DNA of 64,000 bases from Lacrimispora sp. BS-2 (GTDB lineage: Bacteria > Bacillota > Clostridia > Lachnospirales > Lachnospiraceae): assembly GCF_040207125.1 (NCBI RefSeq), contig NZ_CP157940.1:1116001-1180000 (forward strand), given 5' to 3'. Positions 1-64,000 of the stretch are shown here, one piece after another; within the stretch, counting starts at the first letter, position 1; every line of letters begins with the position of its first letter. A program made the translations under genes and the position numbers. Below the pieces are notes generated by a model, which worked only from the letters and a program-made list of their open reading frames with translations, did not search any database and was not told the DNA's origin.

Positions 1-1
1 C

Positions 2-3000
2 TGGAAAGGCGAATCAGGTGTCAGTGCCCTGGTGGAAGATCAGGGAAAAGAATATAAGGCAAATCTGCATATCAAGGGTAGTCAGGTTTTTGACTACTCT
101 TGTTCCTGTGCCCAGGGAAATTCCTACCTCGGCATGTGTCCTCACTGCAAAGTTCTGTTTGATGTGTATAAAGAACTGGAATCAAACTCTGGAAGGCCGG
201 TGACCACTTCCCAGCAGGCGAGAGCCATGATTCGGGAATATACCAATCGGGAGGTGTCCCGGATCATGAGCGAGGGAGAAGAGGAGCAGGTAAAGCTTTC
301 TGTATCTCTCCTGGTCAGCCGAAGGGAAGTGAAGCTGGAGTTTAAGCTGGGTAGGGACCGGCTTTACATGGTGAAGGATCTGGCTGCTTTTGCAAATGCG
401 GTGCAAAATGGAACCTATGTGGAATACGGCAAAAATCTGGCATTTCATCACACACCTTCTGCCTTTGCCAAAGAAAGCCGTCCCCTTCTGGAATTTGTAC
501 AGGAGATTGTGAATGCGTATTGTGAGCATTATGAACAGTTCCAGAAAAGTTCCTTTTCCACAAAGCCTGTTCTGCGGCTTTTAAATTTAAGCCGTGCAAA
601 CCGGGACCGTTTTTTTGGAATCATGATGGGAGAAACCCTGGAATTTGAGGATTACAAGGGCAAGAAGCGGCAGCTTGCGATCGTTGACCGAAATCCGGAC
701 TTAAAGGTTACGGTAAATCGCCAGGGCCGGGATGGGATATTGGTATCCATTGACCGGGAGCTTTTGGTCTTTGAAGGGGAGCACCGTTTATATCTTGCAG
801 ATATGAAACACTTATACTGCTGCGACCAGTCCTGCAGCGAGGCTCTTTCCGTATTTTTGGGGCAGATGATGGAAGGGTTTAAACCCTCCTATGAAACGGA
901 AATCAATAACAAGGATATGCCTCTTTTTTATGAACGGGTTTTAAAGAGAATTGCAGGTTACTGCACCATTGATTCCAAAGAAGTGGATCTGGAAGCTTAT
1001 AAGCCGGAAGAGCTGAAGGCAAGGTTTGATTTTGATTCCGACGGCCAGGGCGGGCTGATTTTAAAACCGACCCTTTCCTATGGGGATTATTCTTTCCAGC
1101 CGGTAGAGGACGAGCGCCTGCCCCGTACCGTGTGCCGGGATATACCGGGAGAGTTCCGCATCAGCCGTCTGATTACCCGGTATTTTAAATATAAGGAATA
1201 TGAATCAGAATATCCGGCTATTCGGGATGATGAGGACGCTGTATACCGGTTACTTACGTCAGGGATGAGTGAGTTCATGGCATTGGGAGAGGTTTATTTT
1301 TCTGAATCCTTTAAAAAGATAAAGATCCTGCCTCCTCCCAAGGTATCCATCGGGGTCAGGAGCGTGGGGAACTGGCTGGAACTGGACGTGGATACGGACG
1401 GGCTGACAGGAGAGGATTTAAGCAGGCTTTTGGAGGTGTACAGCCAGAAAAAGAAATATTACCGCTTAAAAAGCGGGGAATTTATAAGCCTTGATGACAA
1501 CGGTCTTATGACCGTTGCAAAGCTGATCGAGGGGTTGTCCGCTGACCCTGATATGTTAAACAAGTCTTTCCGCCTTCCCAAATACAGGGCTCTTTATCTG
1601 GACAGTATCCTGAAAGAGGGAAGCGGCATAACCCTTTACCGGGACCAGCTTTATAAAGCGGTGGTCCGGGGGATGAAGTCTGTGGAGGACAGTGATTTTG
1701 AGATTCCCCAGTCCCTCCGCCATGTGCTGAGAGGGTATCAAAAGACAGGATACCGCTGGCTTAAGACCCTGGACAGCTACGGCTTTGGTGGAATCCTGGC
1801 CGATGATATGGGCCTTGGAAAGACCCTTCAGGTCATGACCCTGCTCCTTGATGAAGCAGAAAAAAAGGAACATACCACCTCCCTTGTGGTTTGCCCGGCA
1901 TCCCTGGTATACAACTGGGAGAATGAATTTCATATCTTTGCCCCTTCTCTTAAAGTCGCGACAATCACCGGCCAGGCAGGAGAACGGGAAGAGCTGTTAA
2001 TGGACACGGATGAAAAAGATGTGCTGATTACTTCCTATGATTTATTAAAACGGGATATTGATCTTTATAAGGACAAGTCTTTCCGCTTTCAGATCATTGA
2101 TGAGGCCCAGTATATCAAAAATGCGTCCACCCAGAGTGCAAGAGCGGTAAAGAGCATTGATGCCGGGAACCGGTTCGCCTTGACGGGCACTCCTATTGAA
2201 AACCGTTTGTCAGAGCTGTGGAGCATTTTCGATTTTCTGATGCCGGGATTTCTCTTCACCTACCGGAAGTTTAAAAAGGAGTATGAACTGCCCATTGTCA
2301 GGGACCAGGAAAAAACGGCGCTGGAGAGCCTTCACCGCCTGATCGGCCCCTTTCTTTTAAGGCGGCTTAAGAAAGACGTTTTAAAAGAACTGCCGGATAA
2401 GCTGGAAACAATTGTTTATTCCGCTTTTGATAAGGAACAGAAGGAGCTGTATACGGCAAATGCATTCCGCTTAAAGCAGGAGCTTGAAAATCTGGCAGAC
2501 AAGTCTGGACGGGATAACATCCAGATCCTTGGGGCCCTTACCAGGCTCCGGCAGATCTGCTGCGATCCTCAGTTATGTTATGAGAATTACAAAGGGGGAT
2601 CAGCAAAGCTGGAAACCTGCATTGACCTGATCCGGAACGGGGTAGAGGGAGGACATAAGATCCTGCTCTTTTCCCAATTTACCTCCATGCTGGATGTAAT
2701 CGCAAAAAGGCTGAAAAAAGAAGCAATTCCTTACTACATGCTGACCGGAGCAACTCCCAAAGAGGATAGGCTTCATATGGTAAATTCTTTTAAAGATGAT
2801 GGGATCCCCCTGTTTCTTATTTCTTTAAAGGCAGGCGGAACAGGACTTAACCTGACTGCGGCAGACGTGGTCATACACTTTGATCCATGGTGGAATGTGG
2901 CGGCTCAGAACCAGGCCACGGACCGGGCCCACCGGATCGGCCAGGAAAAGCAGGTAAGTGTATTTAAGCTGATCACAAAGGGGACAATTGAGGAGAATAT

Positions 3001-3112
3001 TTTAAAGCTGCAGGAATCCAAGAAGGATTTGGCAGAACAGATTATTACAGAGGGAACCGTGTCCTTGAGTAATTTGACCAAAGAGGATCTGTTGGGGCTT
3101 TTGGATATTTAG
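2..3112 (+). CDS. SWIM zinc-finger / SNF2-family helicase (5' end outside window)
   Basis: Superfamily 2 DNA-dependent ATPase of the SNF2/Rad54 type, probably acting on DNA-protein complexes or stalled transcription. The frame is open to the left edge, so the start lies upstream; the GTG at 32 is only the first possible internal start. A SWIM-type zinc finger (CSC...CPHCK) lies at about nt 100-150. The helicase core follows: Walker A DDMGLGKT near 1801, DEAQ box near 2098, motif III LTGTPIENR near 2176, and motif VI ATDRAHRIGQ near 2917. Bacterial SWIM-SNF2 proteins are usually about 1,050-1,100 residues, so little is missing. The family is certain, the cellular role is not. Confidence 0.93.
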   Translation, partial: WKGESGVSALVEDQGKEYKANLHIKGSQVFDYSCSCAQGNSYLGMCPHCKVLFDVYKELESNSGRPVTTSQQARAMIREYTNREVSRIMSEGEEEQVKLSVSLLVSRREVKLEFKLGRDRLYMVKDLAAFANAVQNGTYVEYGKNLAFHHTPSAFAKESRPLLEFVQEIVNAYCEHYEQFQKSSFSTKPVLRLLNLSRANRDRFFGIMMGETLEFEDYKGKKRQLAIVDRNPDLKVTVNRQGRDGILVSIDRELLVFEGEHRLYLADMKHLYCCDQSCSEALSVFLGQMMEGFKPSYETEINNKDMPLFYERVLKRIAGYCTIDSKEVDLEAYKPEELKARFDFDSDGQGGLILKPTLSYGDYSFQPVEDERLPRTVCRDIPGEFRISRLITRYFKYKEYESEYPAIRDDEDAVYRLLTSGMSEFMALGEVYFSESFKKIKILPPPKVSIGVRSVGNWLELDVDTDGLTGEDLSRLLEVYSQKKKYYRLKSGEFISLDDNGLMTVAKLIEGLSADPDMLNKSFRLPKYRALYLDSILKEGSGITLYRDQLYKAVVRGMKSVEDSDFEIPQSLRHVLRGYQKTGYRWLKTLDSYGFGGILADDMGLGKTLQVMTLLLDEAEKKEHTTSLVVCPASLVYNWENEFHIFAPSLKVATITGQAGEREELLMDTDEKDVLITSYDLLKRDIDLYKDKSFRFQIIDEAQYIKNASTQSARAVKSIDAGNRFALTGTPIENRLSELWSIFDFLMPGFLFTYRKFKKEYELPIVRDQEKTALESLHRLIGPFLLRRLKKDVLKELPDKLETIVYSAFDKEQKELYTANAFRLKQELENLADKSGRDNIQILGALTRLRQICCDPQLCYENYKGGSAKLETCIDLIRNGVEGGHKILLFSQFTSMLDVIAKRLKKEAIPYYMLTGATPKEDRLHMVNSFKDDGIPLFLISLKAGGTGLNLTAADVVIHFDPWWNVAAQNQATDRAHRIGQEKQVSVFKLITKGTIEENILKLQESKKDLAEQIITEGTVSLSNLTKEDLLGLLDI

Positions 3113-3140
3113 AGAATTTAAATGAAAGGATGGATGAGTG

Positions 3141-3761
3141 ATGAAAGTACTAATGTTAAATGGAAGCCCTCATGAGAGAGGCTGTACCAACCGCGCCCTT
3201 CTTGAGGTGGAATGGGCTTTGAATGGGGAAGGCATTGAAACAGAAATTCTTCATGTCGGGAGCCAGTCTGTCCATGGCTGTATTGCCTGTCAGAAGTGTT
3301 CGGAAACCGGAAGGTGCGTATTTACTTATGACATGGTTAATCAGGTGCTGGATAAGATGGAAACAGCGGCAGGGCTGATTGTAGGTTCCCCGGTTCACTA
3401 TGCTTCTCCCAACGGCACAGTGCTTTCCTTCCTGGACCGCTTATTTTATGCGGGAAGAAACTTTGCTTATAAGCCGGGAGCAGCGGTTGTTTCCGCCCGC
3501 AGGGCAGGGACCACTGCTTCCCTCGATGTTTTGAACAAATATTTTACCATTGCCCAGATGCCGGTGGTTTCATCCTCTTACTGGAACATGGTTCACGGAT
3601 TTACGCCTCAGGAGGTGGAGCAGGATTTGGAGGGACTTCACACCATGAGAACTCTCGGAAAGAATATGGCATGGCTTTTAAAATGTCTGGAGGTGGGAAA
3701 GGCCGCAGGAATCAGCCTCCCTGCCTGGGAAGAAATTCCCAGAACAAATTTTATCCGCTAA
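3141..3761 (+). CDS. NADPH-dependent FMN reductase / flavodoxin-fold iron-sulfur flavoprotein family
   Basis: Small flavoprotein with an N-terminal flavodoxin fold: strand MKVLMLNGSP followed by the phosphate-binding region, then a CxxC cluster (GCIACQKC near residue 50) typical of the NAD(P)H-dependent FMN-reductase family in anaerobes, and the GSPVHYASPNG flavin-contact loop. The likely role is flavin or quinone reduction in the cytoplasm; the substrate is unknown. The ATG at 3141 is preferred over the in-frame GTG at 3138 because an AAAGGATGG Shine-Dalgarno sits about 9 nt upstream. It follows the helicase by 28 nt and may be co-transcribed with it. Confidence 0.85.
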   Translation: MKVLMLNGSPHERGCTNRALLEVEWALNGEGIETEILHVGSQSVHGCIACQKCSETGRCVFTYDMVNQVLDKMETAAGLIVGSPVHYASPNGTVLSFLDRLFYAGRNFAYKPGAAVVSARRAGTTASLDVLNKYFTIAQMPVVSSSYWNMVHGFTPQEVEQDLEGLHTMRTLGKNMAWLLKCLEVGKAAGISLPAWEEIPRTNFIR

Positions 3762-3799
3762 GGTGGAAAAAATCCCCTTTACTTTTTTTATTTGTAGTG

Positions 3800-3827
3800 T
3801 ATAATGAGATAGGCACTATATGTAGTG
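3800..3827 (+). promoter_or_regulatory. nrdDG promoter -10 with a candidate NrdR box
   Basis: A TATAAT hexamer at 3800-3805 is followed by CACTATATGTAGTG at 3814-3827, a near-perfect dyad like the NrdR box (consensus ACACwATATaTwGwGT). A half site, TGTAGTG, occurs at 3793-3799. NrdR is the zinc-finger/ATP-cone repressor that controls ribonucleotide reductase operons in most bacteria. The site lies directly before nrdD, where it would be expected. A clear full second box at the usual spacing is not visible. Confidence 0.65.
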
Positions 3828-3875
3828 ATTCAAATTTCAAAGGTACAAAATATAGAAGAGGTTAAGGTGACAGGG

Positions 3876-6005
3876 ATGATTAAAGTTCAAAAACGTGACG
3901 GCAGAATTGTGGAATATGACAGGGAAAAAATCATTACAGCCATTCGGAAAGCCAATGCAGAGGTGGAAGTTTCTGAACGGGCCGGGGAGGAAATGATTGA
4001 TGCAATCCTGGATCATGTAGAGAAAGAATACGATGGCGTGATCAGTGTGGAAGCCATTCAGGACATGATCGAGAGCAGTCTGGTAAATAAGAACAAATAT
4101 ACGCTTTCCAAAAAATACATCATTTACCGTTACCAGAGGGCCTTGCTTCGGAAGGCAAATACAACCGATGAGTCCATCTTAAAGCTGATTAAGAATGAGA
4201 ACAAGGAGCTGGCAGAGGAAAACTCCAACAAGAATACCATTCTGGCATCTACTCAGAGAGATTACATCGCAGGAGAGGTGTCCAGGGACTTAACCAGAAG
4301 GATGCTGCTTCCAGAGCGGATTTCTCTTGCCCATGACCAGGGAGCCATTCACTTCCATGATACAGATTATTTTGTTCAGCCGATTTTTAACTGCTGTCTG
4401 ATCAATATCGGCGATATGCTGGACAACGGCACCGTGATGAACGAAAAGATGATTGAGAGCCCTAAGAGCTTTCAGGTGGCGTGTACTGTCATGACCCAGA
4501 TCATTGCGGCTGTTGCCAGCAATCAGTATGGCGGCCAGTCCGTAGATATCCGGCATTTGGGAAAATATTTAAGGAAAAGCAATGATAAATTCCTTAAGCA
4601 GATCCGGGAAGAATTCGGGGATACGGTCACTCCTGAGATGGTGGAAAAAATGGCTGCCGTCCGTCTGAGAGATGAGCTGAAATCCGGTGTGCAGACCATT
4701 CAGTACCAGATCAACACCTTAATGACCACCAACGGACAGGCCCCATTTGTGACCCTGTTCTTATTCCTTGATGAAAACGACGAATACATAAAGGAAAATG
4801 CTCTGATCGTGGAAGAAGTCCTCCGCCAGAGGCTTGAGGGGATCAAGAACGAAGCAGGCGTTTATGTCACTCCTGCATTTCCTAAGCTGATCTATGTTTT
4901 AGATGAGAATAACTGCTTAAAGGGCGGAAGATATGATTACATAACAAAGCTGGCGGTGAAATGCTCCTCCAAGCGCATGTATCCGGATTATATTTCTGCT
5001 AAGAAAATGAGGGAAAATTACGAAGGGAATGTATTCAGCTGCATGGGCTGCCGGAGTTTCCTGTCTACATGGAAGGATGAGAACGGCAATTACAAGTTTG
5101 AGGGAAGGTTTAATCAGGGAGTGGTAAGCCTTAACCTGCCCCAGATCGGTATCCTTGCAAAGGGAGATGAAGACACCTTTTGGAAGATTTTGGATGAACG
5201 TCTGAATCTGTGCTATGAGGCCCTGATGTGCAGGCATAAGTCCCTGGAAGGCACACTTTCTGATGTAAGCCCGATTCACTGGCAGTATGGCGCTATTGCA
5301 AGGCTTAAAAAGGGAGAAAAGATCGACCCTCTGCTTCACAACGGCTATTCTACCATATCTCTGGGATACATCGGCCTTTATGAGATGACAAAGCTTATGA
5401 AGGGGGTAAGCCAGACAACTCCGGAAGGAGAGGAATTTGCTCTTCGTGTCATGAATCACATGCGGGAGGCTGTGGACCAGTGGAAAAACCAGACCGGCCT
5501 TGGCTTTGGCTTATACGGAACACCGGCAGAATCTCTCTGCTACCGGTTTGCCAAAATTGACAGGGAACGATTCGGAAACATACCTGATGTAACGGACAAG
5601 GGATATTATACCAACTCCTATCACGTTGATGTACGGGAGTCCATTGATGCGTTCAGCAAATTTTCCTTTGAAAGCCAGTTCCAGAAGATTTCCTCCGGCG
5701 GATCCATTTCTTATGTAGAGGTTCCAAACATGCAGAACAATCTGGAGGCAATGGAAGAAGTGGTGAAATTCATTTACGATAACATCCAGTATGCGGAGTT
5801 TAATACCAAATCAGACTATTGCCAGGAATGCGGTTTTGACGGTGAAATCATCATCAATGACGATATGGAATGGGAATGCCCTCAGTGCCATAACAAGGAT
5901 AAGAGGCGGATGAATGTGACCAGAAGAACCTGCGGCTATCTGGGAGAGAATTTCTGGAATACCGGAAAGACAAAAGAGATCAAATCCAGGGTCCTTCATC
6001 TGTAG
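3876..6005 (+). CDS. nrdD: anaerobic ribonucleoside-triphosphate reductase (class III, large subunit)
   Basis: Glycyl-radical enzyme that reduces ribonucleoside triphosphates to dNTPs without oxygen. Visible parts are an N-terminal ATP-cone (MIKVQKRDGR... to about residue 90), the catalytic barrel, a four-Cys zinc site near the C-terminus (CQEC and CPQC), and the glycyl-radical loop RTCGYLGENF close to the end. The ATG at 3876 has AAGGTGA 5 nt upstream; the longer GTG start at 3825 would sit inside the putative NrdR box and is less likely. Length about 709 residues, normal for the family. nrdG follows after 10 nt, forming an operon. Confidence 0.97.
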   Translation: MIKVQKRDGRIVEYDREKIITAIRKANAEVEVSERAGEEMIDAILDHVEKEYDGVISVEAIQDMIESSLVNKNKYTLSKKYIIYRYQRALLRKANTTDESILKLIKNENKELAEENSNKNTILASTQRDYIAGEVSRDLTRRMLLPERISLAHDQGAIHFHDTDYFVQPIFNCCLINIGDMLDNGTVMNEKMIESPKSFQVACTVMTQIIAAVASNQYGGQSVDIRHLGKYLRKSNDKFLKQIREEFGDTVTPEMVEKMAAVRLRDELKSGVQTIQYQINTLMTTNGQAPFVTLFLFLDENDEYIKENALIVEEVLRQRLEGIKNEAGVYVTPAFPKLIYVLDENNCLKGGRYDYITKLAVKCSSKRMYPDYISAKKMRENYEGNVFSCMGCRSFLSTWKDENGNYKFEGRFNQGVVSLNLPQIGILAKGDEDTFWKILDERLNLCYEALMCRHKSLEGTLSDVSPIHWQYGAIARLKKGEKIDPLLHNGYSTISLGYIGLYEMTKLMKGVSQTTPEGEEFALRVMNHMREAVDQWKNQTGLGFGLYGTPAESLCYRFAKIDRERFGNIPDVTDKGYYTNSYHVDVRESIDAFSKFSFESQFQKISSGGSISYVEVPNMQNNLEAMEEVVKFIYDNIQYAEFNTKSDYCQECGFDGEIIINDDMEWECPQCHNKDKRRMNVTRRTCGYLGENFWNTGKTKEIKSRVLHL

Positions 6006-6015
6006 GAGGTGTGCC

Positions 6016-6534
6016 ATGAATTATGCGACCATAAAGCCTACGGATGTGGCCAATGGCCCGGGAGTCAGGGTATCTTTGTTTGTCAGCGGATGTACCCACC
6101 GCTGCAGGGAGTGCTTTAATTCCGAGGCCTGGGATTTTCATTACGGTCAGGAATATGGGCCGGAAACCAGATCAAAGATATTGGAATATTTAGACCATAC
6201 CTACATTGCCGGCTTAAGCCTCCTTGGCGGAGAGCCCATGGATCCGAAAAATCAGAAGGGCATCCTGTCTTTGGTGGAGAAGGTAAAGGAACGTTTTCCG
6301 GAAAAGACGATCTGGTGCTACACCGGCTACGATTTTGAAAAGGATATCCTGGGTGACATGGCTTTAAGGCTTCCAGAGACAAGGCGGATTTTAGACTGTC
6401 TGGATGTTCTGGTAGACGGAAAGTTTGAAGTGGAAAAAAAGGATTTAAAGCTGCGGTTTAGAGGGTCAGCCAATCAGAGAATCATTAAAGTACAGGAATC
6501 CCTTGCTTTGGGTAAGGTTGTGCTTTGGGAATAG
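6016..6534 (+). CDS. nrdG: anaerobic ribonucleotide reductase activating protein (radical SAM)
   Basis: Radical SAM activase that installs the glycyl radical on NrdD. The cluster motif CxxxCxxC is present as C26-T-H-R-C30-R-E-C33, and the SAM-contact motif LLGGEP follows at about residue 71. A GGAGGTG Shine-Dalgarno lies 5 nt before the ATG. 172 residues, normal length. Encoded immediately after nrdD and probably under the same NrdR control. A hairpin terminator follows. Confidence 0.96.
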   Translation: MNYATIKPTDVANGPGVRVSLFVSGCTHRCRECFNSEAWDFHYGQEYGPETRSKILEYLDHTYIAGLSLLGGEPMDPKNQKGILSLVEKVKERFPEKTIWCYTGYDFEKDILGDMALRLPETRRILDCLDVLVDGKFEVEKKDLKLRFRGSANQRIIKVQESLALGKVVLWE

Positions 6535-6539
6535 AAAGA

Positions 6540-6592
6540 CAGGGTATTTTGCTGCATGCCGTAAAGGCGGAGGCAAAATATCCTGTTTTTTT
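6540..6592 (+). terminator. intrinsic terminator after nrdDG
   Basis: Inverted repeat with arms 6540-6552 and 6573-6585 (CAGGGTATTTTGC / GCAAAATATCCTG, one G-U pair) followed by seven T. Confidence 0.85.
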
Positions 6593-6725
6593 GATTCATG
6601 GGAAATTGTATCCTATGAATCAAGTCCCAATGCTTCTTACCGTTTAAAATCAGCCGCTTACCCATAAACCCTGTGAATACGGATTTAAATGTGATATGAT
6701 GAATTAGCAGTCAGGAGGAAACAGT

Positions 6726-7184
6726 ATGAAGGTGAATATTAAAACAATCAGCCGTGAGTCGGAAGAATCTGCGGATCTGTACATCCATGAGCGGGATGAT
6801 ACAGTGGACCGTCTTGTGGAATATCTGGAACAGGATTTATTTCAGTCAGTAACGCTCATGTGTCAAAAGGGAGAAAAGATCTGCCGGGTTCCAAGTTCTG
6901 AGATTTATTTGATTGAAACGGTAAAAGAAAAGCAGGTGGTTCATACGGAACAGGAAAATTATGAGCTGAATAAGAGGCTTTATGAGCTGGAACGGTTTCT
7001 TCCGTCTAATTTTATCCGGATATCCAAGTCTGTGATCATGAACATAGATAAGGTAAGGAACTATACCCCCATGCTGAATGGGCTTATGAAGGTTTCCATG
7101 TTAAATTCCCAGGTAACTTATATTTCCAGGAAATATTTAAAAGAAGTAAAAGACAGGATTTTGGAGGTGAGGCATTATGAATAG
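6726..7184 (+). CDS. LytTR-type DNA-binding transcriptional regulator
   Basis: Stand-alone LytTR regulator of 152 residues without a receiver domain. The C-terminal two thirds match the LytTR fold: an IYLIETVKEKQVVHT strand region, a LYELERFLPSNFIRISKSVIMNIDKV core and a final YISRKYLKEVKDRI helix. Strong GGAGG at about 6715. The stop codon overlaps the next gene by 8 nt, so the membrane protein that follows is translationally coupled. Pairs of a LytTR protein and a small membrane protein occur widely in Firmicutes, where the membrane protein often controls the regulator; that link is inferred here. Confidence 0.85.
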   Translation: MKVNIKTISRESEESADLYIHERDDTVDRLVEYLEQDLFQSVTLMCQKGEKICRVPSSEIYLIETVKEKQVVHTEQENYELNKRLYELERFLPSNFIRISKSVIMNIDKVRNYTPMLNGLMKVSMLNSQVTYISRKYLKEVKDRILEVRHYE

Positions 7185-7812
7185 GAATGAAGGGAAAAGA
7201 GAAGCTTTTTGGGAAATTTTGATTTCCGGGGCCGATCTGGGAACGATCTTGTTTGCCGGCGCTTTAATGGGACTTTGGCTCTTTTCAGAAAGACAAGGTC
7301 TGGAGATGGTCATGGACCGCCTGGGCCTTATATTTCTTATTTATCTTTTAGCAGGCTGCCTGCTGCAGCTCTTTAAACGGCTGCCGGAAATGGATTTAAG
7401 CTGGCTCAGGGGCATGGCTATTATATACTGGTATGAAATTTTGATGATCTTCTTAATAGTCCTTGCTCAATTTCTTCCGGATTATTTAAGATACATGATC
7501 GGATCGGATGCTGCCGTTCTTTTTGGAAGGTGGGTGCTTAATTATCTTTATGCAAAGCGCACTGCCAACCAGTTAAATATGGCAAAGGGAGGGCGTACCC
7601 TGGTCATTGACTTAAATGAAAAGCCCGGCTCAAAAGAAGAGTTTTTCTCTCTCCTTGATGATTACTGCATCAGGAACCGAATGTGCCTGGAATATATAAA
7701 ACGGGATATTCCGGCTGAGGTGAAGATTGACGGAGTCCTTCATGAAGTGGATTTGAAAAGTTATTACACTTATGGGGGAGCTGTATACACCATGGACATC
7801 ACAAGGCTTTAA
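7177..7812 (+). CDS. membrane protein paired with the LytTR regulator, function unknown
   Basis: 211 residues: three or four hydrophobic helices in about residues 14-125, then a soluble C-terminal region of about 80 residues (GGRTLVIDLNEKPGSKEEFF onward). The arrangement recalls DUF3021-like partners of LytTR regulators, but the soluble tail is unusual for those and I cannot assign the family firmly. The start overlaps the LytTR gene by 8 nt. A role as membrane sensor or inhibitor for the regulator is inference. Confidence 0.6.
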   Translation: MNRNEGKREAFWEILISGADLGTILFAGALMGLWLFSERQGLEMVMDRLGLIFLIYLLAGCLLQLFKRLPEMDLSWLRGMAIIYWYEILMIFLIVLAQFLPDYLRYMIGSDAAVLFGRWVLNYLYAKRTANQLNMAKGGRTLVIDLNEKPGSKEEFFSLLDDYCIRNRMCLEYIKRDIPAEVKIDGVLHEVDLKSYYTYGGAVYTMDITRL

Positions 7813-7925
7813 CAGACCGTTTGATGGGAAGCTTCTAAGCCCCGATATCTATGGAAAAAGAACTTGAAATATGATTCAAATCGGTTATCCTGAAAGTAAC
7901 AGGAATGGATAAGGAGAAGACTCAT

Positions 7926-8627
7926 ATGAATGATCGAATGGAAAAGGCTGAATCAGTTTTAGAACTGCTTCCCGGATTTCAGTATCTTTATAAAGGAGAA
8001 GTAGATACAGACACTGTGAAGTATCTGATAAAGAAGGGCTGGGCATTGGAGGCGGAAGACTGCGGATCGGTCCGTCTGGCTTCTCTGGCCGGAATGGATA
8101 AGAACGACATTTATTACTCAGTTCCTTATAAAGAGCCGGCAGCCATAAAAGCAGCCATTGGAACGTGCAGGTTCGTTGTCTCCAGTTTAAAAGAAATGGA
8201 GCTTATCAATGAAGCGGCAGCCGGATATCTGGCTCCGGGACATCTGGAAGTGGTAGGAATTGCCGTGATTCCAAAAGCATATGACAATGGAAAACTGCCG
8301 GGGTTCCCGGTGGAGGAGTTATCCCAATTATCCGCAGAAGCCAGAAAATTGCGGTTCCTATCCATACGGGGCTGCTTCATCCGGGGAAATACAAAAGGGC
8401 TGTCCGGAGAAAGTCTTGGACGCTATTTGAGGGACTGCTATGAAACAGCCAAACTGGTTACCACAACCATACCCTGCGGCATGTCTTATATAAATGCAGG
8501 CAATTTTATGGAACCTGCTGTCCAGACCATGAAATCAGATCAGGAAGCCCTGGAAAAGCTTCAGACTGCTGCTCAGATCATGGTCAACCAGAATCAGACT
8601 GCTTTTTATGCGAAACTGCTGCTGTAA
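7926..8627 (+). CDS. degenerate fold-type III PLP-barrel protein (alanine racemase / DAP-decarboxylase N-domain-like)
   Basis: 234-residue protein resembling the TIM-barrel of ornithine/diaminopimelate decarboxylases: KKGWALEAEDCGSVRLASLA, then NDIYYSVPYKEPAAIKAAI, VVSSLKEMELI, and a late SIRGCFIRG strand. The canonical segment that carries the PLP lysine (YAxKAN) is absent because the protein begins after it, and no C-terminal beta domain is present, so activity as a decarboxylase is doubtful. The ATG at 7926 is chosen over 7905 because AAGGAG lies 9 nt upstream. No obvious operon partner; it converges with the xanthine dehydrogenase operon. Confidence 0.55.
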   Translation: MNDRMEKAESVLELLPGFQYLYKGEVDTDTVKYLIKKGWALEAEDCGSVRLASLAGMDKNDIYYSVPYKEPAAIKAAIGTCRFVVSSLKEMELINEAAAGYLAPGHLEVVGIAVIPKAYDNGKLPGFPVEELSQLSAEARKLRFLSIRGCFIRGNTKGLSGESLGRYLRDCYETAKLVTTTIPCGMSYINAGNFMEPAVQTMKSDQEALEKLQTAAQIMVNQNQTAFYAKLLL

Positions 8628-8654
8628 TAGTAGAAATACCTAATAATAGAAAAT

Positions 8655-8705
8655 CCTCCCCGCTGCGAGAATCTGTATCCGACTCTCATAACGGGGAGGT
8701 TTTTC
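8655..8705. terminator. bidirectional terminator between converging genes
   Basis: Arms CCTCCCCG (8655-8662) and CGGGGAGG (8692-8699), flanked by A-rich sequence on the left and a T run on the right, placed between a plus-strand and a minus-strand gene end. Confidence 0.85.
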
Positions 8706-8715
8706 AAAGAGACTA

Positions 8716-11280
8716 TTATTTCTTTCTATAATATGTGCCCTTTAACGGCAGGCTCTGTCTGAATACTCCATCCAGCCTGTAGTAAGCGTGAGCACAGGCG
8801 GGAGAGGTAGGGATCATGCACAATTCACCGCATCCTTTGGCACCAAAGGAATAAGGCAGTTTATCCTCTTCCTTTGGCTGGCAGAGAATAACTTCCAGTT
8901 CAGGTGCCTCGTCTGCTCTCATAAATCCGATGGTTCCGAATTTACTGACAGGATATCCGTTTTCACATTTAAACTCTTCTGTGACGCCGTAACCGATTCC
9001 CATGATCATACCGCCTTCAATCTGGCCTTCTACCGATTGAATGTTTACAGGAGTTCCTACATCAAAGGCAGATACTGCCTTGGTGATCTTTCCTTCTTCA
9101 TTTAAAATAATGACCTGAGTTCCATAGGAATAAGATACGTGGCTCACAGGATTATCCTTGATCGCTCCCAGAGGGTCTGTTTGTGCAGAATATTCTCCAA
9201 AGAATTCCTGTCCTTCTAGGTCTGCCAGACTGTTTCCTCTGTCTAAGGCGCATCTCAGATTTTCACCGGCTCTGCGGGCCGCCTCCCCTGTGACAACCGT
9301 CTGGCGGGAAGCAGTGGAAGTTCCGGAGTTAGGTGTCCGTATGGTATCTGCCGCTTCAAAGATAAAAAGGGCAGGATCAAGTCCGGATGCATGACAGATT
9401 TCGGTTAATGCCATTTGGCCGATTCCCTGGCCCATACAGGAGGCAGAGGTACGGATGTGAACCTTTCCCTGCTCAATGGAAAGAAGGACACGGCCTACAT
9501 CCATTTTACCCATTCCGGTTCCGGCATTTTTAAAGCCGCAGGCAATTCCTGCATATGGATTGGAATAATAAATATCCTTTACAGCGTCAAGGCAGGCTTC
9601 CATATTGGTATTGGGGTCGGCAGTCTGTCCGTTTGGAAGGACATCGCCTGGCTTGATGGCATTCCGTCTGCGGATTTCCCAGGGATCCAGACCGGCCATT
9701 TCTGCCAGCAGGTTGATATTCATTTCTGTTGCAAAGCAGCTCTGGGTTACGCCAAATCCGCGGAAAGCGCCGGAAACCACGTTGTTGGTATAAACGGACA
9801 TACCAAAGATATCAATGTTCTGATAGTTATAAGGACCGGCTGCATGGGTGCAGGCGCGGTGGAGCACTGGGCCTCCTAAAGAAGCATAAGCTCCCGTATC
9901 GGCAATGATTACACCCTTCATGGCAGTCAGACGGCCGTTTTCGTCACAGGCTGTGGTGAATTCCATTTCCATGGGATGGCGTTTTACATGGTAATTTAAG
10001 GATTCCTGACGGCTGTATTTGATCTTAATAGGTTTTTTGGTATACCAGGCCATTAAGGCAGCATACTGCTGTACCGACATGTCCTCCTTGCCGCCGAAGC
10101 CGCCGCCTACTAAAGGTGCATGGCAATGGATCTTTTCTTTTGGAAGGCCCAGCATCTGGGCGCATTCTCTCTGGACGTCATAAATGGACTGGCTGGTAGT
10201 ATAAATCAGAAGACCGTCTTCTCCTTCAGGAAGTGCCACGCAGCACTCCGGCTCCATGAAACCGTGCTCCTGCCAGGAGGTTTTGTATTTTCTTGTAACC
10301 ACATATTTTGAATTTTTAATGGCTTCATCTGCATTACCCCGTATCAGGTTTGCACGGCTCATGATGTTGCCGTCTTCATGAATGAGAGGAGCATCTCCCT
10401 TTAAAGCCTCATAAGGGCTGGTGATGGCAGGAAGTTCGGTATAATCAACGTCAATGAGAGCCAGGATTTCTTCCAGGGCTTCTGCACGGGTGGCTGCAAT
10501 GACTGCCAGGGCATTTCCGACGTAGCGGGTGATATCTCCTTCACCCATGAGAACATCCCAGTCCTGCTTGATGTGGCCGATCTTATTACATGGCACATCC
10601 TTTTTCGTCAGGATTTCCACACAGTCCGGGTGCTCCAGCGCTTTTGACACGTCGATCCGGTTGATCATGGCCCTTGGATACTTGGAATACAGGCACTTGG
10701 CGTATAGCATGCCAGGCAGATACATATCATCGGCAAAGATTCCGGTTCCATTTACTTTTTCTGCAGCATCAATGCGCTTAAAGTATTCGTTCATGTGCAG
10801 GGCAGCAGGCGGAAGAGGAATCTCCATTTTCTCTCTGAAAAAGCCGGCAGCAAGAAGAATGGCATCTTCAATCTTTTTATAGCCGGTACAGCGGCATAAA
10901 TTGCCCTTGATTGCCTTTTTAACTTCAGCTCTTGTAGGAGTGAGATTGGTATCAAGAAGGCTTTTGGCGGAAATGACCATTCCTGGAATACAGAAGCCGC
11001 ATTGAACAGCCCCTGCCTCTGCAAAGCAGTGCTCATAAATCTTCATTTCTTCCGGGTCAATTCCTTCTACGGTAAGAATATTTTTCCCCTCCAATGTGCT
11101 GATTTTGGGGATACAGGCCTTTACTTTCTTTCCGTCAATAAGAACCGTACAGGTTCCGCAGGCGCCTTCGCTGCAGCCATCCTTTGTAGCGGTCAGATGA
11201 AGGTCATCACGTAAAAAGCGTAGCAGCTTTTTGTCGTGGGGCGTTTCGTAGTCCCGCCCATTGATGTGTAATATGTACAT
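8716..11280 (-). CDS. one-chain molybdenum hydroxylase, selenium-dependent xanthine dehydrogenase type
   Basis: 854 residues. An N-terminal [2Fe-2S] module (C36, C41, C44, C56, then CGFC and CRCTGY) is fused directly to the molybdopterin-binding subunit, with no FAD domain. This layout matches the selenium-dependent xanthine dehydrogenase family of anaerobes. Motifs: GGGFGGKE in the Mo domain, GAFRGFG, and the C-terminal GCGEL segment carrying the catalytic Glu. Electrons presumably go to the FAD subunit encoded next to it. Last gene of the operon, 17 nt after the FAD gene. Xanthine as substrate and selenium dependence are inferred from the family; selD/yqeB-type genes are not in the window. 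Confidence 0.85.
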   Translation of the reverse strand: MYILHINGRDYETPHDKKLLRFLRDDLHLTATKDGCSEGACGTCTVLIDGKKVKACIPKISTLEGKNILTVEGIDPEEMKIYEHCFAEAGAVQCGFCIPGMVISAKSLLDTNLTPTRAEVKKAIKGNLCRCTGYKKIEDAILLAAGFFREKMEIPLPPAALHMNEYFKRIDAAEKVNGTGIFADDMYLPGMLYAKCLYSKYPRAMINRIDVSKALEHPDCVEILTKKDVPCNKIGHIKQDWDVLMGEGDITRYVGNALAVIAATRAEALEEILALIDVDYTELPAITSPYEALKGDAPLIHEDGNIMSRANLIRGNADEAIKNSKYVVTRKYKTSWQEHGFMEPECCVALPEGEDGLLIYTTSQSIYDVQRECAQMLGLPKEKIHCHAPLVGGGFGGKEDMSVQQYAALMAWYTKKPIKIKYSRQESLNYHVKRHPMEMEFTTACDENGRLTAMKGVIIADTGAYASLGGPVLHRACTHAAGPYNYQNIDIFGMSVYTNNVVSGAFRGFGVTQSCFATEMNINLLAEMAGLDPWEIRRRNAIKPGDVLPNGQTADPNTNMEACLDAVKDIYYSNPYAGIACGFKNAGTGMGKMDVGRVLLSIEQGKVHIRTSASCMGQGIGQMALTEICHASGLDPALFIFEAADTIRTPNSGTSTASRQTVVTGEAARRAGENLRCALDRGNSLADLEGQEFFGEYSAQTDPLGAIKDNPVSHVSYSYGTQVIILNEEGKITKAVSAFDVGTPVNIQSVEGQIEGGMIMGIGYGVTEEFKCENGYPVSKFGTIGFMRADEAPELEVILCQPKEEDKLPYSFGAKGCGELCMIPTSPACAHAYYRLDGVFRQSLPLKGTYYRKK

Positions 11281-11297
11281 GTGTGAACTCCTTTCGG

Positions 11298-12116
11298 CTA
11301 AATGCCTTCTTCTTCCAGGAAATCCTTAAGCAGGTTCATACAGACTGCTTTTCGGTATTCTGCAGATACGCGGCCTCTGGTCAATACAAGGCGCTCCCCG
11401 TAAGCAGACAGCAGTTCTTCTTTTAAAGCGCTGGCTTCTTTCAGGGTTTTTCCGGAAAGTCTGGCTTCTAAATCCTGAAAACGGAGAACCGTATCGGATA
11501 CTGCGCCGAATGCGGCAGCCATTTGCTTAATCCGTCCATTCTCTAAAGTCATAAGTCCTGCAAATGAAACGCGGGAGATGGCAAGAGCGTTTCGCCCGCC
11601 GACTTTTTTATAATAATAGTTATCCAGGCCACGTTTGGGGATGAGTATCTCCACGATCAGCTCCTCTGGCTTTAAATCCAGTTTTTTTCTTCCCCGATAA
11701 AAGTCTTCCACGTTTACGGTCCGCTGTCCGCTGACAGAGGCAAGACGTATTTTGGCACCGCAGACAAATAGAATCAGCACGGAGTCTGCTTTGGCAGATC
11801 CATTTCCGATGTTACCGCCAAAGGTTCCCATATTCCGGATTGCGGGGGCAGCAATTTTTGCCACAGCTTCTTTCATAAGCGGGGGGATAAGACCGGATTC
11901 CAGTGCCTCTGTAAATGTGACACAGGAACCGATGGAAATATAATCCTCCTGTTCCCGGATGTGTCTTAATTCATCCAATCCGTTTAAGAAAAGATAGGAG
12001 ACTTCTTTTCTGTTTTCTACCATAAGGTCTGTGCCGCCTGCATAGGGAACGGCATCTGTAGTTTTCCTTATTTCCAGTGCTTCCTGTAAGGAAGCCGGTC
12101 TGTAACTCTTTACCAT
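11298..12116 (-). CDS. molybdenum hydroxylase FAD-binding subunit
   Basis: CO-dehydrogenase/xanthine-dehydrogenase type flavoprotein (medium subunit), 272 residues from the chosen start. The FAD-binding motifs are visible as PYAGGTDLM near residue 27 and NMGTFGGNIGNGSAKAD near residue 100. It passes electrons from the iron-sulfur subunit to NAD+ or another acceptor. The ATG at 12116 has AGGAGGG at normal distance and overlaps the end of the 2Fe-2S gene by 7 nt, arguing for translational coupling; the longer upstream frame would overlap that gene by 76 nt. Confidence 0.9.
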   Translation of the reverse strand: MVKSYRPASLQEALEIRKTTDAVPYAGGTDLMVENRKEVSYLFLNGLDELRHIREQEDYISIGSCVTFTEALESGLIPPLMKEAVAKIAAPAIRNMGTFGGNIGNGSAKADSVLILFVCGAKIRLASVSGQRTVNVEDFYRGRKKLDLKPEELIVEILIPKRGLDNYYYKKVGGRNALAISRVSFAGLMTLENGRIKQMAAAFGAVSDTVLRFQDLEARLSGKTLKEASALKEELLSAYGERLVLTRGRVSAEYRKAVCMNLLKDFLEEEGI

Positions 12117-12583
12117 AATCCATTTCCCTCCTTTGCAGCCATATGAATTGCATTTACGATGGCATTGTATCCGGTGCAGCGGCACAGGTTTCCGGATAAG
12201 CCTTCCCGTATCTGGCTGTCCGTGGGATGAGGAATCTTACTTAAAAGGGCCTCAGCCGCCATGACCATTCCCGGAATACAGAAGCCGCACTGCACCGCCG
12301 ATGTACCGGCAAAGGCTTTATTTAATACGGCGAACCGCCCGGTTTCCCGGAATCCTTCCAAGGTGACAATACTGGCACCTTCCACGGCGCCCATAGCTAC
12401 ACAGCAGGAGTTGACCAGTATTCCGTTCATCAGGACGGAACAGGCGCCGCATTCTCCTTCCTTGCATCCGCATTTGACACTGGTCATACGGAAGTCATCT
12501 CTTAACACATCCAGAAGACGGTCAGCGGCACTGCCGTCATAGGCAGTTTCCTTTCCGTTTAACAGAAAATTAATTGCTTCCAT
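12110..12583 (-). CDS. molybdenum hydroxylase [2Fe-2S] subunit
   Basis: 157-residue small subunit with both iron-sulfur centres: the plant-ferredoxin-type C40-x4-C45-x2-C48 with C60, and the alpha-helical cluster CGFC...CRCTGYN. The start codon shares its first base with the stop of the Mo subunit gene (TAATG), with AAGGAGGGG upstream inside that gene. It forms a three-subunit enzyme with the genes on either side. Confidence 0.93.
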   Translation of the reverse strand: MEAINFLLNGKETAYDGSAADRLLDVLRDDFRMTSVKCGCKEGECGACSVLMNGILVNSCCVAMGAVEGASIVTLEGFRETGRFAVLNKAFAGTSAVQCGFCIPGMVMAAEALLSKIPHPTDSQIREGLSGNLCRCTGYNAIVNAIHMAAKEGNGLW

Positions 12584-14709
12584 TATAACCCCTCCTTCAT
12601 AATCACGTTCATGGTATCCTCTGCGGTAAATGGGGCGTGATTCAGCCTGACTCCATGCCCCAGGGCCTGCTCCACAGCCTCTACATAAGCGGCAGGAACC
12701 CCTACCAGCGGCAGTTCTCCGGCCCCTTTGGCCCCGTAAGGTCCGTCAGGATATTTTTCCACATGGAGCATACATGTTAAGTTTGTCACATCGGCGGAAG
12801 TGGGTATTAAATAATCGGAGAAGGAATTGTTCCGGATTCTTCCCTTCTGATCGTAATCCATAAATTCGGTAGAAGCATAACCGAGCCCTTGAAGGAATCC
12901 GCCTTCCATCTGTCCCATGACAATGTTGTAGTCAATGGGAGTTCCTACATCAAAATTGCCGTAAGCTCCAAGGACCTTTGTCAGCCCAGTATAGGTATCC
13001 ACCTCCACCTCTACAGCATTGACACCCCAGGCATAGGTTGGATAGGCATCGCCCTGGAATTTATCCAGGTAGAAGGGAATGACAAAATCAGGTTCTTTAA
13101 ACCGTTCCTCCACGATCTGATCTTCTCCGTCCTTCCACTGGGTGCGCAGCTTGATCGCACAGCGGCGAAGCAGTTCCCCTACTACCATGAGGGAGCGGGA
13201 GGCAACGGTAGGGCCTGAGTCCGGGACACGGGCAGTATCCGGATGATCGTAATAGACCTTATCAAGAGGAAGATTTAATTCCCTTGCAACAATTTTGGGA
13301 AAGGTTGTACGCAGTCCCTGGCCGATTTCTCCATTGGAGGCCAGAATTTCCACCGTGCCGTCAGGATATTTGTGAAGCCTGCATACGGCCTTGATGATGT
13401 CCCGTTCTCCGGAACCGGTAAATCCTGCGCCATGAAAATGCATGGAAATACCTATCCCTCTGCGGTACCGGCCGGATTGCGGCTTTGCATATTCCCGGTG
13501 TTTTCTGCGGAAATCACATGCCTGGTCGATCTCTTCGATCATGGAAGGAATGGGTACAGGAAAATGGTATTTTCCGGAGGTGGAAGTGGAGTCCCCCTGT
13601 TTAACCATGTGCTTTTCCTTAAATTCCAGGCTGTCGATTCCAAGATCCATTGCAATGTGGTCCATCATCATTTCAACTGCAAAAAATGTCTGGGGAGCGC
13701 CGAAGCCCCGATAAGCTCCTGTAGGAGTGGTGTTGGTTTTTAAGGCCCTTCCCCTTACGTGAAGGTTCTCAATGTTATAGATTCCGTTTGAGCAGATAAT
13801 ACCCCGCTGAAGCACTACGGCAGAAAGGGTGGTGTAAGCGCCGCTGTTGAATTTCACATCAATGTCCATGGCGGTCACTTTGCCATCCTTTAAGGCGACC
13901 TTGTATCTGCAGAGGGAAGGGTGGCGCTTGGAGGTAAACTCCAAATCCTCCCGGCGGTCAAAGATGCAGCGGACGGGAGCACCGGCCTTTCTGGCAGCTA
14001 CGGCTACCTGACAACCGAGGATTGACGGAAATGCCTCTTTTCCGCCGAAACCTCCGCCGGTCACATCCTGTTTGATATGTACCTGATCCGGTCCGCAGCC
14101 AAGGGCCCGCATTATGGCTCCGTGCACGTAATAGGCACATTGGAGAGAACCGTGGATGAACATTTTTCCGTTTTCCTCAGGTTCCGCCATCATTCCCTGG
14201 GTTTCCAGATAGGTCTGGTCCTGATAACCGGTGGTGAATTCTTCTTCATAGACCTTATCAGCTTCACCAAAGGCCTTCTCCATATCCCCTTTGCCATATT
14301 CGTAGTCAAAGAAAACGGTATCCGCATTGCCAAGATCCAGGACAGGTTCCAGTTCTTCATAGGAAACCTGGATCTCAGACAGAATGCGGTCCACCACAGC
14401 TTCTTCCGGCCCCACTACCATACCGATGGGTTCTCCGATGTATTCTACCGTTTCCCGGGCATAAACAGGCGTATCATCCATGACGATGTTCACATTGTTG
14501 TCACCGGGGACATCAGACTTATCGACGTAAAAATAGCCATCGGGAAGCGGTGGCACATTTACATGGGAAAGCCTTGCGCGGGCAACCTTGGAACGAAGCA
14601 TTTTTCCTACCAAAACCCCATTATCTTCATAGTCTCCTACATAAACAGAGCGGCCCGTCATCTTTGCTTCATGATCTTTTTTAACTACTGGCTCACTGAT
14701 GTTTTCCAT
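12583..14709 (-). CDS. molybdenum hydroxylase large (molybdopterin-binding) subunit
   Basis: About 708 residues from the ATG at 14709, which follows AAAGGAGG with good spacing; the longer frame to 14745 overlaps mocA. Motifs: GGGFGGKEAF, AYRGFGAPQ, EIGQGL, and the C-terminal GAKGAGELPL with the catalytic Glu. It should hydroxylate an aromatic heterocycle such as a purine or nicotinate; the substrate cannot be read from sequence. Together with the 2Fe-2S and FAD genes it encodes a complete heterotrimer, next to the separate one-chain enzyme. Confidence 0.92.
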   Translation of the reverse strand: MENISEPVVKKDHEAKMTGRSVYVGDYEDNGVLVGKMLRSKVARARLSHVNVPPLPDGYFYVDKSDVPGDNNVNIVMDDTPVYARETVEYIGEPIGMVVGPEEAVVDRILSEIQVSYEELEPVLDLGNADTVFFDYEYGKGDMEKAFGEADKVYEEEFTTGYQDQTYLETQGMMAEPEENGKMFIHGSLQCAYYVHGAIMRALGCGPDQVHIKQDVTGGGFGGKEAFPSILGCQVAVAARKAGAPVRCIFDRREDLEFTSKRHPSLCRYKVALKDGKVTAMDIDVKFNSGAYTTLSAVVLQRGIICSNGIYNIENLHVRGRALKTNTTPTGAYRGFGAPQTFFAVEMMMDHIAMDLGIDSLEFKEKHMVKQGDSTSTSGKYHFPVPIPSMIEEIDQACDFRRKHREYAKPQSGRYRRGIGISMHFHGAGFTGSGERDIIKAVCRLHKYPDGTVEILASNGEIGQGLRTTFPKIVARELNLPLDKVYYDHPDTARVPDSGPTVASRSLMVVGELLRRCAIKLRTQWKDGEDQIVEERFKEPDFVIPFYLDKFQGDAYPTYAWGVNAVEVEVDTYTGLTKVLGAYGNFDVGTPIDYNIVMGQMEGGFLQGLGYASTEFMDYDQKGRIRNNSFSDYLIPTSADVTNLTCMLHVEKYPDGPYGAKGAGELPLVGVPAAYVEAVEQALGHGVRLNHAPFTAEDTMNVIMKEGL

Positions 14710-14726
14710 TGTTTCAATACCTCCTT

Positions 14727-15350
14727 TTAAATTTTGGCCGGACAAAACCGGCTGATGCAGACTTCATAATCTTCCATGGTATCCAGATCCATCCATACGC
14801 CGTCATCATCCACGGATACGTGGATGATGGATTCCTCCTGCTGTTTCCATATCTGCCTCAGACCGCCATCTCCTTCAAATTCCAATATGATATCACGGAA
14901 TCTGTAATCGATCAGGGGAGGGTGTTTCCGGTAGCCCCCCAGAGTGGGAAAGAGGACAGAAGGCCGGTCGCCCGGCCGGGCTTTTAAGAGTTTAAGGAAT
15001 GTGTTTTTTTTAACAACCGGCATGTCACCTGGAAGCAGAAAAAAAGCTTTGCAACGGGGCATGGAGCGAAGACCATATTTTATGGAGGCCAGCATATCGG
15101 TAGTTTCATAGTGAGGATTGCGGGCATAAATGATTTCTTTCCCATAATGAAGGCGAAGAACTGACTCAATATCATTTCCCCGGTAACCAAGAACGATTAC
15201 GATCTGTTTCACTCCGGCTGCCAGCATGCTGTCAATGGTGCTTTCAATCAGGGTCTTTCCCTTAAAGGGCATCAGCGGTTTAAAATCACCCATGCGGCTG
15301 GATAATCCTGCGGCCAGTATGAGTCCGCAGGCAGAACTGGCTCCAAGCAT
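14727..15350 (-). CDS. mocA: molybdenum cofactor cytidylyltransferase-like protein (MocA family)
   Basis: NTP-transferase fold: CGLILAAGLSSRMGDFKPLM is the nucleotide-binding loop (LAAGxSxRMG), and LLPGDMP carries the metal-binding Asp. In characterised members the enzyme joins CMP to molybdopterin to make MCD for hydroxylases of the xanthine dehydrogenase family, which fits its place just before the structural genes. The ATG at 15350 follows AAGGGGGGA; the upstream in-frame extension runs into the preceding gene. 207 residues. Confidence 0.9.
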   Translation of the reverse strand: MLGASSACGLILAAGLSSRMGDFKPLMPFKGKTLIESTIDSMLAAGVKQIVIVLGYRGNDIESVLRLHYGKEIIYARNPHYETTDMLASIKYGLRSMPRCKAFFLLPGDMPVVKKNTFLKLLKARPGDRPSVLFPTLGGYRKHPPLIDYRFRDIILEFEGDGGLRQIWKQQEESIIHVSVDDDGVWMDLDTMEDYEVCISRFCPAKI

Positions 15351-15380
15351 AAAAAATCCCCCCTTTATAACAACATGATG

Positions 15381-15401
15381 TTTTATAATGTCATTATAAA
15401 A
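15381..15401. promoter_or_regulatory. 21-bp perfect palindrome, candidate ModE-like operator
   Basis: The sequence TTTTATAATG-T-CATTATAAAA is a perfect inverted repeat around one base. It lies in the gap between the MocA-ModE fusion gene and mocA, just upstream of the mocA Shine-Dalgarno. No T run follows, so it is a poor terminator. Binding by the ModE-like winged helix encoded next door is inference. Confidence 0.5.
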
Positions 15402-15444
15402 GGGGGGGATGAATGTTTCAAATGCTTCCTGGGAAGCACTTGCT

Positions 15445-16374
15445 TTACCGGAATAATCCGCTGTCACGGAACAGGACAGAAAATTCCTTTTGCGTAAACT
15501 GAAATATGTTGTCTTCCAGCTTCTGCCAGGTCCTTAAGAACTGGAGGCCCTGGGGGGTCAGGGTGGTGTTTCCGCCCCGTTTGCCTCCGTGTTTTCGCTC
15601 TGCAATGGGATATCCGGTTTCTGCTTCCAGTTTGTTTAACATATCCCAGGCTTTGCCGTAGGATAAGGCCATTCGGTCACAGGCGCTGCGGACGGAATGA
15701 GTGTCAAGGATCAGGTACAGCAGAAGTTTGATTCTTGTGTTAAAGAAAACGGATTCTCTTTGGAGGTTTAGTTGAACCGTTGGATGGAGGAGTGCCCGGT
15801 TGTGCTCCGCCAGGTGGGCCTCTAACTGCCGGCAGTCCCGCACGCTGATAAAGATTCCGGGGTCATTGACCGGAAGAAAGATGCGGCGGTCAGCCATGGA
15901 AGAAATGGCCGCCTTTAAGCCTCCGCTTCCCGAGTAGGCAATGATTTCAGGAACAACTGCCTCAGACAGAACAATGGGGTGTCCGCCTTTGCCATTGCAG
16001 AAAGGTGTTACAATATCCCCCCGGGCGGCCAGCAGGCTGTTTAACGTGACAGGTGTGAACATGGGAACATTCACCGGTGTAAAAACCAACCGGTCACATT
16101 TTCCCAGTAAATATTTCAGGCCTATTTTTACGGAGTCAATAAGCTCCGGCTGCTCACAGTTCTCATTGGGGATAAAGATCACACCATAGCTGGACAACTG
16201 GTATTTTACTTCATCCTCCTCTGCTCCGGTTACGACTACAATGGGAAAAATGCCTGCCTGCTGAAAGGATATAACAATGCGTTTTATTATGGGGATTGTC
16301 CCGATCTGCAGCAATGGTTCCGCATCTTTTTTGCTGGCGGCTGCAATGACTCCCCCAATCCGGCTGATTTTCAT
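15445..16374 (-). CDS. fusion of MocA-like nucleotidyltransferase and ModE-type winged-helix domain
   Basis: 309 residues in two parts. Residues 1-190 are a MocA/MobA-like NTP-transferase fold in which the signature loop is degenerate (GGVIAAASKKDAEPLLQIG instead of LAAGxSxRMG), though VNVPMFTP and the GKGGHPI segment remain. Residues about 215-309 are a ModE/LysR-type helix-turn-helix: TRIKLLLYLI, SVRSACDRMALSYGKAWDML and KHGGKRGGNTTLTPQG, as in ModE N-domains. The protein probably links molybdate or cofactor status to expression of the operon it heads. AGGAGGAGGA precedes the ATG. Whether the first domain still has activity is unclear. Confidence 0.8.
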   Translation of the reverse strand: MKISRIGGVIAAASKKDAEPLLQIGTIPIIKRIVISFQQAGIFPIVVVTGAEEDEVKYQLSSYGVIFIPNENCEQPELIDSVKIGLKYLLGKCDRLVFTPVNVPMFTPVTLNSLLAARGDIVTPFCNGKGGHPIVLSEAVVPEIIAYSGSGGLKAAISSMADRRIFLPVNDPGIFISVRDCRQLEAHLAEHNRALLHPTVQLNLQRESVFFNTRIKLLLYLILDTHSVRSACDRMALSYGKAWDMLNKLEAETGYPIAERKHGGKRGGNTTLTPQGLQFLRTWQKLEDNIFQFTQKEFSVLFRDSGLFR

Positions 16375-16409
16375 ATGGGGTCCTCCTCCTTAAGTAAATA
16401 TCTGTTTCA

Positions 16410-16438
16410 ATCATAGCATGCAGCCAGAAGCCGGGCAA
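16410..16438 (-). promoter_or_regulatory. promoter of the molybdenum-hydroxylase operon
   Basis: On the minus strand TTGCCC (16433-16438) and TATGAT (16410-16415) are separated by 17 bp, ending about 35 nt before the first start codon. Confidence 0.55.
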
Positions 16439-16609
16439 GTTCTTGTAACAAGGATCTTGACAGAATTGTTATAGAACATAAGCCTTATTGGAGGATAAAA
16501 AACGCTATTAAAATGGTATTTATTGCTGTTTCAGGAATTCATGGGATAAAACTGGATGCAAAATAAGAAAGATGATGTTATGATAAAACAGGTAAGGAGG
16601 CAGTACAAA

Positions 16610-16761
16610 ATGGCAGATACTAAAAATGATTTCTCAAAAGGAAACGTAGTGGGCAGCCCTTGCACTGACCGGACTTTGTTTGTGCCTTCCTATCATTTCC
16701 GTAGTCATTGCCTTTGCCAATTTGTTGGGCACGCACGTGTAAACTATTATCTGGCAGGGGA
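16610..16761 (+). pseudogene. MATE efflux transporter remnant
   Basis: The ATG at 16610, after TAAGGAGG, starts MADTKNDFSKGNVVG, the usual N-terminus of clostridial MATE transporters. The frame then breaks; shifting frame gives ALALTGLCLCLPIISV and AFANLLGTHV before a stop, matching the region after the first membrane helix of the same family. About 30-40 codons between the two parts and the whole rest of the gene are missing. It is a deletion product, not a functional gene. Confidence 0.65.
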
Positions 16762-16791
16762 ATAAGCTTGTCTTAATAGAGGAGGAACAAA

Positions 16792-17415
16792 ATGTATAAT
16801 TATATTATATTTGATATTGATGGTACAATTTTAGATACTGAAATTGCAGTTCTTTCGTCACTTCAAAAATTATTGCTGGAAGAACTAAATGAAAAATTCA
16901 GTTTCGAAGATTTAAGATTTGCTTTAGGTATTCCAGGAGAAGCAGCATTACGCAAACTTGGAATAACCAATCGTTTAGAGTCAATGGAGAAATGGGATAG
17001 ATATTTTAAAGAATATTTTCATTATGTGAAAGTTTTTGATGATATCAAGGATACTTTAGTTAAATTAGATGAAATGGGAATTTCACTAGGTATAGTTACC
17101 TCAAAAACGAAACAGGAGTTTGTAAATGATTTTGTACCTTTTGGTTTAAACGATTACTTCAAATTCGTTGTTTGTGCAGATGATACAGAAAAACATAAAC
17201 CTGATCCAGAGCCAATTTTAAAATTTATTGAATTGTCAGGAGCAGATCAATCCAAGACAATATATATTGGAGATACGAAATACGATATGGATTGTGCAGT
17301 TGGCGCCGGTATCGATTTTGCATTAGCATTATGGGGTGCTAAATCTTCAACAGGTATTAATGCAAATTATATTTTTGAAAATCCCAGACAAATATTTGAA
17401 CTGATAAACGTTTGA
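16792..17415 (+). CDS. HAD-superfamily hydrolase (phosphoglycolate phosphatase-like)
   Basis: 207-residue haloacid-dehalogenase phosphatase, subclass I. Motif I FDIDGTILDTE near residue 7, motif II VTSKTK, motif III KHKPDPEP and motif IV YIGDTKYDMDCA are all intact. Substrates of this group are small phosphate esters and cannot be predicted. A GAGGAGG site precedes the ATG. The gene is visibly richer in A+T than its neighbours on both sides and follows a MATE remnant, which suggests it was acquired. Confidence 0.88.
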   Translation: MYNYIIFDIDGTILDTEIAVLSSLQKLLLEELNEKFSFEDLRFALGIPGEAALRKLGITNRLESMEKWDRYFKEYFHYVKVFDDIKDTLVKLDEMGISLGIVTSKTKQEFVNDFVPFGLNDYFKFVVCADDTEKHKPDPEPILKFIELSGADQSKTIYIGDTKYDMDCAVGAGIDFALALWGAKSSTGINANYIFENPRQIFELINV

Positions 17416-17515
17416 TTTGTATTCTTCTGAAAATGTGAATTAAGGGAAGTTCCCATATGAATTGTCATAGTATTAACACGATTCTAAAACAGAGCCAAAA
17501 TAAAAGGAGAAGAGT

Positions 17516-18427
17516 ATGAAAACCATAACCAGAGATTATATTACAACTGTACTTTCAAAAGGAAATCCCCCCTGCGGCAAGGTCAGGGCAGGAGAGATCG
17601 TGACGTTTGAGACCTATGACTGTTTCACGAATCAGTTTCTTCCGGAAGAGGCGACCTTTGAAAATGTGATAAGGAAGCCGGGGAATCCGGCAACAGGGCC
17701 CCTCTATATTGAGGGGGCGATGCCGGGAGATATGCTGAAAATCGATATTCTGGATATTGAAATGGGCCCTGTGGGAATTGTCATGCTTGGGCCTGGAAGC
17801 GGAAGCGAAAAAGAGGAATTCCCCAGGAAAGTATTAAAGCGGGTGCCTGTAAGGGGAGGATATGCCTACTTTAATGAAAAGGTCAAAATTCCGGTAAAGC
17901 CCATGATCGGCGTCATCGGGGTGGCACCGGCAGGCGAGGGCATTTCCACCATTACCCCCATGGATCACGGCGGAAATATGGATTGTACCCAGATTAAAAA
18001 GGGCGCGGCCCTGTATCTTCCTGTATTTGTGGAGGGAGCTCTTTTGTCCATGGGAGATTTTCACGCTGTTATGGGAGACGGCGAAGTGGAGGATTGCGGT
18101 CTGGAAATAGAAGGACGGGCTGTTGTACGGGTGAGCGTTGTTAGGAATAAAAACTGTGTTCCCTATCCAATGATCGAAACAGAGGATAAGCTTATTACCA
18201 TTGCATCCAGGGAACAGGTGGAGGAGGCCTGGCGGGCGGCTGCCAGACAGATGTATGAATTCATGAAGGAGAAGGTGGGCATGGATTATGAAGAGGCAGG
18301 CATGCTGCTTACCATGACCGGGGACCTTGCAATCTGCCAGACAGTAAACCCTATGAAGACAGTGAGAATGGAACTTCCACGCCATATAACCCAAAGTTAT
18401 GGTTTTGTTTCCATTTCGGTAGAGTAA
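17516..18427 (+). CDS. acetamidase/formamidase family protein
   Basis: 303 residues with the FmdA_AmdA family features: the ATFENVIRKPGNPATGPLYI substrate-loop region, IGVIGVAPAGEGISTITP, MDHGGNMDCTQI, and LSMGDFHAVMGDGEVEDCG. These metal-dependent amidohydrolases release ammonia from formamide, acetamide or related short amides; the exact substrate is unknown. AAAGGAGAAGAG precedes the ATG. It seems to be a single gene. Confidence 0.9.
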   Translation: MKTITRDYITTVLSKGNPPCGKVRAGEIVTFETYDCFTNQFLPEEATFENVIRKPGNPATGPLYIEGAMPGDMLKIDILDIEMGPVGIVMLGPGSGSEKEEFPRKVLKRVPVRGGYAYFNEKVKIPVKPMIGVIGVAPAGEGISTITPMDHGGNMDCTQIKKGAALYLPVFVEGALLSMGDFHAVMGDGEVEDCGLEIEGRAVVRVSVVRNKNCVPYPMIETEDKLITIASREQVEEAWRAAARQMYEFMKEKVGMDYEEAGMLLTMTGDLAICQTVNPMKTVRMELPRHITQSYGFVSISVE

Positions 18428-18529
18428 AGAAGGCTGAAATTTCTTGACAGTTACCCCTTTTTGGAAGATAATGATAGATAAATTATAAAAACTGACAGAT
18501 ATGCCGGTAAGGGAAAGGAAGAGTATCAC

Positions 18530-19600
18530 ATGCAGACAATCAGAATCGAAAAAACAACTTGCCCGAAAGAAAAACCAGGCAAAGATAATCCGTTGACATT
18601 TGGAACCATATTTACGGATCACATGTTTGAGGTGGACTATGAAGAGGGAAAAGGCTGGTATGATCCCAGGGTCGTACCATATCATAAGCTGGAACTGGAC
18701 CCTTCTTCCATGGTATTCCATTACGGACAGGAGATGTTTGAGGGCTTAAAGGCATATAAGACAGAGGAAGGCCGGGTTTTATTGTTCCGTCCGGATAAGA
18801 ATATTGAACGTGCCAACAGAAGTAACCGCAGGCTTTGTATCCCGGAGATCCCGGAAGATTTGTTTTTAGAGGGATTAAAAACAGTTGTAAGCGTGGATCA
18901 GGACTGGATCCCCACAAAACCGGGAACCTCCCTTTATATCAGGCCTTTTGTGATTGCCACGGATCCCTTTCTTGGGGTCAGACCTTCCAATACCTACAAA
19001 TTCATGATCATTTTATCTCCTGTGGGGGCTTATTATGCCAGCGGCCTTGATCCGGTCAAGATATGGATTGAGGATGAATATGTGAGAGCAGTAAAGGGCG
19101 GCATCGGTGAGGCAAAGACCGGTGGAAATTATGTTGCTTCCCTGGCTTCCCAGGTAAAGGCCCATGACGAGGGCTATTCCCAGGTGTTATGGCTTGACGG
19201 CGTTCACCGGAAATATATCGAAGAGGTAGGGGCTATGAACATCTTCTTTAAGATGGGCGGCGTAGTCATTACACCGGAGTTAAACGGAAGCATCCTTCCA
19301 GGTGTTACCAGGGATTCTGTTATTGCCATGTGTAAAAAATGGGGAGTGGCTGTTGAAGAACGGAAGGTTTCGGTTGATGAAGTGGTCGCGGCGGCAAGAT
19401 CCGGAGCAATGGAAGAATGCTTTGGCACAGGAACGGCGGCCGTTATATCCCCGGTTGGTGAACTGCGGTTTGAAGAAGAGAGAATGTCTGTGGGAGGCGG
19501 AAGGATCGGAGAACTGACCCAGAAGCTTTATGATGCCATTACCGGTATCCAGTTAGGAAGGATAGAAGGACCGGAAGGCTGGACTGTGGAAGTAAAATAA
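18530..19600 (+). CDS. ilvE: branched-chain amino acid aminotransferase
   Basis: PLP fold-type IV transaminase, 356 residues, which interconverts Leu/Ile/Val and their 2-oxo acids with glutamate as partner. Motifs: PSSMVFHYGQEMFEGLKAYK, GEAKTGGNYVASL containing the expected PLP lysine, VLWLDGVHRKYIEEVGAMNI and CFGTGTAAVISPV. This is the larger ilvE subtype. GGAAAGGAAGAG precedes the ATG at 18530. Single-gene transcription is likely. Confidence 0.95.
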   Translation: MQTIRIEKTTCPKEKPGKDNPLTFGTIFTDHMFEVDYEEGKGWYDPRVVPYHKLELDPSSMVFHYGQEMFEGLKAYKTEEGRVLLFRPDKNIERANRSNRRLCIPEIPEDLFLEGLKTVVSVDQDWIPTKPGTSLYIRPFVIATDPFLGVRPSNTYKFMIILSPVGAYYASGLDPVKIWIEDEYVRAVKGGIGEAKTGGNYVASLASQVKAHDEGYSQVLWLDGVHRKYIEEVGAMNIFFKMGGVVITPELNGSILPGVTRDSVIAMCKKWGVAVEERKVSVDEVVAAARSGAMEECFGTGTAAVISPVGELRFEEERMSVGGGRIGELTQKLYDAITGIQLGRIEGPEGWTVEVK

Positions 19601-19685
19601 AATATTTATAAGAATTTACCGGCGGGGCTTTAAAAAGCGCCGCCAAAAGCTTTGAGGAACGACAGAAGAAAAAAGGGAGCCGGAT

Positions 19686-20597
19686 ATGACAGCGGTACTG
19701 ATAAAGGCAGTTGCATTTGTATCAATTATTATATTGGGATACCTGCTCAAACGGGCAGGTTTTTTTCAGGCAAAGGATTTTTACCTGGTTTCCAGGATTG
19801 TGATCAAGATCACTCTTCCGGCAGCCATTGTTTCTAATTTCAGCAGGATTACCATGGATTATTCCATTCTTTTTGTATGCATAATTGGATTTTTATGCAA
19901 TTGTGTGACGGTCGCCGCCGGATATGTGATGAATGCCCGAAGATCAAAGGAAGCAAAGGCTTTTGCAATGATCAACATGTCCGGATATAATGTGGGGAAT
20001 TTTACCATGCCCTTTGTACAAAGCTTTTTAAGTCCGGTTGGATTTGCGGCAACAAGCCTGTTTGATGCCGGAAATGCCCTGATGTGTACAGGGATGACTT
20101 ATACCCTGGCCAGCATGGTGATCGGAGAGGAAGAAAAGCCTTCTATAAAAAAGACAGTGCTTAGGCTATTTTCCTCGGCTCCTTTTGATGCCTATGTCAT
20201 TATGACTCTTTTAAGCATATTAAATATAAAGCTGCCTTCTGTTTTGATCACCATTGCGGATACGGCAGGAGGAGCCAATGCGTTTTTAGCCCTTTTCATG
20301 CTTGGCATTGGTTTTGAGATCCGTATGGAAAAGGAAAAGATGAGCCATATTCTAAGAATATTAGGGGTGCGGTATATCATTGCGGTTTTAATGGCAGTCG
20401 GATTTTATTTCCTGACTCCCTTTGATTTAGATGTGCGCCGGGCACTGGCGATCGTGTCCCTTGGCCCTGTATCCTCGGTGGCGCCTGCTTTTACCGGTTC
20501 TTTAAACGGTGATATCGAGACGGCAAGCGCAATCAATTCCCTGTCAATAGTGATCAGCATAGCTGCGATTACGGCAGCTTTGATCATTCTTTTGTAA
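19686..20597 (+). CDS. AEC-family (auxin efflux carrier) membrane transporter
   Basis: 303 residues with about ten hydrophobic segments, arranged as two five-helix repeats as in the AEC/BART family. Characteristic stretches are GYNVGNFTMPFVQSF in the first half and FLALFMLGIGFEI with the final PVSSVAPAFTGSL. Members move organic acids or malonate/malate-like compounds; the substrate is unknown. A GC-rich hairpin at 19620-19643 lies between ilvE and this gene. Confidence 0.85.
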   Translation: MTAVLIKAVAFVSIIILGYLLKRAGFFQAKDFYLVSRIVIKITLPAAIVSNFSRITMDYSILFVCIIGFLCNCVTVAAGYVMNARRSKEAKAFAMINMSGYNVGNFTMPFVQSFLSPVGFAATSLFDAGNALMCTGMTYTLASMVIGEEEKPSIKKTVLRLFSSAPFDAYVIMTLLSILNIKLPSVLITIADTAGGANAFLALFMLGIGFEIRMEKEKMSHILRILGVRYIIAVLMAVGFYFLTPFDLDVRRALAIVSLGPVSSVAPAFTGSLNGDIETASAINSLSIVISIAAITAALIILL

Positions 20598-20616
20598 AAA
20601 AATATTTTTATGACGC

Positions 20617-20644
20617 TTGACAAACGGTTTAAGAGTGTTATAAT
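20617..20644 (+). promoter_or_regulatory. promoter of the T-box/thrS transcript
   Basis: TTGACA at 20617-20622 and TATAAT at 20639-20644 with a 16-bp spacer. Confidence 0.75.
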
Positions 20645-20654
20645 CTAAAGCTAT

Positions 20655-20916
20655 AAAGCAATATAGAAAAAGCATTGACAAGACAAGTATCATATCAGGA
20701 AAGGCCAGAGAGAGGCGTGTTTGGTGAAAGCGTCTTACGGGAATGATATGAGAAGACCAGCTTGGAGCGTCCCGTAATGGGGAACGGTGATTCCGTTATC
20801 ATCATAAGAAGTGGTTTGAACGTTTAATTTGTTCACTCAAGTAGGGTGGAACCGCGATTTCTTTTAGTAGAATCGTCCCTTTCTGTATGGAAGCATATGG
20901 AAAGGGACTTTTTTTA
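20655..20916 (+). ncRNA. T-box riboswitch (threonine) upstream of thrS
   Basis: tRNA-sensing leader. The invariant T-box AGGGTGGAACCGCG is at 20843-20856 (TGGA at 20847-20850 pairs with the uncharged tRNA 3' end). Stem I contains the AGAGAG and TTGGTGAAA elements around 20707-20729. ACC at 20756-20758, in the expected place after the stem I 3' strand, is the likely Thr specifier codon. The terminator consists of GTCCCTTTC (20875-20883) and GAAAGGGAC (20900-20908) followed by seven T. Uncharged tRNA-Thr should favour read-through into thrS. Confidence 0.95.
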
Positions 20917-20974
20917 TTGGTGCGGGTTTGGCAAAAAAACATTTCACAATAATATGTAAAGGAGATTATGGCAA

Positions 20975-22936
20975 ATGAAGATTACATTAAAAGATGGATC
21001 AGTCAAGGAATATGAACAAGCAATGTCAGTGATTGACATCGCTTCCGATATAAGCGAAGGCCTGGCTAGAAATGCCTGCGCAGGCGAGGTGGATGGAAAG
21101 GTTGTGGATTTGAGGACCGTTATTGATGGAGACTGCAGTTTAAGTATTCTCACAGTCAGTGATCCGGCAGGTCTTTCTGCTTACCGCCATACGGCTAGCC
21201 ATATCCTGGCACAGGCAGTAAAAAGGCTATACCCCCAGGCAAAGCTTGCGATTGGGCCTTCCATTGAAAATGGTTTTTATTATGATTTTGAAACCCCTTC
21301 CTTTTCTAGAGAAGATCTGGATAAAATCGAAGGCGAGATGAAGAAAATCATAAAGGAAGGGGCAAAAGTCGAACGCTTCACCCTTCCAAGAGAAGAAGCA
21401 ATTAAATTTATGGAGGAAAAGGGCGAACCTTATAAGGTAGAACTGATTCAGGACCTTCCTGAGGATTCGGAAATTTCCTTCTATCGTCAGGGAGAGTTTA
21501 CGGACCTTTGTGCAGGACCTCACCTTATGAGCACCAAATCCATCAAGGCATTTAAGCTAACTTCTTCCTCCGGAGCATACTGGAGAGGCAGCGAGAAAAA
21601 CGCTATGCTGACTCGTGTATACGGCACTGCTTTTGCTAAGAAGGAAGAGTTAAATGAATACCTGGAATATCTGGCAAACATTAAGAACCGGGATCATAAC
21701 AAACTGGGCCGTGACATGGAGATTTTCGCAACGGTTGATGTAATCGGCCAGGGACTTCCTCTATTAATGCCAAAGGGTGCAAAGATCGTCCAGACTTTAC
21801 AGAGATGGATCGAGGATGAGGAAGAGAAGCGGGGCTATATGAGAACCAAAACCCCTCTTATGGCCAAAAAAGACTTATATATCATTTCCGACCACTGGGA
21901 TCACTATAAGGAAGGAATGTTTGTTCTTGGAGATGAGGAAACAGATGATGAGGTATTTGCCCTCCGCCCAATGACCTGCCCGTTCCAGTACTATGTTTAT
22001 AAACAGAGCCAGAAATCCTATCGTGACCTGCCATGCAGATACGGCGAAACTTCTACTCTGTTCCGTAACGAGGATTCCGGCGAAATGCACGGATTAACCC
22101 GTGTCCGCCAGTTTACCATTTCCGAAGGCCACCTGATCGTGCGTCCTGATCAGATTGAAGAGGAATTTAAGGGCTGTGTGGATCTGGCAAAATACTGCCT
22201 CACAACACTTGGCCTGGAAGGCGATGTGACCTACCAGATGTCCAAATGGGATCCAAATAAAGCGGATCACTATCTTGGTACACCGGAGATGTGGGATGAA
22301 GTGGAAAGCATGATGCGCAAGATTCTTGACCACATCGGAATCGAATATACGGAAGCCTCCGGAGAAGCGGCGTTTTACGGTCCTAAGCTGGATATTCAGG
22401 CAAAGAACGTATATGGCAAGGAAGATACAATGATCACCATTCAGCTTGATATGTTCCTGGCAGACCGCTTTGATATGAGCTTCGTGGATAAGGATGGAAC
22501 AAAGAAGCGTCCTTATATCATCCACAGAACTTCCATGGGCTGTTATGAAAGAACCCTTGCATGGCTGATTGAAAAATACGAAGGAGCATTCCCAACATGG
22601 TTATGTCCGGAACAGGTGCGTGTACTTCCTATCTCTGAAAAATACCATGATTATGCCGGAAAAGTTGCGGCTCAGTTAAAGGAAAATGGCATTCTTGCAA
22701 CAGTTGATGAGCGTGCAGAAAAAATCGGATACAAGATCCGTGAGGCGCGTCTGTCAAAGCTTCCATATATGCTGGTGGTAGGGCAGAAAGAGGAAGAAGA
22801 GGGAGTCATGTCTGTCCGCAGCCGTTTTAACGGTGATGAAGGCCAGCGTCCTCTTTCCGATTTCATTGATGATATCTGCCGTGAGATCCGTACAAAGGAA
22901 ATCAAAAAGGTAAATGTAACAGAAGAAGCAAAATAA
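20975..22936 (+). CDS. thrS: threonine--tRNA ligase
   Basis: Class II aminoacyl-tRNA synthetase of 653 residues. Visible in order: an N-terminal TGS domain (about 1-60), the editing domain with HTASHILAQAV and the later YRQGEFTDLCAGPHL, the catalytic core with LRPMTCPFQYYVYK and RVRQFTISEGH motifs, the TSMGCYERTLAWLIE motif 3, and a C-terminal anticodon-binding domain. AAGGAGAT precedes the ATG. Controlled by the T-box leader. A hairpin (22990-23025) follows the gene. Confidence 0.98.
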   Translation: MKITLKDGSVKEYEQAMSVIDIASDISEGLARNACAGEVDGKVVDLRTVIDGDCSLSILTVSDPAGLSAYRHTASHILAQAVKRLYPQAKLAIGPSIENGFYYDFETPSFSREDLDKIEGEMKKIIKEGAKVERFTLPREEAIKFMEEKGEPYKVELIQDLPEDSEISFYRQGEFTDLCAGPHLMSTKSIKAFKLTSSSGAYWRGSEKNAMLTRVYGTAFAKKEELNEYLEYLANIKNRDHNKLGRDMEIFATVDVIGQGLPLLMPKGAKIVQTLQRWIEDEEEKRGYMRTKTPLMAKKDLYIISDHWDHYKEGMFVLGDEETDDEVFALRPMTCPFQYYVYKQSQKSYRDLPCRYGETSTLFRNEDSGEMHGLTRVRQFTISEGHLIVRPDQIEEEFKGCVDLAKYCLTTLGLEGDVTYQMSKWDPNKADHYLGTPEMWDEVESMMRKILDHIGIEYTEASGEAAFYGPKLDIQAKNVYGKEDTMITIQLDMFLADRFDMSFVDKDGTKKRPYIIHRTSMGCYERTLAWLIEKYEGAFPTWLCPEQVRVLPISEKYHDYAGKVAAQLKENGILATVDERAEKIGYKIREARLSKLPYMLVVGQKEEEEGVMSVRSRFNGDEGQRPLSDFIDDICREIRTKEIKKVNVTEEAK

Positions 22937-22989
22937 AATTAGTCACGGTTTAAGAAAAAGCAGGTACAATTCTCAAAGCATGGCATGGG

Positions 22990-23025
22990 GCGGAGGGAAT
23001 ATTCGTGAGAATATTTTCCTTCCGC
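22990..23025. terminator. strong hairpin after thrS
   Basis: Arms GCGGAGGGAATATT and AATATTTTCCTTCCGC around a CGTGAG loop. No T run follows on either side, so it may be an RNA-stabilising hairpin and not an intrinsic terminator. Confidence 0.45.
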
Positions 23026-23084
23026 TACGTGCATACTACTCCTGAAACATTATCTTAGGTAAGAATGCCAGGAGGAAATAAACC

Positions 23085-23399
23085 ATGACAAAATTGGATT
23101 GTAATGTTACAAGCTGTCTTCACAATTCCGATAATTATTGCTGCAAGTCCGCCATAGTAGTAGAAGGATCCCAGGCAAAGGACAACTATGATACCTGCTG
23201 CGGAAGCTTTGACGAGAATAAGGATGGTTCCTTCCATAACTTATTCAAGACTCCGGAAAGCCGTCTGGAAGTGGACTGCGAAGCTGTCAACTGCGTTTAT
23301 AATGAAGGCCGCCACTGTTCTGCAGAGCATATCGGAATCGCAGGGGATGGTGCGAGTGCAGCAGAGCATACTGAATGCTCAACCTTTAAAGCAAGATAA
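23085..23399 (+). CDS. DUF1540 protein with two Cys-rich repeats
   Basis: 104 residues with two copies of the DUF1540 module: LDCNVTSCLHNSDNYCCKS...CCGSF and VDCEAVNCVYNEGRHCSAEH...CSTF. Each carries four or more conserved Cys, suggesting metal binding or disulfides. DUF1540 proteins are common in spore-forming clostridia; their function is not established. AGGAGG precedes the ATG. It has its own bidirectional terminator. Confidence 0.88.
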   Translation: MTKLDCNVTSCLHNSDNYCCKSAIVVEGSQAKDNYDTCCGSFDENKDGSFHNLFKTPESRLEVDCEAVNCVYNEGRHCSAEHIGIAGDGASAAEHTECSTFKAR

Positions 23400-23400
23400 T

Positions 23401-23456
23401 CATTCAAAAACAAAATGCGCCAGGAGTTCCTGACGCATTTTGTTTTTGAATGATTA
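23401..23456. terminator. bidirectional terminator (DUF1540 gene / EamA gene)
   Basis: A nearly perfect 24-nt-per-arm inverted repeat centred on AGTT near 23426, with core GCGCCAGG/CCTGACGC and A-rich and T-rich ends on each side, between converging genes. Confidence 0.9.
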
Positions 23457-23460
23457 TGGT

Positions 23461-23874
23461 TTACAGGATCATCACAAAGGTTCCGGCCGTAATCAAAAGG
23501 ATACCAATGAGCTTTTTCATAGTGAATTGTTCATGGAGAATAAGAAATGCCAGGATCACAGTTAAGACAATACTTAGCTTATCTACGGGGACTACCTTGG
23601 AAGCTTCTCCCATTTGAAGGGCTTTGTAATAACAAATCCAGGAGAAGCCGGTAGCGAGACCGGACAGGATGAGAAAAAGCCAGCTTTTTTTGCTGATTTC
23701 TGAAAAACCGGATTGTGCTCCTGTGAGAAAAACGATGAGCCAGGCCATGAGTACCACGACAACTGTCCGAATGGCTGTAGCCAGATTAGAATTGACTCCT
23801 TCGATTCCCATTTTAGCTAGAATGGAAGTGAATGCGGCAAAGACGGAGGAAAGAAGAGCGAAAACAAACCACAT
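23461..23874 (-). CDS. half-size EamA/DMT-family membrane transporter
   Basis: About 137 residues containing one EamA domain: five hydrophobic helices, including SSVFAAFTSILAKMGIEGVN at the start and KVVPVDKLSIVLTVILAFLI near the end. Most DMT transporters have two such domains; one-domain forms are thought to work as dimers. The ATG at 23874 is preferred because CAGGAGG sits 8 nt before it. Substrate unknown. Confidence 0.85.
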   Translation of the reverse strand: MWFVFALLSSVFAAFTSILAKMGIEGVNSNLATAIRTVVVVLMAWLIVFLTGAQSGFSEISKKSWLFLILSGLATGFSWICYYKALQMGEASKVVPVDKLSIVLTVILAFLILHEQFTMKKLIGILLITAGTFVMIL

Positions 23875-23989
23875 AAAAAGCGCCTCCTGATTCATTTATT
23901 TTATTACTTACTATTATTGTAGCTTGGTGGCCGGAAAGTTGCAAGATAAACCTTAAAAGGGGAGAATAACAGCATTCTGAAAAAATATG

Positions 23990-24018
23990 TTGACAGAAAG
24001 ATTAATATATAGTATTAT
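23990..24018 (+). promoter_or_regulatory. promoter of the infC operon
   Basis: TTGACA at 23990-23995 and TATTAT at 24013-24018 with a 17-bp spacer; TATAAT is also present 3 nt later. Confidence 0.65.
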
Positions 24019-24027
24019 AATATATGT

Positions 24028-24165
24028 TGTGAAAACAGCAAACAGGAAAGTAGGTATCCGCCTCACCACGGCACGAGTAAGTGTCCCTGGTTCATAGCCT
24101 TTGGTACATAGGTGTACTGTGTAGAGACTTTGGTGGTGGATAGCGTTTGTCTATCTACTTTTTTT
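24028..24165 (+). ncRNA. L20-type leader of infC-rpmI-rplT with attenuator
   Basis: Long structured leader between the promoter and infC. It ends in a transcription attenuator: GTGGATAG (24136-24143), loop, CTATCTAC (24151-24158), then seven T. Firmicute infC-rpmI-rplT operons are autoregulated by ribosomal protein L20 through such leaders; here that is by position and the terminator, not by matched consensus. Confidence 0.6.
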
Positions 24166-24228
24166 ATGCCTATGGGCAAGCAATGTGGATTCCAGCCAAC
24201 ACACACTATATGATGGAGGTGCACGACA

Positions 24229-24738
24229 ATTAGCGATTTAATGATTAATGAACAGATCAGAGATAAAGAAGTTCTGTTGATTGGTGAAAACGGAGAAAAA
24301 TTGGGGATCATGTCTACCAGAGATGCTTTGCAGATGGCAAAGGAAGCAGAACTGGATCTGGTTAAAATTGCTCCGACTGCAAAACCCCCGGTTTGTAAGA
24401 TTATTGATTATGGTAAATATCGTTATGAACTGGCGAGAAAAGAAAAAGAAGCTAAAAAGAAACAGAAGGTAATCGATGTAAAAGAAGTTCGTTTATCTCC
24501 TAACATTGACACAAACGATTTAAACACGAAGATGAGCGCCGCAAGGAAGTTCCTCGAAAAGGGAGATAAAGTTAAGGTAACCTTACGTTTCAGAGGTCGT
24601 GAGATGGCGCATATGTCAAAGTCAAGGTATATTCTGGATGACTTCGCTGAGAAGTTAGCAGATATCGCAGTCATTGACAAGCCAGCTAAGGTGGAAGGAA
24701 GAAGCATGATTATATTTTTGAATGCAAAACGCCAGTAG
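24229..24738 (+). CDS. infC: translation initiation factor IF-3, probable AUU start
   Basis: IF-3 binds the 30S subunit and proofreads initiator tRNA and start codon. N-domain INEQIRDKEVLLIGENGEKL and C-domain VTLRFRGREMAHMSKSR are visible, 165-169 residues. The first ATG (24241) lies 20 nt after the GGAGGT Shine-Dalgarno (24215-24220), too far. An in-frame ATT at 24229 lies 8 nt after it, giving ISDLMINEQ. AUU starts are established for infC in E. coli, where they allow IF-3 to repress its own synthesis. Followed closely by rpmI and rplT. Confidence 0.9.
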   Translation: MSDLMINEQIRDKEVLLIGENGEKLGIMSTRDALQMAKEAELDLVKIAPTAKPPVCKIIDYGKYRYELARKEKEAKKKQKVIDVKEVRLSPNIDTNDLNTKMSAARKFLEKGDKVKVTLRFRGREMAHMSKSRYILDDFAEKLADIAVIDKPAKVEGRSMIIFLNAKRQ

Positions 24739-24762
24739 AACATTATCAAGGAGGAAAATACA

Positions 24763-24960
24763 ATGCCTAAATTAAAAACAAGCAAATCAGCTGCAAAGCG
24801 TTTCAAAGTTACAGGAACAGGAAAGCTTGTAAGAAATAAAGCTTACAAATCTCACATCTTAACTAAGAAATCTACTAAGAGAAAAAGAAACCTTAGAAAA
24901 GATATCGTTACCGATGCAACCAATGCAAAAGTAATGAAGAAGATTTTACCATATTTATAG
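24763..24960 (+). CDS. rpmI: 50S ribosomal protein L35
   Basis: 65-residue basic protein with the L35 pattern [20 protein letters not shown] and [23 protein letters not shown] lies before the ATG. Middle gene of infC-rpmI-rplT. Confidence 0.97.
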
Positions 24961-24989
24961 GATCTTAAGTTAAGAAGGAGGAAAAACCG

Positions 24990-25346
24990 ATGGCAAGAAT
25001 TAAAGGCGGTATGAACGCTAAGAAAAAACATAACAGAGTGTTAAAGATGGCTAAAGGCTACAGAGGCGCTCGTTCCAAACAGTATAGAGTAGCAAAGCAG
25101 TCAGTTATGAGAGCATTAACAAGCTCCTATGCAGGCAGAAAAGAGAGAAAGAGACAGTTCAGACAGTTATGGATTGCCCGTATCAATGCTGCAGCACGTA
25201 TCAACGGCGTATCTTACAGTGTATTTATGCACGGCTTAAAGTTAGCTGGAGTTGATTTAAACAGAAAAGTTCTGGCTGACATGGCAGTAAATGATGCAGA
25301 AGGCTTCGCTAAATTAGCAGAACTGGCTAAATCCAAAGTGGCTTAA
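24990..25346 (+). CDS. rplT: 50S ribosomal protein L20
   Basis: 118 residues, with the L20 signature [20 protein letters not shown] and the [20 protein letters not shown] helix. It binds 23S rRNA early in 50S assembly and in Firmicutes represses this operon through the leader. GAAGGAGG precedes the ATG. A terminator follows. Confidence 0.98.
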
Positions 25347-25366
25347 TCGCATATTCAAACCTCGGA

Positions 25367-25391
25367 GACCTCGTGTTTACGGGGTTTTTTT
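25367..25391 (+). terminator. terminator after rplT
   Basis: ACCTCG and CGGGGT arms (with G-U pairs) around a TGTTTA loop, followed by seven T. Confidence 0.7.
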
Positions 25392-25480
25392 GTTGCCCGG
25401 AAGTGCCGTAAAACAAGTAAGTTTTGATTCGTAATATACGAGCAATATACATATAATATACGCGCAATATACAAACACAT

Positions 25481-25890
25481 TTAGAACTTGGCAGGAATTT
25501 TATTAATTTCTGCAAGTAGTTCTTCCGTTGTTTTGTGGGTGTATGTACCTTTGGTTATATCAGAGATAGAATGGCCTGCAATGAGCTTGATACACAGCTC
25601 GTTCATACGAAATCTATCTGCAAGAGTAATAAACGTATGCCGGGTATCATGAGGAATATGATTAAGATTCATACGCTTAGCTGCTGGCTTCCAGTAATTT
25701 GTTATGAAGTTGGTATAGGATAAGCCTTTTCCCTTTAGGTTTGTAATAAGAAAGTTGTTCCCCTGATTATAATATCGTTTGAAGAAAGGGAGAACCGAAT
25801 CATGAATGGGTATGGTCCGGTTAATACCGGCTTCAGTTTTCGTGCCACCGATAATGTACTTATCTTTAAGAAAAACATTGAGACGGGATC
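25481..25890 (-). pseudogene. tyrosine recombinase (phage integrase), 3' part only
   Basis: The C-terminal catalytic part of a phage-type integrase: the hairpin with the catalytic Lys region (GGTKTEAGINRTIPI), the HDTRHTF motif with the HxxR pair, IAGHS and the nucleophile Tyr in KGTYTHKT. The N-terminal arm, core-binding domain and first catalytic Arg are missing. The homology ends near 25885, where a phage tail-like frame on the opposite strand begins. This looks like the end product of an internal prophage deletion. Confidence 0.85.
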
Positions 25891-26248
25891 GCATTGGTAT
25901 GGGGACGGAGCTGACGGCAGGCGCCAATTTGACAGCAGCCGCTAATGCACTAAATAGCAATTTAGCAAATCACAATATGGAGATCATGCACGTATGTATC
26001 CGACTACGGGATGGATATCCGGTATTGTCAACGATTGAATTGCACAAGGGTATAAGGGTGGAGATATACAACTCGTTGGCTATGCCCCGCCTGATAGTTA
26101 CCTGGGCGATGCATATGGCATTATAAAATGGGTGTTAGTATTTAATGATATCGCACATTTGCAATTCATCAAGGCCAGGGAGAATACTATAGTTACCAGA
26201 GCAATCTCCGCTACTGAAGGCCTTGATACAGGCTGGGTGGTTCATTAA
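25890..26248 (+). pseudogene. phage tail-type gene remnant with frameshifts
   Basis: Pieces in different frames read as one degenerate protein: GTELTAGANLTAAANALNS then NLANHN in one frame, DHARMYPTTGWISGIVND in another, and after a stop IQLVGYAPPDSYLGDAYG, KWVLVFNDIAHLQFIKARE and ISATEGLDTGWVVH ending at the TAA at 26246-26248. The composition resembles tail-fibre or host-recognition proteins, but the family is not recognised. It directly abuts the integrase stump. Confidence 0.5.
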
Positions 26249-26270
26249 AATGATCACTTAATCTTCTATA

Positions 26271-26666
26271 GTGGGACCTAAAGTTCGAGTTATTAGTGTC
26301 CATGAAACAGAAGAGGCAAAGCCAATAAATCCGTTATTTAGGAAGGCACCTTTATCTTATGGCTGGTCATTGGATGTAGATGCTGGATTAATTCAAGGGG
26401 TAGATGCAAATGCTGAATCAAGTAGCTTTGTAACTGGAAGCCCAAGTGAATCATATCCTATTGACTATATGTATCTCAAAATTGATATCAAAAGAACGAG
26501 TGGGGGATCCTATGATGACACAAGTGATACTAACACGAGTAATCTTTCTTTGTACTTGAATGATGGTAGCGCTGCATCACAATTGAAAACCGCTAAGAGT
26601 ACCCATACTTTCAAAAATGCGGGTTATGCCGATTCAACAAAGTATGTTACAAAGAATATTCATTAA
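26271..26666 (+). CDS. hypothetical protein, probably a gene fragment
   Basis: 131 codons from a GTG at 26271 with no convincing ribosome binding site, so probably the 3' part of a larger gene. The reading is polar and Ser/Thr/Asp-rich (SSSFVTGSPSESYPIDYMYL, KRTSGGSYDDTSDTNTSNLS), like an extracellular domain. No family recognised. It lies between the prophage scar and a duplicated repeat. Confidence 0.35.
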   Translation: MGPKVRVISVHETEEAKPINPLFRKAPLSYGWSLDVDAGLIQGVDANAESSSFVTGSPSESYPIDYMYLKIDIKRTSGGSYDDTSDTNTSNLSLYLNDGSAASQLKTAKSTHTFKNAGYADSTKYVTKNIH

Positions 26667-26674
26667 TTAGAGTT

Positions 26675-26744
26675 TAGGAGAATGAGCATGCCAGTCATAC
26701 ATAACATGCTCATGCCAGTCATACATAACATGCTCATTCTCCTA
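26675..26744. repeat. 24-bp tandem duplication inside a 16-bp perfect inverted repeat
   Basis: Arms TAGGAGAATGAGCATG (26675-26690) and its exact complement (26729-26744) enclose two exact 24-bp copies of GCCAGTCATACATAACATGC+TCAT (26690-26713, 26714-26737). It forms a hairpin with a repeated core just before a lipoprotein gene. Confidence 0.85.
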
Positions 26745-26757
26745 GAAAAGGATAAAG

Positions 26758-27708
26758 ATGAAAAAACTTATTGTCTTAATAATTATTTGTTCATTTTTAG
26801 TTTCATGCGGATTAAATTCCAATACTCCCAAATCAAAATACACAAAATTTGATACTAGCATAGAGAACAAAGATAACATAAAATATTTAGATGTTGCTAA
26901 AACCGGAGATAACGTAAGCTATTCTATTTTAAATCAAGAAGGTGAAGTTGAAACGGGATTTACCTACTATTTAAAAGAGAATTCACTGGAAAAATTTATA
27001 AATATAGCTAATTTTATAGATACGGATATGGAATATACTCTTTTGACATTTGTTAATTTTAAACAGGTAAATTATGAGGTTGAAGATGAAACTTATAATT
27101 CCTTTACAGCTCTAATTGCTCAAAATTCTGATATACAGATACCGATAAAAATTAATAATCTTAATGCAGGAATAAATGATATAATTTTTCTTATTATTCT
27201 TAATCCGAATAAAAACTTACCAAAGTCAAGCGATAACATAAAATTCGAAGACGTACTTTATTTAAGGTGTAATGCTATTTTTGGTGATGACAAGATAATA
27301 AAAGAATACGAATATACAGATGTATCTTTAGTCAATGGAGCTGAGAGACCTGTACTGTTACAAGAGAAGAGTAATAATAGTATGTTTGAATTAACATCGT
27401 ATGATCAGGAATTAAACAAATCAAAAGAAGCTATAATATCGGTTGGTAATAGGCAGGAGACTGAAGAAGAGTATGCGGTTATTTTATTAGCAGATTGGAA
27501 GCCGGTGCCTATTTCAAAGGAAAATGTAATTTATATTAAATTGGATGCTAAAAGCACAGGACTTATACCTATTAATATTTCTTTTGATGAAGCGGGTTTG
27601 CACAAAATTGTTGCAATTGCAATAAAAAAACCCTATCATTATGAAGATTTTCGTTCTATAGATGTTGCATCTAGCCAATGGGTGATTGCCAATGCTTTGG
27701 AACCTTAA
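26758..27708 (+). CDS. lipoprotein of unknown function
   Basis: 316 residues. The N-terminus MKKLIVLIIICSFLVSCG is a type II signal peptide with lipobox LVSC, so the mature protein should be anchored to the outer face of the membrane through the Cys at residue 17. The rest is acidic and Asn/Ile-rich with no recognised domain; it may contain beta-sandwich repeats. Very A+T-rich compared with the housekeeping genes, which fits acquired DNA. AAAGGATAAAG precedes the ATG. Confidence 0.75.
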   Translation: MKKLIVLIIICSFLVSCGLNSNTPKSKYTKFDTSIENKDNIKYLDVAKTGDNVSYSILNQEGEVETGFTYYLKENSLEKFINIANFIDTDMEYTLLTFVNFKQVNYEVEDETYNSFTALIAQNSDIQIPIKINNLNAGINDIIFLIILNPNKNLPKSSDNIKFEDVLYLRCNAIFGDDKIIKEYEYTDVSLVNGAERPVLLQEKSNNSMFELTSYDQELNKSKEAIISVGNRQETEEEYAVILLADWKPVPISKENVIYIKLDAKSTGLIPINISFDEAGLHKIVAIAIKKPYHYEDFRSIDVASSQWVIANALEP

Positions 27709-27837
27709 AAATATTTTGATATTACTCACAAGTACATTACGTTGGCCAGGATTAGCGGTCTGATCAGTAAGCTATGGAACAATCATGGAGTCAGCGGATA
27801 TACTATAGTGTACTCACATTCATATGTTATTTACCAA

Positions 27838-27875
27838 AAGAGCCCTGGTGATATGATCCGGGGTTCTTTTTATTG
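27838..27875 (+). terminator. terminator-like hairpin downstream of the lipoprotein gene
   Basis: AGAGCCCTGG and CCGGGGTTCT arms with G-U pairs, then a T run. The remaining 27709-28083 holds no gene I can support. Confidence 0.6.
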
Positions 27876-28083
27876 TGTAAGAGATTTTACAATTATAATC
27901 CAAGTATATCCAATGGGAGGTGTAGCACATATTCATGCTCGGAGATACCTGCTAATTTATAGAAAAACATCAATAATCATCCTTATTTTTAACGTAATCT
28001 GGCACGCTCTGATTGTCTAATCTGATTTTTAATTAAGAGTTAATTAATAATTTCTGAAAAAAATTTTAAATAATTGCCTGTAC

Positions 28084-28201
28084 TTGTAATATTTTAATCA
28101 GTAGGTATAATATAATAAAGAAGGGCAATCGCCACAGGGTGGTTGGCTAATTAGAAAGGCAAAAACCTTCCCGACCGGCCAAAGTACAGGGAAGGCTTTT
28201 T
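28084..28201 (+). ncRNA. candidate small RNA converging on a holin-like toxin gene
   Basis: A promoter (TTGTAA 28084-28089, 16 bp, TATAAT 28106-28111) would start an RNA near 28118 that ends at a bidirectional terminator: CCTTCCC (28166-28172) and GGGAAGG (28189-28195), with A5 before and T5 after. No protein start is evident in this stretch. Position and convergent layout resemble the antitoxin RNA of type I toxin systems; this is inference. Confidence 0.5.
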
Positions 28202-28205
28202 GCAG

Positions 28206-28292
28206 TTAGCGACATGTCATAAAGACGAATGTCAGCAGTGCCAGAAGGAACATACCAAAAGACATTAAGTCCTTAAAGTCATAACTCTTCAT
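28206..28292 (-). CDS. putative holin-like type I toxin, 28 residues
   Basis: A small open frame starting MKSYDFKDLMSFGMFLLALL and ending in FVFMTCR. It has the layout of 'putative holin-like toxin' peptides: a short polar N-terminus with a Phe-Gly in the middle, then one membrane helix. GGAGGTG lies 7 nt before the ATG. Its own promoter is visible upstream on the same strand. Such toxins insert into the membrane and are silenced by an overlapping RNA; the candidate RNA here would overlap only the 3' end. Confidence 0.65.
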   Translation of the reverse strand: MKSYDFKDLMSFGMFLLALLTFVFMTCR

Positions 28293-28371
28293 GAGCAACA
28301 CCTCCACTCTATGTAGAATCGAGGCCTACCACCCTATACACGATTGCCAGCAGTTTGTACCTGCCAGTATA

Positions 28372-28401
28372 ATTATATGTTCCAAATTGAAAATATACCA
28401 A
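28372..28401 (-). promoter_or_regulatory. promoter of the holin-like toxin gene
   Basis: On the minus strand TTGGTA (28396-28401), 18 bp, TATAAT (28372-28377), giving a 5' untranslated region of about 70 nt. Confidence 0.55.
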
Positions 28402-28625
28402 TAAAAAATGAAAATATCTGAAAAATTCCTTTGGGACAAAGTCATTGTCTGAGAGGGGGTGTTGGTTAATGGATAAAATAATCGGAAAATGGCGCCAGAG
28501 GCTCTGAATCCCTGTTCTCATAAACTAAAATCCTGCATTGCATGCAATATGAGTTCATGACATGCTGCCATAAACGAAAAAATTAGTACCGATGTCCTGG
28601 GCTGTCTTTTTTCTAAAATATTTAA

Positions 28626-28655
28626 GAGGGGTGTTCAATCACCTCTTTTTTTGAC
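28626..28655 (+). terminator. orphan intrinsic terminator
   Basis: GAGGGGTG / CACCTC hairpin with a TTCAAT loop and seven T. No clear gene precedes it on the plus strand. Confidence 0.6.
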
Positions 28656-28669
28656 AACCAAAACGACAC

Positions 28670-28773
28670 TTATCCACAATAATGTGGAAATAATTGTGGA
28701 TTGATTGTTAATGTCTGAAAATACGACACTAATCTGCAAATTATTACAGGTTTACGGCCTTTTATTATCCACA
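28670..28773. other. cluster of DnaA-box-like sites, no gene nearby
   Basis: Two exact TTATCCACA sequences (28670-28678 and 28765-28773), plus an inverted repeat ATCCACAAT (28672-28680) / ATTGTGGAT (28693-28701). The 9-mer is the classic DnaA box. No replication protein gene is adjacent. The stretch 28656-29060 otherwise shows nothing recognisable; it may be a remnant of a plasmid or phage replication region. Confidence 0.4.
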
Positions 28774-29060
28774 GATCAAAAGGCCAGCTAGCAGATTACC
28801 ATCGGTCATAAGTGCTATTTTAAGCCCGGCTGGTTGCTGCAAGATCCGGGGGAAGCAAAAGTAAAGAGATGGATGGTACTGCGTTTACACACCTTGTCTA
28901 CCTGTCCCATATAATGTACTGTAATGCGATAAAAAAGAAGTTAAATGAATCTATTCTTTCCTATTGCTAAATAGGTAAGAAGAAATACATACAAATATAA
29001 ATTTAAAATGGCTTAATAGAGTCTATAAACCGGCGGTCAATAACGCTTTTAGCAGCATTC

Positions 29061-29088
29061 ACAACTTTTCTACTGGTCCCATATAATA
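29061..29088 (+). promoter_or_regulatory. SigK-like sporulation promoter of the first Cys-rich peptide gene
   Basis: AC at 29061-29062, a 17-bp gap, then CATATAATA at 29080-29088, matching the SigK pattern AC-N17-CATAnnnTA. The second copy of this gene has the same arrangement. Confidence 0.6.
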
Positions 29089-29117
29089 AAATATAAAATA
29101 ATAAAAGAGGTGTAAAT

Positions 29118-29312
29118 ATGGGTTGTTTTTGGGGCGGCTGTAATAATAACTGCAGGCGTGGTTGTAACAATAATTGCGGCTGTGATAATAGATTTGATTG
29201 CGAAGAAGAGAAAGATAGATGTGAAAAGGAAAGAAGAGAAGCTTACTGCGCAGGTTTTCGTGATGGCTGTAACAGCGCTTCCCGCTGGGGCAACGATGAT
29301 GATTGCTGTTGA
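29118..29312 (+). CDS. small Cys/Asn-rich protein with REAYCAGFRDGC motif (copy 1)
   Basis: 64 residues with 12 Cys. The N-terminal part is CxxxC-spaced and Asn/Gly-rich (MGCFWGGCNNNCRRGCNNNC); a charged linker leads to REAYCAGFRDGCN at residues 40-52 and a terminal CC. A second protein in this window (58587-58772) has the same 13 residues at the same positions. GAGGTG precedes the ATG. No signal peptide. With the SigK-like promoter this suggests a late mother-cell product such as a spore coat or crust peptide; metal binding is another possibility. Family not recognised. Confidence 0.8.
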   Translation: MGCFWGGCNNNCRRGCNNNCGCDNRFDCEEEKDRCEKERREAYCAGFRDGCNSASRWGNDDDCC

Positions 29313-29480
29313 AAATAATGCAGGATAAGTGAAATGCTACAGGAGGCTGAGGGTTTCTGCTTTGGAATGTGTGCCGCAACAGGCGTTTGTATACCATCTT
29401 AACGGACCGGTATGTCGCTTAATAATGTGACTGCCTATAGGAAAATGTGATAAAATAATAAAAGTTTTTAACAATAAACC

Positions 29481-29507
29481 AGCCCCGGGACGTTTGCCTC
29501 CGGGGCT
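29481..29507. terminator. GC-rich hairpin
   Basis: AGCCCCGG and CCGGGGCT arms, extended outward by CAATA/TATTG. No T run, so it is a weak terminator candidate. The rest of 29313-29623 shows nothing else supportable. Confidence 0.4.
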
Positions 29508-29623
29508 ATTGTGTTGGAAAGTGTCCCTTGAATTTAATGAAAATGGATTAAAACTATGCATTTTTTGAAATTATTAAAAAATTTTAGGATACCTAAAATA
29601 ATTTCAGATAGCCAGTAGTTTTA

Positions 29624-29652
29624 TTGACAAATGTGTAAAAAATGATTATAAT
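29624..29652 (+). promoter_or_regulatory. consensus SigA promoter of the permease transcript
   Basis: TTGACA (29624-29629), 17 bp, TATAAT (29647-29652): a perfect consensus, starting transcription near 29659, about 190 nt before the coding start. Confidence 0.85.
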
Positions 29653-29658
29653 TTATAG

Positions 29659-29816
29659 TGATATATCGGTTTTTTTGTAGAGAATGAATAAATTAAATAT
29701 CTGCCTTATATCTGCCTTGGATCATGGTCCGGTGCCCCTGTTGGGCTTCTGAGATGTCCGGGCAGCAAAGATGGCGTGATTATGCTGCCCTGATATTTCG
29801 GGGCTGTTTTTTGCAA
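29659..29816 (+). ncRNA. attenuating 5' leader of NCS2 permease, riboswitch class not recognised
   Basis: The leader contains two mutually exclusive hairpins. GGGCAGC (29760-29766) can pair with GCTGCCC (29784-29790); alternatively GCCCTGA (29787-29793) pairs with TTCGGGGC (29798-29804) and is followed by T6 (29807-29812), a terminator. A repeated ATCTGCCTT and a GTGCCC...GGGC hairpin precede them. It does not fit the purine, PyrR or T-box consensus patterns. A ligand-controlled terminator switch is inferred. Confidence 0.6.
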
Positions 29817-29849
29817 AAAAACTGAAATACCATGAAAAGGAGAAGAAAT

Positions 29850-31187
29850 ATGAAAAGCAACTCAGAAATCAGCATGAACAATATTTACAGGCTGGATGGG
29901 CGCGTGCCCTTGGAAAAGGCCATACCATTTGGCCTGCAGCATGTACTGGCTATGTTTGTAGCCAATTTAACCCCGATTGTCATTGTTACGGCAGCGGCCG
30001 GACTAAGTGCTGGGGAAACGGCTATGCTCATCCAGAATGCCATGTTTGTAGCTGGAATAGCCACCTTGATTCAGCTGTATCCGGTATGGAAGATCGGGGC
30101 GAAGCTTCCTATCGTCATGGGGGTCAGCTTTACGTTTGTTACGATCTTAAGCTCGGTTGGCGTTAAGTACGGATATCCTGGCATATTGGGAGCCATACTT
30201 GTTGGAGGTGCAGTTGAAGGAACTTTGGGGCTTTTCGCAAAATATTGGAGAAAACTGATTTCTCCCATTGTTTCAGCGTGCGTGGTAACTTCCATTGGTT
30301 TTTCTCTTTTAACTGTTGGTGCCAGGTCCTTTGGCGGTGGTTACAGTGAATCCTTTGGATCATCAACCAACCTTTTGATAGGATTTGTGACACTTCTCAG
30401 CAGCATTCTGTTTAATATCTTCGCCAAATCCTTCTGGAAACAGCTTTCCATACTATTTGGCCTGATGGTGGGGTACATACTTTCTGCTATAATTGGTATT
30501 GTGGACTTGTCCGGGTTATTTGCCGGAGGGATTATATCCCTGCCCAGGATTTTACCCTTTATTCCGGAATTCCATTTAGGAGCTATTTTATCAGTTGTGG
30601 TAATATTCCTGGTTTCTGCAACCGAGACGATCGGAGACACTACGGCTATGGTAGTTTCGGGTCTTGACCGTGAAATAACTGAAAAGGAGATATCCGGTTC
30701 TCTTGCCTGTGATGGTTTTGCCAGCAGCATTTCCTCCCTGTTCGGTTGCCTGCCGGTTACTTCTTTCAGTCAGAATGTAGGACTTATAGCAATGACAAAG
30801 GTTGTTAACCGCTTTACAATCATGACAGGGGCCGCCTGTATGATATTGGCAGGTTTATTTCCGCCGATCGGTTCCTTTTTTGCATCTCTTCCTGAGGCTG
30901 TGCTTGGAGGCTGTACCATTATGATGTTTGGATCTATCATCATAAGCGGAGTGCAGATGCTGGCCAGGGCCGGATTTAGCCAGAGAAATTCCATTATCAG
31001 CTCCTTGTCGCTCAGCGTAGGAATCGGATTTACCCTGGTTCCTGAAATCTTTCACATATTCCCGGAAATCATTCAGGATGTATTTGCGGAGAACTGTGTG
31101 GCCGTGGTGTTTGTATTGGCATTGGTGTTAAATTTCATACTTCCGGAAAAAATGGAAATTGAAAAACCGGCTGAGGTGATGGAGTAG
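29850..31187 (+). CDS. NCS2-family nucleobase (xanthine/uracil) permease
   Basis: 445-residue polytopic membrane protein. Starts FGLQHVLAMFVANLTPIVIV, typical of NCS2, and carries the family motif region SATETIGDTTAMVVSGLDRE near the middle, followed by SLFGCLPVTSFSQNVGLIAM, which is characteristic of xanthine/urate rather than uracil members. Proton-coupled uptake of a nucleobase is expected; xanthine would fit the xanthine dehydrogenases in the window. The ATG at 29850 follows AAAAGGAGAAG. The longer start at 29832 lacks a ribosome binding site. Confidence 0.9.
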   Translation: MKSNSEISMNNIYRLDGRVPLEKAIPFGLQHVLAMFVANLTPIVIVTAAAGLSAGETAMLIQNAMFVAGIATLIQLYPVWKIGAKLPIVMGVSFTFVTILSSVGVKYGYPGILGAILVGGAVEGTLGLFAKYWRKLISPIVSACVVTSIGFSLLTVGARSFGGGYSESFGSSTNLLIGFVTLLSSILFNIFAKSFWKQLSILFGLMVGYILSAIIGIVDLSGLFAGGIISLPRILPFIPEFHLGAILSVVVIFLVSATETIGDTTAMVVSGLDREITEKEISGSLACDGFASSISSLFGCLPVTSFSQNVGLIAMTKVVNRFTIMTGAACMILAGLFPPIGSFFASLPEAVLGGCTIMMFGSIIISGVQMLARAGFSQRNSIISSLSLSVGIGFTLVPEIFHIFPEIIQDVFAENCVAVVFVLALVLNFILPEKMEIEKPAEVME

Positions 31188-31217
31188 AGCGTATATTCCA
31201 ATGGATAACAGAAAAAA

Positions 31218-31243
31218 CGCAGGCAAAAATGCCTGCGCTTTTT
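31218..31243 (+). terminator. terminator after the permease gene
   Basis: CGCAGGC / GCCTGCG stem with AAAAAT loop, then CTTTTT; outer flanks GGATAACA / TGTTATCC can extend the stem. Confidence 0.85.
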
Positions 31244-31289
31244 GTTATCCATAATCACATGTGCCAAATATTTTCTGGCAATAAAAAAC

Positions 31290-31361
31290 TCCCCGAGTAG
31301 GACTTGAACCTACGACCCAACGGTTAACAGCCGTTTGCTCTACCGACTGAGCTATCGAGGA
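31290..31361 (-). tRNA. tRNA-Asn (GTT)
   Basis: 72-nt cloverleaf on the minus strand with TCCTCGA/TCGGGGA acceptor pairing, GGTTCAAGTCC T-arm and anticodon loop CTGTTAA. Confidence 0.95.
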
Positions 31362-31426
31362 ATACATGGTTTATTATACCCGAAAAGATAAATATGTCAA
31401 TAGGGAAAATATAGATATTAAAAAAG

Positions 31427-31511
31427 TGCGGGAGATGGGACTTGAACCCACACGTCTATACAGACACAAGATCCTTAGTCTTGCCTGTCTGCCAATTCCA
31501 GCACTCCCGCA
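31427..31511 (-). tRNA. tRNA-Leu (AAG)
   Basis: 85-nt class II tRNA with acceptor TGCGGGA/TCCCGCA, anticodon loop CTAAGGA (anticodon AAG) and a long variable arm. A near copy lies on the opposite strand at 31804. Confidence 0.92.
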
Positions 31512-31606
31512 CAACGAAATTTATCTTAACACTTAATGGCAAAATTGTCAATGTTTTTTGAAAAATATACACAAAAAAAATATTTGAAAAATTTGGAGAA
31601 ATGTTG

Positions 31607-31635
31607 TTGACAGATAGGAGCTTGTATACTATAAT
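31607..31635 (+). promoter_or_regulatory. promoter of the tRNA-Leu genes
   Basis: TTGACA (31607-31612), 17 bp, TATAAT (31630-31635), 33 nt before the tRNA. Confidence 0.75.
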
Positions 31636-31668
31636 AACTATTGTTGTTGCGAGAGATAACAACGAAAT

Positions 31669-31751
31669 GCAGAAGTGGCGGAATTGGCAGACGCGCACGG
31701 TTCAGGTCCGTGTGGTAGCAATACCTTGAGGGTTCAAGTCCCTTCTTCTGC
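31669..31751 (+). tRNA. tRNA-Leu (CAG), copy 1
   Basis: 83-nt class II tRNA: acceptor GCAGAAG/CTTCTGC, anticodon loop TTCAGGT, long variable arm, GGTTCAAGTCC T-arm. Identical in sequence to the copy at 34990. Confidence 0.95.
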
Positions 31752-31803
31752 ATGAAGCTATACAGATGGTCATAGCTGTGTAGTTTTCATTTTATATATG
31801 ACA

Positions 31804-31888
31804 TGCGGGAGTGCTGGAATTGGCAGACAGGCAAGACTAAGGATCTTGTGGTTGTATGATCGTGTGGGTTCAAGTCCCATCTCCCGCA
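31804..31888 (+). tRNA. tRNA-Leu (AAG), second copy
   Basis: 85 nt, same body as the minus-strand copy at 31427-31511, differing in the variable arm (GTTGTATGATC against TGTCTGTATAGAC). Followed by a terminator. Confidence 0.93.
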
Positions 31889-31911
31889 TTATTATCTAAA
31901 CGTGATTGGAA

Positions 31912-31939
31912 TGTCCTGTGGGAAACCACAGGACATTTT
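31912..31939 (+). terminator. terminator after tRNA-Leu genes
   Basis: TGTCCTGTGG, GAAA loop, CCACAGGACA, then TTTT. The following stretch 31940-32358 contains no gene I can support. Confidence 0.85.
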
Positions 31940-32358
31940 CAGTATTTCAAGGGTTTTAAAGAGCTTTTGCTTGTTAAAAAGAAAAATGATTTTATGGCTG
32001 TTATTTTCGGAGGAGAGGCTTTATGCTCTCCATTTTTTATGGACAAAAAGCAGCAGACTGTGAATCAAAGCATCGTGGCTATTTATACCCGTTACATTCC
32101 TGTCTTTTCATTTATCCTTTTCTTGACTCTATTCTTGATTTTTTCCGCCGAATCGCGCATCAATTTTCAATTACCATAACACCGTTTTTTGCCCCATTTG
32201 GATTTTTTCAGGCACTTTAAACCTGGTTTTCTGAGTGAACGCTCTTTTTCATGTACGGATAGAAAGTTGATTAAGTCTTAAAATCAGGAATGTGCACATA
32301 AAATGAATTAATTATTATCCTAAAATATAGTGTAATTCGTTGAAAGGGATAAAACGGC

Positions 32359-33741
32359 ATGAAGGATGGGAAGTCGAAAAGAGGAGCAGTAGAAAAGGCG
32401 ATTATTGTTATTGCTTCAATGGTGCTGGTTTACTTACTTATTTCCTTATATTTTACGAATCATTTCTTCACTAACACTGTAATTAACGGAGTAAATGTTT
32501 CCTTAAAGTCTCTGAAAGATGTAGACCAGAGTTTACAAGATCACATAAGAAACTATAAGCTGCAATTGGTAGAAAGAAATGGGGAAATCGAAGAACTATG
32601 GGGGAAGGAGATTGGCCTGGAATACAATGACAAAAACAATATTTCAGAAATTCTCCGCCAGCAAGATTCCCTCAAATGGATCATTTTATTATTTAGAAAT
32701 CATGAAGAATATACCGGAGGGGTATTTTTTTATAATGAAACAGCTCTGGAAGATAAAATAAATAATTTACATTGCATTAATAACCTCAGAATTGAGCCGC
32801 GAAATGTGGATTTTAAGTATTCTGGCGGCTCATATGAACTGGTAGAAGAAGTATATGGGAATATTGTCCGGAAAGACCGATTATACATAGCCATCCGGTC
32901 GGGAATTTTGATGGGAGAGACTACCTTGGATTTGAATGAAAAACATTGTTACGAAAATCCCCAATACACTTTAATTTCTGACAAAGCGTTTGAAACCAAG
33001 AAACTCCTGGATAAGTACGTAACTACCAGTGTTACCTATAGCTTCGACAACTTAAAAGAACAATTAGACGGAAATATGATACACAAATGGCTCAGCGTAG
33101 ATGATGATCTGGATGTGAAGTTAGACCGGCCCGAGGTAAAGAAATATGTGAAAGAATTAGGGGAAAAATATGATACGGTCGGAATTGCAAGAAATTTTAA
33201 GACCTCCACAGGGAAAATTATAGAGGTACAGGGCGGGCTTTATGGCTGGAAAATTGATCAGAAGGCTGAAACGGAAGCACTGCTGGAAAACATAAAAAAT
33301 GGTCAGATACTTATCCGGGAACCAGTATATGCACAAAGGGCATTGTTCAGGTCTGAAAATGAAATAGGCAATACCTATGTGGAAATCAATATAACCAAAC
33401 AGCATTTATGGTTTTATAAAGATGGAAAATTGATCATCCATGGTCCTGTGGTAACCGGAAATCCCAATACTGGAAATTCAACTGTGACCGGGACCAATAT
33501 GCTTAATTATAAACAAAAAGATGCGGTCTTATCAGGCCCCGGTTATCAGGCCCCGGTGACATACTGGATGCCCTTTTATGGGAATATAGGGGTTCATGAC
33601 GCCAGGTGGAGGCGTTCCTTCGGAGGTGAGATCTATAAAAGGAATGGAAGCCATGGCTGCGTAAATGCCCCATTTTATTTGGCAAAAATAATTTTTGAGC
33701 AAATCGGTGAAGGAACTCCGTTTATCAGCTATAAAGAGTAG
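32359..33741 (+). CDS. L,D-transpeptidase (YkuD) with peptidoglycan-binding domain
   Basis: 460 residues. An N-terminal membrane anchor (about residues 11-31) is followed by an extracellular region with the PG_binding_4 pattern (NTVINGVNVSLKSLKDVDQS near residue 37) and then the YkuD domain from about residue 335 (EINITKQHLWFYKDGKLI). The catalytic motif is intact: NIGVHDARW and SHGCVNAP with the nucleophilic Cys. It should make 3-3 cross-links in peptidoglycan outside the membrane. AAAGGGA lies before the ATG. Monocistronic. Confidence 0.93.
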   Translation: MKDGKSKRGAVEKAIIVIASMVLVYLLISLYFTNHFFTNTVINGVNVSLKSLKDVDQSLQDHIRNYKLQLVERNGEIEELWGKEIGLEYNDKNNISEILRQQDSLKWIILLFRNHEEYTGGVFFYNETALEDKINNLHCINNLRIEPRNVDFKYSGGSYELVEEVYGNIVRKDRLYIAIRSGILMGETTLDLNEKHCYENPQYTLISDKAFETKKLLDKYVTTSVTYSFDNLKEQLDGNMIHKWLSVDDDLDVKLDRPEVKKYVKELGEKYDTVGIARNFKTSTGKIIEVQGGLYGWKIDQKAETEALLENIKNGQILIREPVYAQRALFRSENEIGNTYVEINITKQHLWFYKDGKLIIHGPVVTGNPNTGNSTVTGTNMLNYKQKDAVLSGPGYQAPVTYWMPFYGNIGVHDARWRRSFGGEIYKRNGSHGCVNAPFYLAKIIFEQIGEGTPFISYKE

Positions 33742-33818
33742 GAAGCCAAAGCGGCTTCAATTAAAACCAAAGGGCCTGGTCCTTAGAAAGAAAACTAATT
33801 AATTATGGAAAACCGGTA

Positions 33819-33859
33819 TAGCAGAAAACCGCTTGCAGGTTGCAAACGGTTTCTTGCTG
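33819..33859. terminator. bidirectional terminator between ldt and merR-type genes
   Basis: AGCAGAAAACCGCTTGCA and TTGCAAACGGTTTCTTGCT arms (with two mismatches) between converging genes. Confidence 0.75.
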
Positions 33860-33868
33860 TTATAATCA

Positions 33869-34687
33869 TTATTTCTTTTTAACAGGATAGCAAACCTCGG
33901 TCACTAGTTCGTCAGGGTTCCGGGTTTGAGCCGGGCTGACATGATAGATGCAGAACATAGCTCCGTTAAATTCATAGCCATTATCATTTACCCAATTTGC
34001 CACCGCACGATTCACAGCGGTGAGCTGATCGTAGCTGCCTTTGTAAGTTGCCGAGGCAATTTCCACCACAGGCATTGTTTTAAATACAACGTGTTCTGTG
34101 TCCTGATAGCTTCCTTTTACTGTGAATTGGATTTCCACATCCATGTCGCTGTCTTTATACCCCTCGTCATGGAAGATTGCAAGGCTGCAGCAATTGTCGG
34201 CGGGCTGCAGCTGCTGTGGAGCTGTTTCTGTCATCATTAGGTTCCACAAGATTCCTTCCTGATCGTAGGCGGGAATCACCTGTCGTACACTGGCAACATA
34301 GCGCTCTGGCAGATTCTTTAATGTAACATTATAATTCATAGCAGTATCATCCTTTCTCAGCCGTTTGATGGCTGTGTCAAGGAGCAGCAAACGCCGGCCT
34401 GTTTCTTCGGCTTCCGCAAAAACCTCAGCCTGCTTTACGGCCAGAAAATCAGCCAGTGCCTGGGGATTATCGTAATTCTTCAGGATTTCTCCAATTGTGG
34501 CGAGGCCAAATCCCATATCCTTCAGGGAGCTGATTCTGCCTGCAACCGGCAGCTGATCCTCCCCATAGTAACGGTAGCCGGTAAAGCTATCTGTGGTTTT
34601 CGGCACTAGCAGGCCGATATCATCGTAATGCCGCAGCATCCGTATACTGATCCTTGACAGTTTTGAAAAATCACCTATTTTCAGCAT
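33869..34687 (-). CDS. MerR-family regulator with GyrI-like effector domain
   Basis: 272 residues. The N-terminal MerR helix-turn-helix (MLKIGDFSKLSRISIRMLRH...YDDIGLL) runs to about residue 70, a coiled-coil linker follows, and residues 120-272 form a GyrI/BltR-like small-molecule-binding domain ending in DELVTEVCYPVKK. Proteins of this build sense drugs or other hydrophobic compounds and activate efflux genes. It stands alone, with its own promoter showing the long spacer typical of MerR control, so it probably regulates itself. Confidence 0.9.
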   Translation of the reverse strand: MLKIGDFSKLSRISIRMLRHYDDIGLLVPKTTDSFTGYRYYGEDQLPVAGRISSLKDMGFGLATIGEILKNYDNPQALADFLAVKQAEVFAEAEETGRRLLLLDTAIKRLRKDDTAMNYNVTLKNLPERYVASVRQVIPAYDQEGILWNLMMTETAPQQLQPADNCCSLAIFHDEGYKDSDMDVEIQFTVKGSYQDTEHVVFKTMPVVEIASATYKGSYDQLTAVNRAVANWVNDNGYEFNGAMFCIYHVSPAQTRNPDELVTEVCYPVKKK

Positions 34688-34728
34688 TTTTATTACCTCA
34701 CATATATGTGTTTTTTGAGCTCAACTAT

Positions 34729-34759
34729 AGTATAGAGTATATCACAATGTGAGAGTCAA
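34729..34759 (-). promoter_or_regulatory. MerR-type promoter with 19-bp spacer and internal dyad
   Basis: On the minus strand TTGACT, a 19-bp spacer, then TATACT. The spacer holds CTCACATTGTGAT, a dyad placed as in MerR operators. Overlong spacers are the hallmark of promoters activated by MerR proteins. Confidence 0.75.
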
Positions 34760-34989
34760 TAGGGATTTGGATTTTTATTTTTGGCACCAGGGATGGATAC
34801 ATTTTGAGGAAAAGCATTGCCAATATTATACTTTACAATATTATATTGTTGAATCGATAGAGGCATTATTTGTACCAATTACTGCTTTAAAGAAGAAAAG
34901 TATAAAAAAGAAAAAAAGTACTTGATTATTTGCAAAAAGTATAGTACTATAATTGAGCGAATTGATTTACCAATTTGCACAATTGAAAA

Positions 34990-35072
34990 GCAGAAGTGGC
35001 GGAATTGGCAGACGCGCACGGTTCAGGTCCGTGTGGTAGCAATACCTTGAGGGTTCAAGTCCCTTCTTCTGC
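34990..35072 (+). tRNA. tRNA-Leu (CAG), copy 2
   Basis: 83-nt tRNA identical to 31669-31751; -10-like TACTAT/TATAAT sequences lie about 40 nt upstream. Confidence 0.95.
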
Positions 35073-35085
35073 ATGTGATGCTTAA

Positions 35086-35118
35086 ATGTCCTGTGGAAAA
35101 CACCGCAGGATATTTTTT
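35086..35118 (+). terminator. terminator after tRNA-Leu copy 2
   Basis: ATGTCCTG and CAGGATAT arms followed by six T, resembling the terminator after the other tRNA-Leu group. Confidence 0.7.
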
Positions 35119-35138
35119 GTTTTATTGTTAAAACATAA

Positions 35139-35185
35139 ATACAGGGTGCTGCAAAATCAATGATTTTTTGCAGCACCCTGTATTT
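35139..35185. terminator. terminator of the GGDEF gene
   Basis: Long inverted repeat with core ACAGGGTGCTGCAAAA and its complement, flanked by A/T runs on both sides. Confidence 0.85.
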
Positions 35186-36835
35186 TTATAAATTTGTCAT
35201 GCTCATGCCAGGTTCGTAAACCGCATATTGGCTGCGGCCGTGTTTCTTTGCATGATAAAGAGCAATGTCGGCCTTTTCATATAATTCCTCAAATACGGTC
35301 CCATCTTCCGGATAAGCCGCTGTTCCCAGACTGCCTGAAATATGCGCTTCCGGTTCCAGAGCGCTGCCTATTAGGCTGCATAAATTTTCCAGCCGTGCGT
35401 ACAAATCCATGCTGTAAGCCACATCTTTTAATAATATGATAAATTCGTCGCCTCCCAGCCGTCCAAAGATGTCATCACGCCTTAAAGCCGATTTAAGCCT
35501 TGAGGCGGCCCGGTGGAGGGCCTTATCCCCAAACTGATGGCCGTAATTATCATTAAGCTGCTTGAAGCGGTCAATATCCAGCATAATAAGGATGTGATGC
35601 CCCTGGCTGTTTTTTAATGTGTTGCGTATTGCATGTATGGCAGTTGCCCTGTTTAGCAATCCGGTCAGAGAATCCTGTTTGGAAAGCTCCTGAAGCGTCA
35701 GGGCTTCCCGTTTGGAGGCGTCAATATCCTTAATCAGGATAAATGCCTTAATCGTATCGGTATAGGGATCGGAAACAATCTGCACCATTCCCAGCCCCCA
35801 GTACACGCTACCGTCGGGCCGTAAACGACGGTGCTCCAGCCGTAAAGACCGGTTTCCCCGATAGAAGTGGTAGAGCAATTGATTTTTATTAAAGAATTTG
35901 AGAAACATCTCCCGGTCTTCCTCAAAAATTTGATTCTCTGCAATGTAGGTCATAATGCTGGAAAAGGAATTGGAGACATATTCCGGCATGGTCTGTGTCA
36001 TTTCCCCAATGATTTCTTCAAATAAGTCGAATTTTAAATTATATTCATAATAGCCGATGCAGTCCCTTTTCTGCTCGCGCATGTATTCCATCCACTTTTG
36101 ATAAGCCAGCTCTTTTTCATACTGATCTGTAATATCCTGGTAGGATATGATTCCCCTGAGAGGCTTTTGCTCCTCAGTGCACACCAGTGAGTAATGAGTG
36201 GAAAACCAGTGATAATCACCTGTACCTGTTTTAAGCCGTGTAATGCATTTTCCCTCGGGTATCCCCTTTTCCATATTATTATAAAAATCCAGAAAGTCTA
36301 TTACACTTTCTCTGTGTACAATTCCATTTTCAATAAGGAATTCAGGAGAGAGCGGCAGGGTGTAGGGGAAGGGGAAAGTTCTGGAAAATTCAGGCGAGGG
36401 GGAAAGGGTTCTGGAAGGAATGTCATATATGCTTACAAGGGATCCGGAATGCTGACTTGCCAGCCGGTATTGTTCTTCACGGATCCGTAAGTGTTCCTGG
36501 AACTTTTTCATACATGTGATATCGGAGATCGCACAGTACAATATTTCCTCCTCAGGGATATAATTCAGTTGTAAGGAACACCAGATGCAGCTTTTTTGTA
36601 TTTTTGCTTTGAATTCCAACTCAAAGCTGGCTGCCTGGCCTGTCAGCTGGCTGCGTATTTCCGTCAGAAGCTCTGCATATTCTGATTCACATACCATGTC
36701 CTTAAGAGAAACAGGCGATTGAAACAATGTTTTAACAGCCTGATTGGAGTAAAGAATGGTAAAGTTTTCGTCGGTTCTAAGCTTCAGTATGCCGCAAGGA
36801 ATGCGATCTAAAAAAGGTTCTCCGTTCATTTTCAC
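35186..36835 (-). CDS. diguanylate cyclase with PAS domains (GGDEF)
   Basis: 549-residue cytoplasmic signalling protein. Two or three PAS-like sensor domains occupy about residues 1-370, then a GGDEF domain with the active-site motif RLGGDEFIILL near residue 465 and the upstream DSLTGLLNRATA start. The product should be cyclic di-GMP. An RxxD inhibitory site is not obvious. No membrane helix is visible, so the input is likely a soluble or redox cue. Single gene. Confidence 0.93.
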   Translation of the reverse strand: MKMNGEPFLDRIPCGILKLRTDENFTILYSNQAVKTLFQSPVSLKDMVCESEYAELLTEIRSQLTGQAASFELEFKAKIQKSCIWCSLQLNYIPEEEILYCAISDITCMKKFQEHLRIREEQYRLASQHSGSLVSIYDIPSRTLSPSPEFSRTFPFPYTLPLSPEFLIENGIVHRESVIDFLDFYNNMEKGIPEGKCITRLKTGTGDYHWFSTHYSLVCTEEQKPLRGIISYQDITDQYEKELAYQKWMEYMREQKRDCIGYYEYNLKFDLFEEIIGEMTQTMPEYVSNSFSSIMTYIAENQIFEEDREMFLKFFNKNQLLYHFYRGNRSLRLEHRRLRPDGSVYWGLGMVQIVSDPYTDTIKAFILIKDIDASKREALTLQELSKQDSLTGLLNRATAIHAIRNTLKNSQGHHILIMLDIDRFKQLNDNYGHQFGDKALHRAASRLKSALRRDDIFGRLGGDEFIILLKDVAYSMDLYARLENLCSLIGSALEPEAHISGSLGTAAYPEDGTVFEELYEKADIALYHAKKHGRSQYAVYEPGMSMTNL

Positions 36836-36998
36836 TTTCTCCCATAAGTGCTATGAAAATAGAAATTGGCTTTATTAAGAATATATGAAGCATGTTGTCA
36901 AAAAATGCACAAAAAGATATAAATATAGTAAACATTTGGAAATAGATGGATACCAGCAGAAACGGACTCGATGGATTGGAGGATTTTGACAATTTAGA

Positions 36999-37471
36999 GA
37001 AGCAGAAGGAATGAAACTGGTTCTGGAGAACATGGTTAAAGAAGGCTGGAGCTGAACTGCTTTATCATACCGTCATACGGGCCGTGAATGGGAGGACCGC
37101 AGGATCTGGAATCGGAGATAGAAGGCAGAAAACAGGCACATGCCATTGTTGTTTTTATGAGAAAATACATCCCTGGATTTGAAAATGCGGTTATTGTTAC
37201 CACAGGGCCGCATATCGGGATTCGGGAAAGCCGTAAGATAAACGGTGCTTATCGATTGACTGCATCCAATTTATTGCAGAACAAAATGTTTGAAGATGCC
37301 ATTGCCCGTATACAAATCTGTGCTGCGATCCGCGTAACGCCCATACTGATGGCAATCAGTGAAGGGGCAGGTGCTGCTGCAGCGATTGCGGCAAAACAGG
37401 GAATTGGTATTGCCGCAATCGGCGCAGCACAGCTTCAGAATTTTTTTAAAGGATCATGGCGCTTTTCTTGA
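36999..37471 (+). pseudogene. FAD-dependent oxidoreductase remnant
   Basis: Pieces of a FAD_oxidored-family protein in different frames: EAEGMKLVLENMVKE, then AGAELLYHTVIRAVNGR, then FMRKYIPGFENAVIVTTGPH and IGIRESRKINGAYRLTASN. Right after FEDAIARIQ the sequence jumps to IRVTPILMAISEGAGAAAAI, the C-terminal FAD-contact region. So the gene has frameshifts and a large internal deletion and lacks its N-terminal Rossmann motif. Confidence 0.75.
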
Positions 37472-37517
37472 CCCGTATGAATGAACGGATTTTAAGATCC
37501 TGAAAAGCAGATCGTGA

Positions 37518-38735
37518 TCATTTACGGTAAAGGTACACGGGTCTGCCGCTTTCCATCTTTCTTTGAGGCTCACCCTGGATCAGCGGTATGGCGTATTCCA
37601 GAAAATCCGGGGTGATATCTGTGCCATTGCCGCAGATCCATTGGGCAGGGAACCGCTTTTCCTGATTGCACACTTCATTGACATCAACGGTGATGCATTC
37701 CATGGAATAGGGGGAATTTCCTGTGCGGCAAAAGGCGATCATTCTGCCTGTAATGCCTTTTAAAGCAGTTTTCACCCCTTCGGAGCCTGCCTGAACGGAT
37801 TCTTCTATGTCGGTTGCAGAAGCAAGCATGCCGCTGCAGCGCTGGCTTACATTCAATTCAATGGAGCGGACCTTTACACCGAAACGGTCACGCACAAAGT
37901 TCTCCAGCATTTTACCGCTTCCGGTCAGCATTTTATGACCAAAGGTGTCCAAACGGACTTCATCCGCATATTCACATATGAATTTGCCCTGGGCATCGGA
38001 GAGTCCTTCTGAGATACAGATAATAACGGAGTTATGTTTATTAAGGGCTGCTTTGACATCTAATGCGAACTGTTCAAAATTAAAATCCGTTTCTGGAAGG
38101 TAGATAAGCAGGGGATTATCGCCCTCATATTTTCTGGCCAGCGCACTGGCAGCGGTGAGCCAGCCTGCATGGCGGCCCATCAACTCGATGATGGTGACGG
38201 ATTTTTGCTGATAGACAGAAGCGTCCAGAACGATTTCACGGACGGTATCGGCCACATATTTGGCAGCACTGCCGTATCCGGGAGTATGATCTGTTAAAAT
38301 CAAATCGTTGTCAATGGTTTTGGGAATTCCAATGAAACGGATGGTGCTTCCATGATGGTCTGCGTAGCGGGAAAGCTTGCTTACTGTATCCATGGAATCA
38401 TTACCGCCGATATAAAAGAAATATCCGATATCCATAGCCCGGAATTTTTCGAACAGAGCCGGATAAAAGGGAGAAGACAGATCGTCAGGGAGTTTGTAGC
38501 GGCAGGAGCCTAAATAAGCCGCAGGTGTTAATTTAAGAAGCTCCAGTTCTTCTTCTGTCAAGTCACCTGTTAAATCCATATAATTACCAGACATGAAGCC
38601 TTCTATGCCATTGATCATCCCGTAAACCCGGCCGATTTCTTCATGAGCCATTCCTTCTTTGATGACGCCGTAAAGGCTTGCATTGATCACAGCGGTCGGT
38701 CCGCCGGATTGTCCTACGATTGCATTTTTCTTCAT
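37518..38735 (-). CDS. pfp: 6-phosphofructokinase, probably pyrophosphate-dependent
   Basis: 405 residues from the ATG at 38735, which follows GGAGGA at good distance. Motifs: GQSGGPTAVINAS phosphate loop, YIGGNDSMDT with Asp where ATP enzymes have Gly, PKTIDNDLILTDHTPGYGSA with the Lys typical of PPi-users, and MGRHAGWLTAASAL. These two positions argue for PPi as phosphoryl donor. Reversible conversion of fructose 6-phosphate and fructose 1,6-bisphosphate in the cytoplasm. Single gene. Confidence 0.9.
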   Translation of the reverse strand: MKKNAIVGQSGGPTAVINASLYGVIKEGMAHEEIGRVYGMINGIEGFMSGNYMDLTGDLTEEELELLKLTPAAYLGSCRYKLPDDLSSPFYPALFEKFRAMDIGYFFYIGGNDSMDTVSKLSRYADHHGSTIRFIGIPKTIDNDLILTDHTPGYGSAAKYVADTVREIVLDASVYQQKSVTIIELMGRHAGWLTAASALARKYEGDNPLLIYLPETDFNFEQFALDVKAALNKHNSVIICISEGLSDAQGKFICEYADEVRLDTFGHKMLTGSGKMLENFVRDRFGVKVRSIELNVSQRCSGMLASATDIEESVQAGSEGVKTALKGITGRMIAFCRTGNSPYSMECITVDVNEVCNQEKRFPAQWICGNGTDITPDFLEYAIPLIQGEPQRKMESGRPVYLYRK

Positions 38736-39145
38736 GTATAATATCCTCCAAGTTTGCATATGCCACTGGCACCTTCCCTATTCTATAATAGAAAGAGTTT
38801 CTTTGCAACGGTAATTTCGGGAAATAAATGGCCCATAAAAAGGGAGGAGCCGGTGAAATGTGACTTCCACCGGCCAGTTATGAAAAAAAGTTTTAATTTT
38901 AACAAGTATTGGAGTTCTTCTTGTTACTGTCTTAAGTATAGAGCATAGATGTGAAAAAAGTTTGTAGAAGCTGTAAATAAATTTTGTACGTCTTGTGAAG
39001 AAACTGTGAATGAATAATATTAGTTTATTGTAAGTGATAACTGCTGATTTATGTAATGATAGCCAATTATAAATGAATAATTATGAAATTAGAGGATTAT
39101 AAAATCGCACTGGTGGTAACATGCTATACAGCAAACTATGCAACA
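38736..39145. other. AT-rich intergenic stretch
   Basis: No gene, tRNA or clear terminator recognised. It separates the conserved phosphofructokinase gene from the decayed accessory region. Confidence 0.5.
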
Positions 39146-39421
39146 CTATAAAAGCTTTTCTATTTCTGTTCTAAACCATTCAATGTCCATGTGAGTGTAA
39201 ACTCTATCTGTTAAATCTTTTATAGAATGTCCCATAAATTTTTTCCTGGCATATTCATTAATACCGTATTCTTTTGCGAATGTAGAAAAAGCATGCCTGC
39301 CGTCATGTAGTACATGGCCCCAAATGCCAAGTTCGGATTCTATCTTCAACAGAGAGTTTCTAAATGAATTTTCAATGTATCTATACGAATCGTGAAATTT
39401 TTGAGTTCTTCCAAACAACAT
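39146..39421 (-). pseudogene. tyrosine recombinase C-terminal stump
   Basis: 91 codons ending a phage/ICE-type integrase: HDGRHAFSTFAKEYG with the HxxR pair, KKFMGHSIKDLTDRVYTH with the late His and the nucleophile Tyr. The N-terminal three quarters are missing. It is not the same integrase as the stump at 25481. Confidence 0.8.
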
Positions 39422-39606
39422 AGGTCTGCCTATGCCAATGGCTTCATGGTAATACTTTTGAATGATTGGTAATACCTATGGATGAATCTTTACAGTATTC
39501 TTTGAATATAACTGATTGATATCATTGAAAATGCTTAACTTTTTAGTAACAATATGTTAAAGTAAAATAGAAGTATGCAAAGAAAAGCGCTGCGAAAGGA
39601 CAAATT

Positions 39607-40251
39607 ATGATAAATTTTTCTGAACAAGAGATAAAATTAAGGAGTGAGAATTTACCGAAATGGGAAGAGAAAATACGATCATTGTTTTCTAATAATATTC
39701 CAGTTCACGCTGAATGGAAAAGTCAAAAAGAAATTGTTCACGTATTAAATACAATCAGGTCGTGTAAAGAAATAACTTTCATGTATTATCCCCAAGGTGG
39801 CAGTCTTCAATTATGTGGAGCCAGTTTGTCAAAATATAATGGTTTCATAGAATTGAATTTTAATGGCTGTGATCAAATTTGCAAACCCCAAAATATAATA
39901 TTCGAGAACATAGATAATGATTACGAGTGGTGTTATTTCAGATTGAATTTAGAAAAAGTTGATTCTTGTTTGGAACATGAATGTGGTTTTGAAAATTATG
40001 AGGTATCAGAGGATTTATGGGAAGTTGAGTATGATAGCTTTGAACCATATTCGGATGAGCGTCCCAGTGACAGTTCTCGTTATGTTGTTAGATTACTTAG
40101 AGGAAGTTTGATTATTTCGGCAAAATTTTCTGCTTATAGTCTGTTATATGAAAGAGGGGATAAGTTTGGGACTGAAAATGAATATAGTGATGATTTAGTT
40201 CTGAGAAGAATGCAATGGTATAAATCTAATTTTGTTGCGAATTATTCTTAA
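39607..40251 (+). CDS. hypothetical protein
   Basis: 214 residues, acidic and A+T-rich, no signal peptide and no membrane helix. A weak GCGAAAGGA site lies 8 nt before the ATG. No family recognised. Its length, composition and place next to an integrase stump are like those of orphan immunity or accessory proteins, but nothing in the sequence proves this. Confidence 0.6.
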   Translation: MINFSEQEIKLRSENLPKWEEKIRSLFSNNIPVHAEWKSQKEIVHVLNTIRSCKEITFMYYPQGGSLQLCGASLSKYNGFIELNFNGCDQICKPQNIIFENIDNDYEWCYFRLNLEKVDSCLEHECGFENYEVSEDLWEVEYDSFEPYSDERPSDSSRYVVRLLRGSLIISAKFSAYSLLYERGDKFGTENEYSDDLVLRRMQWYKSNFVANYS

Positions 40252-40494
40252 TAATAAGTTTGAAGTAAAGAGTATTTACTTTTTCCATATTTTCCGTTTA
40301 TGATATGTTAAAATAGTATCGTGGTATATAATGAAAAAGGCGCTGTTGTAAAGATGGCGCTTTTTGTTGCGTCTGGAGATGGAAGTGTGGCGTTTGAAGG
40401 TCTACACAAACTTTGAGATGCTCCCTCTTAGAAGTCAACAAGTCAGAGCAAGAATACTTGTCCATAAAAATGCATTATGTGGTATAGTTATTTT

Positions 40495-40956
40495 TCATTC
40501 TTCTTGTTTGGATAATTCTTTATATATATAATGATTATTTTCATCCAAACTGTATTCACCGATTATTTCGGTTATCCCGAGATCTAAATCCCAAATTCCA
40601 TATTTGCCATATTCATAAGTATTAGTAAAAATAATTGCCGTATTGTCTTCAAAAGCAATAACAATATTATCATTCATTTTACTACATATTCTTACGAACT
40701 CTACAAAGTCAGAATTAGGAATATTAGCAAAATCGTCATTTTTTACATCTATCCGGATTGACTGCCCATATATCTCTTTTCCATATTTGTATTCAACATC
40801 AGTATAAAGAGCTGTATATTCATTTAGCTTATTATCTGATGGCATAGGTTCAATCTCAACATTTGTTTCGTATCCATTGCTATTTGATCCATTCCTACAT
40901 CCTGATAGTCATAATGCAATGGCTAATACTAAAAAAAGATTGATTTTCAAAATCAT
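40495..40956 (-). pseudogene. lipoprotein gene interrupted by an in-frame TGA in the signal peptide
   Basis: From the ATG at 40956 (after GAAAGGTAA) the frame reads MILKINLFLVLAIAL, a stop (TGA, 40909-40911, codon 16), then LSGCRNGSNSNGYETNVEIE and continues open to 40495. Lipobox LSGC follows directly. One base substitution separates this from an intact lipoprotein of about 153 residues. The downstream part is acidic and unrecognised. Either a recent nonsense mutation or a sequence error. Confidence 0.75.
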
Positions 40957-40998
40957 TTACCTTTCATGATTATTATATTATACTCCTTTGGTTTTTAC

Positions 40999-41573
40999 TT
41001 AAAGGTAGTAGTACCAGTTTCCGTCTAAATACGTATCTGAATTGGGTAGTTTAGTCTCATTTTTTACTTGTATGGCTGAATTTGTACCAGTTGGCACATT
41101 TGTAAATTTAATGCCCCCTTTTTATATTATCTGCTTTACCTTTATACGAAAAATACAGAATTTTTATGTCTTGCAATATAGATATAATATAATAATGATC
41201 ACTAGATGTATAAGTTGCATCGTTTTTTTATTCAACCGTTTTGCTTGTATTGTAAAGGTCCAAGTAGGAAAAGTGTTGTATTCCAAATATATGCTATATT
41301 TATTATTTATTGTAAAATCAAATGATCCCATTGATCTTATCATAGATATTTCATTCTCTGAAGAAGTATAAACTATCTCTCCATTAACCAGTTCACCATT
41401 TGAATAATCACAATTATATAAAGAAGCCTTAATATTAACTACTTGAACGTCACCTATTGTTTCAACTTTTACGGTTTGACCGTTGATTCAATTTCGTGTG
41501 CTGAAGCAAAAACGTTGATTGAAAACATTAAAATAATTATAATACTAGATACTAACAGATGTAGCTTTTTCAT
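40999..41573 (-). pseudogene. secreted protein gene with several frameshifts
   Basis: The ATG at 41573 starts a clear signal peptide (MKKLHLLVSSIIIILMFSIN then VFASA). Just after it the frame shifts; in the next frame VETIGDVQVVNIKASLYNCD and SNGELVNGEIVYTSSENE are readable, followed by further shifts, and the end reads NSDTYLDGNWYYYL before a TAA. The gene is decayed. Family not recognised. It follows the broken lipoprotein gene on the same strand, so both may once have been one unit. Confidence 0.65.
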
Positions 41574-41744
41574 ATTAATTCCTTTCTTATAAAACTAAAC
41601 TCATGGTTACGTGCTTAATATATCAGATATTTTTCACCAAAACAATGTAAAATCCTCAATTTACTAAAAACTCAATAAAAGATTAAGCATTGAACAACAG
41701 TCCGTAATGTATATATACAAAATGGATGCACAAGAAAATGATTA

Positions 41745-41925
41745 TTAGGCGGAAATATACAGTATGTTTTCTTGTAAAAACAATCCACCTGTTGGCACTG
41801 CATCAGTAAAATATAAATAAATCTCACCCGAAGTATTTATACTGATCCGGTTCTTGATTGTATGCTCACAAGCAGGCCATTGAATTTCAATGTCTGTATT
41901 TCACTTACCTCTTTTATATCCATAA
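41745..41925 (-). pseudogene. short coding remnant
   Basis: Two overlapping frames on the minus strand read MDIKEVSEIQTLKFNGLL and, shifted, WPACEHTIKNRISINTSGE then YLYFTDAVPTGGLFLQENIL with a stop at 41745. The second piece looks like real coding sequence. No family recognised; the rest of 41574-42405 shows only A+T-rich DNA. Confidence 0.35.
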
Positions 41926-42342
41926 GTCCAATGTATCCCTAAAAAAAACGGTATTTACTTTTTCTCAGACATATCTTTTAAAACTATACATTTCATTCAT
42001 CATATGATAATCCATTTCTTTTCAAAATATAATACCTCGCCAAATTCTGATTTTTAAAGTTAAGGATACACCGCTCACTATTAACTTTCAATATTAAGTT
42101 ATCAATGTACAACATGTTAACTAAATAGTAATTTATATGAATAGGCGGTGGACTTGATTTTTCTCTTTTATCTATGGGATATTTTTACTTACTTTTTTAT
42201 CTTTTTATTAATAAAGTACCTGTTTATAATACTGACTTAGGATAATGAATTTCTTGGGATTTTTATTAGCATATCCTGAATAATGTACTAGCCGGCATAT
42301 AATTAACAGACCTGTACAATTAGACATATTCTATGAGTATAA

Positions 42343-44049
<1,707 letters not shown>

Positions 44050-44124
44050 GAGGCTCATAAAGCAGCCCTTACAATCGTGTGTTTCTAAAACGATAATGCT
44101 GTCTTGAACGAGTAAGTATAGGGG

Positions 44125-44154
44125 CGGGGCGTCTGTTCGCAGACGTCCCGTTTT
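44125..44154 (+). terminator. terminator after the collagen-like gene
   Basis: CGGGGCGTCTG, TTCG tetraloop, CAGACGTCCCG, then TTTT. Confidence 0.85.
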
Positions 44155-44215
44155 CCTTTTGCAGCTTCTCAAATGTTTTTACCGTTTTTCTTAAATTACA
44201 GGTGGTACGGGACCT

Positions 44216-45627
44216 ATATGCCGCCTTTGCCGCCAATATGGGATTAGTGGTATCAGTGCCGGACAAGGACGGATTGATAATTCACCATTGAGTGGATATA
44301 CCTGCCCGCTTCAAATCATCCTCCAAACGTAATGCTTCATAAACAGGGGGTGCTTCGGGCAGAGTCACAATAAGAACTTTGGTTTTATCGGATTTTAGCC
44401 GTGGCAGGAGTTTTTTTACTGAGTCAGGAATTTCACCTTTTGTTCGCTGAATTTCATGATTGTAACTTTGTGTGGATTCCAGCAAATGCAGAGTGTGGCC
44501 GGTAGGCGCAGTGTCAATTACCACTACCTGATTGTCGGCTTTTTCTACTATTTTCCCAAAGGCACTAAATATGGCAATTTCCTGTGTACAGGGAGAACGG
44601 AAATCTTCCTCAACATAGGCAATATCCTCGTCGCTTATATCAGACGCCCGGGCTTTGCGGAGCACTTCAGACTGGTACTTTTTTAGTTCTTTGACCTCGT
44701 CGATGTGGCTCATAGAAATGCCGCAGTTTTCATCCAATACAAATTTCAGATGCGCGGCGGGGTCAGTGGCAGTAAGATGAACTTTTTTTCCGGGTTTTGC
44801 GAGGCCCAACGCGATAGCAGCGGCGACAGTAGTTTTTCCTACGCCTCCCTTACCCGCGGTGAAAATAACACGTTTACCGCCTGCCGCCAGTTGGCCTATT
44901 ATATTATTCAGCGTAGGGATGTGGGCAGCGTTCAGTGTTTCCGTCCGTACAGTCACATGGTCGGTATTCAGCAAGGCACGCACATTTTCCGGTCCCGTGA
45001 CGTTATGGGCACGCAATGGCACATATAGCGCAGAAGCGTTTGTAAGTGCTCCGGCATTGCGTTAAATGCGGCCTGCTGTTTCTCATAAAGGCTGGAAGAA
45101 AGCGCATCGCTGAATTAGTACACCATTGATAACCAGCATTGATTGTGAACGCCCAGTGAGGAAAGTTCACCGGAAGCCCTAGCCGCTTCTTTAAACGGTG
45201 CTGATTCGGGGCGCGTTACAAGGATTAATATGGTCAGGTCCCCATTTGCCAGAGTTTCCCCAGCCTGTTTGTAAATCTCTTTTTTGCTTTCCGGACCGGA
45301 AAGCTGGCCCAAACAGGACGCACTGTGAGTGCTTTCGCTGATAAAGTTACTCCATGCGGATGGAAGCTGGAGCATACGCAGAGTGTGACCAGTGGGTGCA
45401 GTGTCAAAAATGATATGGTCATATTCCTGTTGCACCTTGCCGGCTGTGATAAAGCTGGAAAATTCATTGAATGTGACGCTTTCACGATATTCAGGGGCGG
45501 TTTGAATTGGATCCTGGTTAGCCACAACCAATTTAGGCACGTCAGAAATCTGTGTCCCCTTGTTTGCTAACGCTATTGAAAAAACGTCCTGCAAATTAGA
45601 GGCTGGGTCGGTACTGATTAGCAGCAC
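44216..45627 (-). pseudogene. arsA: arsenical pump ATPase ArsA, broken by deletion and frameshifts
   Basis: ArsA has two ATPase halves. Here the first half begins at VLLISTDPASNLQDVF, so the first P-loop is missing; it keeps FDTAPTGHTLRMLQLP. After a frameshift near 45115 a linker remnant (SLYEKQQAAFNAMPEH) leads to the second half, which retains GKGGVGKTTVAAAIALGLA and VVIDTAPTGHTLHLLE. Another shift near 44282 leads to GTDTTNPILAAKAA, where homology stops. The protein cannot be made as one chain, so the gene is not functional. Confidence 0.88.
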
Positions 45628-45998
45628 CCATCATTTCCTTGCGCCTTTTCCGCTGGCTTCCCCAGCAGACTGGCGGGCAGATCCAGCCATTCCGTAAATT
45701 CCGTATTGATGGGGTACCTGCCAGCTAGAACGATTTTTCCATCCATCACAGCAACGGGCAAGCTGTCCGGTCCCTTGTCGATGATGATATTTTGACGAAT
45801 ATCTTTTGTGTTGCTGCTAGCCATAAAATCTGGTTTTTCAAGGCGCAGCAGATTGGATGAGGAGGATTGGAGCGGATAGGAATCCACAAAGGCCGGCTGG
45901 CTCATCGGTTCCACATATGTACTGGAAGAAATAGTGGCGTGCAGGAGATCAACACATAGACCAGTTGAATAGTATATAAATAAAGGCGAGTATCCCAA
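45618..45998 (-). pseudogene. arsD: ArsD-like arsenic chaperone/repressor, degenerate 5' part
   Basis: The C-terminal half is ArsD: NTKDIRQNIIIDKGPDSLPV, MDGKIVLAGRYPINTEFTEW and a final CC pair. The N-terminal part is scrambled: YSTGLC recalls the ArsD CCSTGxCG site but the metal-binding double Cys is lost and no proper start is seen. ArsD normally hands As(III) to ArsA, encoded directly downstream here in decayed form. Confidence 0.75.
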
Positions 45999-46016
45999 TA
46001 GTAAGGACTCGCCTTT
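45983..46016. terminator. terminator of the DUF4489 gene
   Basis: AAGGCGAGT and ACTCGCCTT arms; on the minus strand the hairpin follows the DUF4489 stop codon by about 40 nt. Confidence 0.7.
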
Positions 46017-46055
46017 CTGCCTCCTAAGTTCAAAGAGTAACTGTAATCTTTCACC

Positions 46056-46613
46056 TTAGTATTCACACGCAGCATCAACAATAACAGCAGTAAGAGATGA
46101 ATTGTTAATAGTTGCTATACCTAAAGAAACGTCAGCTTGAGTAGCTATAACACTATAGATGCAGCATTCATCACAGGTCAGATCACAATCACATATAGAG
46201 AATGAGAAGTTATTACCATCCGTAACTTCATCAAGTGATAAAAATGTCCAAGTTCGTCCAATAGGAATAGGTGCCAATTGATTTCTGCATTGTTTAAAAA
46301 TCTGGAAATTAAGAATTAGAGATGCAGCAGTAGTAATGATATTACTTGCAAATTCTAATTGAATACATGGATGTTTCATACCTTTTGTTTCTACATTTAC
46401 AGTAGCTAATGTAAATGTAACTCCGGGAAGAGTCGCAACAGGAAGTGTTACAGATCCTGACGACACACCACATTTCAGGCGTGTTCTATTAGGTTTTAGA
46501 GGTTTTGGTATTCTTTCAAATTTACAAACGCATTTATGCTCACTGCATTTATGCTCACAATCATAACATGTTTCTATATCTTCGCATCTACCATCGTATT
46601 CACTGGCATTCAT
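46056..46613 (-). CDS. DUF4489 protein
   Basis: 185 residues. A Cys-rich head (CEDIETCYDCEHKCSEHKCV) precedes a domain of the DUF4489 type: LKCGVSSGSVTLPVATLPGV, QLEFASNIITTAASLILNFQ, FSFSICDCDLTCDECCIYSV. DUF4489 occurs in spore-forming clostridia and its function is unknown; the build (Cys-rich head, beta-rich body) and the neighbouring collagen-like gene suggest a spore-surface protein. AAGGAGGGC precedes the ATG. No signal peptide. Confidence 0.82.
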   Translation of the reverse strand: MNASEYDGRCEDIETCYDCEHKCSEHKCVCKFERIPKPLKPNRTRLKCGVSSGSVTLPVATLPGVTFTLATVNVETKGMKHPCIQLEFASNIITTAASLILNFQIFKQCRNQLAPIPIGRTWTFLSLDEVTDGNNFSFSICDCDLTCDECCIYSVIATQADVSLGIATINNSSLTAVIVDAACEY

Positions 46614-47111
46614 AAAAAGCCCTCCTTATCCTGATTTTACATTTTTAAAGAAGTTGTCTATATCTTCATAGTCTATTATATTCTAAAACTAATTCTCCGT
46701 GATTTTACCCTGATATTTACAGTGCAGTATAATCAGGTGTTATAAAGTTCTCTACAGATGATACTTATTTGCTCTCTGTTGGAGGTGCAATTTGGAACGT
46801 ACTAAGCTATGCAAGAAATGGGATACAACCCAGGGAGAACGTACGTTCTGAAAGCCAGATGAAATATTCAGGAAAAAAATTGGTATCCTCATATATGTAT
46901 TTACTAAAAAACAAAGAGGAAATCCCCATATCACTTAGATGCACTGGACTGCCAGAAAGGCGCAATTTAAATTATAATTAGGAAAAACGTAATATCTTAA
47001 CAAGCCGAATTGTAAATTGCAAGTTTCATTAAGCAAATTGTAAATATATTGTAATGCCAAAATTTGGGTTTTGCTGTTATACTAATTTTATAAAAAGAAG
47101 GAGGATAAAAC
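46614..47111. other. intergenic stretch without a supported gene
   Basis: A 70-codon open frame at 46769-46981 has no ribosome binding site and no recognisable family. A promoter for the next gene is likely near 47060-47090 (TTGGGTTTTGCTG...TATACT), but it is weak. Confidence 0.4.
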
Positions 47112-47963
47112 ATGAATAAGTTTTTAAAGTTATTGATAACCGGCATCAGTTCCCTGGCGTTAGTGCTATCAGGAAGTGCTATTGTAACACAAGCAGAGGA
47201 GCCGGTTTCACTGCCTAACTCCATACGTATCTACGGAACAGTAACCTCAGTTTCCGAAGACAGACTTCGTATGACACGGAAAGACGGTGCCAGCGCAGGT
47301 CAGGAAATCATCCTGAACCTTTCCGCTGAGTCAAGGATTTTAAACTCCGTCAGCGGAGATCCAGTAACCGCAGGACAGATACAGAATGGTGAATTTATCT
47401 ATGCTGATATTAGCCCGGCTATGACCCTTAGTCTGCCGCCCATATCAAATGCCGTTGTAGTGCTTTGTAAAGTCCCGGCTGATTACCAGGTTCCGGAATA
47501 CGTAACTGTAGCGTCTATGAATATAAACTCAGACGGGCAGACTGGAATCCTCACCTCTGATACAGGGAAGCAATACAGCATAACTGATCAAAGTAAACTG
47601 TTTCCATATTTAACCCGAAACATTGTTACAGTCCATAACCTGTCAAAAGGACGCAATTGCCTGGTCTGGTCGAATGATAATACTGTTTCAAAGATTATGG
47701 TATTCCCAAATTCCGGTACATCAGATAAGCAAACCGGCTGGATAAAAAAAGACAGTTCCTGGTATTTTTATGATGCCAACGGCTTGGTATATACAGGATG
47801 GCTGAGTGATAACAATGACTGGTATTACCTGGATCCTGAGACCGGAATTATGAGAACAGGTTTCATTACCCTGGAGGGCAATACATACTATCTTCAAAAA
47901 GATGGACGCATGCTTACATCTTCAAAGACATTTATTCCAGATGAAAACGGCGTACTAAGATAA
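47112..47963 (+). CDS. secreted protein with C-terminal cell-wall-binding repeats
   Basis: 283 residues. A signal peptide (MNKFLKLLITGISSLALVLS, cleavage near TQAEE) is followed by a domain of unknown function (about 35-205), then three to four choline-binding-type repeats of about 20 residues: GWIKKDSSWYFYDANGLVYT, GWLSDNNDWYYLDPETGIMR, GFITLEGNTYYLQKDGRM. The repeats should attach it to cell-wall teichoic acid or a similar polymer. AGAAGGAGG precedes the ATG. A terminator follows. Confidence 0.88.
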   Translation: MNKFLKLLITGISSLALVLSGSAIVTQAEEPVSLPNSIRIYGTVTSVSEDRLRMTRKDGASAGQEIILNLSAESRILNSVSGDPVTAGQIQNGEFIYADISPAMTLSLPPISNAVVVLCKVPADYQVPEYVTVASMNINSDGQTGILTSDTGKQYSITDQSKLFPYLTRNIVTVHNLSKGRNCLVWSNDNTVSKIMVFPNSGTSDKQTGWIKKDSSWYFYDANGLVYTGWLSDNNDWYYLDPETGIMRTGFITLEGNTYYLQKDGRMLTSSKTFIPDENGVLR

Positions 47964-47994
47964 ACAGAAATTAAAAATATAAAACTTCTTTTCA

Positions 47995-48040
47995 AAAAGC
48001 CTGCAGGATTTCCACGATCCTGCCGGCTTCTTCTTTTTAT
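47995..48040 (+). terminator. terminator after the cell-wall-binding protein gene
   Basis: AAGCCTGCAGGAT and ATCCTGCCGGCTT arms followed by a T-rich tract. Confidence 0.75.
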
Positions 48041-48044
48041 AAGG

Positions 48045-48128
48045 ACTTTAGCCAAAGTAACAGAGCCAAAAGAAATAGTTGACTATATGAAAGAGCAGGC
48101 AAGGTACCTGATTAACCATTACCAGTAA
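48045..48128 (+). pseudogene. 3' coding remnant
   Basis: TLAKVTEPKEIVDYMKEQAR then YLINHYQ and a stop read in one frame, without a start. It looks like the end of a lost gene. Family not recognised. Confidence 0.3.
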
Positions 48129-48273
48129 CGGGTGCATTTCAAAATTAAAAGGGTACACAAACCTGCAAACCGCCCCAAACAATTTTCTGGTTTAAGTTGG
48201 AAACCAATCATAGAATGAAATTTTAAAGGAATGCCATACTAAAAAATAGATTTATAATAAAAGGAGGCAGACC

Positions 48274-48426
48274 ATGAGCAACGATAATTCAAAAAAAAGT
48301 ACAAAAAATCATAAAAAAGAAGATGGTACTTTTCGTTCAAAGCATATTAAGCATAATCCGCAGGCAGAAAGCGCTCGAGCTGTATTCGGGTTAAAGGCAG
48401 ATAATTCGAAAGATAAAGAATCATAG
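48274..48426 (+). CDS. CPC_1213-family small protein
   Basis: 50-residue, highly charged protein: MSNDNSKKSTKNHKKEDG and FRSKHIKHNPQAESARAVFG. The KHIKHxPQAESARAxFG stretch is the signature of the small clostridial CPC_1213 family, of unknown function. AAAAGGAGG is placed well before the ATG. No membrane segment. It is followed by a hairpin and the cold-shock gene. Confidence 0.75.
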   Translation: MSNDNSKKSTKNHKKEDGTFRSKHIKHNPQAESARAVFGLKADNSKDKES

Positions 48427-48478
48427 ACTCTAAATATCATTAAAATATCTCACGTTCAGCCGAAAAAAGCAGGCAAAT

Positions 48479-48516
48479 ATAGAAACTATTTCTATATGTA
48501 AGGGAATAGTTTCTAT
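48479..48516. terminator. 12-bp inverted repeat between the CPC_1213 gene and csp
   Basis: ATAGAAACTATT (48479-48490) and AATAGTTTCTAT (48505-48516). No long T run; it may be a terminator or part of the cold-shock 5' untranslated region. Confidence 0.5.
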
Positions 48517-48561
48517 GAGACTTTTATCGGTTTATAGACGATTTGCGAGGAGGTTTTCAAC

Positions 48562-48771
48562 ATGTCTAATTATACTGGTGTAGTTAAATGGTTTGATAAC
48601 GAAAGAGGTTATGGCTTTATCTCAACAAACGAAGGTCAGGATGTTTTTGTACATCATTCACAAGTCAAAGAAAAAACTCATAATAAAGATTTGCATGAGG
48701 GCCAGTCTGTTAATTTTGACGTTAAGCAAGATGATAAAGGATTAAGTGCTTTTAACGTCCATAAAAATTAA
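48562..48771 (+). CDS. cold-shock protein (CspA family)
   Basis: 69-residue OB-fold RNA chaperone with RNP-1 RGYGFIS and RNP-2 VFVHHS motifs after a normal GVVKWFDNE start. GAGGAGG precedes the ATG. The next gene begins 19 nt later, so the two may be co-transcribed. Confidence 0.97.
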   Translation: MSNYTGVVKWFDNERGYGFISTNEGQDVFVHHSQVKEKTHNKDLHEGQSVNFDVKQDDKGLSAFNVHKN

Positions 48772-48790
48772 ATTGTAAAGGAGTTATCTT

Positions 48791-49012
48791 ATGAACAAAA
48801 TTCATTATGATATATCAGGCATACAGAATTCAGAGATTAAGACTCAGCTTAAAAATGCATTAGACAAAATAGAAGGAATTACTATGGTCAATGTTGATGC
48901 AGCAAGAGGTTCCATTGAAGTCGGATACAATCAGTCAACGGACGAAAATACAATTAAATCTTGTATCGAAAATGTTGGCTGCAATATAAAGAGCCAATCC
49001 AGCGACTTCTAA
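48791..49012 (+). CDS. HMA-like small protein lacking the CxxC metal site
   Basis: 73 residues with the ferredoxin-like alpha-beta pattern of heavy-metal-associated domains: a first strand IHYDISGI, helix SEIKTQLKNALDKIEGI, strand MVNVDAARGSIEVGY, and final strand CNIKSQS. The usual metal loop MxCxxC is replaced by SGIQNSE, so copper binding in the normal way is not expected. AAAGGAG precedes the ATG. Function unknown. Confidence 0.75.
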   Translation: MNKIHYDISGIQNSEIKTQLKNALDKIEGITMVNVDAARGSIEVGYNQSTDENTIKSCIENVGCNIKSQSSDF

Positions 49013-49120
49013 GAATAGAATCTGTGAAAAAGATTTTTGAATGAATGCCAATTTATAAAACTTTTTATGCTAATATAAAAATATACTACCTTGTGGTAGA
49101 CAATTCATATTATATAAGAG

Positions 49121-49148
49121 TAGGGAAAAAAGTCCCTATTCTTTTTTT
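49121..49148 (+). terminator. terminator of the csp unit
   Basis: TAGGGA, AAAAAG loop, TCCCTA, then TTCTTTTTTT. Confidence 0.8.
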
Positions 49149-49203
49149 GTTACAAAGAGTTTAACCGAATCAAGCAGCGAAGCGGATAAAAGCTGCAAAT
49201 TTG

Positions 49204-49352
49204 TTATTTTACAGTCACTGCAATTACATGTTCCGGTAAATTGTTCTTAGCCGAAGGTGGGAGAGAGAAAGACAGGCATCTGAGGAATAACAGCCAAGAA
49301 CAGTTCTGAAATGTTCGATCAGCTAATTTACAGTTATAGCTATTGTAAAAAT
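49204..49352 (+). ncRNA. candidate structured RNA upstream of tdk
   Basis: Three nested complementary pairs support one folded RNA: TTTTACA (49207-49213) with TGTAAAA (49344-49350); TAAATT (49237-49242) with AATTTA (49325-49330); TGTTCTT (49242-49248) with AAGAACA (49296-49302). The purine-rich interior (CCGAAGGTGGGAGAGAGAAA region) looks like a conserved internal loop. I do not recognise a known class. It ends 90 nt before tdk. Confidence 0.45.
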
Positions 49353-49441
49353 GATTTATTTATTTTATTATAGTCTTCATGATTTCATGTTACATTAACA
49401 TGAAACATGGACATATTATATCTATAACAGAGGAGAAAAAA

Positions 49442-50008
49442 ATGGCTAAATTATTTTTTAGATATGGCGCAATGGGAAGCTCTAAAACGGCTAATGCACT
49501 CATGACCAGATATAATTTCATGGAAAAGGGAAAAAACGTTTTATTAATAAAGCCTGATGCAGAAACCAGAGATGAAAAAACGAAAATCAGATCAAGGATC
49601 GGGCTGGAAGCAAATTGCATTTTATGGTCTGAGTTCAAGGGTTACGATTATAATTCAATCAAGGAATTGGATACAATCATTGTAGATGAAGTACAATTTC
49701 TTTCAGAAAATGATATTGAACATCTTTCTAATGTGGTTGATGAATACGATATTTCAGTTTTCTGTTACGGCCTTAGAACGGACTTTACATCCCATCTTTT
49801 TCCAGGCTCCAAACGCTTGATGGAACTGGCAGATGAAATTGAGGAATTAAAAACAGTCTGCTGGTGCGGTAACAGTGCCAATATGAATGCAAGAATTGAT
49901 AAAGATGGGAACATAGTCAGAAAAGGGCAGCAAATATTAATGGGGGCAAATGATAAATACATTTCATTGTGCCGTAAACACTATAAAGAAGGTAAAATCA
50001 AACAATAG
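49442..50008 (+). CDS. tdk: thymidine kinase
   Basis: 188-residue type II thymidine kinase (salvage of thymidine to dTMP). P-loop FRYGAMGSSKT at the start, VDEVQFLSENDIE Walker B, a lasso-region FCYGLRTDF, and zinc ligands CWCG and CRKH near the C-terminus. The ATG at 49442 follows GAGGAG; the upstream extension to 49379 has no ribosome binding site. Confidence 0.93.
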   Translation: MAKLFFRYGAMGSSKTANALMTRYNFMEKGKNVLLIKPDAETRDEKTKIRSRIGLEANCILWSEFKGYDYNSIKELDTIIVDEVQFLSENDIEHLSNVVDEYDISVFCYGLRTDFTSHLFPGSKRLMELADEIEELKTVCWCGNSANMNARIDKDGNIVRKGQQILMGANDKYISLCRKHYKEGKIKQ

Positions 50009-50275
50009 ATTGATACAAATTCATATGCTTACTATCAGCCGGGGCGTTGGCCCCGGTAAAAAAGCAGCCGCAAAAGAACATACATTCGTTTCTGTTATTT
50101 CAAATGCCTGTAAAGGCATGTTCACATATATGCTAATTGTCTGGAAAACAGTCAATTTGTTCACTTCAAAGAAAATACGATTCAAATTGCCATCATAACC
50201 TCCTTTGTCAGATCGATCACTTTAATTTCCCTTAACCGCTGCAATACCTGTTAAATCACTCAAATTACTATAAAT
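50009..50275. other. intergenic stretch with a GC-rich hairpin
   Basis: CCGGGG and CCCCGG (about 50039-50057) form a short hairpin followed by TAAAAAA, not a T run. Nothing else recognised. Confidence 0.4.
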
Positions 50276-50336
50276 GCTTGACTAAAATAATTATTATTAA
50301 AAAAGCATTGACTAAAATAATTTTATAAAATATAAT
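50276..50336 (+). promoter_or_regulatory. promoter and direct-repeat operator of the PTS-nanE operon
   Basis: Promoter TTGACT (50308-50313), 17 bp, TATAAT (50331-50336). The 15-mer TTGACTAAAATAATT occurs twice, at 50278-50292 and 50308-50322, exactly 30 bp apart, so that the second copy covers the -35 region. Placement suits a repressor or activator; the RpiR-type regulator at 52695 is the nearest candidate. Confidence 0.65.
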
Positions 50337-50409
50337 AAAAGTAACCAAAAAAAATGGCATATTGAAACAGCACTTGTACAATATGCGCCTTAGGAGGAGG
50401 TATATATTT

Positions 50410-51903
50410 ATGTTTAAGCAGCTTCAAAAATTAGGTAAGGCATTTATGTTACCAATCGCCATTCTTCCGGCAGCAGGTCTTCTGTTAGGGATAGGCGGGG
50501 CAATGTCCAATCCAAACACCATTGCGGCTTATCCATTTTTGAACATCTTTGCTCTGCAGGCATTATTTACTGTTATGAGTAAAGCGGGAGAAGTGGTGTT
50601 TGGGAATCTGTCACTCATCATGTGTATTGGTCTGGCAGTGGGGCTTGCAAAAAAGGACAAAGGAACGGCAGGCCTGGCAGCTGCGGTTGCTTTTCTGGTC
50701 ATGAATGCGTCAATCGGCGCATTGCTGTCAGTCTTTAAGCCGGATGGCAACACAATTGATACCGGTGTTGTAGGCTCTATTGTTATTGGCTGTATGGTTA
50801 CTTATTTCCATAACCGGTACCGAAATATACAGCTGCCGCCGTTTCTGGGATTTTTCGGGGGCTCACGTTTTATACCGATCATATCCTCATTTGCGGCAAT
50901 TTTTGTGGGTGCAATATTCTTCCTGATCTGGCCTCCTTTTCAGTCATTATTGGTTTCCTGCGGCCAGGCCATTGCAAGTATGGGAGTCTTTGGAACATTT
51001 CTGTATGGATTTTTGATGAGGCTTTGCGGAGCGGTAGGCCTGCATCATATGATTTATCCCATGTTCTGGTATACGGAATTAGGCGGAGTTGCCACGGTAG
51101 GAGGACAGGAAATTGCAGGTGCCCAGAAAATTTTCTTTGCCCAGCTGGCTGATCCTAATTTTACAGGAATGTACACCGAGGGTACGCGATTTTTTGCAGG
51201 CCGTTTTGATACGATGATTTTCGGTTTACCGGCAGCATGCCTTGCAATGTATCACTGTGTTCCTCAAAAACGCCGTAAATTGGTATTTGGTTTATTCTTC
51301 TCAGCGGCTCTAACATCATTTTTAACAGGTATTACGGAACCCATTGAATTCATGTTTCTGTTTGTAGCTCCGTGGCTGTATGTGGTTCATGCATTTTTGG
51401 ATGGTCTTTCCTTTGCGATTGCCGATCTTTTAAGCGTTCGTATCGGAAACACCTTTTCCGGCGGAATCATTGACTTTACCTTATTTGGAGTCCTGCAGGG
51501 CAATGCAAAAACTCACTGGATCTATGTAGTGGTGGTGGGAGTATTCTGGGCGATTCTGTATTATGTATTATTCCGTTTCCTGATCACAAAGTTTAATATC
51601 CCTACTCCAGGCCGCGAGGAAGGAGAAGATGATGAGGTAAATGTGGAAACAAAGGGTACAATTGCTGAAACGGCTCTTCGCGTGCTTGCAGCGTTAGGCG
51701 GCAAGGAAAATATTGAAGATTGTGATGCTTGTATTACCCGTCTGCGTGTGGCGGTAAAGGATATCAGTAAGGTTGATAAAGAAGCCATTAAGCGGGAAGG
51801 CGCAGCAGCCGTACTGGAGGTGAAAGGCGGCATTCAGGCAATATTCGGAGCTAAGGCAGATCTGATAAAATCAAAAATAAACGACATAATCGGCGAAGAA
51901 TAG
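50410..51903 (+). CDS. PTS transporter subunit EIIBC, glucose/GlcNAc family
   Basis: 498 residues. The membrane EIIC domain (FMLPIAILPAAGLLLGIGGA to about residue 390, with the GITEPIEFMFLF motif) is followed by EIIB, whose phosphorylated Cys lies in DCDACITRLRVAV (C441). There is no EIIA domain, so phosphate must come from a separate EIIA. Neighbouring nanE and an RpiR regulator suggest an amino sugar such as N-acetylmannosamine as substrate. GGAGGAGG precedes the ATG at 50410. Confidence 0.92.
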   Translation: MFKQLQKLGKAFMLPIAILPAAGLLLGIGGAMSNPNTIAAYPFLNIFALQALFTVMSKAGEVVFGNLSLIMCIGLAVGLAKKDKGTAGLAAAVAFLVMNASIGALLSVFKPDGNTIDTGVVGSIVIGCMVTYFHNRYRNIQLPPFLGFFGGSRFIPIISSFAAIFVGAIFFLIWPPFQSLLVSCGQAIASMGVFGTFLYGFLMRLCGAVGLHHMIYPMFWYTELGGVATVGGQEIAGAQKIFFAQLADPNFTGMYTEGTRFFAGRFDTMIFGLPAACLAMYHCVPQKRRKLVFGLFFSAALTSFLTGITEPIEFMFLFVAPWLYVVHAFLDGLSFAIADLLSVRIGNTFSGGIIDFTLFGVLQGNAKTHWIYVVVVGVFWAILYYVLFRFLITKFNIPTPGREEGEDDEVNVETKGTIAETALRVLAALGGKENIEDCDACITRLRVAVKDISKVDKEAIKREGAAAVLEVKGGIQAIFGAKADLIKSKINDIIGEE

Positions 51904-51918
51904 GGAGATGTGATACTT

Positions 51919-52566
51919 ATGAATAGAGGTTTGATTGTATCCTGTCAGGCGCTTCCGGAGGAACCCCTGCACAGTTCATTTATCATGGGGCGTATGGCTC
52001 TGGCAGCAAAAGAGGGAGGCGCAGTCGGTATTCGTGCGAACAGCGTGGAAGATATTAAAGAAATCAAGAAAAATGTGGATCTTCCGATTATCGGAATTAT
52101 CAAAAAAGTGTATGAGGAAGGCAAGCCTTATATCACCCCCACATTTGCAGAGGTAGACGCGCTGGTCCGGACCGGAGTTGATGTAGTTGCGGTGGATGCC
52201 ACCAAAAATCAGGATGTGGATTTTCTTTATAAGCTTCATGAGAAATATCCTCACCAAAAATTTATGGCAGACATTTCAACAGAAGAAGAGGGACTGCGCG
52301 CGGACGAAATTGGTTTTGATTTTGTGGGCCTGACCCTGTTGGGATATACGCCTCAGTCTCAAGGACTGGATAAATTTAAGGTTCTAAAGTCTTTGATTGC
52401 CAAATGTACCCATCCTGTTATAGCAGAAGGAAATTTTAACACACCGGAGCAGGCTGCAAGGGCCATTGAATCAGGAGCCTACGCAGTAGTAGTAGGAACT
52501 GCCATCACACGCCCTCAATGCATTACCCGTGGATTTGCCGAGGCAGTGTCAAAGGTTAATAAATAA
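51919..52566 (+). CDS. nanE: N-acetylmannosamine-6-phosphate 2-epimerase
   Basis: 215-residue TIM-barrel epimerase that turns ManNAc-6-P into GlcNAc-6-P. Signatures: [15 protein letters not shown] at the start, [11 protein letters not shown] with the expected catalytic Lys region, [14 protein letters not shown] and [14 protein letters not shown]. It follows the PTS gene after 15 nt, so uptake as ManNAc-6-P and epimerisation form one pathway. GGGAG lies 11 nt before the chosen ATG. Confidence 0.94.
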
Positions 52567-52694
52567 ATTTACGCCTTCCTTCTGTTTCCTCTGAAATCTT
52601 TTCGTTTTTACTAAAAAGTGATATAATAAGAACACTTTATATAATATGGGTTCAATTTTCACAAATTAAAGACGAAAGCACAAGAGGTATCAAT

Positions 52695-53507
52695 ATGGAC
52701 ATTCTTTCATCAATTCAAAAAAAATATAATACGTTTACAGATAAAGAACGAAGTATCGCGGATTACATTTTGAAGGAAGGCAATAATATCCGGAATATGA
52801 ATATCTCTGTTCTGGCAGCTACTGTGGGAGTATCTGACGGTACAATAACACGCTTCTGTAAAAAAGTTGGAGGAAAATCTTTTGCAGAGCTGAAAATCCA
52901 GCTTGGAAGCGCAGGGGCAGGAAACAAGATTGCCCATTCGGATGATCTGGTGACTCAGGTTTATGATTTTTACAAGACAGTAATCGAACATTCCAATCAG
53001 ATGATAGATAAGAAGGCATTGGAGTATCTGGCAGACCAGATTGTCACGGCAGGAAATATCTATATTTTCGGAGTGGGATCCTCAGGACTGACTGCCTGTG
53101 AGACCATGCTCCGCTTATCCCGTATGGGATTTCATGTACAAAGTGTGACCGATTCTCATTTAATGGTGATTTACAGCTCAATTTTGGGCCCCGGAGATCT
53201 GGTAATTGCAATTTCCATATCCGGTGAAACGGCAGAAGTTGTCAATGCTGTCAGGGCTGCGAAACAAAATGGAGCAAAGCTTATCTGCCTGACCAGCTTT
53301 ACCGACAGTACGATCGCACAATGCGCTGATTTTTGTTTTCCCGTAGTAAATCCATTGTTTGTTGATCAGGAAAGATTTGTAAACAGTCAGTTGTCGACTC
53401 TCTATACGATCGATCTTCTTTGCCTGATTCTTCTAAAGGATGAAGTCCGGAAGAAAAAGATGAATATTACGGTGGAAACCATTGTCAAACAGTCTCATTT
53501 AAAATAG
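52695..53507 (+). CDS. RpiR-family transcriptional regulator
   Basis: 270 residues: N-terminal RpiR helix-turn-helix (about 1-77, VLAATVGVSDGTITRFCKKV) and a C-terminal SIS sugar-phosphate isomerase-like domain (IYIFGVGSSGLTACETMLR; VIAISISGETAEVVNAVRAA). Such regulators sense a sugar phosphate. Here ManNAc-6-P or GlcNAc-6-P is the likely ligand and the upstream PTS-nanE operon the target. It has its own -10-like TATAAT at about 52622. Confidence 0.93.
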   Translation: MDILSSIQKKYNTFTDKERSIADYILKEGNNIRNMNISVLAATVGVSDGTITRFCKKVGGKSFAELKIQLGSAGAGNKIAHSDDLVTQVYDFYKTVIEHSNQMIDKKALEYLADQIVTAGNIYIFGVGSSGLTACETMLRLSRMGFHVQSVTDSHLMVIYSSILGPGDLVIAISISGETAEVVNAVRAAKQNGAKLICLTSFTDSTIAQCADFCFPVVNPLFVDQERFVNSQLSTLYTIDLLCLILLKDEVRKKKMNITVETIVKQSHLK

Positions 53508-53528
53508 AATGCAGTAAAATAAGAAGTG

Positions 53529-53577
53529 CCAGGAGCGGCTTTGAATTCCCATTTCAAAGCCGCTCCTGGTTTTTTTA
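53529..53577 (+). terminator. terminator after the RpiR gene
   Basis: Perfect stem CCAGGAGCGGCTTTGAA and complement followed by seven T. Confidence 0.93.
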
Positions 53578-53692
53578 TGGCAGGATTCTTGGTGTACTTC
53601 TGTTTTCTGCATATTGTGGCACGAAAAGGAGATAATAATTTAAAATTAAGATTGGAGAATTATGGTTTCACAAGTGATGCCATTATAAAATT

Positions 53693-54613
53693 ATGGAGAA
53701 AACAATAGCATTTCATGATCTTGTTATCATCTTGTGCGGTATCGTGATGGGGACAATTGCACGTTTCGTTACCCTCCGCATTGATACACGTCAAAACCCC
53801 AGTTATCCTACCGGTGTTTTTATTAATATAGTGATAGGAATTCTGGCTTCTGCTTTGGGCTCTGTTGCGATACCGGCTCTGTTAGATAAAGAATTCACGG
53901 CAGTTACTTTTATTGCCTTAGCCATCCAGCATTTCCGGGAAGTGAGAAAAACAGAAAAAGACAGTCTTGAGGATCTGGAAAAAACAGAATATTCAAAAAG
54001 AGGGGCCGCTTATATTGACGGCATTGCCAAGACCTATGAATCCAGAAATTATTTATCCATGCTTACTTCCCTGTTTGTTGTGCTGGTTTTAAGTATCTTA
54101 TCTGTAGAAAGTCTGGTTATAAACTTAATGATTGCTGCAGTCAGCGGCATTTGTATGATTTATTTCCTGACAAGAATAACAAAAGGTAAATGCATCGGTG
54201 ATATCTGCAATATAAAAGAAGGAAAAATAACCATAGACCATTCGGATCTGCTTGTGGATGGCATGTATGTTACCAATGTGCTGGGAACTGAGAGAATCAG
54301 AGAATTATTTTTAAAAGAGGGAATCGGTATTGTCATAGAGCCGAAAAGCGATAAATTCAGAATCACGATTGAGAATTATGGACAGAGGCAGGCCATGCTT
54401 TTTGAGGCTACCAGGACCTTTGGCGTGAAGAGGTACAGTTTTACCAGAAAAAACTATAAAACAGGAAAGCTGCTACTGGCTTTTATACCAATTATTCGTG
54501 ATCCTGATGCTATAATAGATGTAATTAAGAAAACACCCGTACTGGAAAACAGCAGGAAAATCAATACAATTATGGATATTAATATTGGAGGGGATATCAA
54601 TGGGGCAGAGTAG
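53693..54613 (+). CDS. YIEGIA-domain membrane protein
   Basis: 306 residues. Two hydrophobic helices near the N-terminus (DLVIILCGIVMGTIARFV; FINIVIGILASALGSVAIPAL), then AAYIDGIAKTYESRNYLSML, which is the name-giving YIEGIA motif with Asp for Glu, two more helices (about 120-165), and a soluble C-terminal domain. The family is found in spore-forming Firmicutes and its function is unknown. The ribosome binding site is weak. The next gene overlaps its end by 14 nt. Confidence 0.85.
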   Translation: MEKTIAFHDLVIILCGIVMGTIARFVTLRIDTRQNPSYPTGVFINIVIGILASALGSVAIPALLDKEFTAVTFIALAIQHFREVRKTEKDSLEDLEKTEYSKRGAAYIDGIAKTYESRNYLSMLTSLFVVLVLSILSVESLVINLMIAAVSGICMIYFLTRITKGKCIGDICNIKEGKITIDHSDLLVDGMYVTNVLGTERIRELFLKEGIGIVIEPKSDKFRITIENYGQRQAMLFEATRTFGVKRYSFTRKNYKTGKLLLAFIPIIRDPDAIIDVIKKTPVLENSRKINTIMDINIGGDINGAE

Positions 54614-54791
54614 TCCGGAGATATTGGTTTATATAACAGATAACAAAGAAAGAATCATATCAGGCGACCCTTTGACTCTTTATATACCAGATTCAGAGGA
54701 GCGCGAAATATGTCTGACAGATTTAGGGAAGGCGCTTCGAGCCGATGTGGTGCAGCTAAAAAATGGTGATCACTTATTAATCAGCAGGTAG
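54600..54791 (+). CDS. small partner of YIEGIA protein ('capping complex subunit' type)
   Basis: 63 residues: MGQSSPEILVYITDNKER and ISGDPLTLYIPDSEERE, then DVVQLKNGDHLLI. Small proteins of this kind are regularly encoded right after YIEGIA proteins and named as their capping subunit. GGAGGGG lies before the ATG at 54600, inside the upstream gene, so the two are translationally coupled. Confidence 0.75.
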   Translation: MGQSSPEILVYITDNKERIISGDPLTLYIPDSEEREICLTDLGKALRADVVQLKNGDHLLISR

Positions 54792-54812
54792 AATCTTTTT
54801 AGGAGGCGGTCA

Positions 54813-57137
54813 ATGGAAACCCAGCTGGGAAAAAATACGGTAAGAAAAGAGGCAAAAAATAAAGTAACAGGCCTGGCTAAATACACAAATGATTTCACGG
54901 ATTCTCCTATGCTTTACGCCAGATTATTAACAAGTGTTCATGCTCATGCCCAAATCGTATCCATAGATACCAGTAAAGCCTCTGCAATGCCAGGGGTAAA
55001 AGCGGTCATCACGGCAAAAGATCATCAGGTGATGTGTGGATCCATGCTTCAGGACAGGCTTCCTTTAGCCAGAGAAAAGGTCCGCTATTACGGCGAACCG
55101 GTTGCCATTGTTGTTGCAGATGATGAAATGCAGGCAAAGGCTGCAGCGGGAAAGATACTTGTAGAGTATAAGCCCCTGCCCGTTGTAAATTCCTTGAAAG
55201 AAGCTTTTAAAAAGAATCCTGTTATAATACATGAAGCTCTCATGTCATATACAAAAGCAGCTGAGGAGGTCTATCCTGTAAAAGGAACCAATATCTGCCA
55301 TCACCAAAAAATCAGAAAAGGCGATATGCAGAAAGGCTGGCTGGAAAGCGAAATTATTGCAGAGGGCAGCTTTTCCCTGCCTCAGTCTGATCACGCTGCC
55401 ATGGAAACCAGGGCAGTTCACTGCATGATCATGCCGGATGACAGTGTAATGATCAAGACATCCTCTCAAACGCCATATGAGGTCAAGGAGTCCCTCAGCA
55501 AGTATTTTAATATTCCGGAAGGAAAGATTGTCGTCCAGGTTCCCCTGGTCGGCGGTGCATTCGGAGGAAAAGCGTGTGTGCAGCCAGAGATTCTGGCAGT
55601 GATCGCGGCAATGAATGTAAAAGGAAAATGGATCAACCTGACAAATACGAGAGAGGAAGATATGGTCACCTCTCCATGTCATTTGGGGCTGGAAGGAACC
55701 ATAAGAATGGGAGTGAAAAAGAGCGGCCAGATCATGGCGGCTGAAATGACATTCCAGATCGATACGGGGGCATATTCCGATATTTCTCCCAAGATAACAA
55801 AAGCAATCGCAGTTGATTGTGCCGGGCCATATCGAATACCAAATCTCCAATGTGACTGCTACAGCGTATACACAAACCATCCTTATATAACCTCTTTCCG
55901 TGGTTTTGGACATGAGGGACGTACTTTTTGTCTGGAAAGAATGATGGATAAGTTGGCATACGAAATAGGGTTGGATCCTTTCCAGTTAAGGCTTTTAAAC
56001 CTGGTAAAGGCTGGCGATTTGACTCCAACCCTTGTCAAAGTCACTGCCAGCAATACTGGGAATGCGGCAGAATGCCTTGAGAGACTAAAAACGATCATTA
56101 ACTGGAAGGAAGGCGCCTGCATAGCAGGAGAAAATGGTTTGGTCAGAGCAAAAGGAATCAGCTGTCTGATCAAAACCTCTGATACCCCCACAGATGCAGG
56201 CGCAAGCGCTGTATTAACCTTTAATTCTGATGGAAGCGTGAATCTGGATTGTGGTGCTGCTGAGATAGGGCCGGGGATGAAAACAACGGCAGCGCAGATA
56301 TTGGCTGAAAAAATGAGAATCAGTGTCAATGACGTTTATGTAAAGCTGGATGTAAATACCCAGTCAACCCCGTATTTATGGAAAACCGTTGCCAGCATGA
56401 CAACTTACATGGTAGGGCGGGCCGTATTGAATGCGGCTGACGATGCCATATCCCAGCTTCTGGACCTGGCGTCAATTGCTCTGCGCTGTCCTGCTGAGGA
56501 ACTGGACTTTGAGAATAAGATGATTTTTGTAAAGCATGATCCAGAGCGTTATATCATGTTTGAGGATCTGGTAAAAGGCTACAAGTTTCCTAATGGCAAT
56601 TCCCTTAAAGGACCGGTTATTGGACGAGGCAGCTATGTCATGAATCATCTTACACCTCTTAATGAGGCATCGGGACGGGGGACGCCCGGCCGGAGCTGGA
56701 CGGTAGGTGCCCAGGCTGTTGAAATTGAATATGATACCAGACAGCATACCTACCGGCTGTTAAAAGCGGCTACTGTGATTGATGCAGGCAAGGTCATAAA
56801 TCCCAAGACTGCAAGAGGGGTGGTCATGGGAGGCATGTGCATGGGGCTTGGACTTGGTACCAGTGAGGATTTTGTTTACAATGAAGAGGGAATTGTAGAA
56901 GATACAAGCTTTCGCACCTATAAAATGATTCGCTACGGAGAAAATCCGGAATATCTGGTTGATTTCGTAGAGACACCTCAGATTGATGCGCCCTATGGAG
57001 CCAGAGGCATTGGAGAACACGGTATTATTGGAATATCTGCCGCTTTAGCTAATGCCATATCTTTGGCGGCTAAAATCGATGTAAACCAGCTCCCCATTAC
57101 GCCTGAATTCATATGGAGGGAAAAGTCTAAACTATGA
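54813..57137 (+). CDS. molybdenum hydroxylase large subunit, second system
   Basis: 774 residues with Mo-binding domains: PLVGGAFGGKACVQPEI (the usual GGGFGGKE loop with Ala and Ala substitutions), ITSFRGFGHEGRTF, CGAAEIGPGMKTT, and the C-terminal PYGARGIGEHGIIG with the catalytic Glu. Substrate unknown; the altered loop near the cofactor suggests it differs from the xanthine-type enzymes at 8.7-14.7 kb. AGGAGG precedes the ATG. First gene of a Mo-FAD-FeS operon, 21 nt after the YIEGIA partner gene. Confidence 0.92.
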   Translation: METQLGKNTVRKEAKNKVTGLAKYTNDFTDSPMLYARLLTSVHAHAQIVSIDTSKASAMPGVKAVITAKDHQVMCGSMLQDRLPLAREKVRYYGEPVAIVVADDEMQAKAAAGKILVEYKPLPVVNSLKEAFKKNPVIIHEALMSYTKAAEEVYPVKGTNICHHQKIRKGDMQKGWLESEIIAEGSFSLPQSDHAAMETRAVHCMIMPDDSVMIKTSSQTPYEVKESLSKYFNIPEGKIVVQVPLVGGAFGGKACVQPEILAVIAAMNVKGKWINLTNTREEDMVTSPCHLGLEGTIRMGVKKSGQIMAAEMTFQIDTGAYSDISPKITKAIAVDCAGPYRIPNLQCDCYSVYTNHPYITSFRGFGHEGRTFCLERMMDKLAYEIGLDPFQLRLLNLVKAGDLTPTLVKVTASNTGNAAECLERLKTIINWKEGACIAGENGLVRAKGISCLIKTSDTPTDAGASAVLTFNSDGSVNLDCGAAEIGPGMKTTAAQILAEKMRISVNDVYVKLDVNTQSTPYLWKTVASMTTYMVGRAVLNAADDAISQLLDLASIALRCPAEELDFENKMIFVKHDPERYIMFEDLVKGYKFPNGNSLKGPVIGRGSYVMNHLTPLNEASGRGTPGRSWTVGAQAVEIEYDTRQHTYRLLKAATVIDAGKVINPKTARGVVMGGMCMGLGLGTSEDFVYNEEGIVEDTSFRTYKMIRYGENPEYLVDFVETPQIDAPYGARGIGEHGIIGISAALANAISLAAKIDVNQLPITPEFIWREKSKL

Positions 57138-57964
57138 TTCCTTTTGATTTTGATTACTACAAACCAGAAAGCATGGAGGAAGCATTCGGCTGCTATCATG
57201 ACTTGCGCTCAAATAACAAAAAGCCTATTTATTATGGGGGCGGTACGGAAATTATCAGTATGGCCAGGGTAAATGGTATAAAATTTGATTCGGTCATTGA
57301 TTTGAAAGGAATACCGGAATGCAGCCAGCTTGAGGTGAGCGGCGGGAAATTCAGGATTGGAGCAGCACAGACCCTGACAAACATTGGGGAATGTAATGCA
57401 TATCCCCTGCTGTCCAAAACCATAAAAAGAATTGCAGATCACACGATTCAGGGAAAAATTACCATAGGCGGCAATCTGGCCGGCACAATCAAGTACCGGG
57501 AGGCAGCCTTACCGTTGATGATAAGTGATTGTTCCTTGCAGGTAATGACAAGGAGAGGATTGGCCGAATTACCATTTTTAGAGGTGTTTCGTGGAAAGAT
57601 GCAGCTAAAAGAAGGAGAATTTCTGGTATCCATATTGATTGAAGAAAGTGATCTGAATTTACCTTACAATCATGTAAAAAGAACCAAACAGGAGAAAATA
57701 GATTATCCATTGATTACCATGGCGGCAGTAAAAAATAAAAAGGCCATAAAAGCGGCGATTACCGGGTATGGCAATAATCCTGTCATTTTATCAGAAAGAA
57801 TCATAAACCATAAAATATATAACGTGGAACAGAAAATTAAAAAGGTCATAAATTTAGTTCACAGTGATTGCAAAAGTGATTTATCAGGAAGCAGGGAGTA
57901 TAAAGAATTTGTATTGGAAAATATGCTTCGGGAAATGTTTATTAATTTTGAAAAGATCGGATGA
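57134..57964 (+). CDS. molybdenum hydroxylase FAD subunit, second system
   Basis: 276 residues. FAD motifs YYGGGTEIISMARVNG near residue 35 and GKITIGGNLAGTIKYREAAL near residue 110; the latter differs from the usual TxGGN...SPAAD pattern. The start codon overlaps the stop of the large-subunit gene (ATGA), so expression is coupled. Confidence 0.9.
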   Translation: MIPFDFDYYKPESMEEAFGCYHDLRSNNKKPIYYGGGTEIISMARVNGIKFDSVIDLKGIPECSQLEVSGGKFRIGAAQTLTNIGECNAYPLLSKTIKRIADHTIQGKITIGGNLAGTIKYREAALPLMISDCSLQVMTRRGLAELPFLEVFRGKMQLKEGEFLVSILIEESDLNLPYNHVKRTKQEKIDYPLITMAAVKNKKAIKAAITGYGNNPVILSERIINHKIYNVEQKIKKVINLVHSDCKSDLSGSREYKEFVLENMLREMFINFEKIG

Positions 57965-57988
57965 TCCTTTCAGGAATTGAGGGATTAT

Positions 57989-58459
57989 ATGCATTTATCA
58001 GGTAACAGTATCATTGTTCTTAATGTAAATGGTGAAGACAAAGCCGTTATGGTTAAGCCATCCTACACTCTGCTTCATGTCCTTCGGGAAGAATTATCTT
58101 TAACAGGAGCCAAAAGCGGCTGTGAGAACGGAGATTGCGGTGCCTGTACGGTATTGGTTGATGACATGCCTGTCAAAGCCTGCCTGATGCTGGCGGCAGA
58201 GGCAATCGGTCATAAGATAACCACAGTGGAGGGGTTAGAAAACGCTCCCATACAAGATGCATTTATAAGAAACTGGGGATTTCAATGCGGTTACTGTACC
58301 TCTGGATTTCTTATGGTTTGCCATGCACTGGCCATGTACAAGCCCGATGCTGATGATCCTGTTATAGAAGAATGGCTGCAATCCAATCTTTGCAGGTGTA
58401 CTGGTTATGAGGAAATCGAGAATGCCGTAAAATCAATACTATCAGGGAATTATAATTGA
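57989..58459 (+). CDS. molybdenum hydroxylase [2Fe-2S] subunit, second system
   Basis: About 156 residues with both clusters: CENGDCGACTVLVDDMPVKAC and CGYC...CRCTGYEE. The ATG at 57989 follows GAGGGA closely; a TTG at 57977 with AGGAA upstream is an alternative. Third gene of the operon, 24 nt after the FAD subunit. Confidence 0.92.
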   Translation: MHLSGNSIIVLNVNGEDKAVMVKPSYTLLHVLREELSLTGAKSGCENGDCGACTVLVDDMPVKACLMLAAEAIGHKITTVEGLENAPIQDAFIRNWGFQCGYCTSGFLMVCHALAMYKPDADDPVIEEWLQSNLCRCTGYEEIENAVKSILSGNYN

Positions 58460-58529
58460 GAAATACGGGGTTGTATCTGAGCTTTTTTCAAACAGCTTTT
58501 TACGAAAAAGTTATTTATATATGTGATTC

Positions 58530-58557
58530 ACATCTTGTCTGGTTAGCCCATACAATA
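58530..58557 (+). promoter_or_regulatory. SigK-like sporulation promoter of the second Cys-rich peptide gene
   Basis: AC at 58530-58531, 17 bp, CATACAATA at 58549-58557. The whole stretch from ATTCACA to the start codon lines up with that of the first copy at 29.06 kb. Confidence 0.6.
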
Positions 58558-58586
58558 AGGTATAATTATAAGATGAGGTGTATGAT

Positions 58587-58772
58587 ATGGGATGTTCTAA
58601 TTCTTGGTCTTGCGGCTGCAACCGCAACAATTGCTGTGACAATAAGTGCTGTGATAATAGATGCTGTAACAAAAGTAACGTTGATCCTTGTGCAGAAGCA
58701 AAAAGAGAGGCATATTGTGCCGGTTTCAGAGATGGATGCAATGATCCATGCTGCAGAGGTACTAAAAGATAG
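58587..58772 (+). CDS. small Cys/Asn-rich protein with REAYCAGFRDGC motif (copy 2)
   Basis: 61 residues with 12 Cys: MGCSNSWSCGCNRNNCCDNK, then CCDNRCCNKS, and REAYCAGFRDGCN at residues 40-52, the same position as in the protein at 29118. The tail is DPCCRGTKR. The N-terminal regions differ in sequence but share the Cys/Asn-rich style. GAGGTG lies 6 nt before the ATG; the GTG at 58578 would overlap that site. Longer frames covering this region on both strands are overlaps. Likely a sporulation-stage coat or crust peptide. Confidence 0.8.
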   Translation: MGCSNSWSCGCNRNNCCDNKCCDNRCCNKSNVDPCAEAKREAYCAGFRDGCNDPCCRGTKR

Positions 58773-58792
58773 GCAAGGCTGATAGCAGGATG

Positions 58793-58824
58793 AGCGGGTA
58801 TCCGGTATTCCGGACCCGCTTTTT
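58793..58824 (+). terminator. terminator after Cys-rich peptide copy 2
   Basis: AGCGGGTATCCGG, TATT loop, CCGGACCCGCT, then TTTT. Confidence 0.88.
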
Positions 58825-58994
58825 AAACGAATCAAGTAAGTCCCCTACATCATATGCGAAAAGCATTAAGTGGTGGGTCGCGGATTGCGAATATCCACTT
58901 GACAGCTTATCTATAATTGCGAAGTCTACTGTCTTATGATAATATAATTCCAAAGTTTACCAACAGGTTTCTAAAAATCTGTAAGAGAGGATGA

Positions 58995-59495
58995 ATGCCA
59001 ATGGGAAATAAAAAAGGTATTATAGCTGAGTTTAAAGAATTTGTTTTGCGCGGAAATGTGGTGGACCTTGCAGTTGGTGTTATTATCGGCGCTGCTTTCC
59101 AGGCGATTGTCAATTCCCTGGTAAAGGATATCATATCTCCCCTGATTGGAGTGATTACCGGAGGAGTAGATTTCTCCAATAAATTCGCACTTTTGTATGC
59201 TGCTCCGCAAGGTACAGATGTTTCCACGCTTCAGGCCGCACAGGCTCTGGGGCCGGTATTTGCTTATGGTTCCTTTATCACGGCTGTTATTAACTTTTTA
59301 ATCATGGCTTCTGTTATTTTCATGATGATAAAGGTAATTAATTCCCTGCGCGGAAAGAAGCAGCAGGCAGAGCCGGCTGCTTCTGCGGACAAGGAGTGTC
59401 CATATTGCTTTACCCGGATCAATATAAATGCTACCCGCTGTCCTAATTGTACAAGCCAGCTGGATATACAGCCGGAAACAGCGCAGGAAGATTAA
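58995..59495 (+). CDS. mscL: large-conductance mechanosensitive channel with C-terminal zinc ribbon
   Basis: 166 residues. The MscL core is clear: IIAEFKEFVLRGNVVDLAVG, two membrane helices (about 17-45 and 85-112) and a basic end. Instead of the usual short tail, a zinc-ribbon with CPYC and CPNC (residues about 133-155) is added. The channel opens under membrane tension to protect from osmotic downshock. GAGAGG precedes the start; ATG at 59001 is an alternative. Stands alone. Confidence 0.93.
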   Translation: MPMGNKKGIIAEFKEFVLRGNVVDLAVGVIIGAAFQAIVNSLVKDIISPLIGVITGGVDFSNKFALLYAAPQGTDVSTLQAAQALGPVFAYGSFITAVINFLIMASVIFMMIKVINSLRGKKQQAEPAASADKECPYCFTRININATRCPNCTSQLDIQPETAQED

Positions 59496-59520
59496 AGAGA
59501 TAGAAATCCGGGGCTGTAAA

Positions 59521-61197
59521 TTATAAGAGTGTGGAAAGGCGATCTAATACACGGTTTACATCCAGCTGCCCAAATCCCCATATATTGTTGGGATAGCTGT
59601 AGGCAGGGTTACGCAGTGCTCCTCTTACAATCATGCGGTTTACTTGTTCGCCTGTAATATAAGTGAAGTTACCCATGCCCTGGGACCATTCAAAAATGAT
59701 AGCAGATGCACCTGCTGCAATGGCAGCAGAAGCGCCGGTGCCTGTTAAGGATCCATATTGGTTTTCAGGAAGCGCACAGGGGATCTGATAGCCGGGGGCC
59801 GCAATATCAGGTTTAACAAGGCCGCTTCTTGTGAAACCTCTTCCTGATTCATCCAGGATATTGGAGGTCAGCTGATTATAAGCGGCAACGGTCAAGGTAC
59901 GTCTGGAATTCCCGGGAGAGGTTATGGTTATATCCGGATTGGAATTTAAAAAAAAGGTCCTGGTTGATATCAAGTCTCCGCTGGGCAGCCAGGAATTAAA
60001 AGAAAAAGGTTCATTTTCCGTGCTTTGGACACGGAAATACCAGATTCCGGGAAGGGGGTTCTCAAACCGTAATAAAATCAGCTGGTCGCCGCTTTCCCGT
60101 TCAAAGACCATGTTATTTACCCAGACGATGCTTGGGCTGCTCTGAAAAACAAACTTTTGGCATTCGCTGAATGTGGGATTAATAAATGGGATTGTTTCCC
60201 GGTTTGGTGCAGAAATTTCAATAGAAAGCCTTCCGGGTATATGTGCCCATAGCTCCATGAAGAACTGCTTGTCATTTCCTGAAATATTTAACTGGAAATC
60301 ATTAAAGTAGGGTGCGGAAATGGTTTTGTTAAAATAGTGCCTTCCGTTGTTTGCCTCATTTCCTGCGGATATGGAAACACCCAGATCAGGCTGCTGAACC
60401 AGGGTCTCTAAGTAGGTGCTCAAAATACCCCTGCCATCATGATTGCCCTGACTGCTGCCCAGAGCAATACATATGATTATAGGACGTTTCAATCGCTGGC
60501 CTATGGAAACTAAGTAACGTACTCCAAGAACTATATCTGATTCCTGGAAACATAGTTTGTCTTCTGAAACAGAAAATATCATTTTAAGATTCGGCTTAGC
60601 TTCTTTTAATTTTACGACAGCCAGCTCTGCATTTGGAACAACGCCGCTAAAGGAATTGTTATTGCCGGAAGATCCTGCAATGATGCTTGCAATGGCTGTG
60701 CCGTGGCCAACTTCATCGGTTGAAGGAACAACGGAAAAAGGATTTTCATTGTGCAGTGCGTCATTTATGGAAGCTTTTGTATATTCCGTACCAAAGGTAA
60801 AATCCTTGGGAGGTGTTCCCGCTTGCTGTGTCTGATCCCATATGGAAAAAATCCGGGTTGTTTTATCCTTATTCATGAACGCCGGATGCCGGTAATCAAT
60901 CCCGGTGTCCACGATGCCAATAACCATTCCCTGTCCATAAAAGTTATAATCCATTTGGGCCGCGGCCACATCCATCTCTGGTGCAGCAGGGGCAACCGTA
61001 GAAGTAAGGGTATAAAGGGTTGGAAAAATGTGGTAAGGCGTTTGGCCGAGATCACATGGCTGCATATTATTTTTGGATACATGCAGCAGGGAAAACCTGT
61101 CATTGAGCAATGTAATATCATCGCCCACACCGTAGGAAGGAACTAATAAATTACTTATAATCAAGTCGTAATAATTATTATCCAGTATTTTTTCCAT
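59521..61197 (-). CDS. subtilase-family Csp-like pseudoprotease (catalytic Ser replaced), copy A
   Basis: 558 residues, the usual size of clostridial Csp germination proteins. It starts MEKILDNNYYDLIISNLLVP, the Csp N-terminus. Catalytic Asp97 (IVDTGID) and His165 (VGHGTA) are kept. The Ser motif GTSxAA reads T485-G-T-G488-A-S, so Gly488 is at the nucleophile position. The same Ser-to-Gly loss is known in C. difficile CspC, a non-catalytic germination regulator. Divergent from a sister gene with which it shares promoter sequence. Predicted to act in the spore during germinant sensing; inference from family. Confidence 0.85.
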   Translation of the reverse strand: MEKILDNNYYDLIISNLLVPSYGVGDDITLLNDRFSLLHVSKNNMQPCDLGQTPYHIFPTLYTLTSTVAPAAPEMDVAAAQMDYNFYGQGMVIGIVDTGIDYRHPAFMNKDKTTRIFSIWDQTQQAGTPPKDFTFGTEYTKASINDALHNENPFSVVPSTDEVGHGTAIASIIAGSSGNNNSFSGVVPNAELAVVKLKEAKPNLKMIFSVSEDKLCFQESDIVLGVRYLVSIGQRLKRPIIICIALGSSQGNHDGRGILSTYLETLVQQPDLGVSISAGNEANNGRHYFNKTISAPYFNDFQLNISGNDKQFFMELWAHIPGRLSIEISAPNRETIPFINPTFSECQKFVFQSSPSIVWVNNMVFERESGDQLILLRFENPLPGIWYFRVQSTENEPFSFNSWLPSGDLISTRTFFLNSNPDITITSPGNSRRTLTVAAYNQLTSNILDESGRGFTRSGLVKPDIAAPGYQIPCALPENQYGSLTGTGASAAIAAGASAIIFEWSQGMGNFTYITGEQVNRMIVRGALRNPAYSYPNNIWGFGQLDVNRVLDRLSTLL

Positions 61198-61228
61198 AAT
61201 TAAATCTCCCTGATAAGATCTGCTTAGA

Positions 61229-61267
61229 GCATATGATATATTTTATGCAGCATTGCTTCCAATATGA
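61229..61267 (-). promoter_or_regulatory. SigE-like promoter of Csp copy A
   Basis: On the minus strand TCATATT (61261-61267), 13 bp, CATAAAAT (61240-61247), followed by the conserved arm to 61229. The -35 and -10 match the mother-cell SigE pattern. Confidence 0.65.
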
Positions 61268-61361
61268 GCGTTATATGTAAGCAGGCTGCATTTGCTGCCG
61301 ATGTTTGGGTTCTGGCCACTTTAATTCACAAAACACGTGTGCGAGCTTCTTTTTCTTATGC

Positions 61362-61400
61362 TCATAATAGGAGCCCGCTTGCATAAAATATATCATATGC
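61362..61400 (+). promoter_or_regulatory. SigE-like promoter of Csp copy B
   Basis: TCATAAT (61362-61368), 13 bp, CATAAAAT (61382-61389). The 21 bases 61380-61400 are the exact reverse complement of 61229-61249, so both genes have the same -10 region in mirror image. Confidence 0.65.
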
Positions 61401-61429
61401 GCCAGTAGTGTAGACAGGGAGGCCTTATC

Positions 61430-63103
61430 ATGCTAAAAATATTGGATGATAATTATTATGATTTGATCATCAGTAATGTTATGATTCCCACATATGATAC
61501 CGGAGATAATATAACTCCCATGCATTTAAGGAATTCTTTGGCTCATATCCCTGTTGATTCAGCGAATCCCTGTGACTTGGGAAAGTATCCTTATAATGCA
61601 TTTCCTTCCCTATTTACCCTCAGCTCCACTGTCAGCCTTGAAAAATCCGGTATCGGAACGGTACAGAGAAACCCTTATTTAGCTTTATTTGGGCGGGGAG
61701 TGATTGTTGCGGTCATAGATACCGGGATTGATTACCAGCATCAGGCATTTTTATATAATGACGGAACGACCCGTATTCTTTCCATATGGGATCAGACCAT
61801 ACAAGAGGGCGCTCCGCCGGAGGGATTTACGTACGGCACCGAATATACCAGGGAGCATATTAATGTTGCACTTAAATCGGAAAATCCCTTATCCATAGTT
61901 CCTTCTGTGGACACCAATGGCCACGGAACTGCAATCGCAAGTGTGGCAGCGGGCAAACCAAGCCTGGTGCAGTCATTCAGCGGTGTTGTCCCGGAATCCG
62001 ATCTGCTGGTTGTAAAGCTGAAGCCGGCAAAGAACAATCTGAAAAAAATATTTTTTACTCCTGAAAACGCTATATGCTATCAGGAGTCGGATGTGATCAT
62101 TGGGATCAGTTATGTGACTACCGTTGCCCGAAGGCTGAACCGGCCCGTTGCCATATGCCTTGCCTTGGGAACAAACCAGTCAAGCCATGACGGGCGGGGA
62201 GCAACCAGTTTTTTTACCAATTACCTGGTACAGCAGCCCCATAACGGGATAACCATAAGTGCAGGCAATGAAGCGAACAAACGCAGACATTACTTTAACA
62301 GCACCACTGCGGAACCCTTCGTAAATAATTTTGAATTAAGAGTTGGAGAAAATGACAAACTGTTTTCCGTTGAGCTATGGCCGTTTGCCCCGGCAAGGCT
62401 GGCCATAGAGATAATCGCTCCAAACAGAGAGACAACAGGGCAGGTTTTTCCGGCTCTGGGGGAATGCAGAAGATTTGCCTTCGTATTTAATTCAAGCGTT
62501 GTGTGGGTCAATAATTATATTTTTGAAGAGGAGAGCGGAGATCAGCTGGTATTGATGCGTTTTCAGGACCCCCTTCCCGGAATCTGGAACATTCGGGTTC
62601 AAAACCTTGATAATGGACCATTTTCTTTTCATACCTGGCTGCCGTCAGGAGACCAGATCACAGAAGAAACCTTTTTTATAAATGCCAATCCGGACACTAC
62701 CGTAACTTCTCCTGGAAATTCAACCAATCCTCTGACGGTTACCGCTTATAATCAGTATAATGACACGGTACTGCCTGAATCAGGAAGAGGATATACAAGA
62801 ACCGGATTCGTAAAGCCGGACATAGCAGCACCGGGTTATGAGATTACCTGTGCGGTTCCGGGAAACCAGTATGGCAGTATAACAGGAAGCGGATCCGCGG
62901 CAGCCCAGGCGGCGGGTGTTGTTGCAATGGTTTTTGAATGGGCCGTTTCAAGGGGAAATTATACCAATATGACCGGAAACGATGTGAACCGTCTGCTTAT
63001 ACGCGGAGCGCGGCGCAGTACCACGTATACTTATCCCAACAATATCTGGGGATATGGACAGATTGATATTAACTCGCTGTTTGAAAGGCTTACGAATATT
63101 TAA
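61430..63103 (+). CDS. subtilase-family Csp-like pseudoprotease, copy B
   Basis: 557 residues, similar along its whole length to copy A (MLKILDDNYYDLIISNVMIP; GHGTAIAS; SIWDQT). Asp97 and His165 are kept and fall at the same numbers. The nucleophile region reads T485-G-S-G488-S-A, again Gly for Ser. GGGAGG precedes the ATG. No classical prodomain cleavage is expected without activity. Function as a pseudoprotease partner in germination is inferred from the Csp family. Confidence 0.85.
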   Translation: MLKILDDNYYDLIISNVMIPTYDTGDNITPMHLRNSLAHIPVDSANPCDLGKYPYNAFPSLFTLSSTVSLEKSGIGTVQRNPYLALFGRGVIVAVIDTGIDYQHQAFLYNDGTTRILSIWDQTIQEGAPPEGFTYGTEYTREHINVALKSENPLSIVPSVDTNGHGTAIASVAAGKPSLVQSFSGVVPESDLLVVKLKPAKNNLKKIFFTPENAICYQESDVIIGISYVTTVARRLNRPVAICLALGTNQSSHDGRGATSFFTNYLVQQPHNGITISAGNEANKRRHYFNSTTAEPFVNNFELRVGENDKLFSVELWPFAPARLAIEIIAPNRETTGQVFPALGECRRFAFVFNSSVVWVNNYIFEEESGDQLVLMRFQDPLPGIWNIRVQNLDNGPFSFHTWLPSGDQITEETFFINANPDTTVTSPGNSTNPLTVTAYNQYNDTVLPESGRGYTRTGFVKPDIAAPGYEITCAVPGNQYGSITGSGSAAAQAAGVVAMVFEWAVSRGNYTNMTGNDVNRLLIRGARRSTTYTYPNNIWGYGQIDINSLFERLTNI

Positions 63104-63271
63104 CCGAATCTGCAGTCCGTTTTAATTTTATGATTGAGGTTATTGAAAACATTCTATATAATGAAAGAGCCGGCTTTTAGCCCTGCCCTGATGCTGATTT
63201 GGCCTGCTGGTTTATTTCAGCTTTCAGGAAAGGTAATGAAAAATGACAGGATACAGGAAAGAGGAGAAGGA

Positions 63272-63796
63272 ATGGAAGAAACGAAAAAGAGCGGATTGGA
63301 AGAGCTTGAAAAAGCGGCTGAAATCAGCGGATTCAAATGGTATATTTTTGATATCATTTATGAGGGGCTGGAACAGGACGGAATTGAAAAAAGTAAATTC
63401 AGCCTGGATAAAGAGGAAGCGGATGCCGTCTGTTTCATAATAAGGGATGGAAGTTTTACTGTTTGCGGCAGAGCCGGAAAAGATATGAGGCAGCACCATA
63501 GCATTTATCACGGGGTCTGTGATTTTTTTAACAGAATCTATGAGGGCGAGGAAAATACAGAGAAAGCGGTGACCCGTTTTCTTATAAGAACTCTTGATTT
63601 ACCGGCCCTGATGAAGAAACCAAGCCGTTCCATGCTGAGAGACCAGATCTGCACATGTCAAAAAGAGACCGAAGCTCTGAAGGAAAAAATAAAAAAGGAG
63701 CCGGGAAAAAAAGAAGAAACTATGCTTTCTCTTAACAGGATTTATTTAAAAGGATTAAAAGAGAAAATGGAAAAATATTATGGGGAGACAGTATAA
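63272..63796 (+). CDS. hypothetical protein
   Basis: 174 residues from the ATG at 63272, which follows GAGGAGAAGG; an ATG at 63236 after AGGAAAGG is a possible earlier start. Highly charged: an alpha/beta region (KWYIFDIIYEGLEQDGIEKS; ADAVCFIIRDGSFTVCGRAG) and a Lys/Glu-rich C-terminal coiled coil. No membrane segment, no recognised family. It follows Csp copy B by about 170 nt. Confidence 0.65.
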   Translation: MEETKKSGLEELEKAAEISGFKWYIFDIIYEGLEQDGIEKSKFSLDKEEADAVCFIIRDGSFTVCGRAGKDMRQHHSIYHGVCDFFNRIYEGEENTEKAVTRFLIRTLDLPALMKKPSRSMLRDQICTCQKETEALKEKIKKEPGKKEETMLSLNRIYLKGLKEKMEKYYGETV

Positions 63797-63891
63797 GAAA
63801 AAAATCTTTGTTTTATGTGAATAAAACATCTGGATTAGGTCATAATAGGATTATACCAAAGATGAGTGAATACTTATCCTCCCCTTTTTAG

Positions 63892-63938
63892 TGAGAGAAG
63901 TCCTGTAAACTAATGTTTATATGGCTTCTCTCATTTTT
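63892..63938 (+). terminator. terminator after the hypothetical gene
   Basis: TGAGAGAAG (63892-63900) and CTTCTCTCA (63924-63932) followed by six T. The last 62 bases show only a short repeat (AACTGTTGCC twice). Confidence 0.8.
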
Positions 63939-64000
63939 TGTCTGACGCTTAAATGGGAAAACTGTTGCCAAACTGTTGCCCAAATGATTAACTTCAATAA

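What the first reader, a model, noticed from the sequence alone, without database searches (positions are those of the whole stretch)
29061..29312. Paired Cys/Asn-rich micro-proteins with an invariant core and shared SigK-like promoters
The genes at 29118-29312 and 58587-58772 are 29 kb apart, yet both proteins have REAYCAGFRDGCN at residues 40-52 and 12 Cys each, while their N-terminal halves differ. Their upstream regions match without gaps over about 60 bases (ATTCACA, CCCATA[T/C]AATAA, GAGGTG) and both fit AC-N17-CATAnnnTA, the SigK pattern. This suggests a family of late mother-cell peptides, perhaps disulfide-linked coat or crust components or metal binders, that I do not recognise from any named family.
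Basis: partly seen in the sequence, partly recalled or inferred. Interest (0 to 1): 0.85.

Follow-up and report, generated by a model that had tools for sequence, protein, structure and literature searches.

The report
Cysteine-rich spore-coat-like peptide family
Two tiny cysteine-packed proteins belong to an unnamed bacterial family, found almost only in one genus, whose genes share one very conserved late-sporulation-type promoter, so they are probably disulfide-linked building blocks of the spore surface: a new family of a known kind.

Summary
In detail: both genes are there, share REAYCAGFRDGCN at residues 40-52 and fit AC-N17-CATAnnnTA. Corrections: 12 and 14 Cys, not 12 each; GAGGTG is offset by one base.

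Profile hits occur in 24 of 25 genomes of the genus (Lacrimispora) and in two genomes of one other genus, with nothing else convincing in 397 family genomes or 391 class genomes (one short class hit not inspected). The shared promoter, TTCACA-N-CTTGTCT-N8-CATATAATA, is longer than a SigK consensus: 69 exact pattern matches in 25 genus genomes, 0 reversed-pattern controls. Of 65 distinct sites, 50 are followed directly by a Cys-rich ORF; random places give 164 of 5000.

Spore links beyond the promoter: some members are fused to a YmaF domain (YmaF-like CD3620 of C. difficile is SigK-dependent and spore-associated), and members adjoin LysM/GH18 genes (8 places) or Csp-like proteases (10 places). 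Best reading: late mother-cell, disulfide-linked spore-envelope proteins, working like CdeC/CdeM or CotY/CotZ but without detected homology to a named family. No expression or localisation data exist. Noticed: this genome's sigK is split by an element carrying [NiFe]-hydrogenase genes.

The parts
28888..28916 (+). extra copy of the promoter (CACACCTTGTCTACCTGTCCCATATAATG), no ORF of its own; probable relic of a lost neighbouring family gene, or a second promoter
   Evidence: 1 mismatch to the pattern; the same extra copy lies upstream of the gene-1 orthologues of G007 and G014, and in G005 and G013 a site ~540-600 bp upstream heads a second-type family gene, eroded in G005
29058..29088 (+). 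promoter of gene 1: TTCACA (AC = SigK-type -35), box CTTTTCT, -10 CATATAATA at 29080-29088
29107..29112 (+). ribosome-binding site GAGGTG of gene 1
   Evidence: read directly
29118..29312 (+). gene 1: 64-aa Cys/Asn-rich protein, 12 Cys, core REAYCAGFRDGCN at residues 40-52
58527..58557 (+). promoter of gene 2: TTCACA, box CTTGTCT, -10 CATACAATA at 58549-58557
58575..58580 (+). ribosome-binding site GAGGTG of gene 2
   Evidence: read directly
58587..58772 (+). gene 2: 61-aa Cys/Asn-rich protein, 14 Cys, same core
58794..58824 (+). hairpin followed by T5 after gene 2, terminator-like
   Evidence: by eye only
59521..61197 (-). neighbour: S8 peptidase resembling germination proteins CspC/CspBA (below the curated cut-offs)
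61430..63103 (+). neighbour: second Csp-like S8 peptidase (below the curated cut-offs)

Best explanation
The two genes are members of a multigene family of very small, cysteine-rich structural proteins made late in the mother cell from one shared, SigK-type promoter and built into the outer spore layers (coat, crust or exosporium). Each protein has a conserved segment, C-x3-[RK][RK]xAY[CW]xGFRDGC, predicted (weakly) to be helical, which I take to be the docking or self-assembly element, flanked by fast-changing Cys/Asn/Arg-rich and His/Asp-rich arms that cross-link by disulfides (or bind metal) once the mother cell lyses. Shown: the family, the core, the promoter, its near-exclusive link to Cys-rich genes in this genus, the YmaF fusion and the neighbours. 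Inferred: SigK as the sigma factor, spore-surface location, disulfide cross-linking, the docking role of the core.
For: Promoter: in 30 distinct members collected by the protein core (not by promoter), AC stands 17 nt before [C/T]ATA in 30 of 30, and 14 further positions of TTCACA-N-CTTGTCT / CATATAATA are at least 93% conserved (many are close relatives). -35 AC marks SigK and ATA marks SigE in C. difficile (PMC3789822, passages). The exact extended pattern occurs 69 times in 25 genus genomes with 0 reversed-pattern matches; 50 of 65 distinct sites head a Cys-rich ORF against 164 of 5000 random places in the same loci (all 69 sites are held, 4 are duplicates). Outside the genus the pattern is at chance level: 7 other genomes of 200, with reversed-pattern matches in 6 of 200. 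Function: two promoter-linked members of G005 (L141, L142) have the same kind of Cys-rich arm; the one scanned carries a YmaF domain (PF12788, E 6.6e-38). YmaF-like CD3620 is SigK-dependent and in the spore proteome (PMC3789822), and a YmaF homologue is reported as a spore-surface ligand (PMC13339774). LysM/GH18 genes lie beside members at 8 places and Csp-like proteases at 10 places. The genome has a sigK match, split as in C. difficile and B. subtilis. Composition is extreme: 17.9% Cys, 13.3% Asn, 2.3% I+L+V over 65 sequences selected for at least 8% Cys. Purifying selection.
Against: No expression, proteomic or localisation data. The plain pattern AC-N16-18-CATAnnnT[AG] is common by chance (20 in the window's two strands, 8 for a scrambled control), dpaA, a SigK gene elsewhere, shows no such site just upstream here, and yabG was not found. 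So SigK rests on consensus alone. SigE shares the -10. 15 of 65 sites do not head a called Cys-rich gene. The neighbour counts have no genome-wide base rate. 6 of the 10 Csp-like places are one orthologous locus. The family is missing from nearly all other spore formers sampled, so it is not part of the general spore. Structure prediction failed (pLDDT 47).
Confidence: 0.72

Rival explanations
1. Late-sporulation metal-binding or redox-buffering peptides (metallothionein-like) of the mother cell or spore, rather than structural cross-linked material.
For: Cys pairs plus His and Asp runs in the C-terminal arms of many members; no named family; anaerobe whose spores must survive oxygen.
Against: The most conserved part is the Y-x2-G-F-x2-G segment, not the Cys spacing: Cys number and spacing vary freely between members, one profile-matching promoter-linked member (L026/L093) has 5 Cys in 62 aa, unlike fixed metal clusters. 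No metal site could be modelled.
Confidence: 0.13
2. Precursors of modified or antimicrobial peptides (RiPP or bacteriocin type).
For: Small Cys-rich ORFs with a conserved segment and a variable part.
Against: The genes are scattered; the neighbours that were identified next to the two window genes are a xanthine permease, xanthine-dehydrogenase-like subunits, MscL and Csp-like proteases, no modifying enzyme or exporter. No plasmid match at E 0.01. The variable and conserved parts are not leader-core arranged.
Confidence: 0.05
3. Genus-specific genes under a SigE or other mother-cell promoter with a role in the mother cell (not in the spore), the similarity to coat proteins being compositional only.
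For: SigE and SigK share the -10 (PMC3789822, passages); the conserved CTTGTCT box is not part of either consensus as far as I know (recalled).
Against: -35 AC fits SigK; YmaF fusion; LysM/GH18 neighbours.
Confidence: 0.08

Closest known systems
CdeC and CdeM, cysteine-rich exosporium proteins of Clostridioides difficile (PMC6101409, passages)
   Same: Cys content 9% and 8.7%, low complexity with Asn- and Cys-rich repeats, SigK-dependent, lineage-restricted, no Pfam domain; CdeM has RREA repeats and an NGNNGGNNNNC repeat that recall the RREA and N/C-rich parts here.
   Different: 161-405 aa against mostly 61-131 aa here; the authors report neither in Lachnospiraceae; no CdeC or CdeM sequence was compared here, so homology is untested; exosporium location is shown there, not here.
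CotY / CotZ / ExsY of Bacillus spore crust and exosporium
   Same: Cys-rich proteins that self-assemble in the outermost spore layer (as cited in PMC6101409, passages).
   Different: No Pfam match of the window proteins to any family at E 1; far smaller; different composition.
YmaF family (PF12788), e.g. CD3620 of C. difficile
   Same: A YmaF domain is fused to a Cys-rich arm under the same promoter in L142, and by its sequence also in L141; CD3620 is SigK-dependent and spore-associated (PMC3789822, passages).
   Different: The two window genes have no YmaF domain.

Membership tests
Cys-rich late spore-surface proteins (functional kind: CdeC, CdeM, CotY, CotZ, ExsY) | Cys content at least about 8% | tested here: met
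   12 of 64 and 14 of 61 residues
Cys-rich late spore-surface proteins (functional kind: CdeC, CdeM, CotY, CotZ, ExsY) | SigK-type promoter (AC, spacer of 16-18, CATAnnnTA) | tested here: met
   by consensus only
Cys-rich late spore-surface proteins (functional kind: CdeC, CdeM, CotY, CotZ, ExsY) | found in the spore coat or exosporium | not testable with these tools
   no proteomic data for this genus found (no paper)
CotY/CotZ/ExsY or any other Pfam or NCBIfam family | profile match | tested here: not met
   no family at E up to 1 for either protein in Pfam or NCBIfam
CdeC / CdeM | sequence homology | not tested
   no CdeC or CdeM sequence was fetched; the authors report neither in Lachnospiraceae (PMC6101409, passages)
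SigK regulon | loss of expression in a sigK mutant | not testable with these tools
   no expression data
SpoIIID-controlled promoters | SpoIIID box, C. difficile consensus KRTAACARK (PMC5025042, passages) | tested here: not met
   best scores 6 or 7 of 9 in 30 promoters, no better than shuffled segments; the B. subtilis consensus letters were not available in the text and were not tested

The most novel reading that the evidence does not exclude
The conserved CTTGTCT box between the SigK-type -35 and -10 is a new promoter determinant that sets apart a very late mother-cell class whose products are nearly all Cys-rich 'glue' peptides. In this lineage it would do the job that GerE does in Bacillus, and each peptide plugs into the coat through one shared YxxGFRDGC helix while its arms evolve freely. 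In the two g71 promoters inspected with a 16-nt spacer, the TTGTC part keeps 9 nt to the -10, which hints at a protein or sigma contact fixed to the -10 side; a third g71 promoter (L080) lacks the box at that place.
Probability: 0.3. Interest if true: 0.72.

Novelty: new member of a known kind. Interest (0 to 1): 0.48.

Why it matters
Spore coats evolve fast and most of their small Cys-rich parts are unrecognised because they are short, lack Pfam domains and are called hypothetical. Here one promoter pattern finds such genes across a whole genus with few misses, so a set of candidate coat glue proteins, and the sigma-factor logic behind them, becomes directly testable in Lachnospiraceae, where spore-surface proteins are little studied (my impression; some searches found only the C. 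difficile paper among CC-licensed papers).

Tried and rejected
SpoIIID as reader of the CTTGTCT box: tested with the C. difficile consensus and not supported. Positive control for the plain SigK pattern: dpaA shows no exact site just upstream in this genome, yabG was not found, so the control did not help. A comparison of AC-N17-CATAnnnTA sites with and without the box failed through an off-by-one in my filter (the 'without box' list still holds boxed sites) and is not used. Structure: AlphaFold2 on 28 aligned sequences gave pLDDT 46.9 and only a helix at residues 25-48; no fold search was made on so poor a model. PDB profile search: 0 matches at E 1. Mobile-element origin: no plasmid match; one viral-contig match sits in a contig with a transposase-like and a beta-galactosidase-like ORF (my reading, no family scan), so it looks like host DNA. 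Profile hits judged chance after inspection: G073, G244, G266; the class hit in G809 (30 positions, E 6e-5) was not inspected. Automatic calls of a 20-aa ORF with 2 Cys as 'Cys-rich' at 4 sites were dropped from the count by a 30-aa limit. Loci of weak hits beyond those matching a core regular expression were not inspected one by one for promoters.

Full report
What is there. Gene 1 (29118-29312) encodes 64 aa with 12 Cys; gene 2 (58587-58772) encodes 61 aa with 14 Cys; both have REAYCAGFRDGCN at residues 40-52. Neither matches Pfam or NCBIfam at E up to 1. Six orthologues of gene 1 show mean pS 0.27 against pN 0.065, so the reading frame is under selection. The genome is one contig of 4,489,992 bases. 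The genus is Lacrimispora: locus L007, a record titled Lacrimispora celerecrescens 152B with a 66,991-base contig, corresponds to contig C42, also 66,991 bases, of genome G007, listed as same genus.

The family. A search with gene 1 finds 3 matches in its own genome: itself, gene 2 and a third at C1:1894100-1894315. A profile of 18 members adds two more of a second type at 841 kb and 3,789 kb, whose core reads [AV]YWRGFKDGC. A protein search gave 36 relatives at E up to 1 from 967 candidates, none with a Pfam domain; source names are mostly 'hypothetical protein' from Lacrimispora, Clostridium sp. or Lachnoclostridium, and one is called Leu/Phe-tRNA-protein transferase, surely a misnomer. A 31-sequence profile matches in 24 of 25 genus genomes at E up to 0.01 (G017 has none). 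In 397 family genomes 7 matched; on inspection G000, G016 and two genomes of genus g71 (G094, G408) are real and G073, G244, G266 look like chance. In 391 class genomes 3 matched at E up to 0.001: G000, G016 and a 30-position match in G809 that I did not inspect. No plasmid match. One IMG/VR contig holds a member in what looks like host DNA.

The promoter. Thirty distinct upstream regions of members collected by the protein core were aligned on the promoter: TTCACA is at 97-100% at every position, AC precedes [C/T]ATA by 17 nt in 30 of 30, the CTTGTCT box is at 93-100% except its G (73%), and CATATAATA is at 93-100%. These 30 include close relatives, so they are not 30 independent witnesses. 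The pattern CACANNTTNTCTN8CATANNNTA has 7 sites in the own genome at up to 1 mismatch and 0 for the reversed pattern: three core-family genes, two second-type genes, a 31-aa peptide MCCFNRCCRRNCRCNFCNNCCFCNNRCNWWW and the gene-less copy at window 28888-28916. Over 25 genus genomes it has 69 exact sites in 23 genomes, reversed control 0. Over 200 genomes one per genus it is found in 8, own included, with reversed matches in 6, that is, chance outside the genus.

What the promoter drives. All 69 genus sites are held; 65 are distinct over their first 75 bases. With one fixed gene-calling rule, 50 of 65 are followed by an ORF of at least 30 aa and at least 8% Cys; the same rule at random places in these loci gives 164 of 5000 (the loci are enriched for such genes, so this control is conservative). 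The 15 others: 2 extra promoters upstream of gene-1 orthologues, 1 second-type copy broken by an early stop, 3 short MCCFNRRF ORFs, 1 without a recognisable gene (L094), and 8 of a class with a leader of about 120 nt and, in at least 5 of them, a 22-aa ORF LNCFFESCWNNCNGNCSGDDCS. Sub-types include the MGCFWGGC (gene 1), GCSNSW (gene 2) and MCCFFGGC forms, a second type with ECECKPKR repeats of varying number and a Glu/Tyr tail, 30-31-aa peptides, and Cys-rich arms of 100 residues or so fused to YmaF.

Relic promoter. The copy at 28888-28916 lacks an ORF. In G007 and G014 the same gene-less copy stands 152-178 bp upstream of the gene-1 promoter; in G013 a site about 600 bp upstream heads a second-type gene, and in G005 one about 540 bp upstream heads a broken one. 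I read the window copy as the remains of a lost second-type neighbour.

Links to the spore that do not rest on the promoter letters. (a) YmaF fusion: L142:367-966 has PF12788 at E 6.6e-38; L141's protein has the same C-terminal sequence by eye. C. difficile CD3620, 'similar to YmaF', falls to 0.04 in a sigK mutant and is spore-associated (PMC3789822, passages); a YmaF homologue is a reported spore-surface ligand (PMC13339774, passages). (b) Neighbours by tblastn at E 1e-8 over the loci held: LysM/GH18 proteins beside members at 8 places in 5 genomes (G000 twice, G005 twice, G008, G010, G014, G024 once each: 6 genomes in all), Csp-like S8 proteases at 10 places in 8 genomes (G000, G005, G007, G008, G013, G014, G018, G020 once each and G001 twice: 9 genomes in all), 6 of these 10 being the gene-2 orthologous locus. 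The exact tallies are therefore 8 places in 6 genomes and 10 places in 9 genomes. There is no genome-wide base rate. In the window, gene 2 is followed by MscL and two Csp-like genes below the curated cut-offs. Gene 1's neighbour is the xanthine permease pbuX, which says nothing about spores. (c) sigK is present in two pieces.

Against. The plain pattern AC-N16-18-CATAnnnT[AG] occurs 20 times on the window's two strands against 8 for a scrambled form, so it discriminates little by itself; the own dpaA, SigK-dependent in C. difficile (PMC3789822), has no exact site just upstream, and yabG was not found. SigK is thus a consensus-based call. In genus g71, L073 and L076 have AC-N16-CATATAATA with TTGTC 9 nt before the -10 as in Lacrimispora, while L080 does not show the box there.

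How it most likely works. Inferred chain: SigK made in the mother cell after engulfment transcribes these genes strongly; the peptides, which have no signal sequence by eye and almost no aliphatic residues (2.3% I+L+V, in a set chosen for Cys), stay in the mother-cell cytosol, dock on the growing coat through the conserved YxxGFRDGC segment (the only part with a predicted helix, at low confidence) and are locked by disulfides through freely varying Cys-rich arms. The repeat-number variation of the second type and the His and Asp tails fit fast coat evolution.

Known or new. CdeC (405 aa, 9% Cys) and CdeM (161 aa, 8.7% Cys, with RREA and N/C-rich repeats) of C. difficile are the closest in kind; their authors found neither in Lachnospiraceae (PMC6101409, passages). 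I did not compare their sequences. Searches of CC-licensed papers for Cys-rich spore proteins in Lachnospiraceae, Lacrimispora or Clostridium saccharolyticum gave only that paper. So: new family, known kind. The part that could be new in principle is the extended promoter box.

Noticed in passing
G000:C1:1272000-1279000 (L151), outside the window: sigK is in two pieces about 5.5 kb apart, separated by an element that carries a large serine recombinase (L151:4392-6131) and [NiFe]-hydrogenase genes: maturation protease HycI-like (691-1176), cytochrome-b5-like protein (1330-1893), small subunit (1830-2804), large subunit (2807-4183). A sigK-intervening element with hydrogenase cargo is unknown to me; one paper search for the combination gave nothing. 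Worth its own study: which relatives have it, and whether excision links hydrogenase loss to the mother cell.
   Followed up: partly
28888-28916: Gene-less copy of the family promoter upstream of gene 1, kept in two other genomes.
   Followed up: yes
L142:367-966 and L141:2807-3475: Cys-rich arms (CDRDRC repeats) fused to a YmaF domain (for L142).
   Followed up: partly
L057:238-1248: DUF4489 protein (PF14879, E 2.8e-59) divergent from a second-type family gene, perhaps another spore-surface protein.
   Followed up: no
L141:2252-2602, L128:337-687: Conserved 117-aa protein of unknown family beside second-type genes in G005 and G007.
   Followed up: no
L154:373-511 (G031, another genus): Three tandem copies, 55 bp apart, of a segment matching the promoter pattern near a contig end; no Cys-rich gene seen downstream.
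   Followed up: partly
31288-35073: Five tRNA genes on both strands within 4 kb, four of them tRNA-Leu.
   Followed up: no
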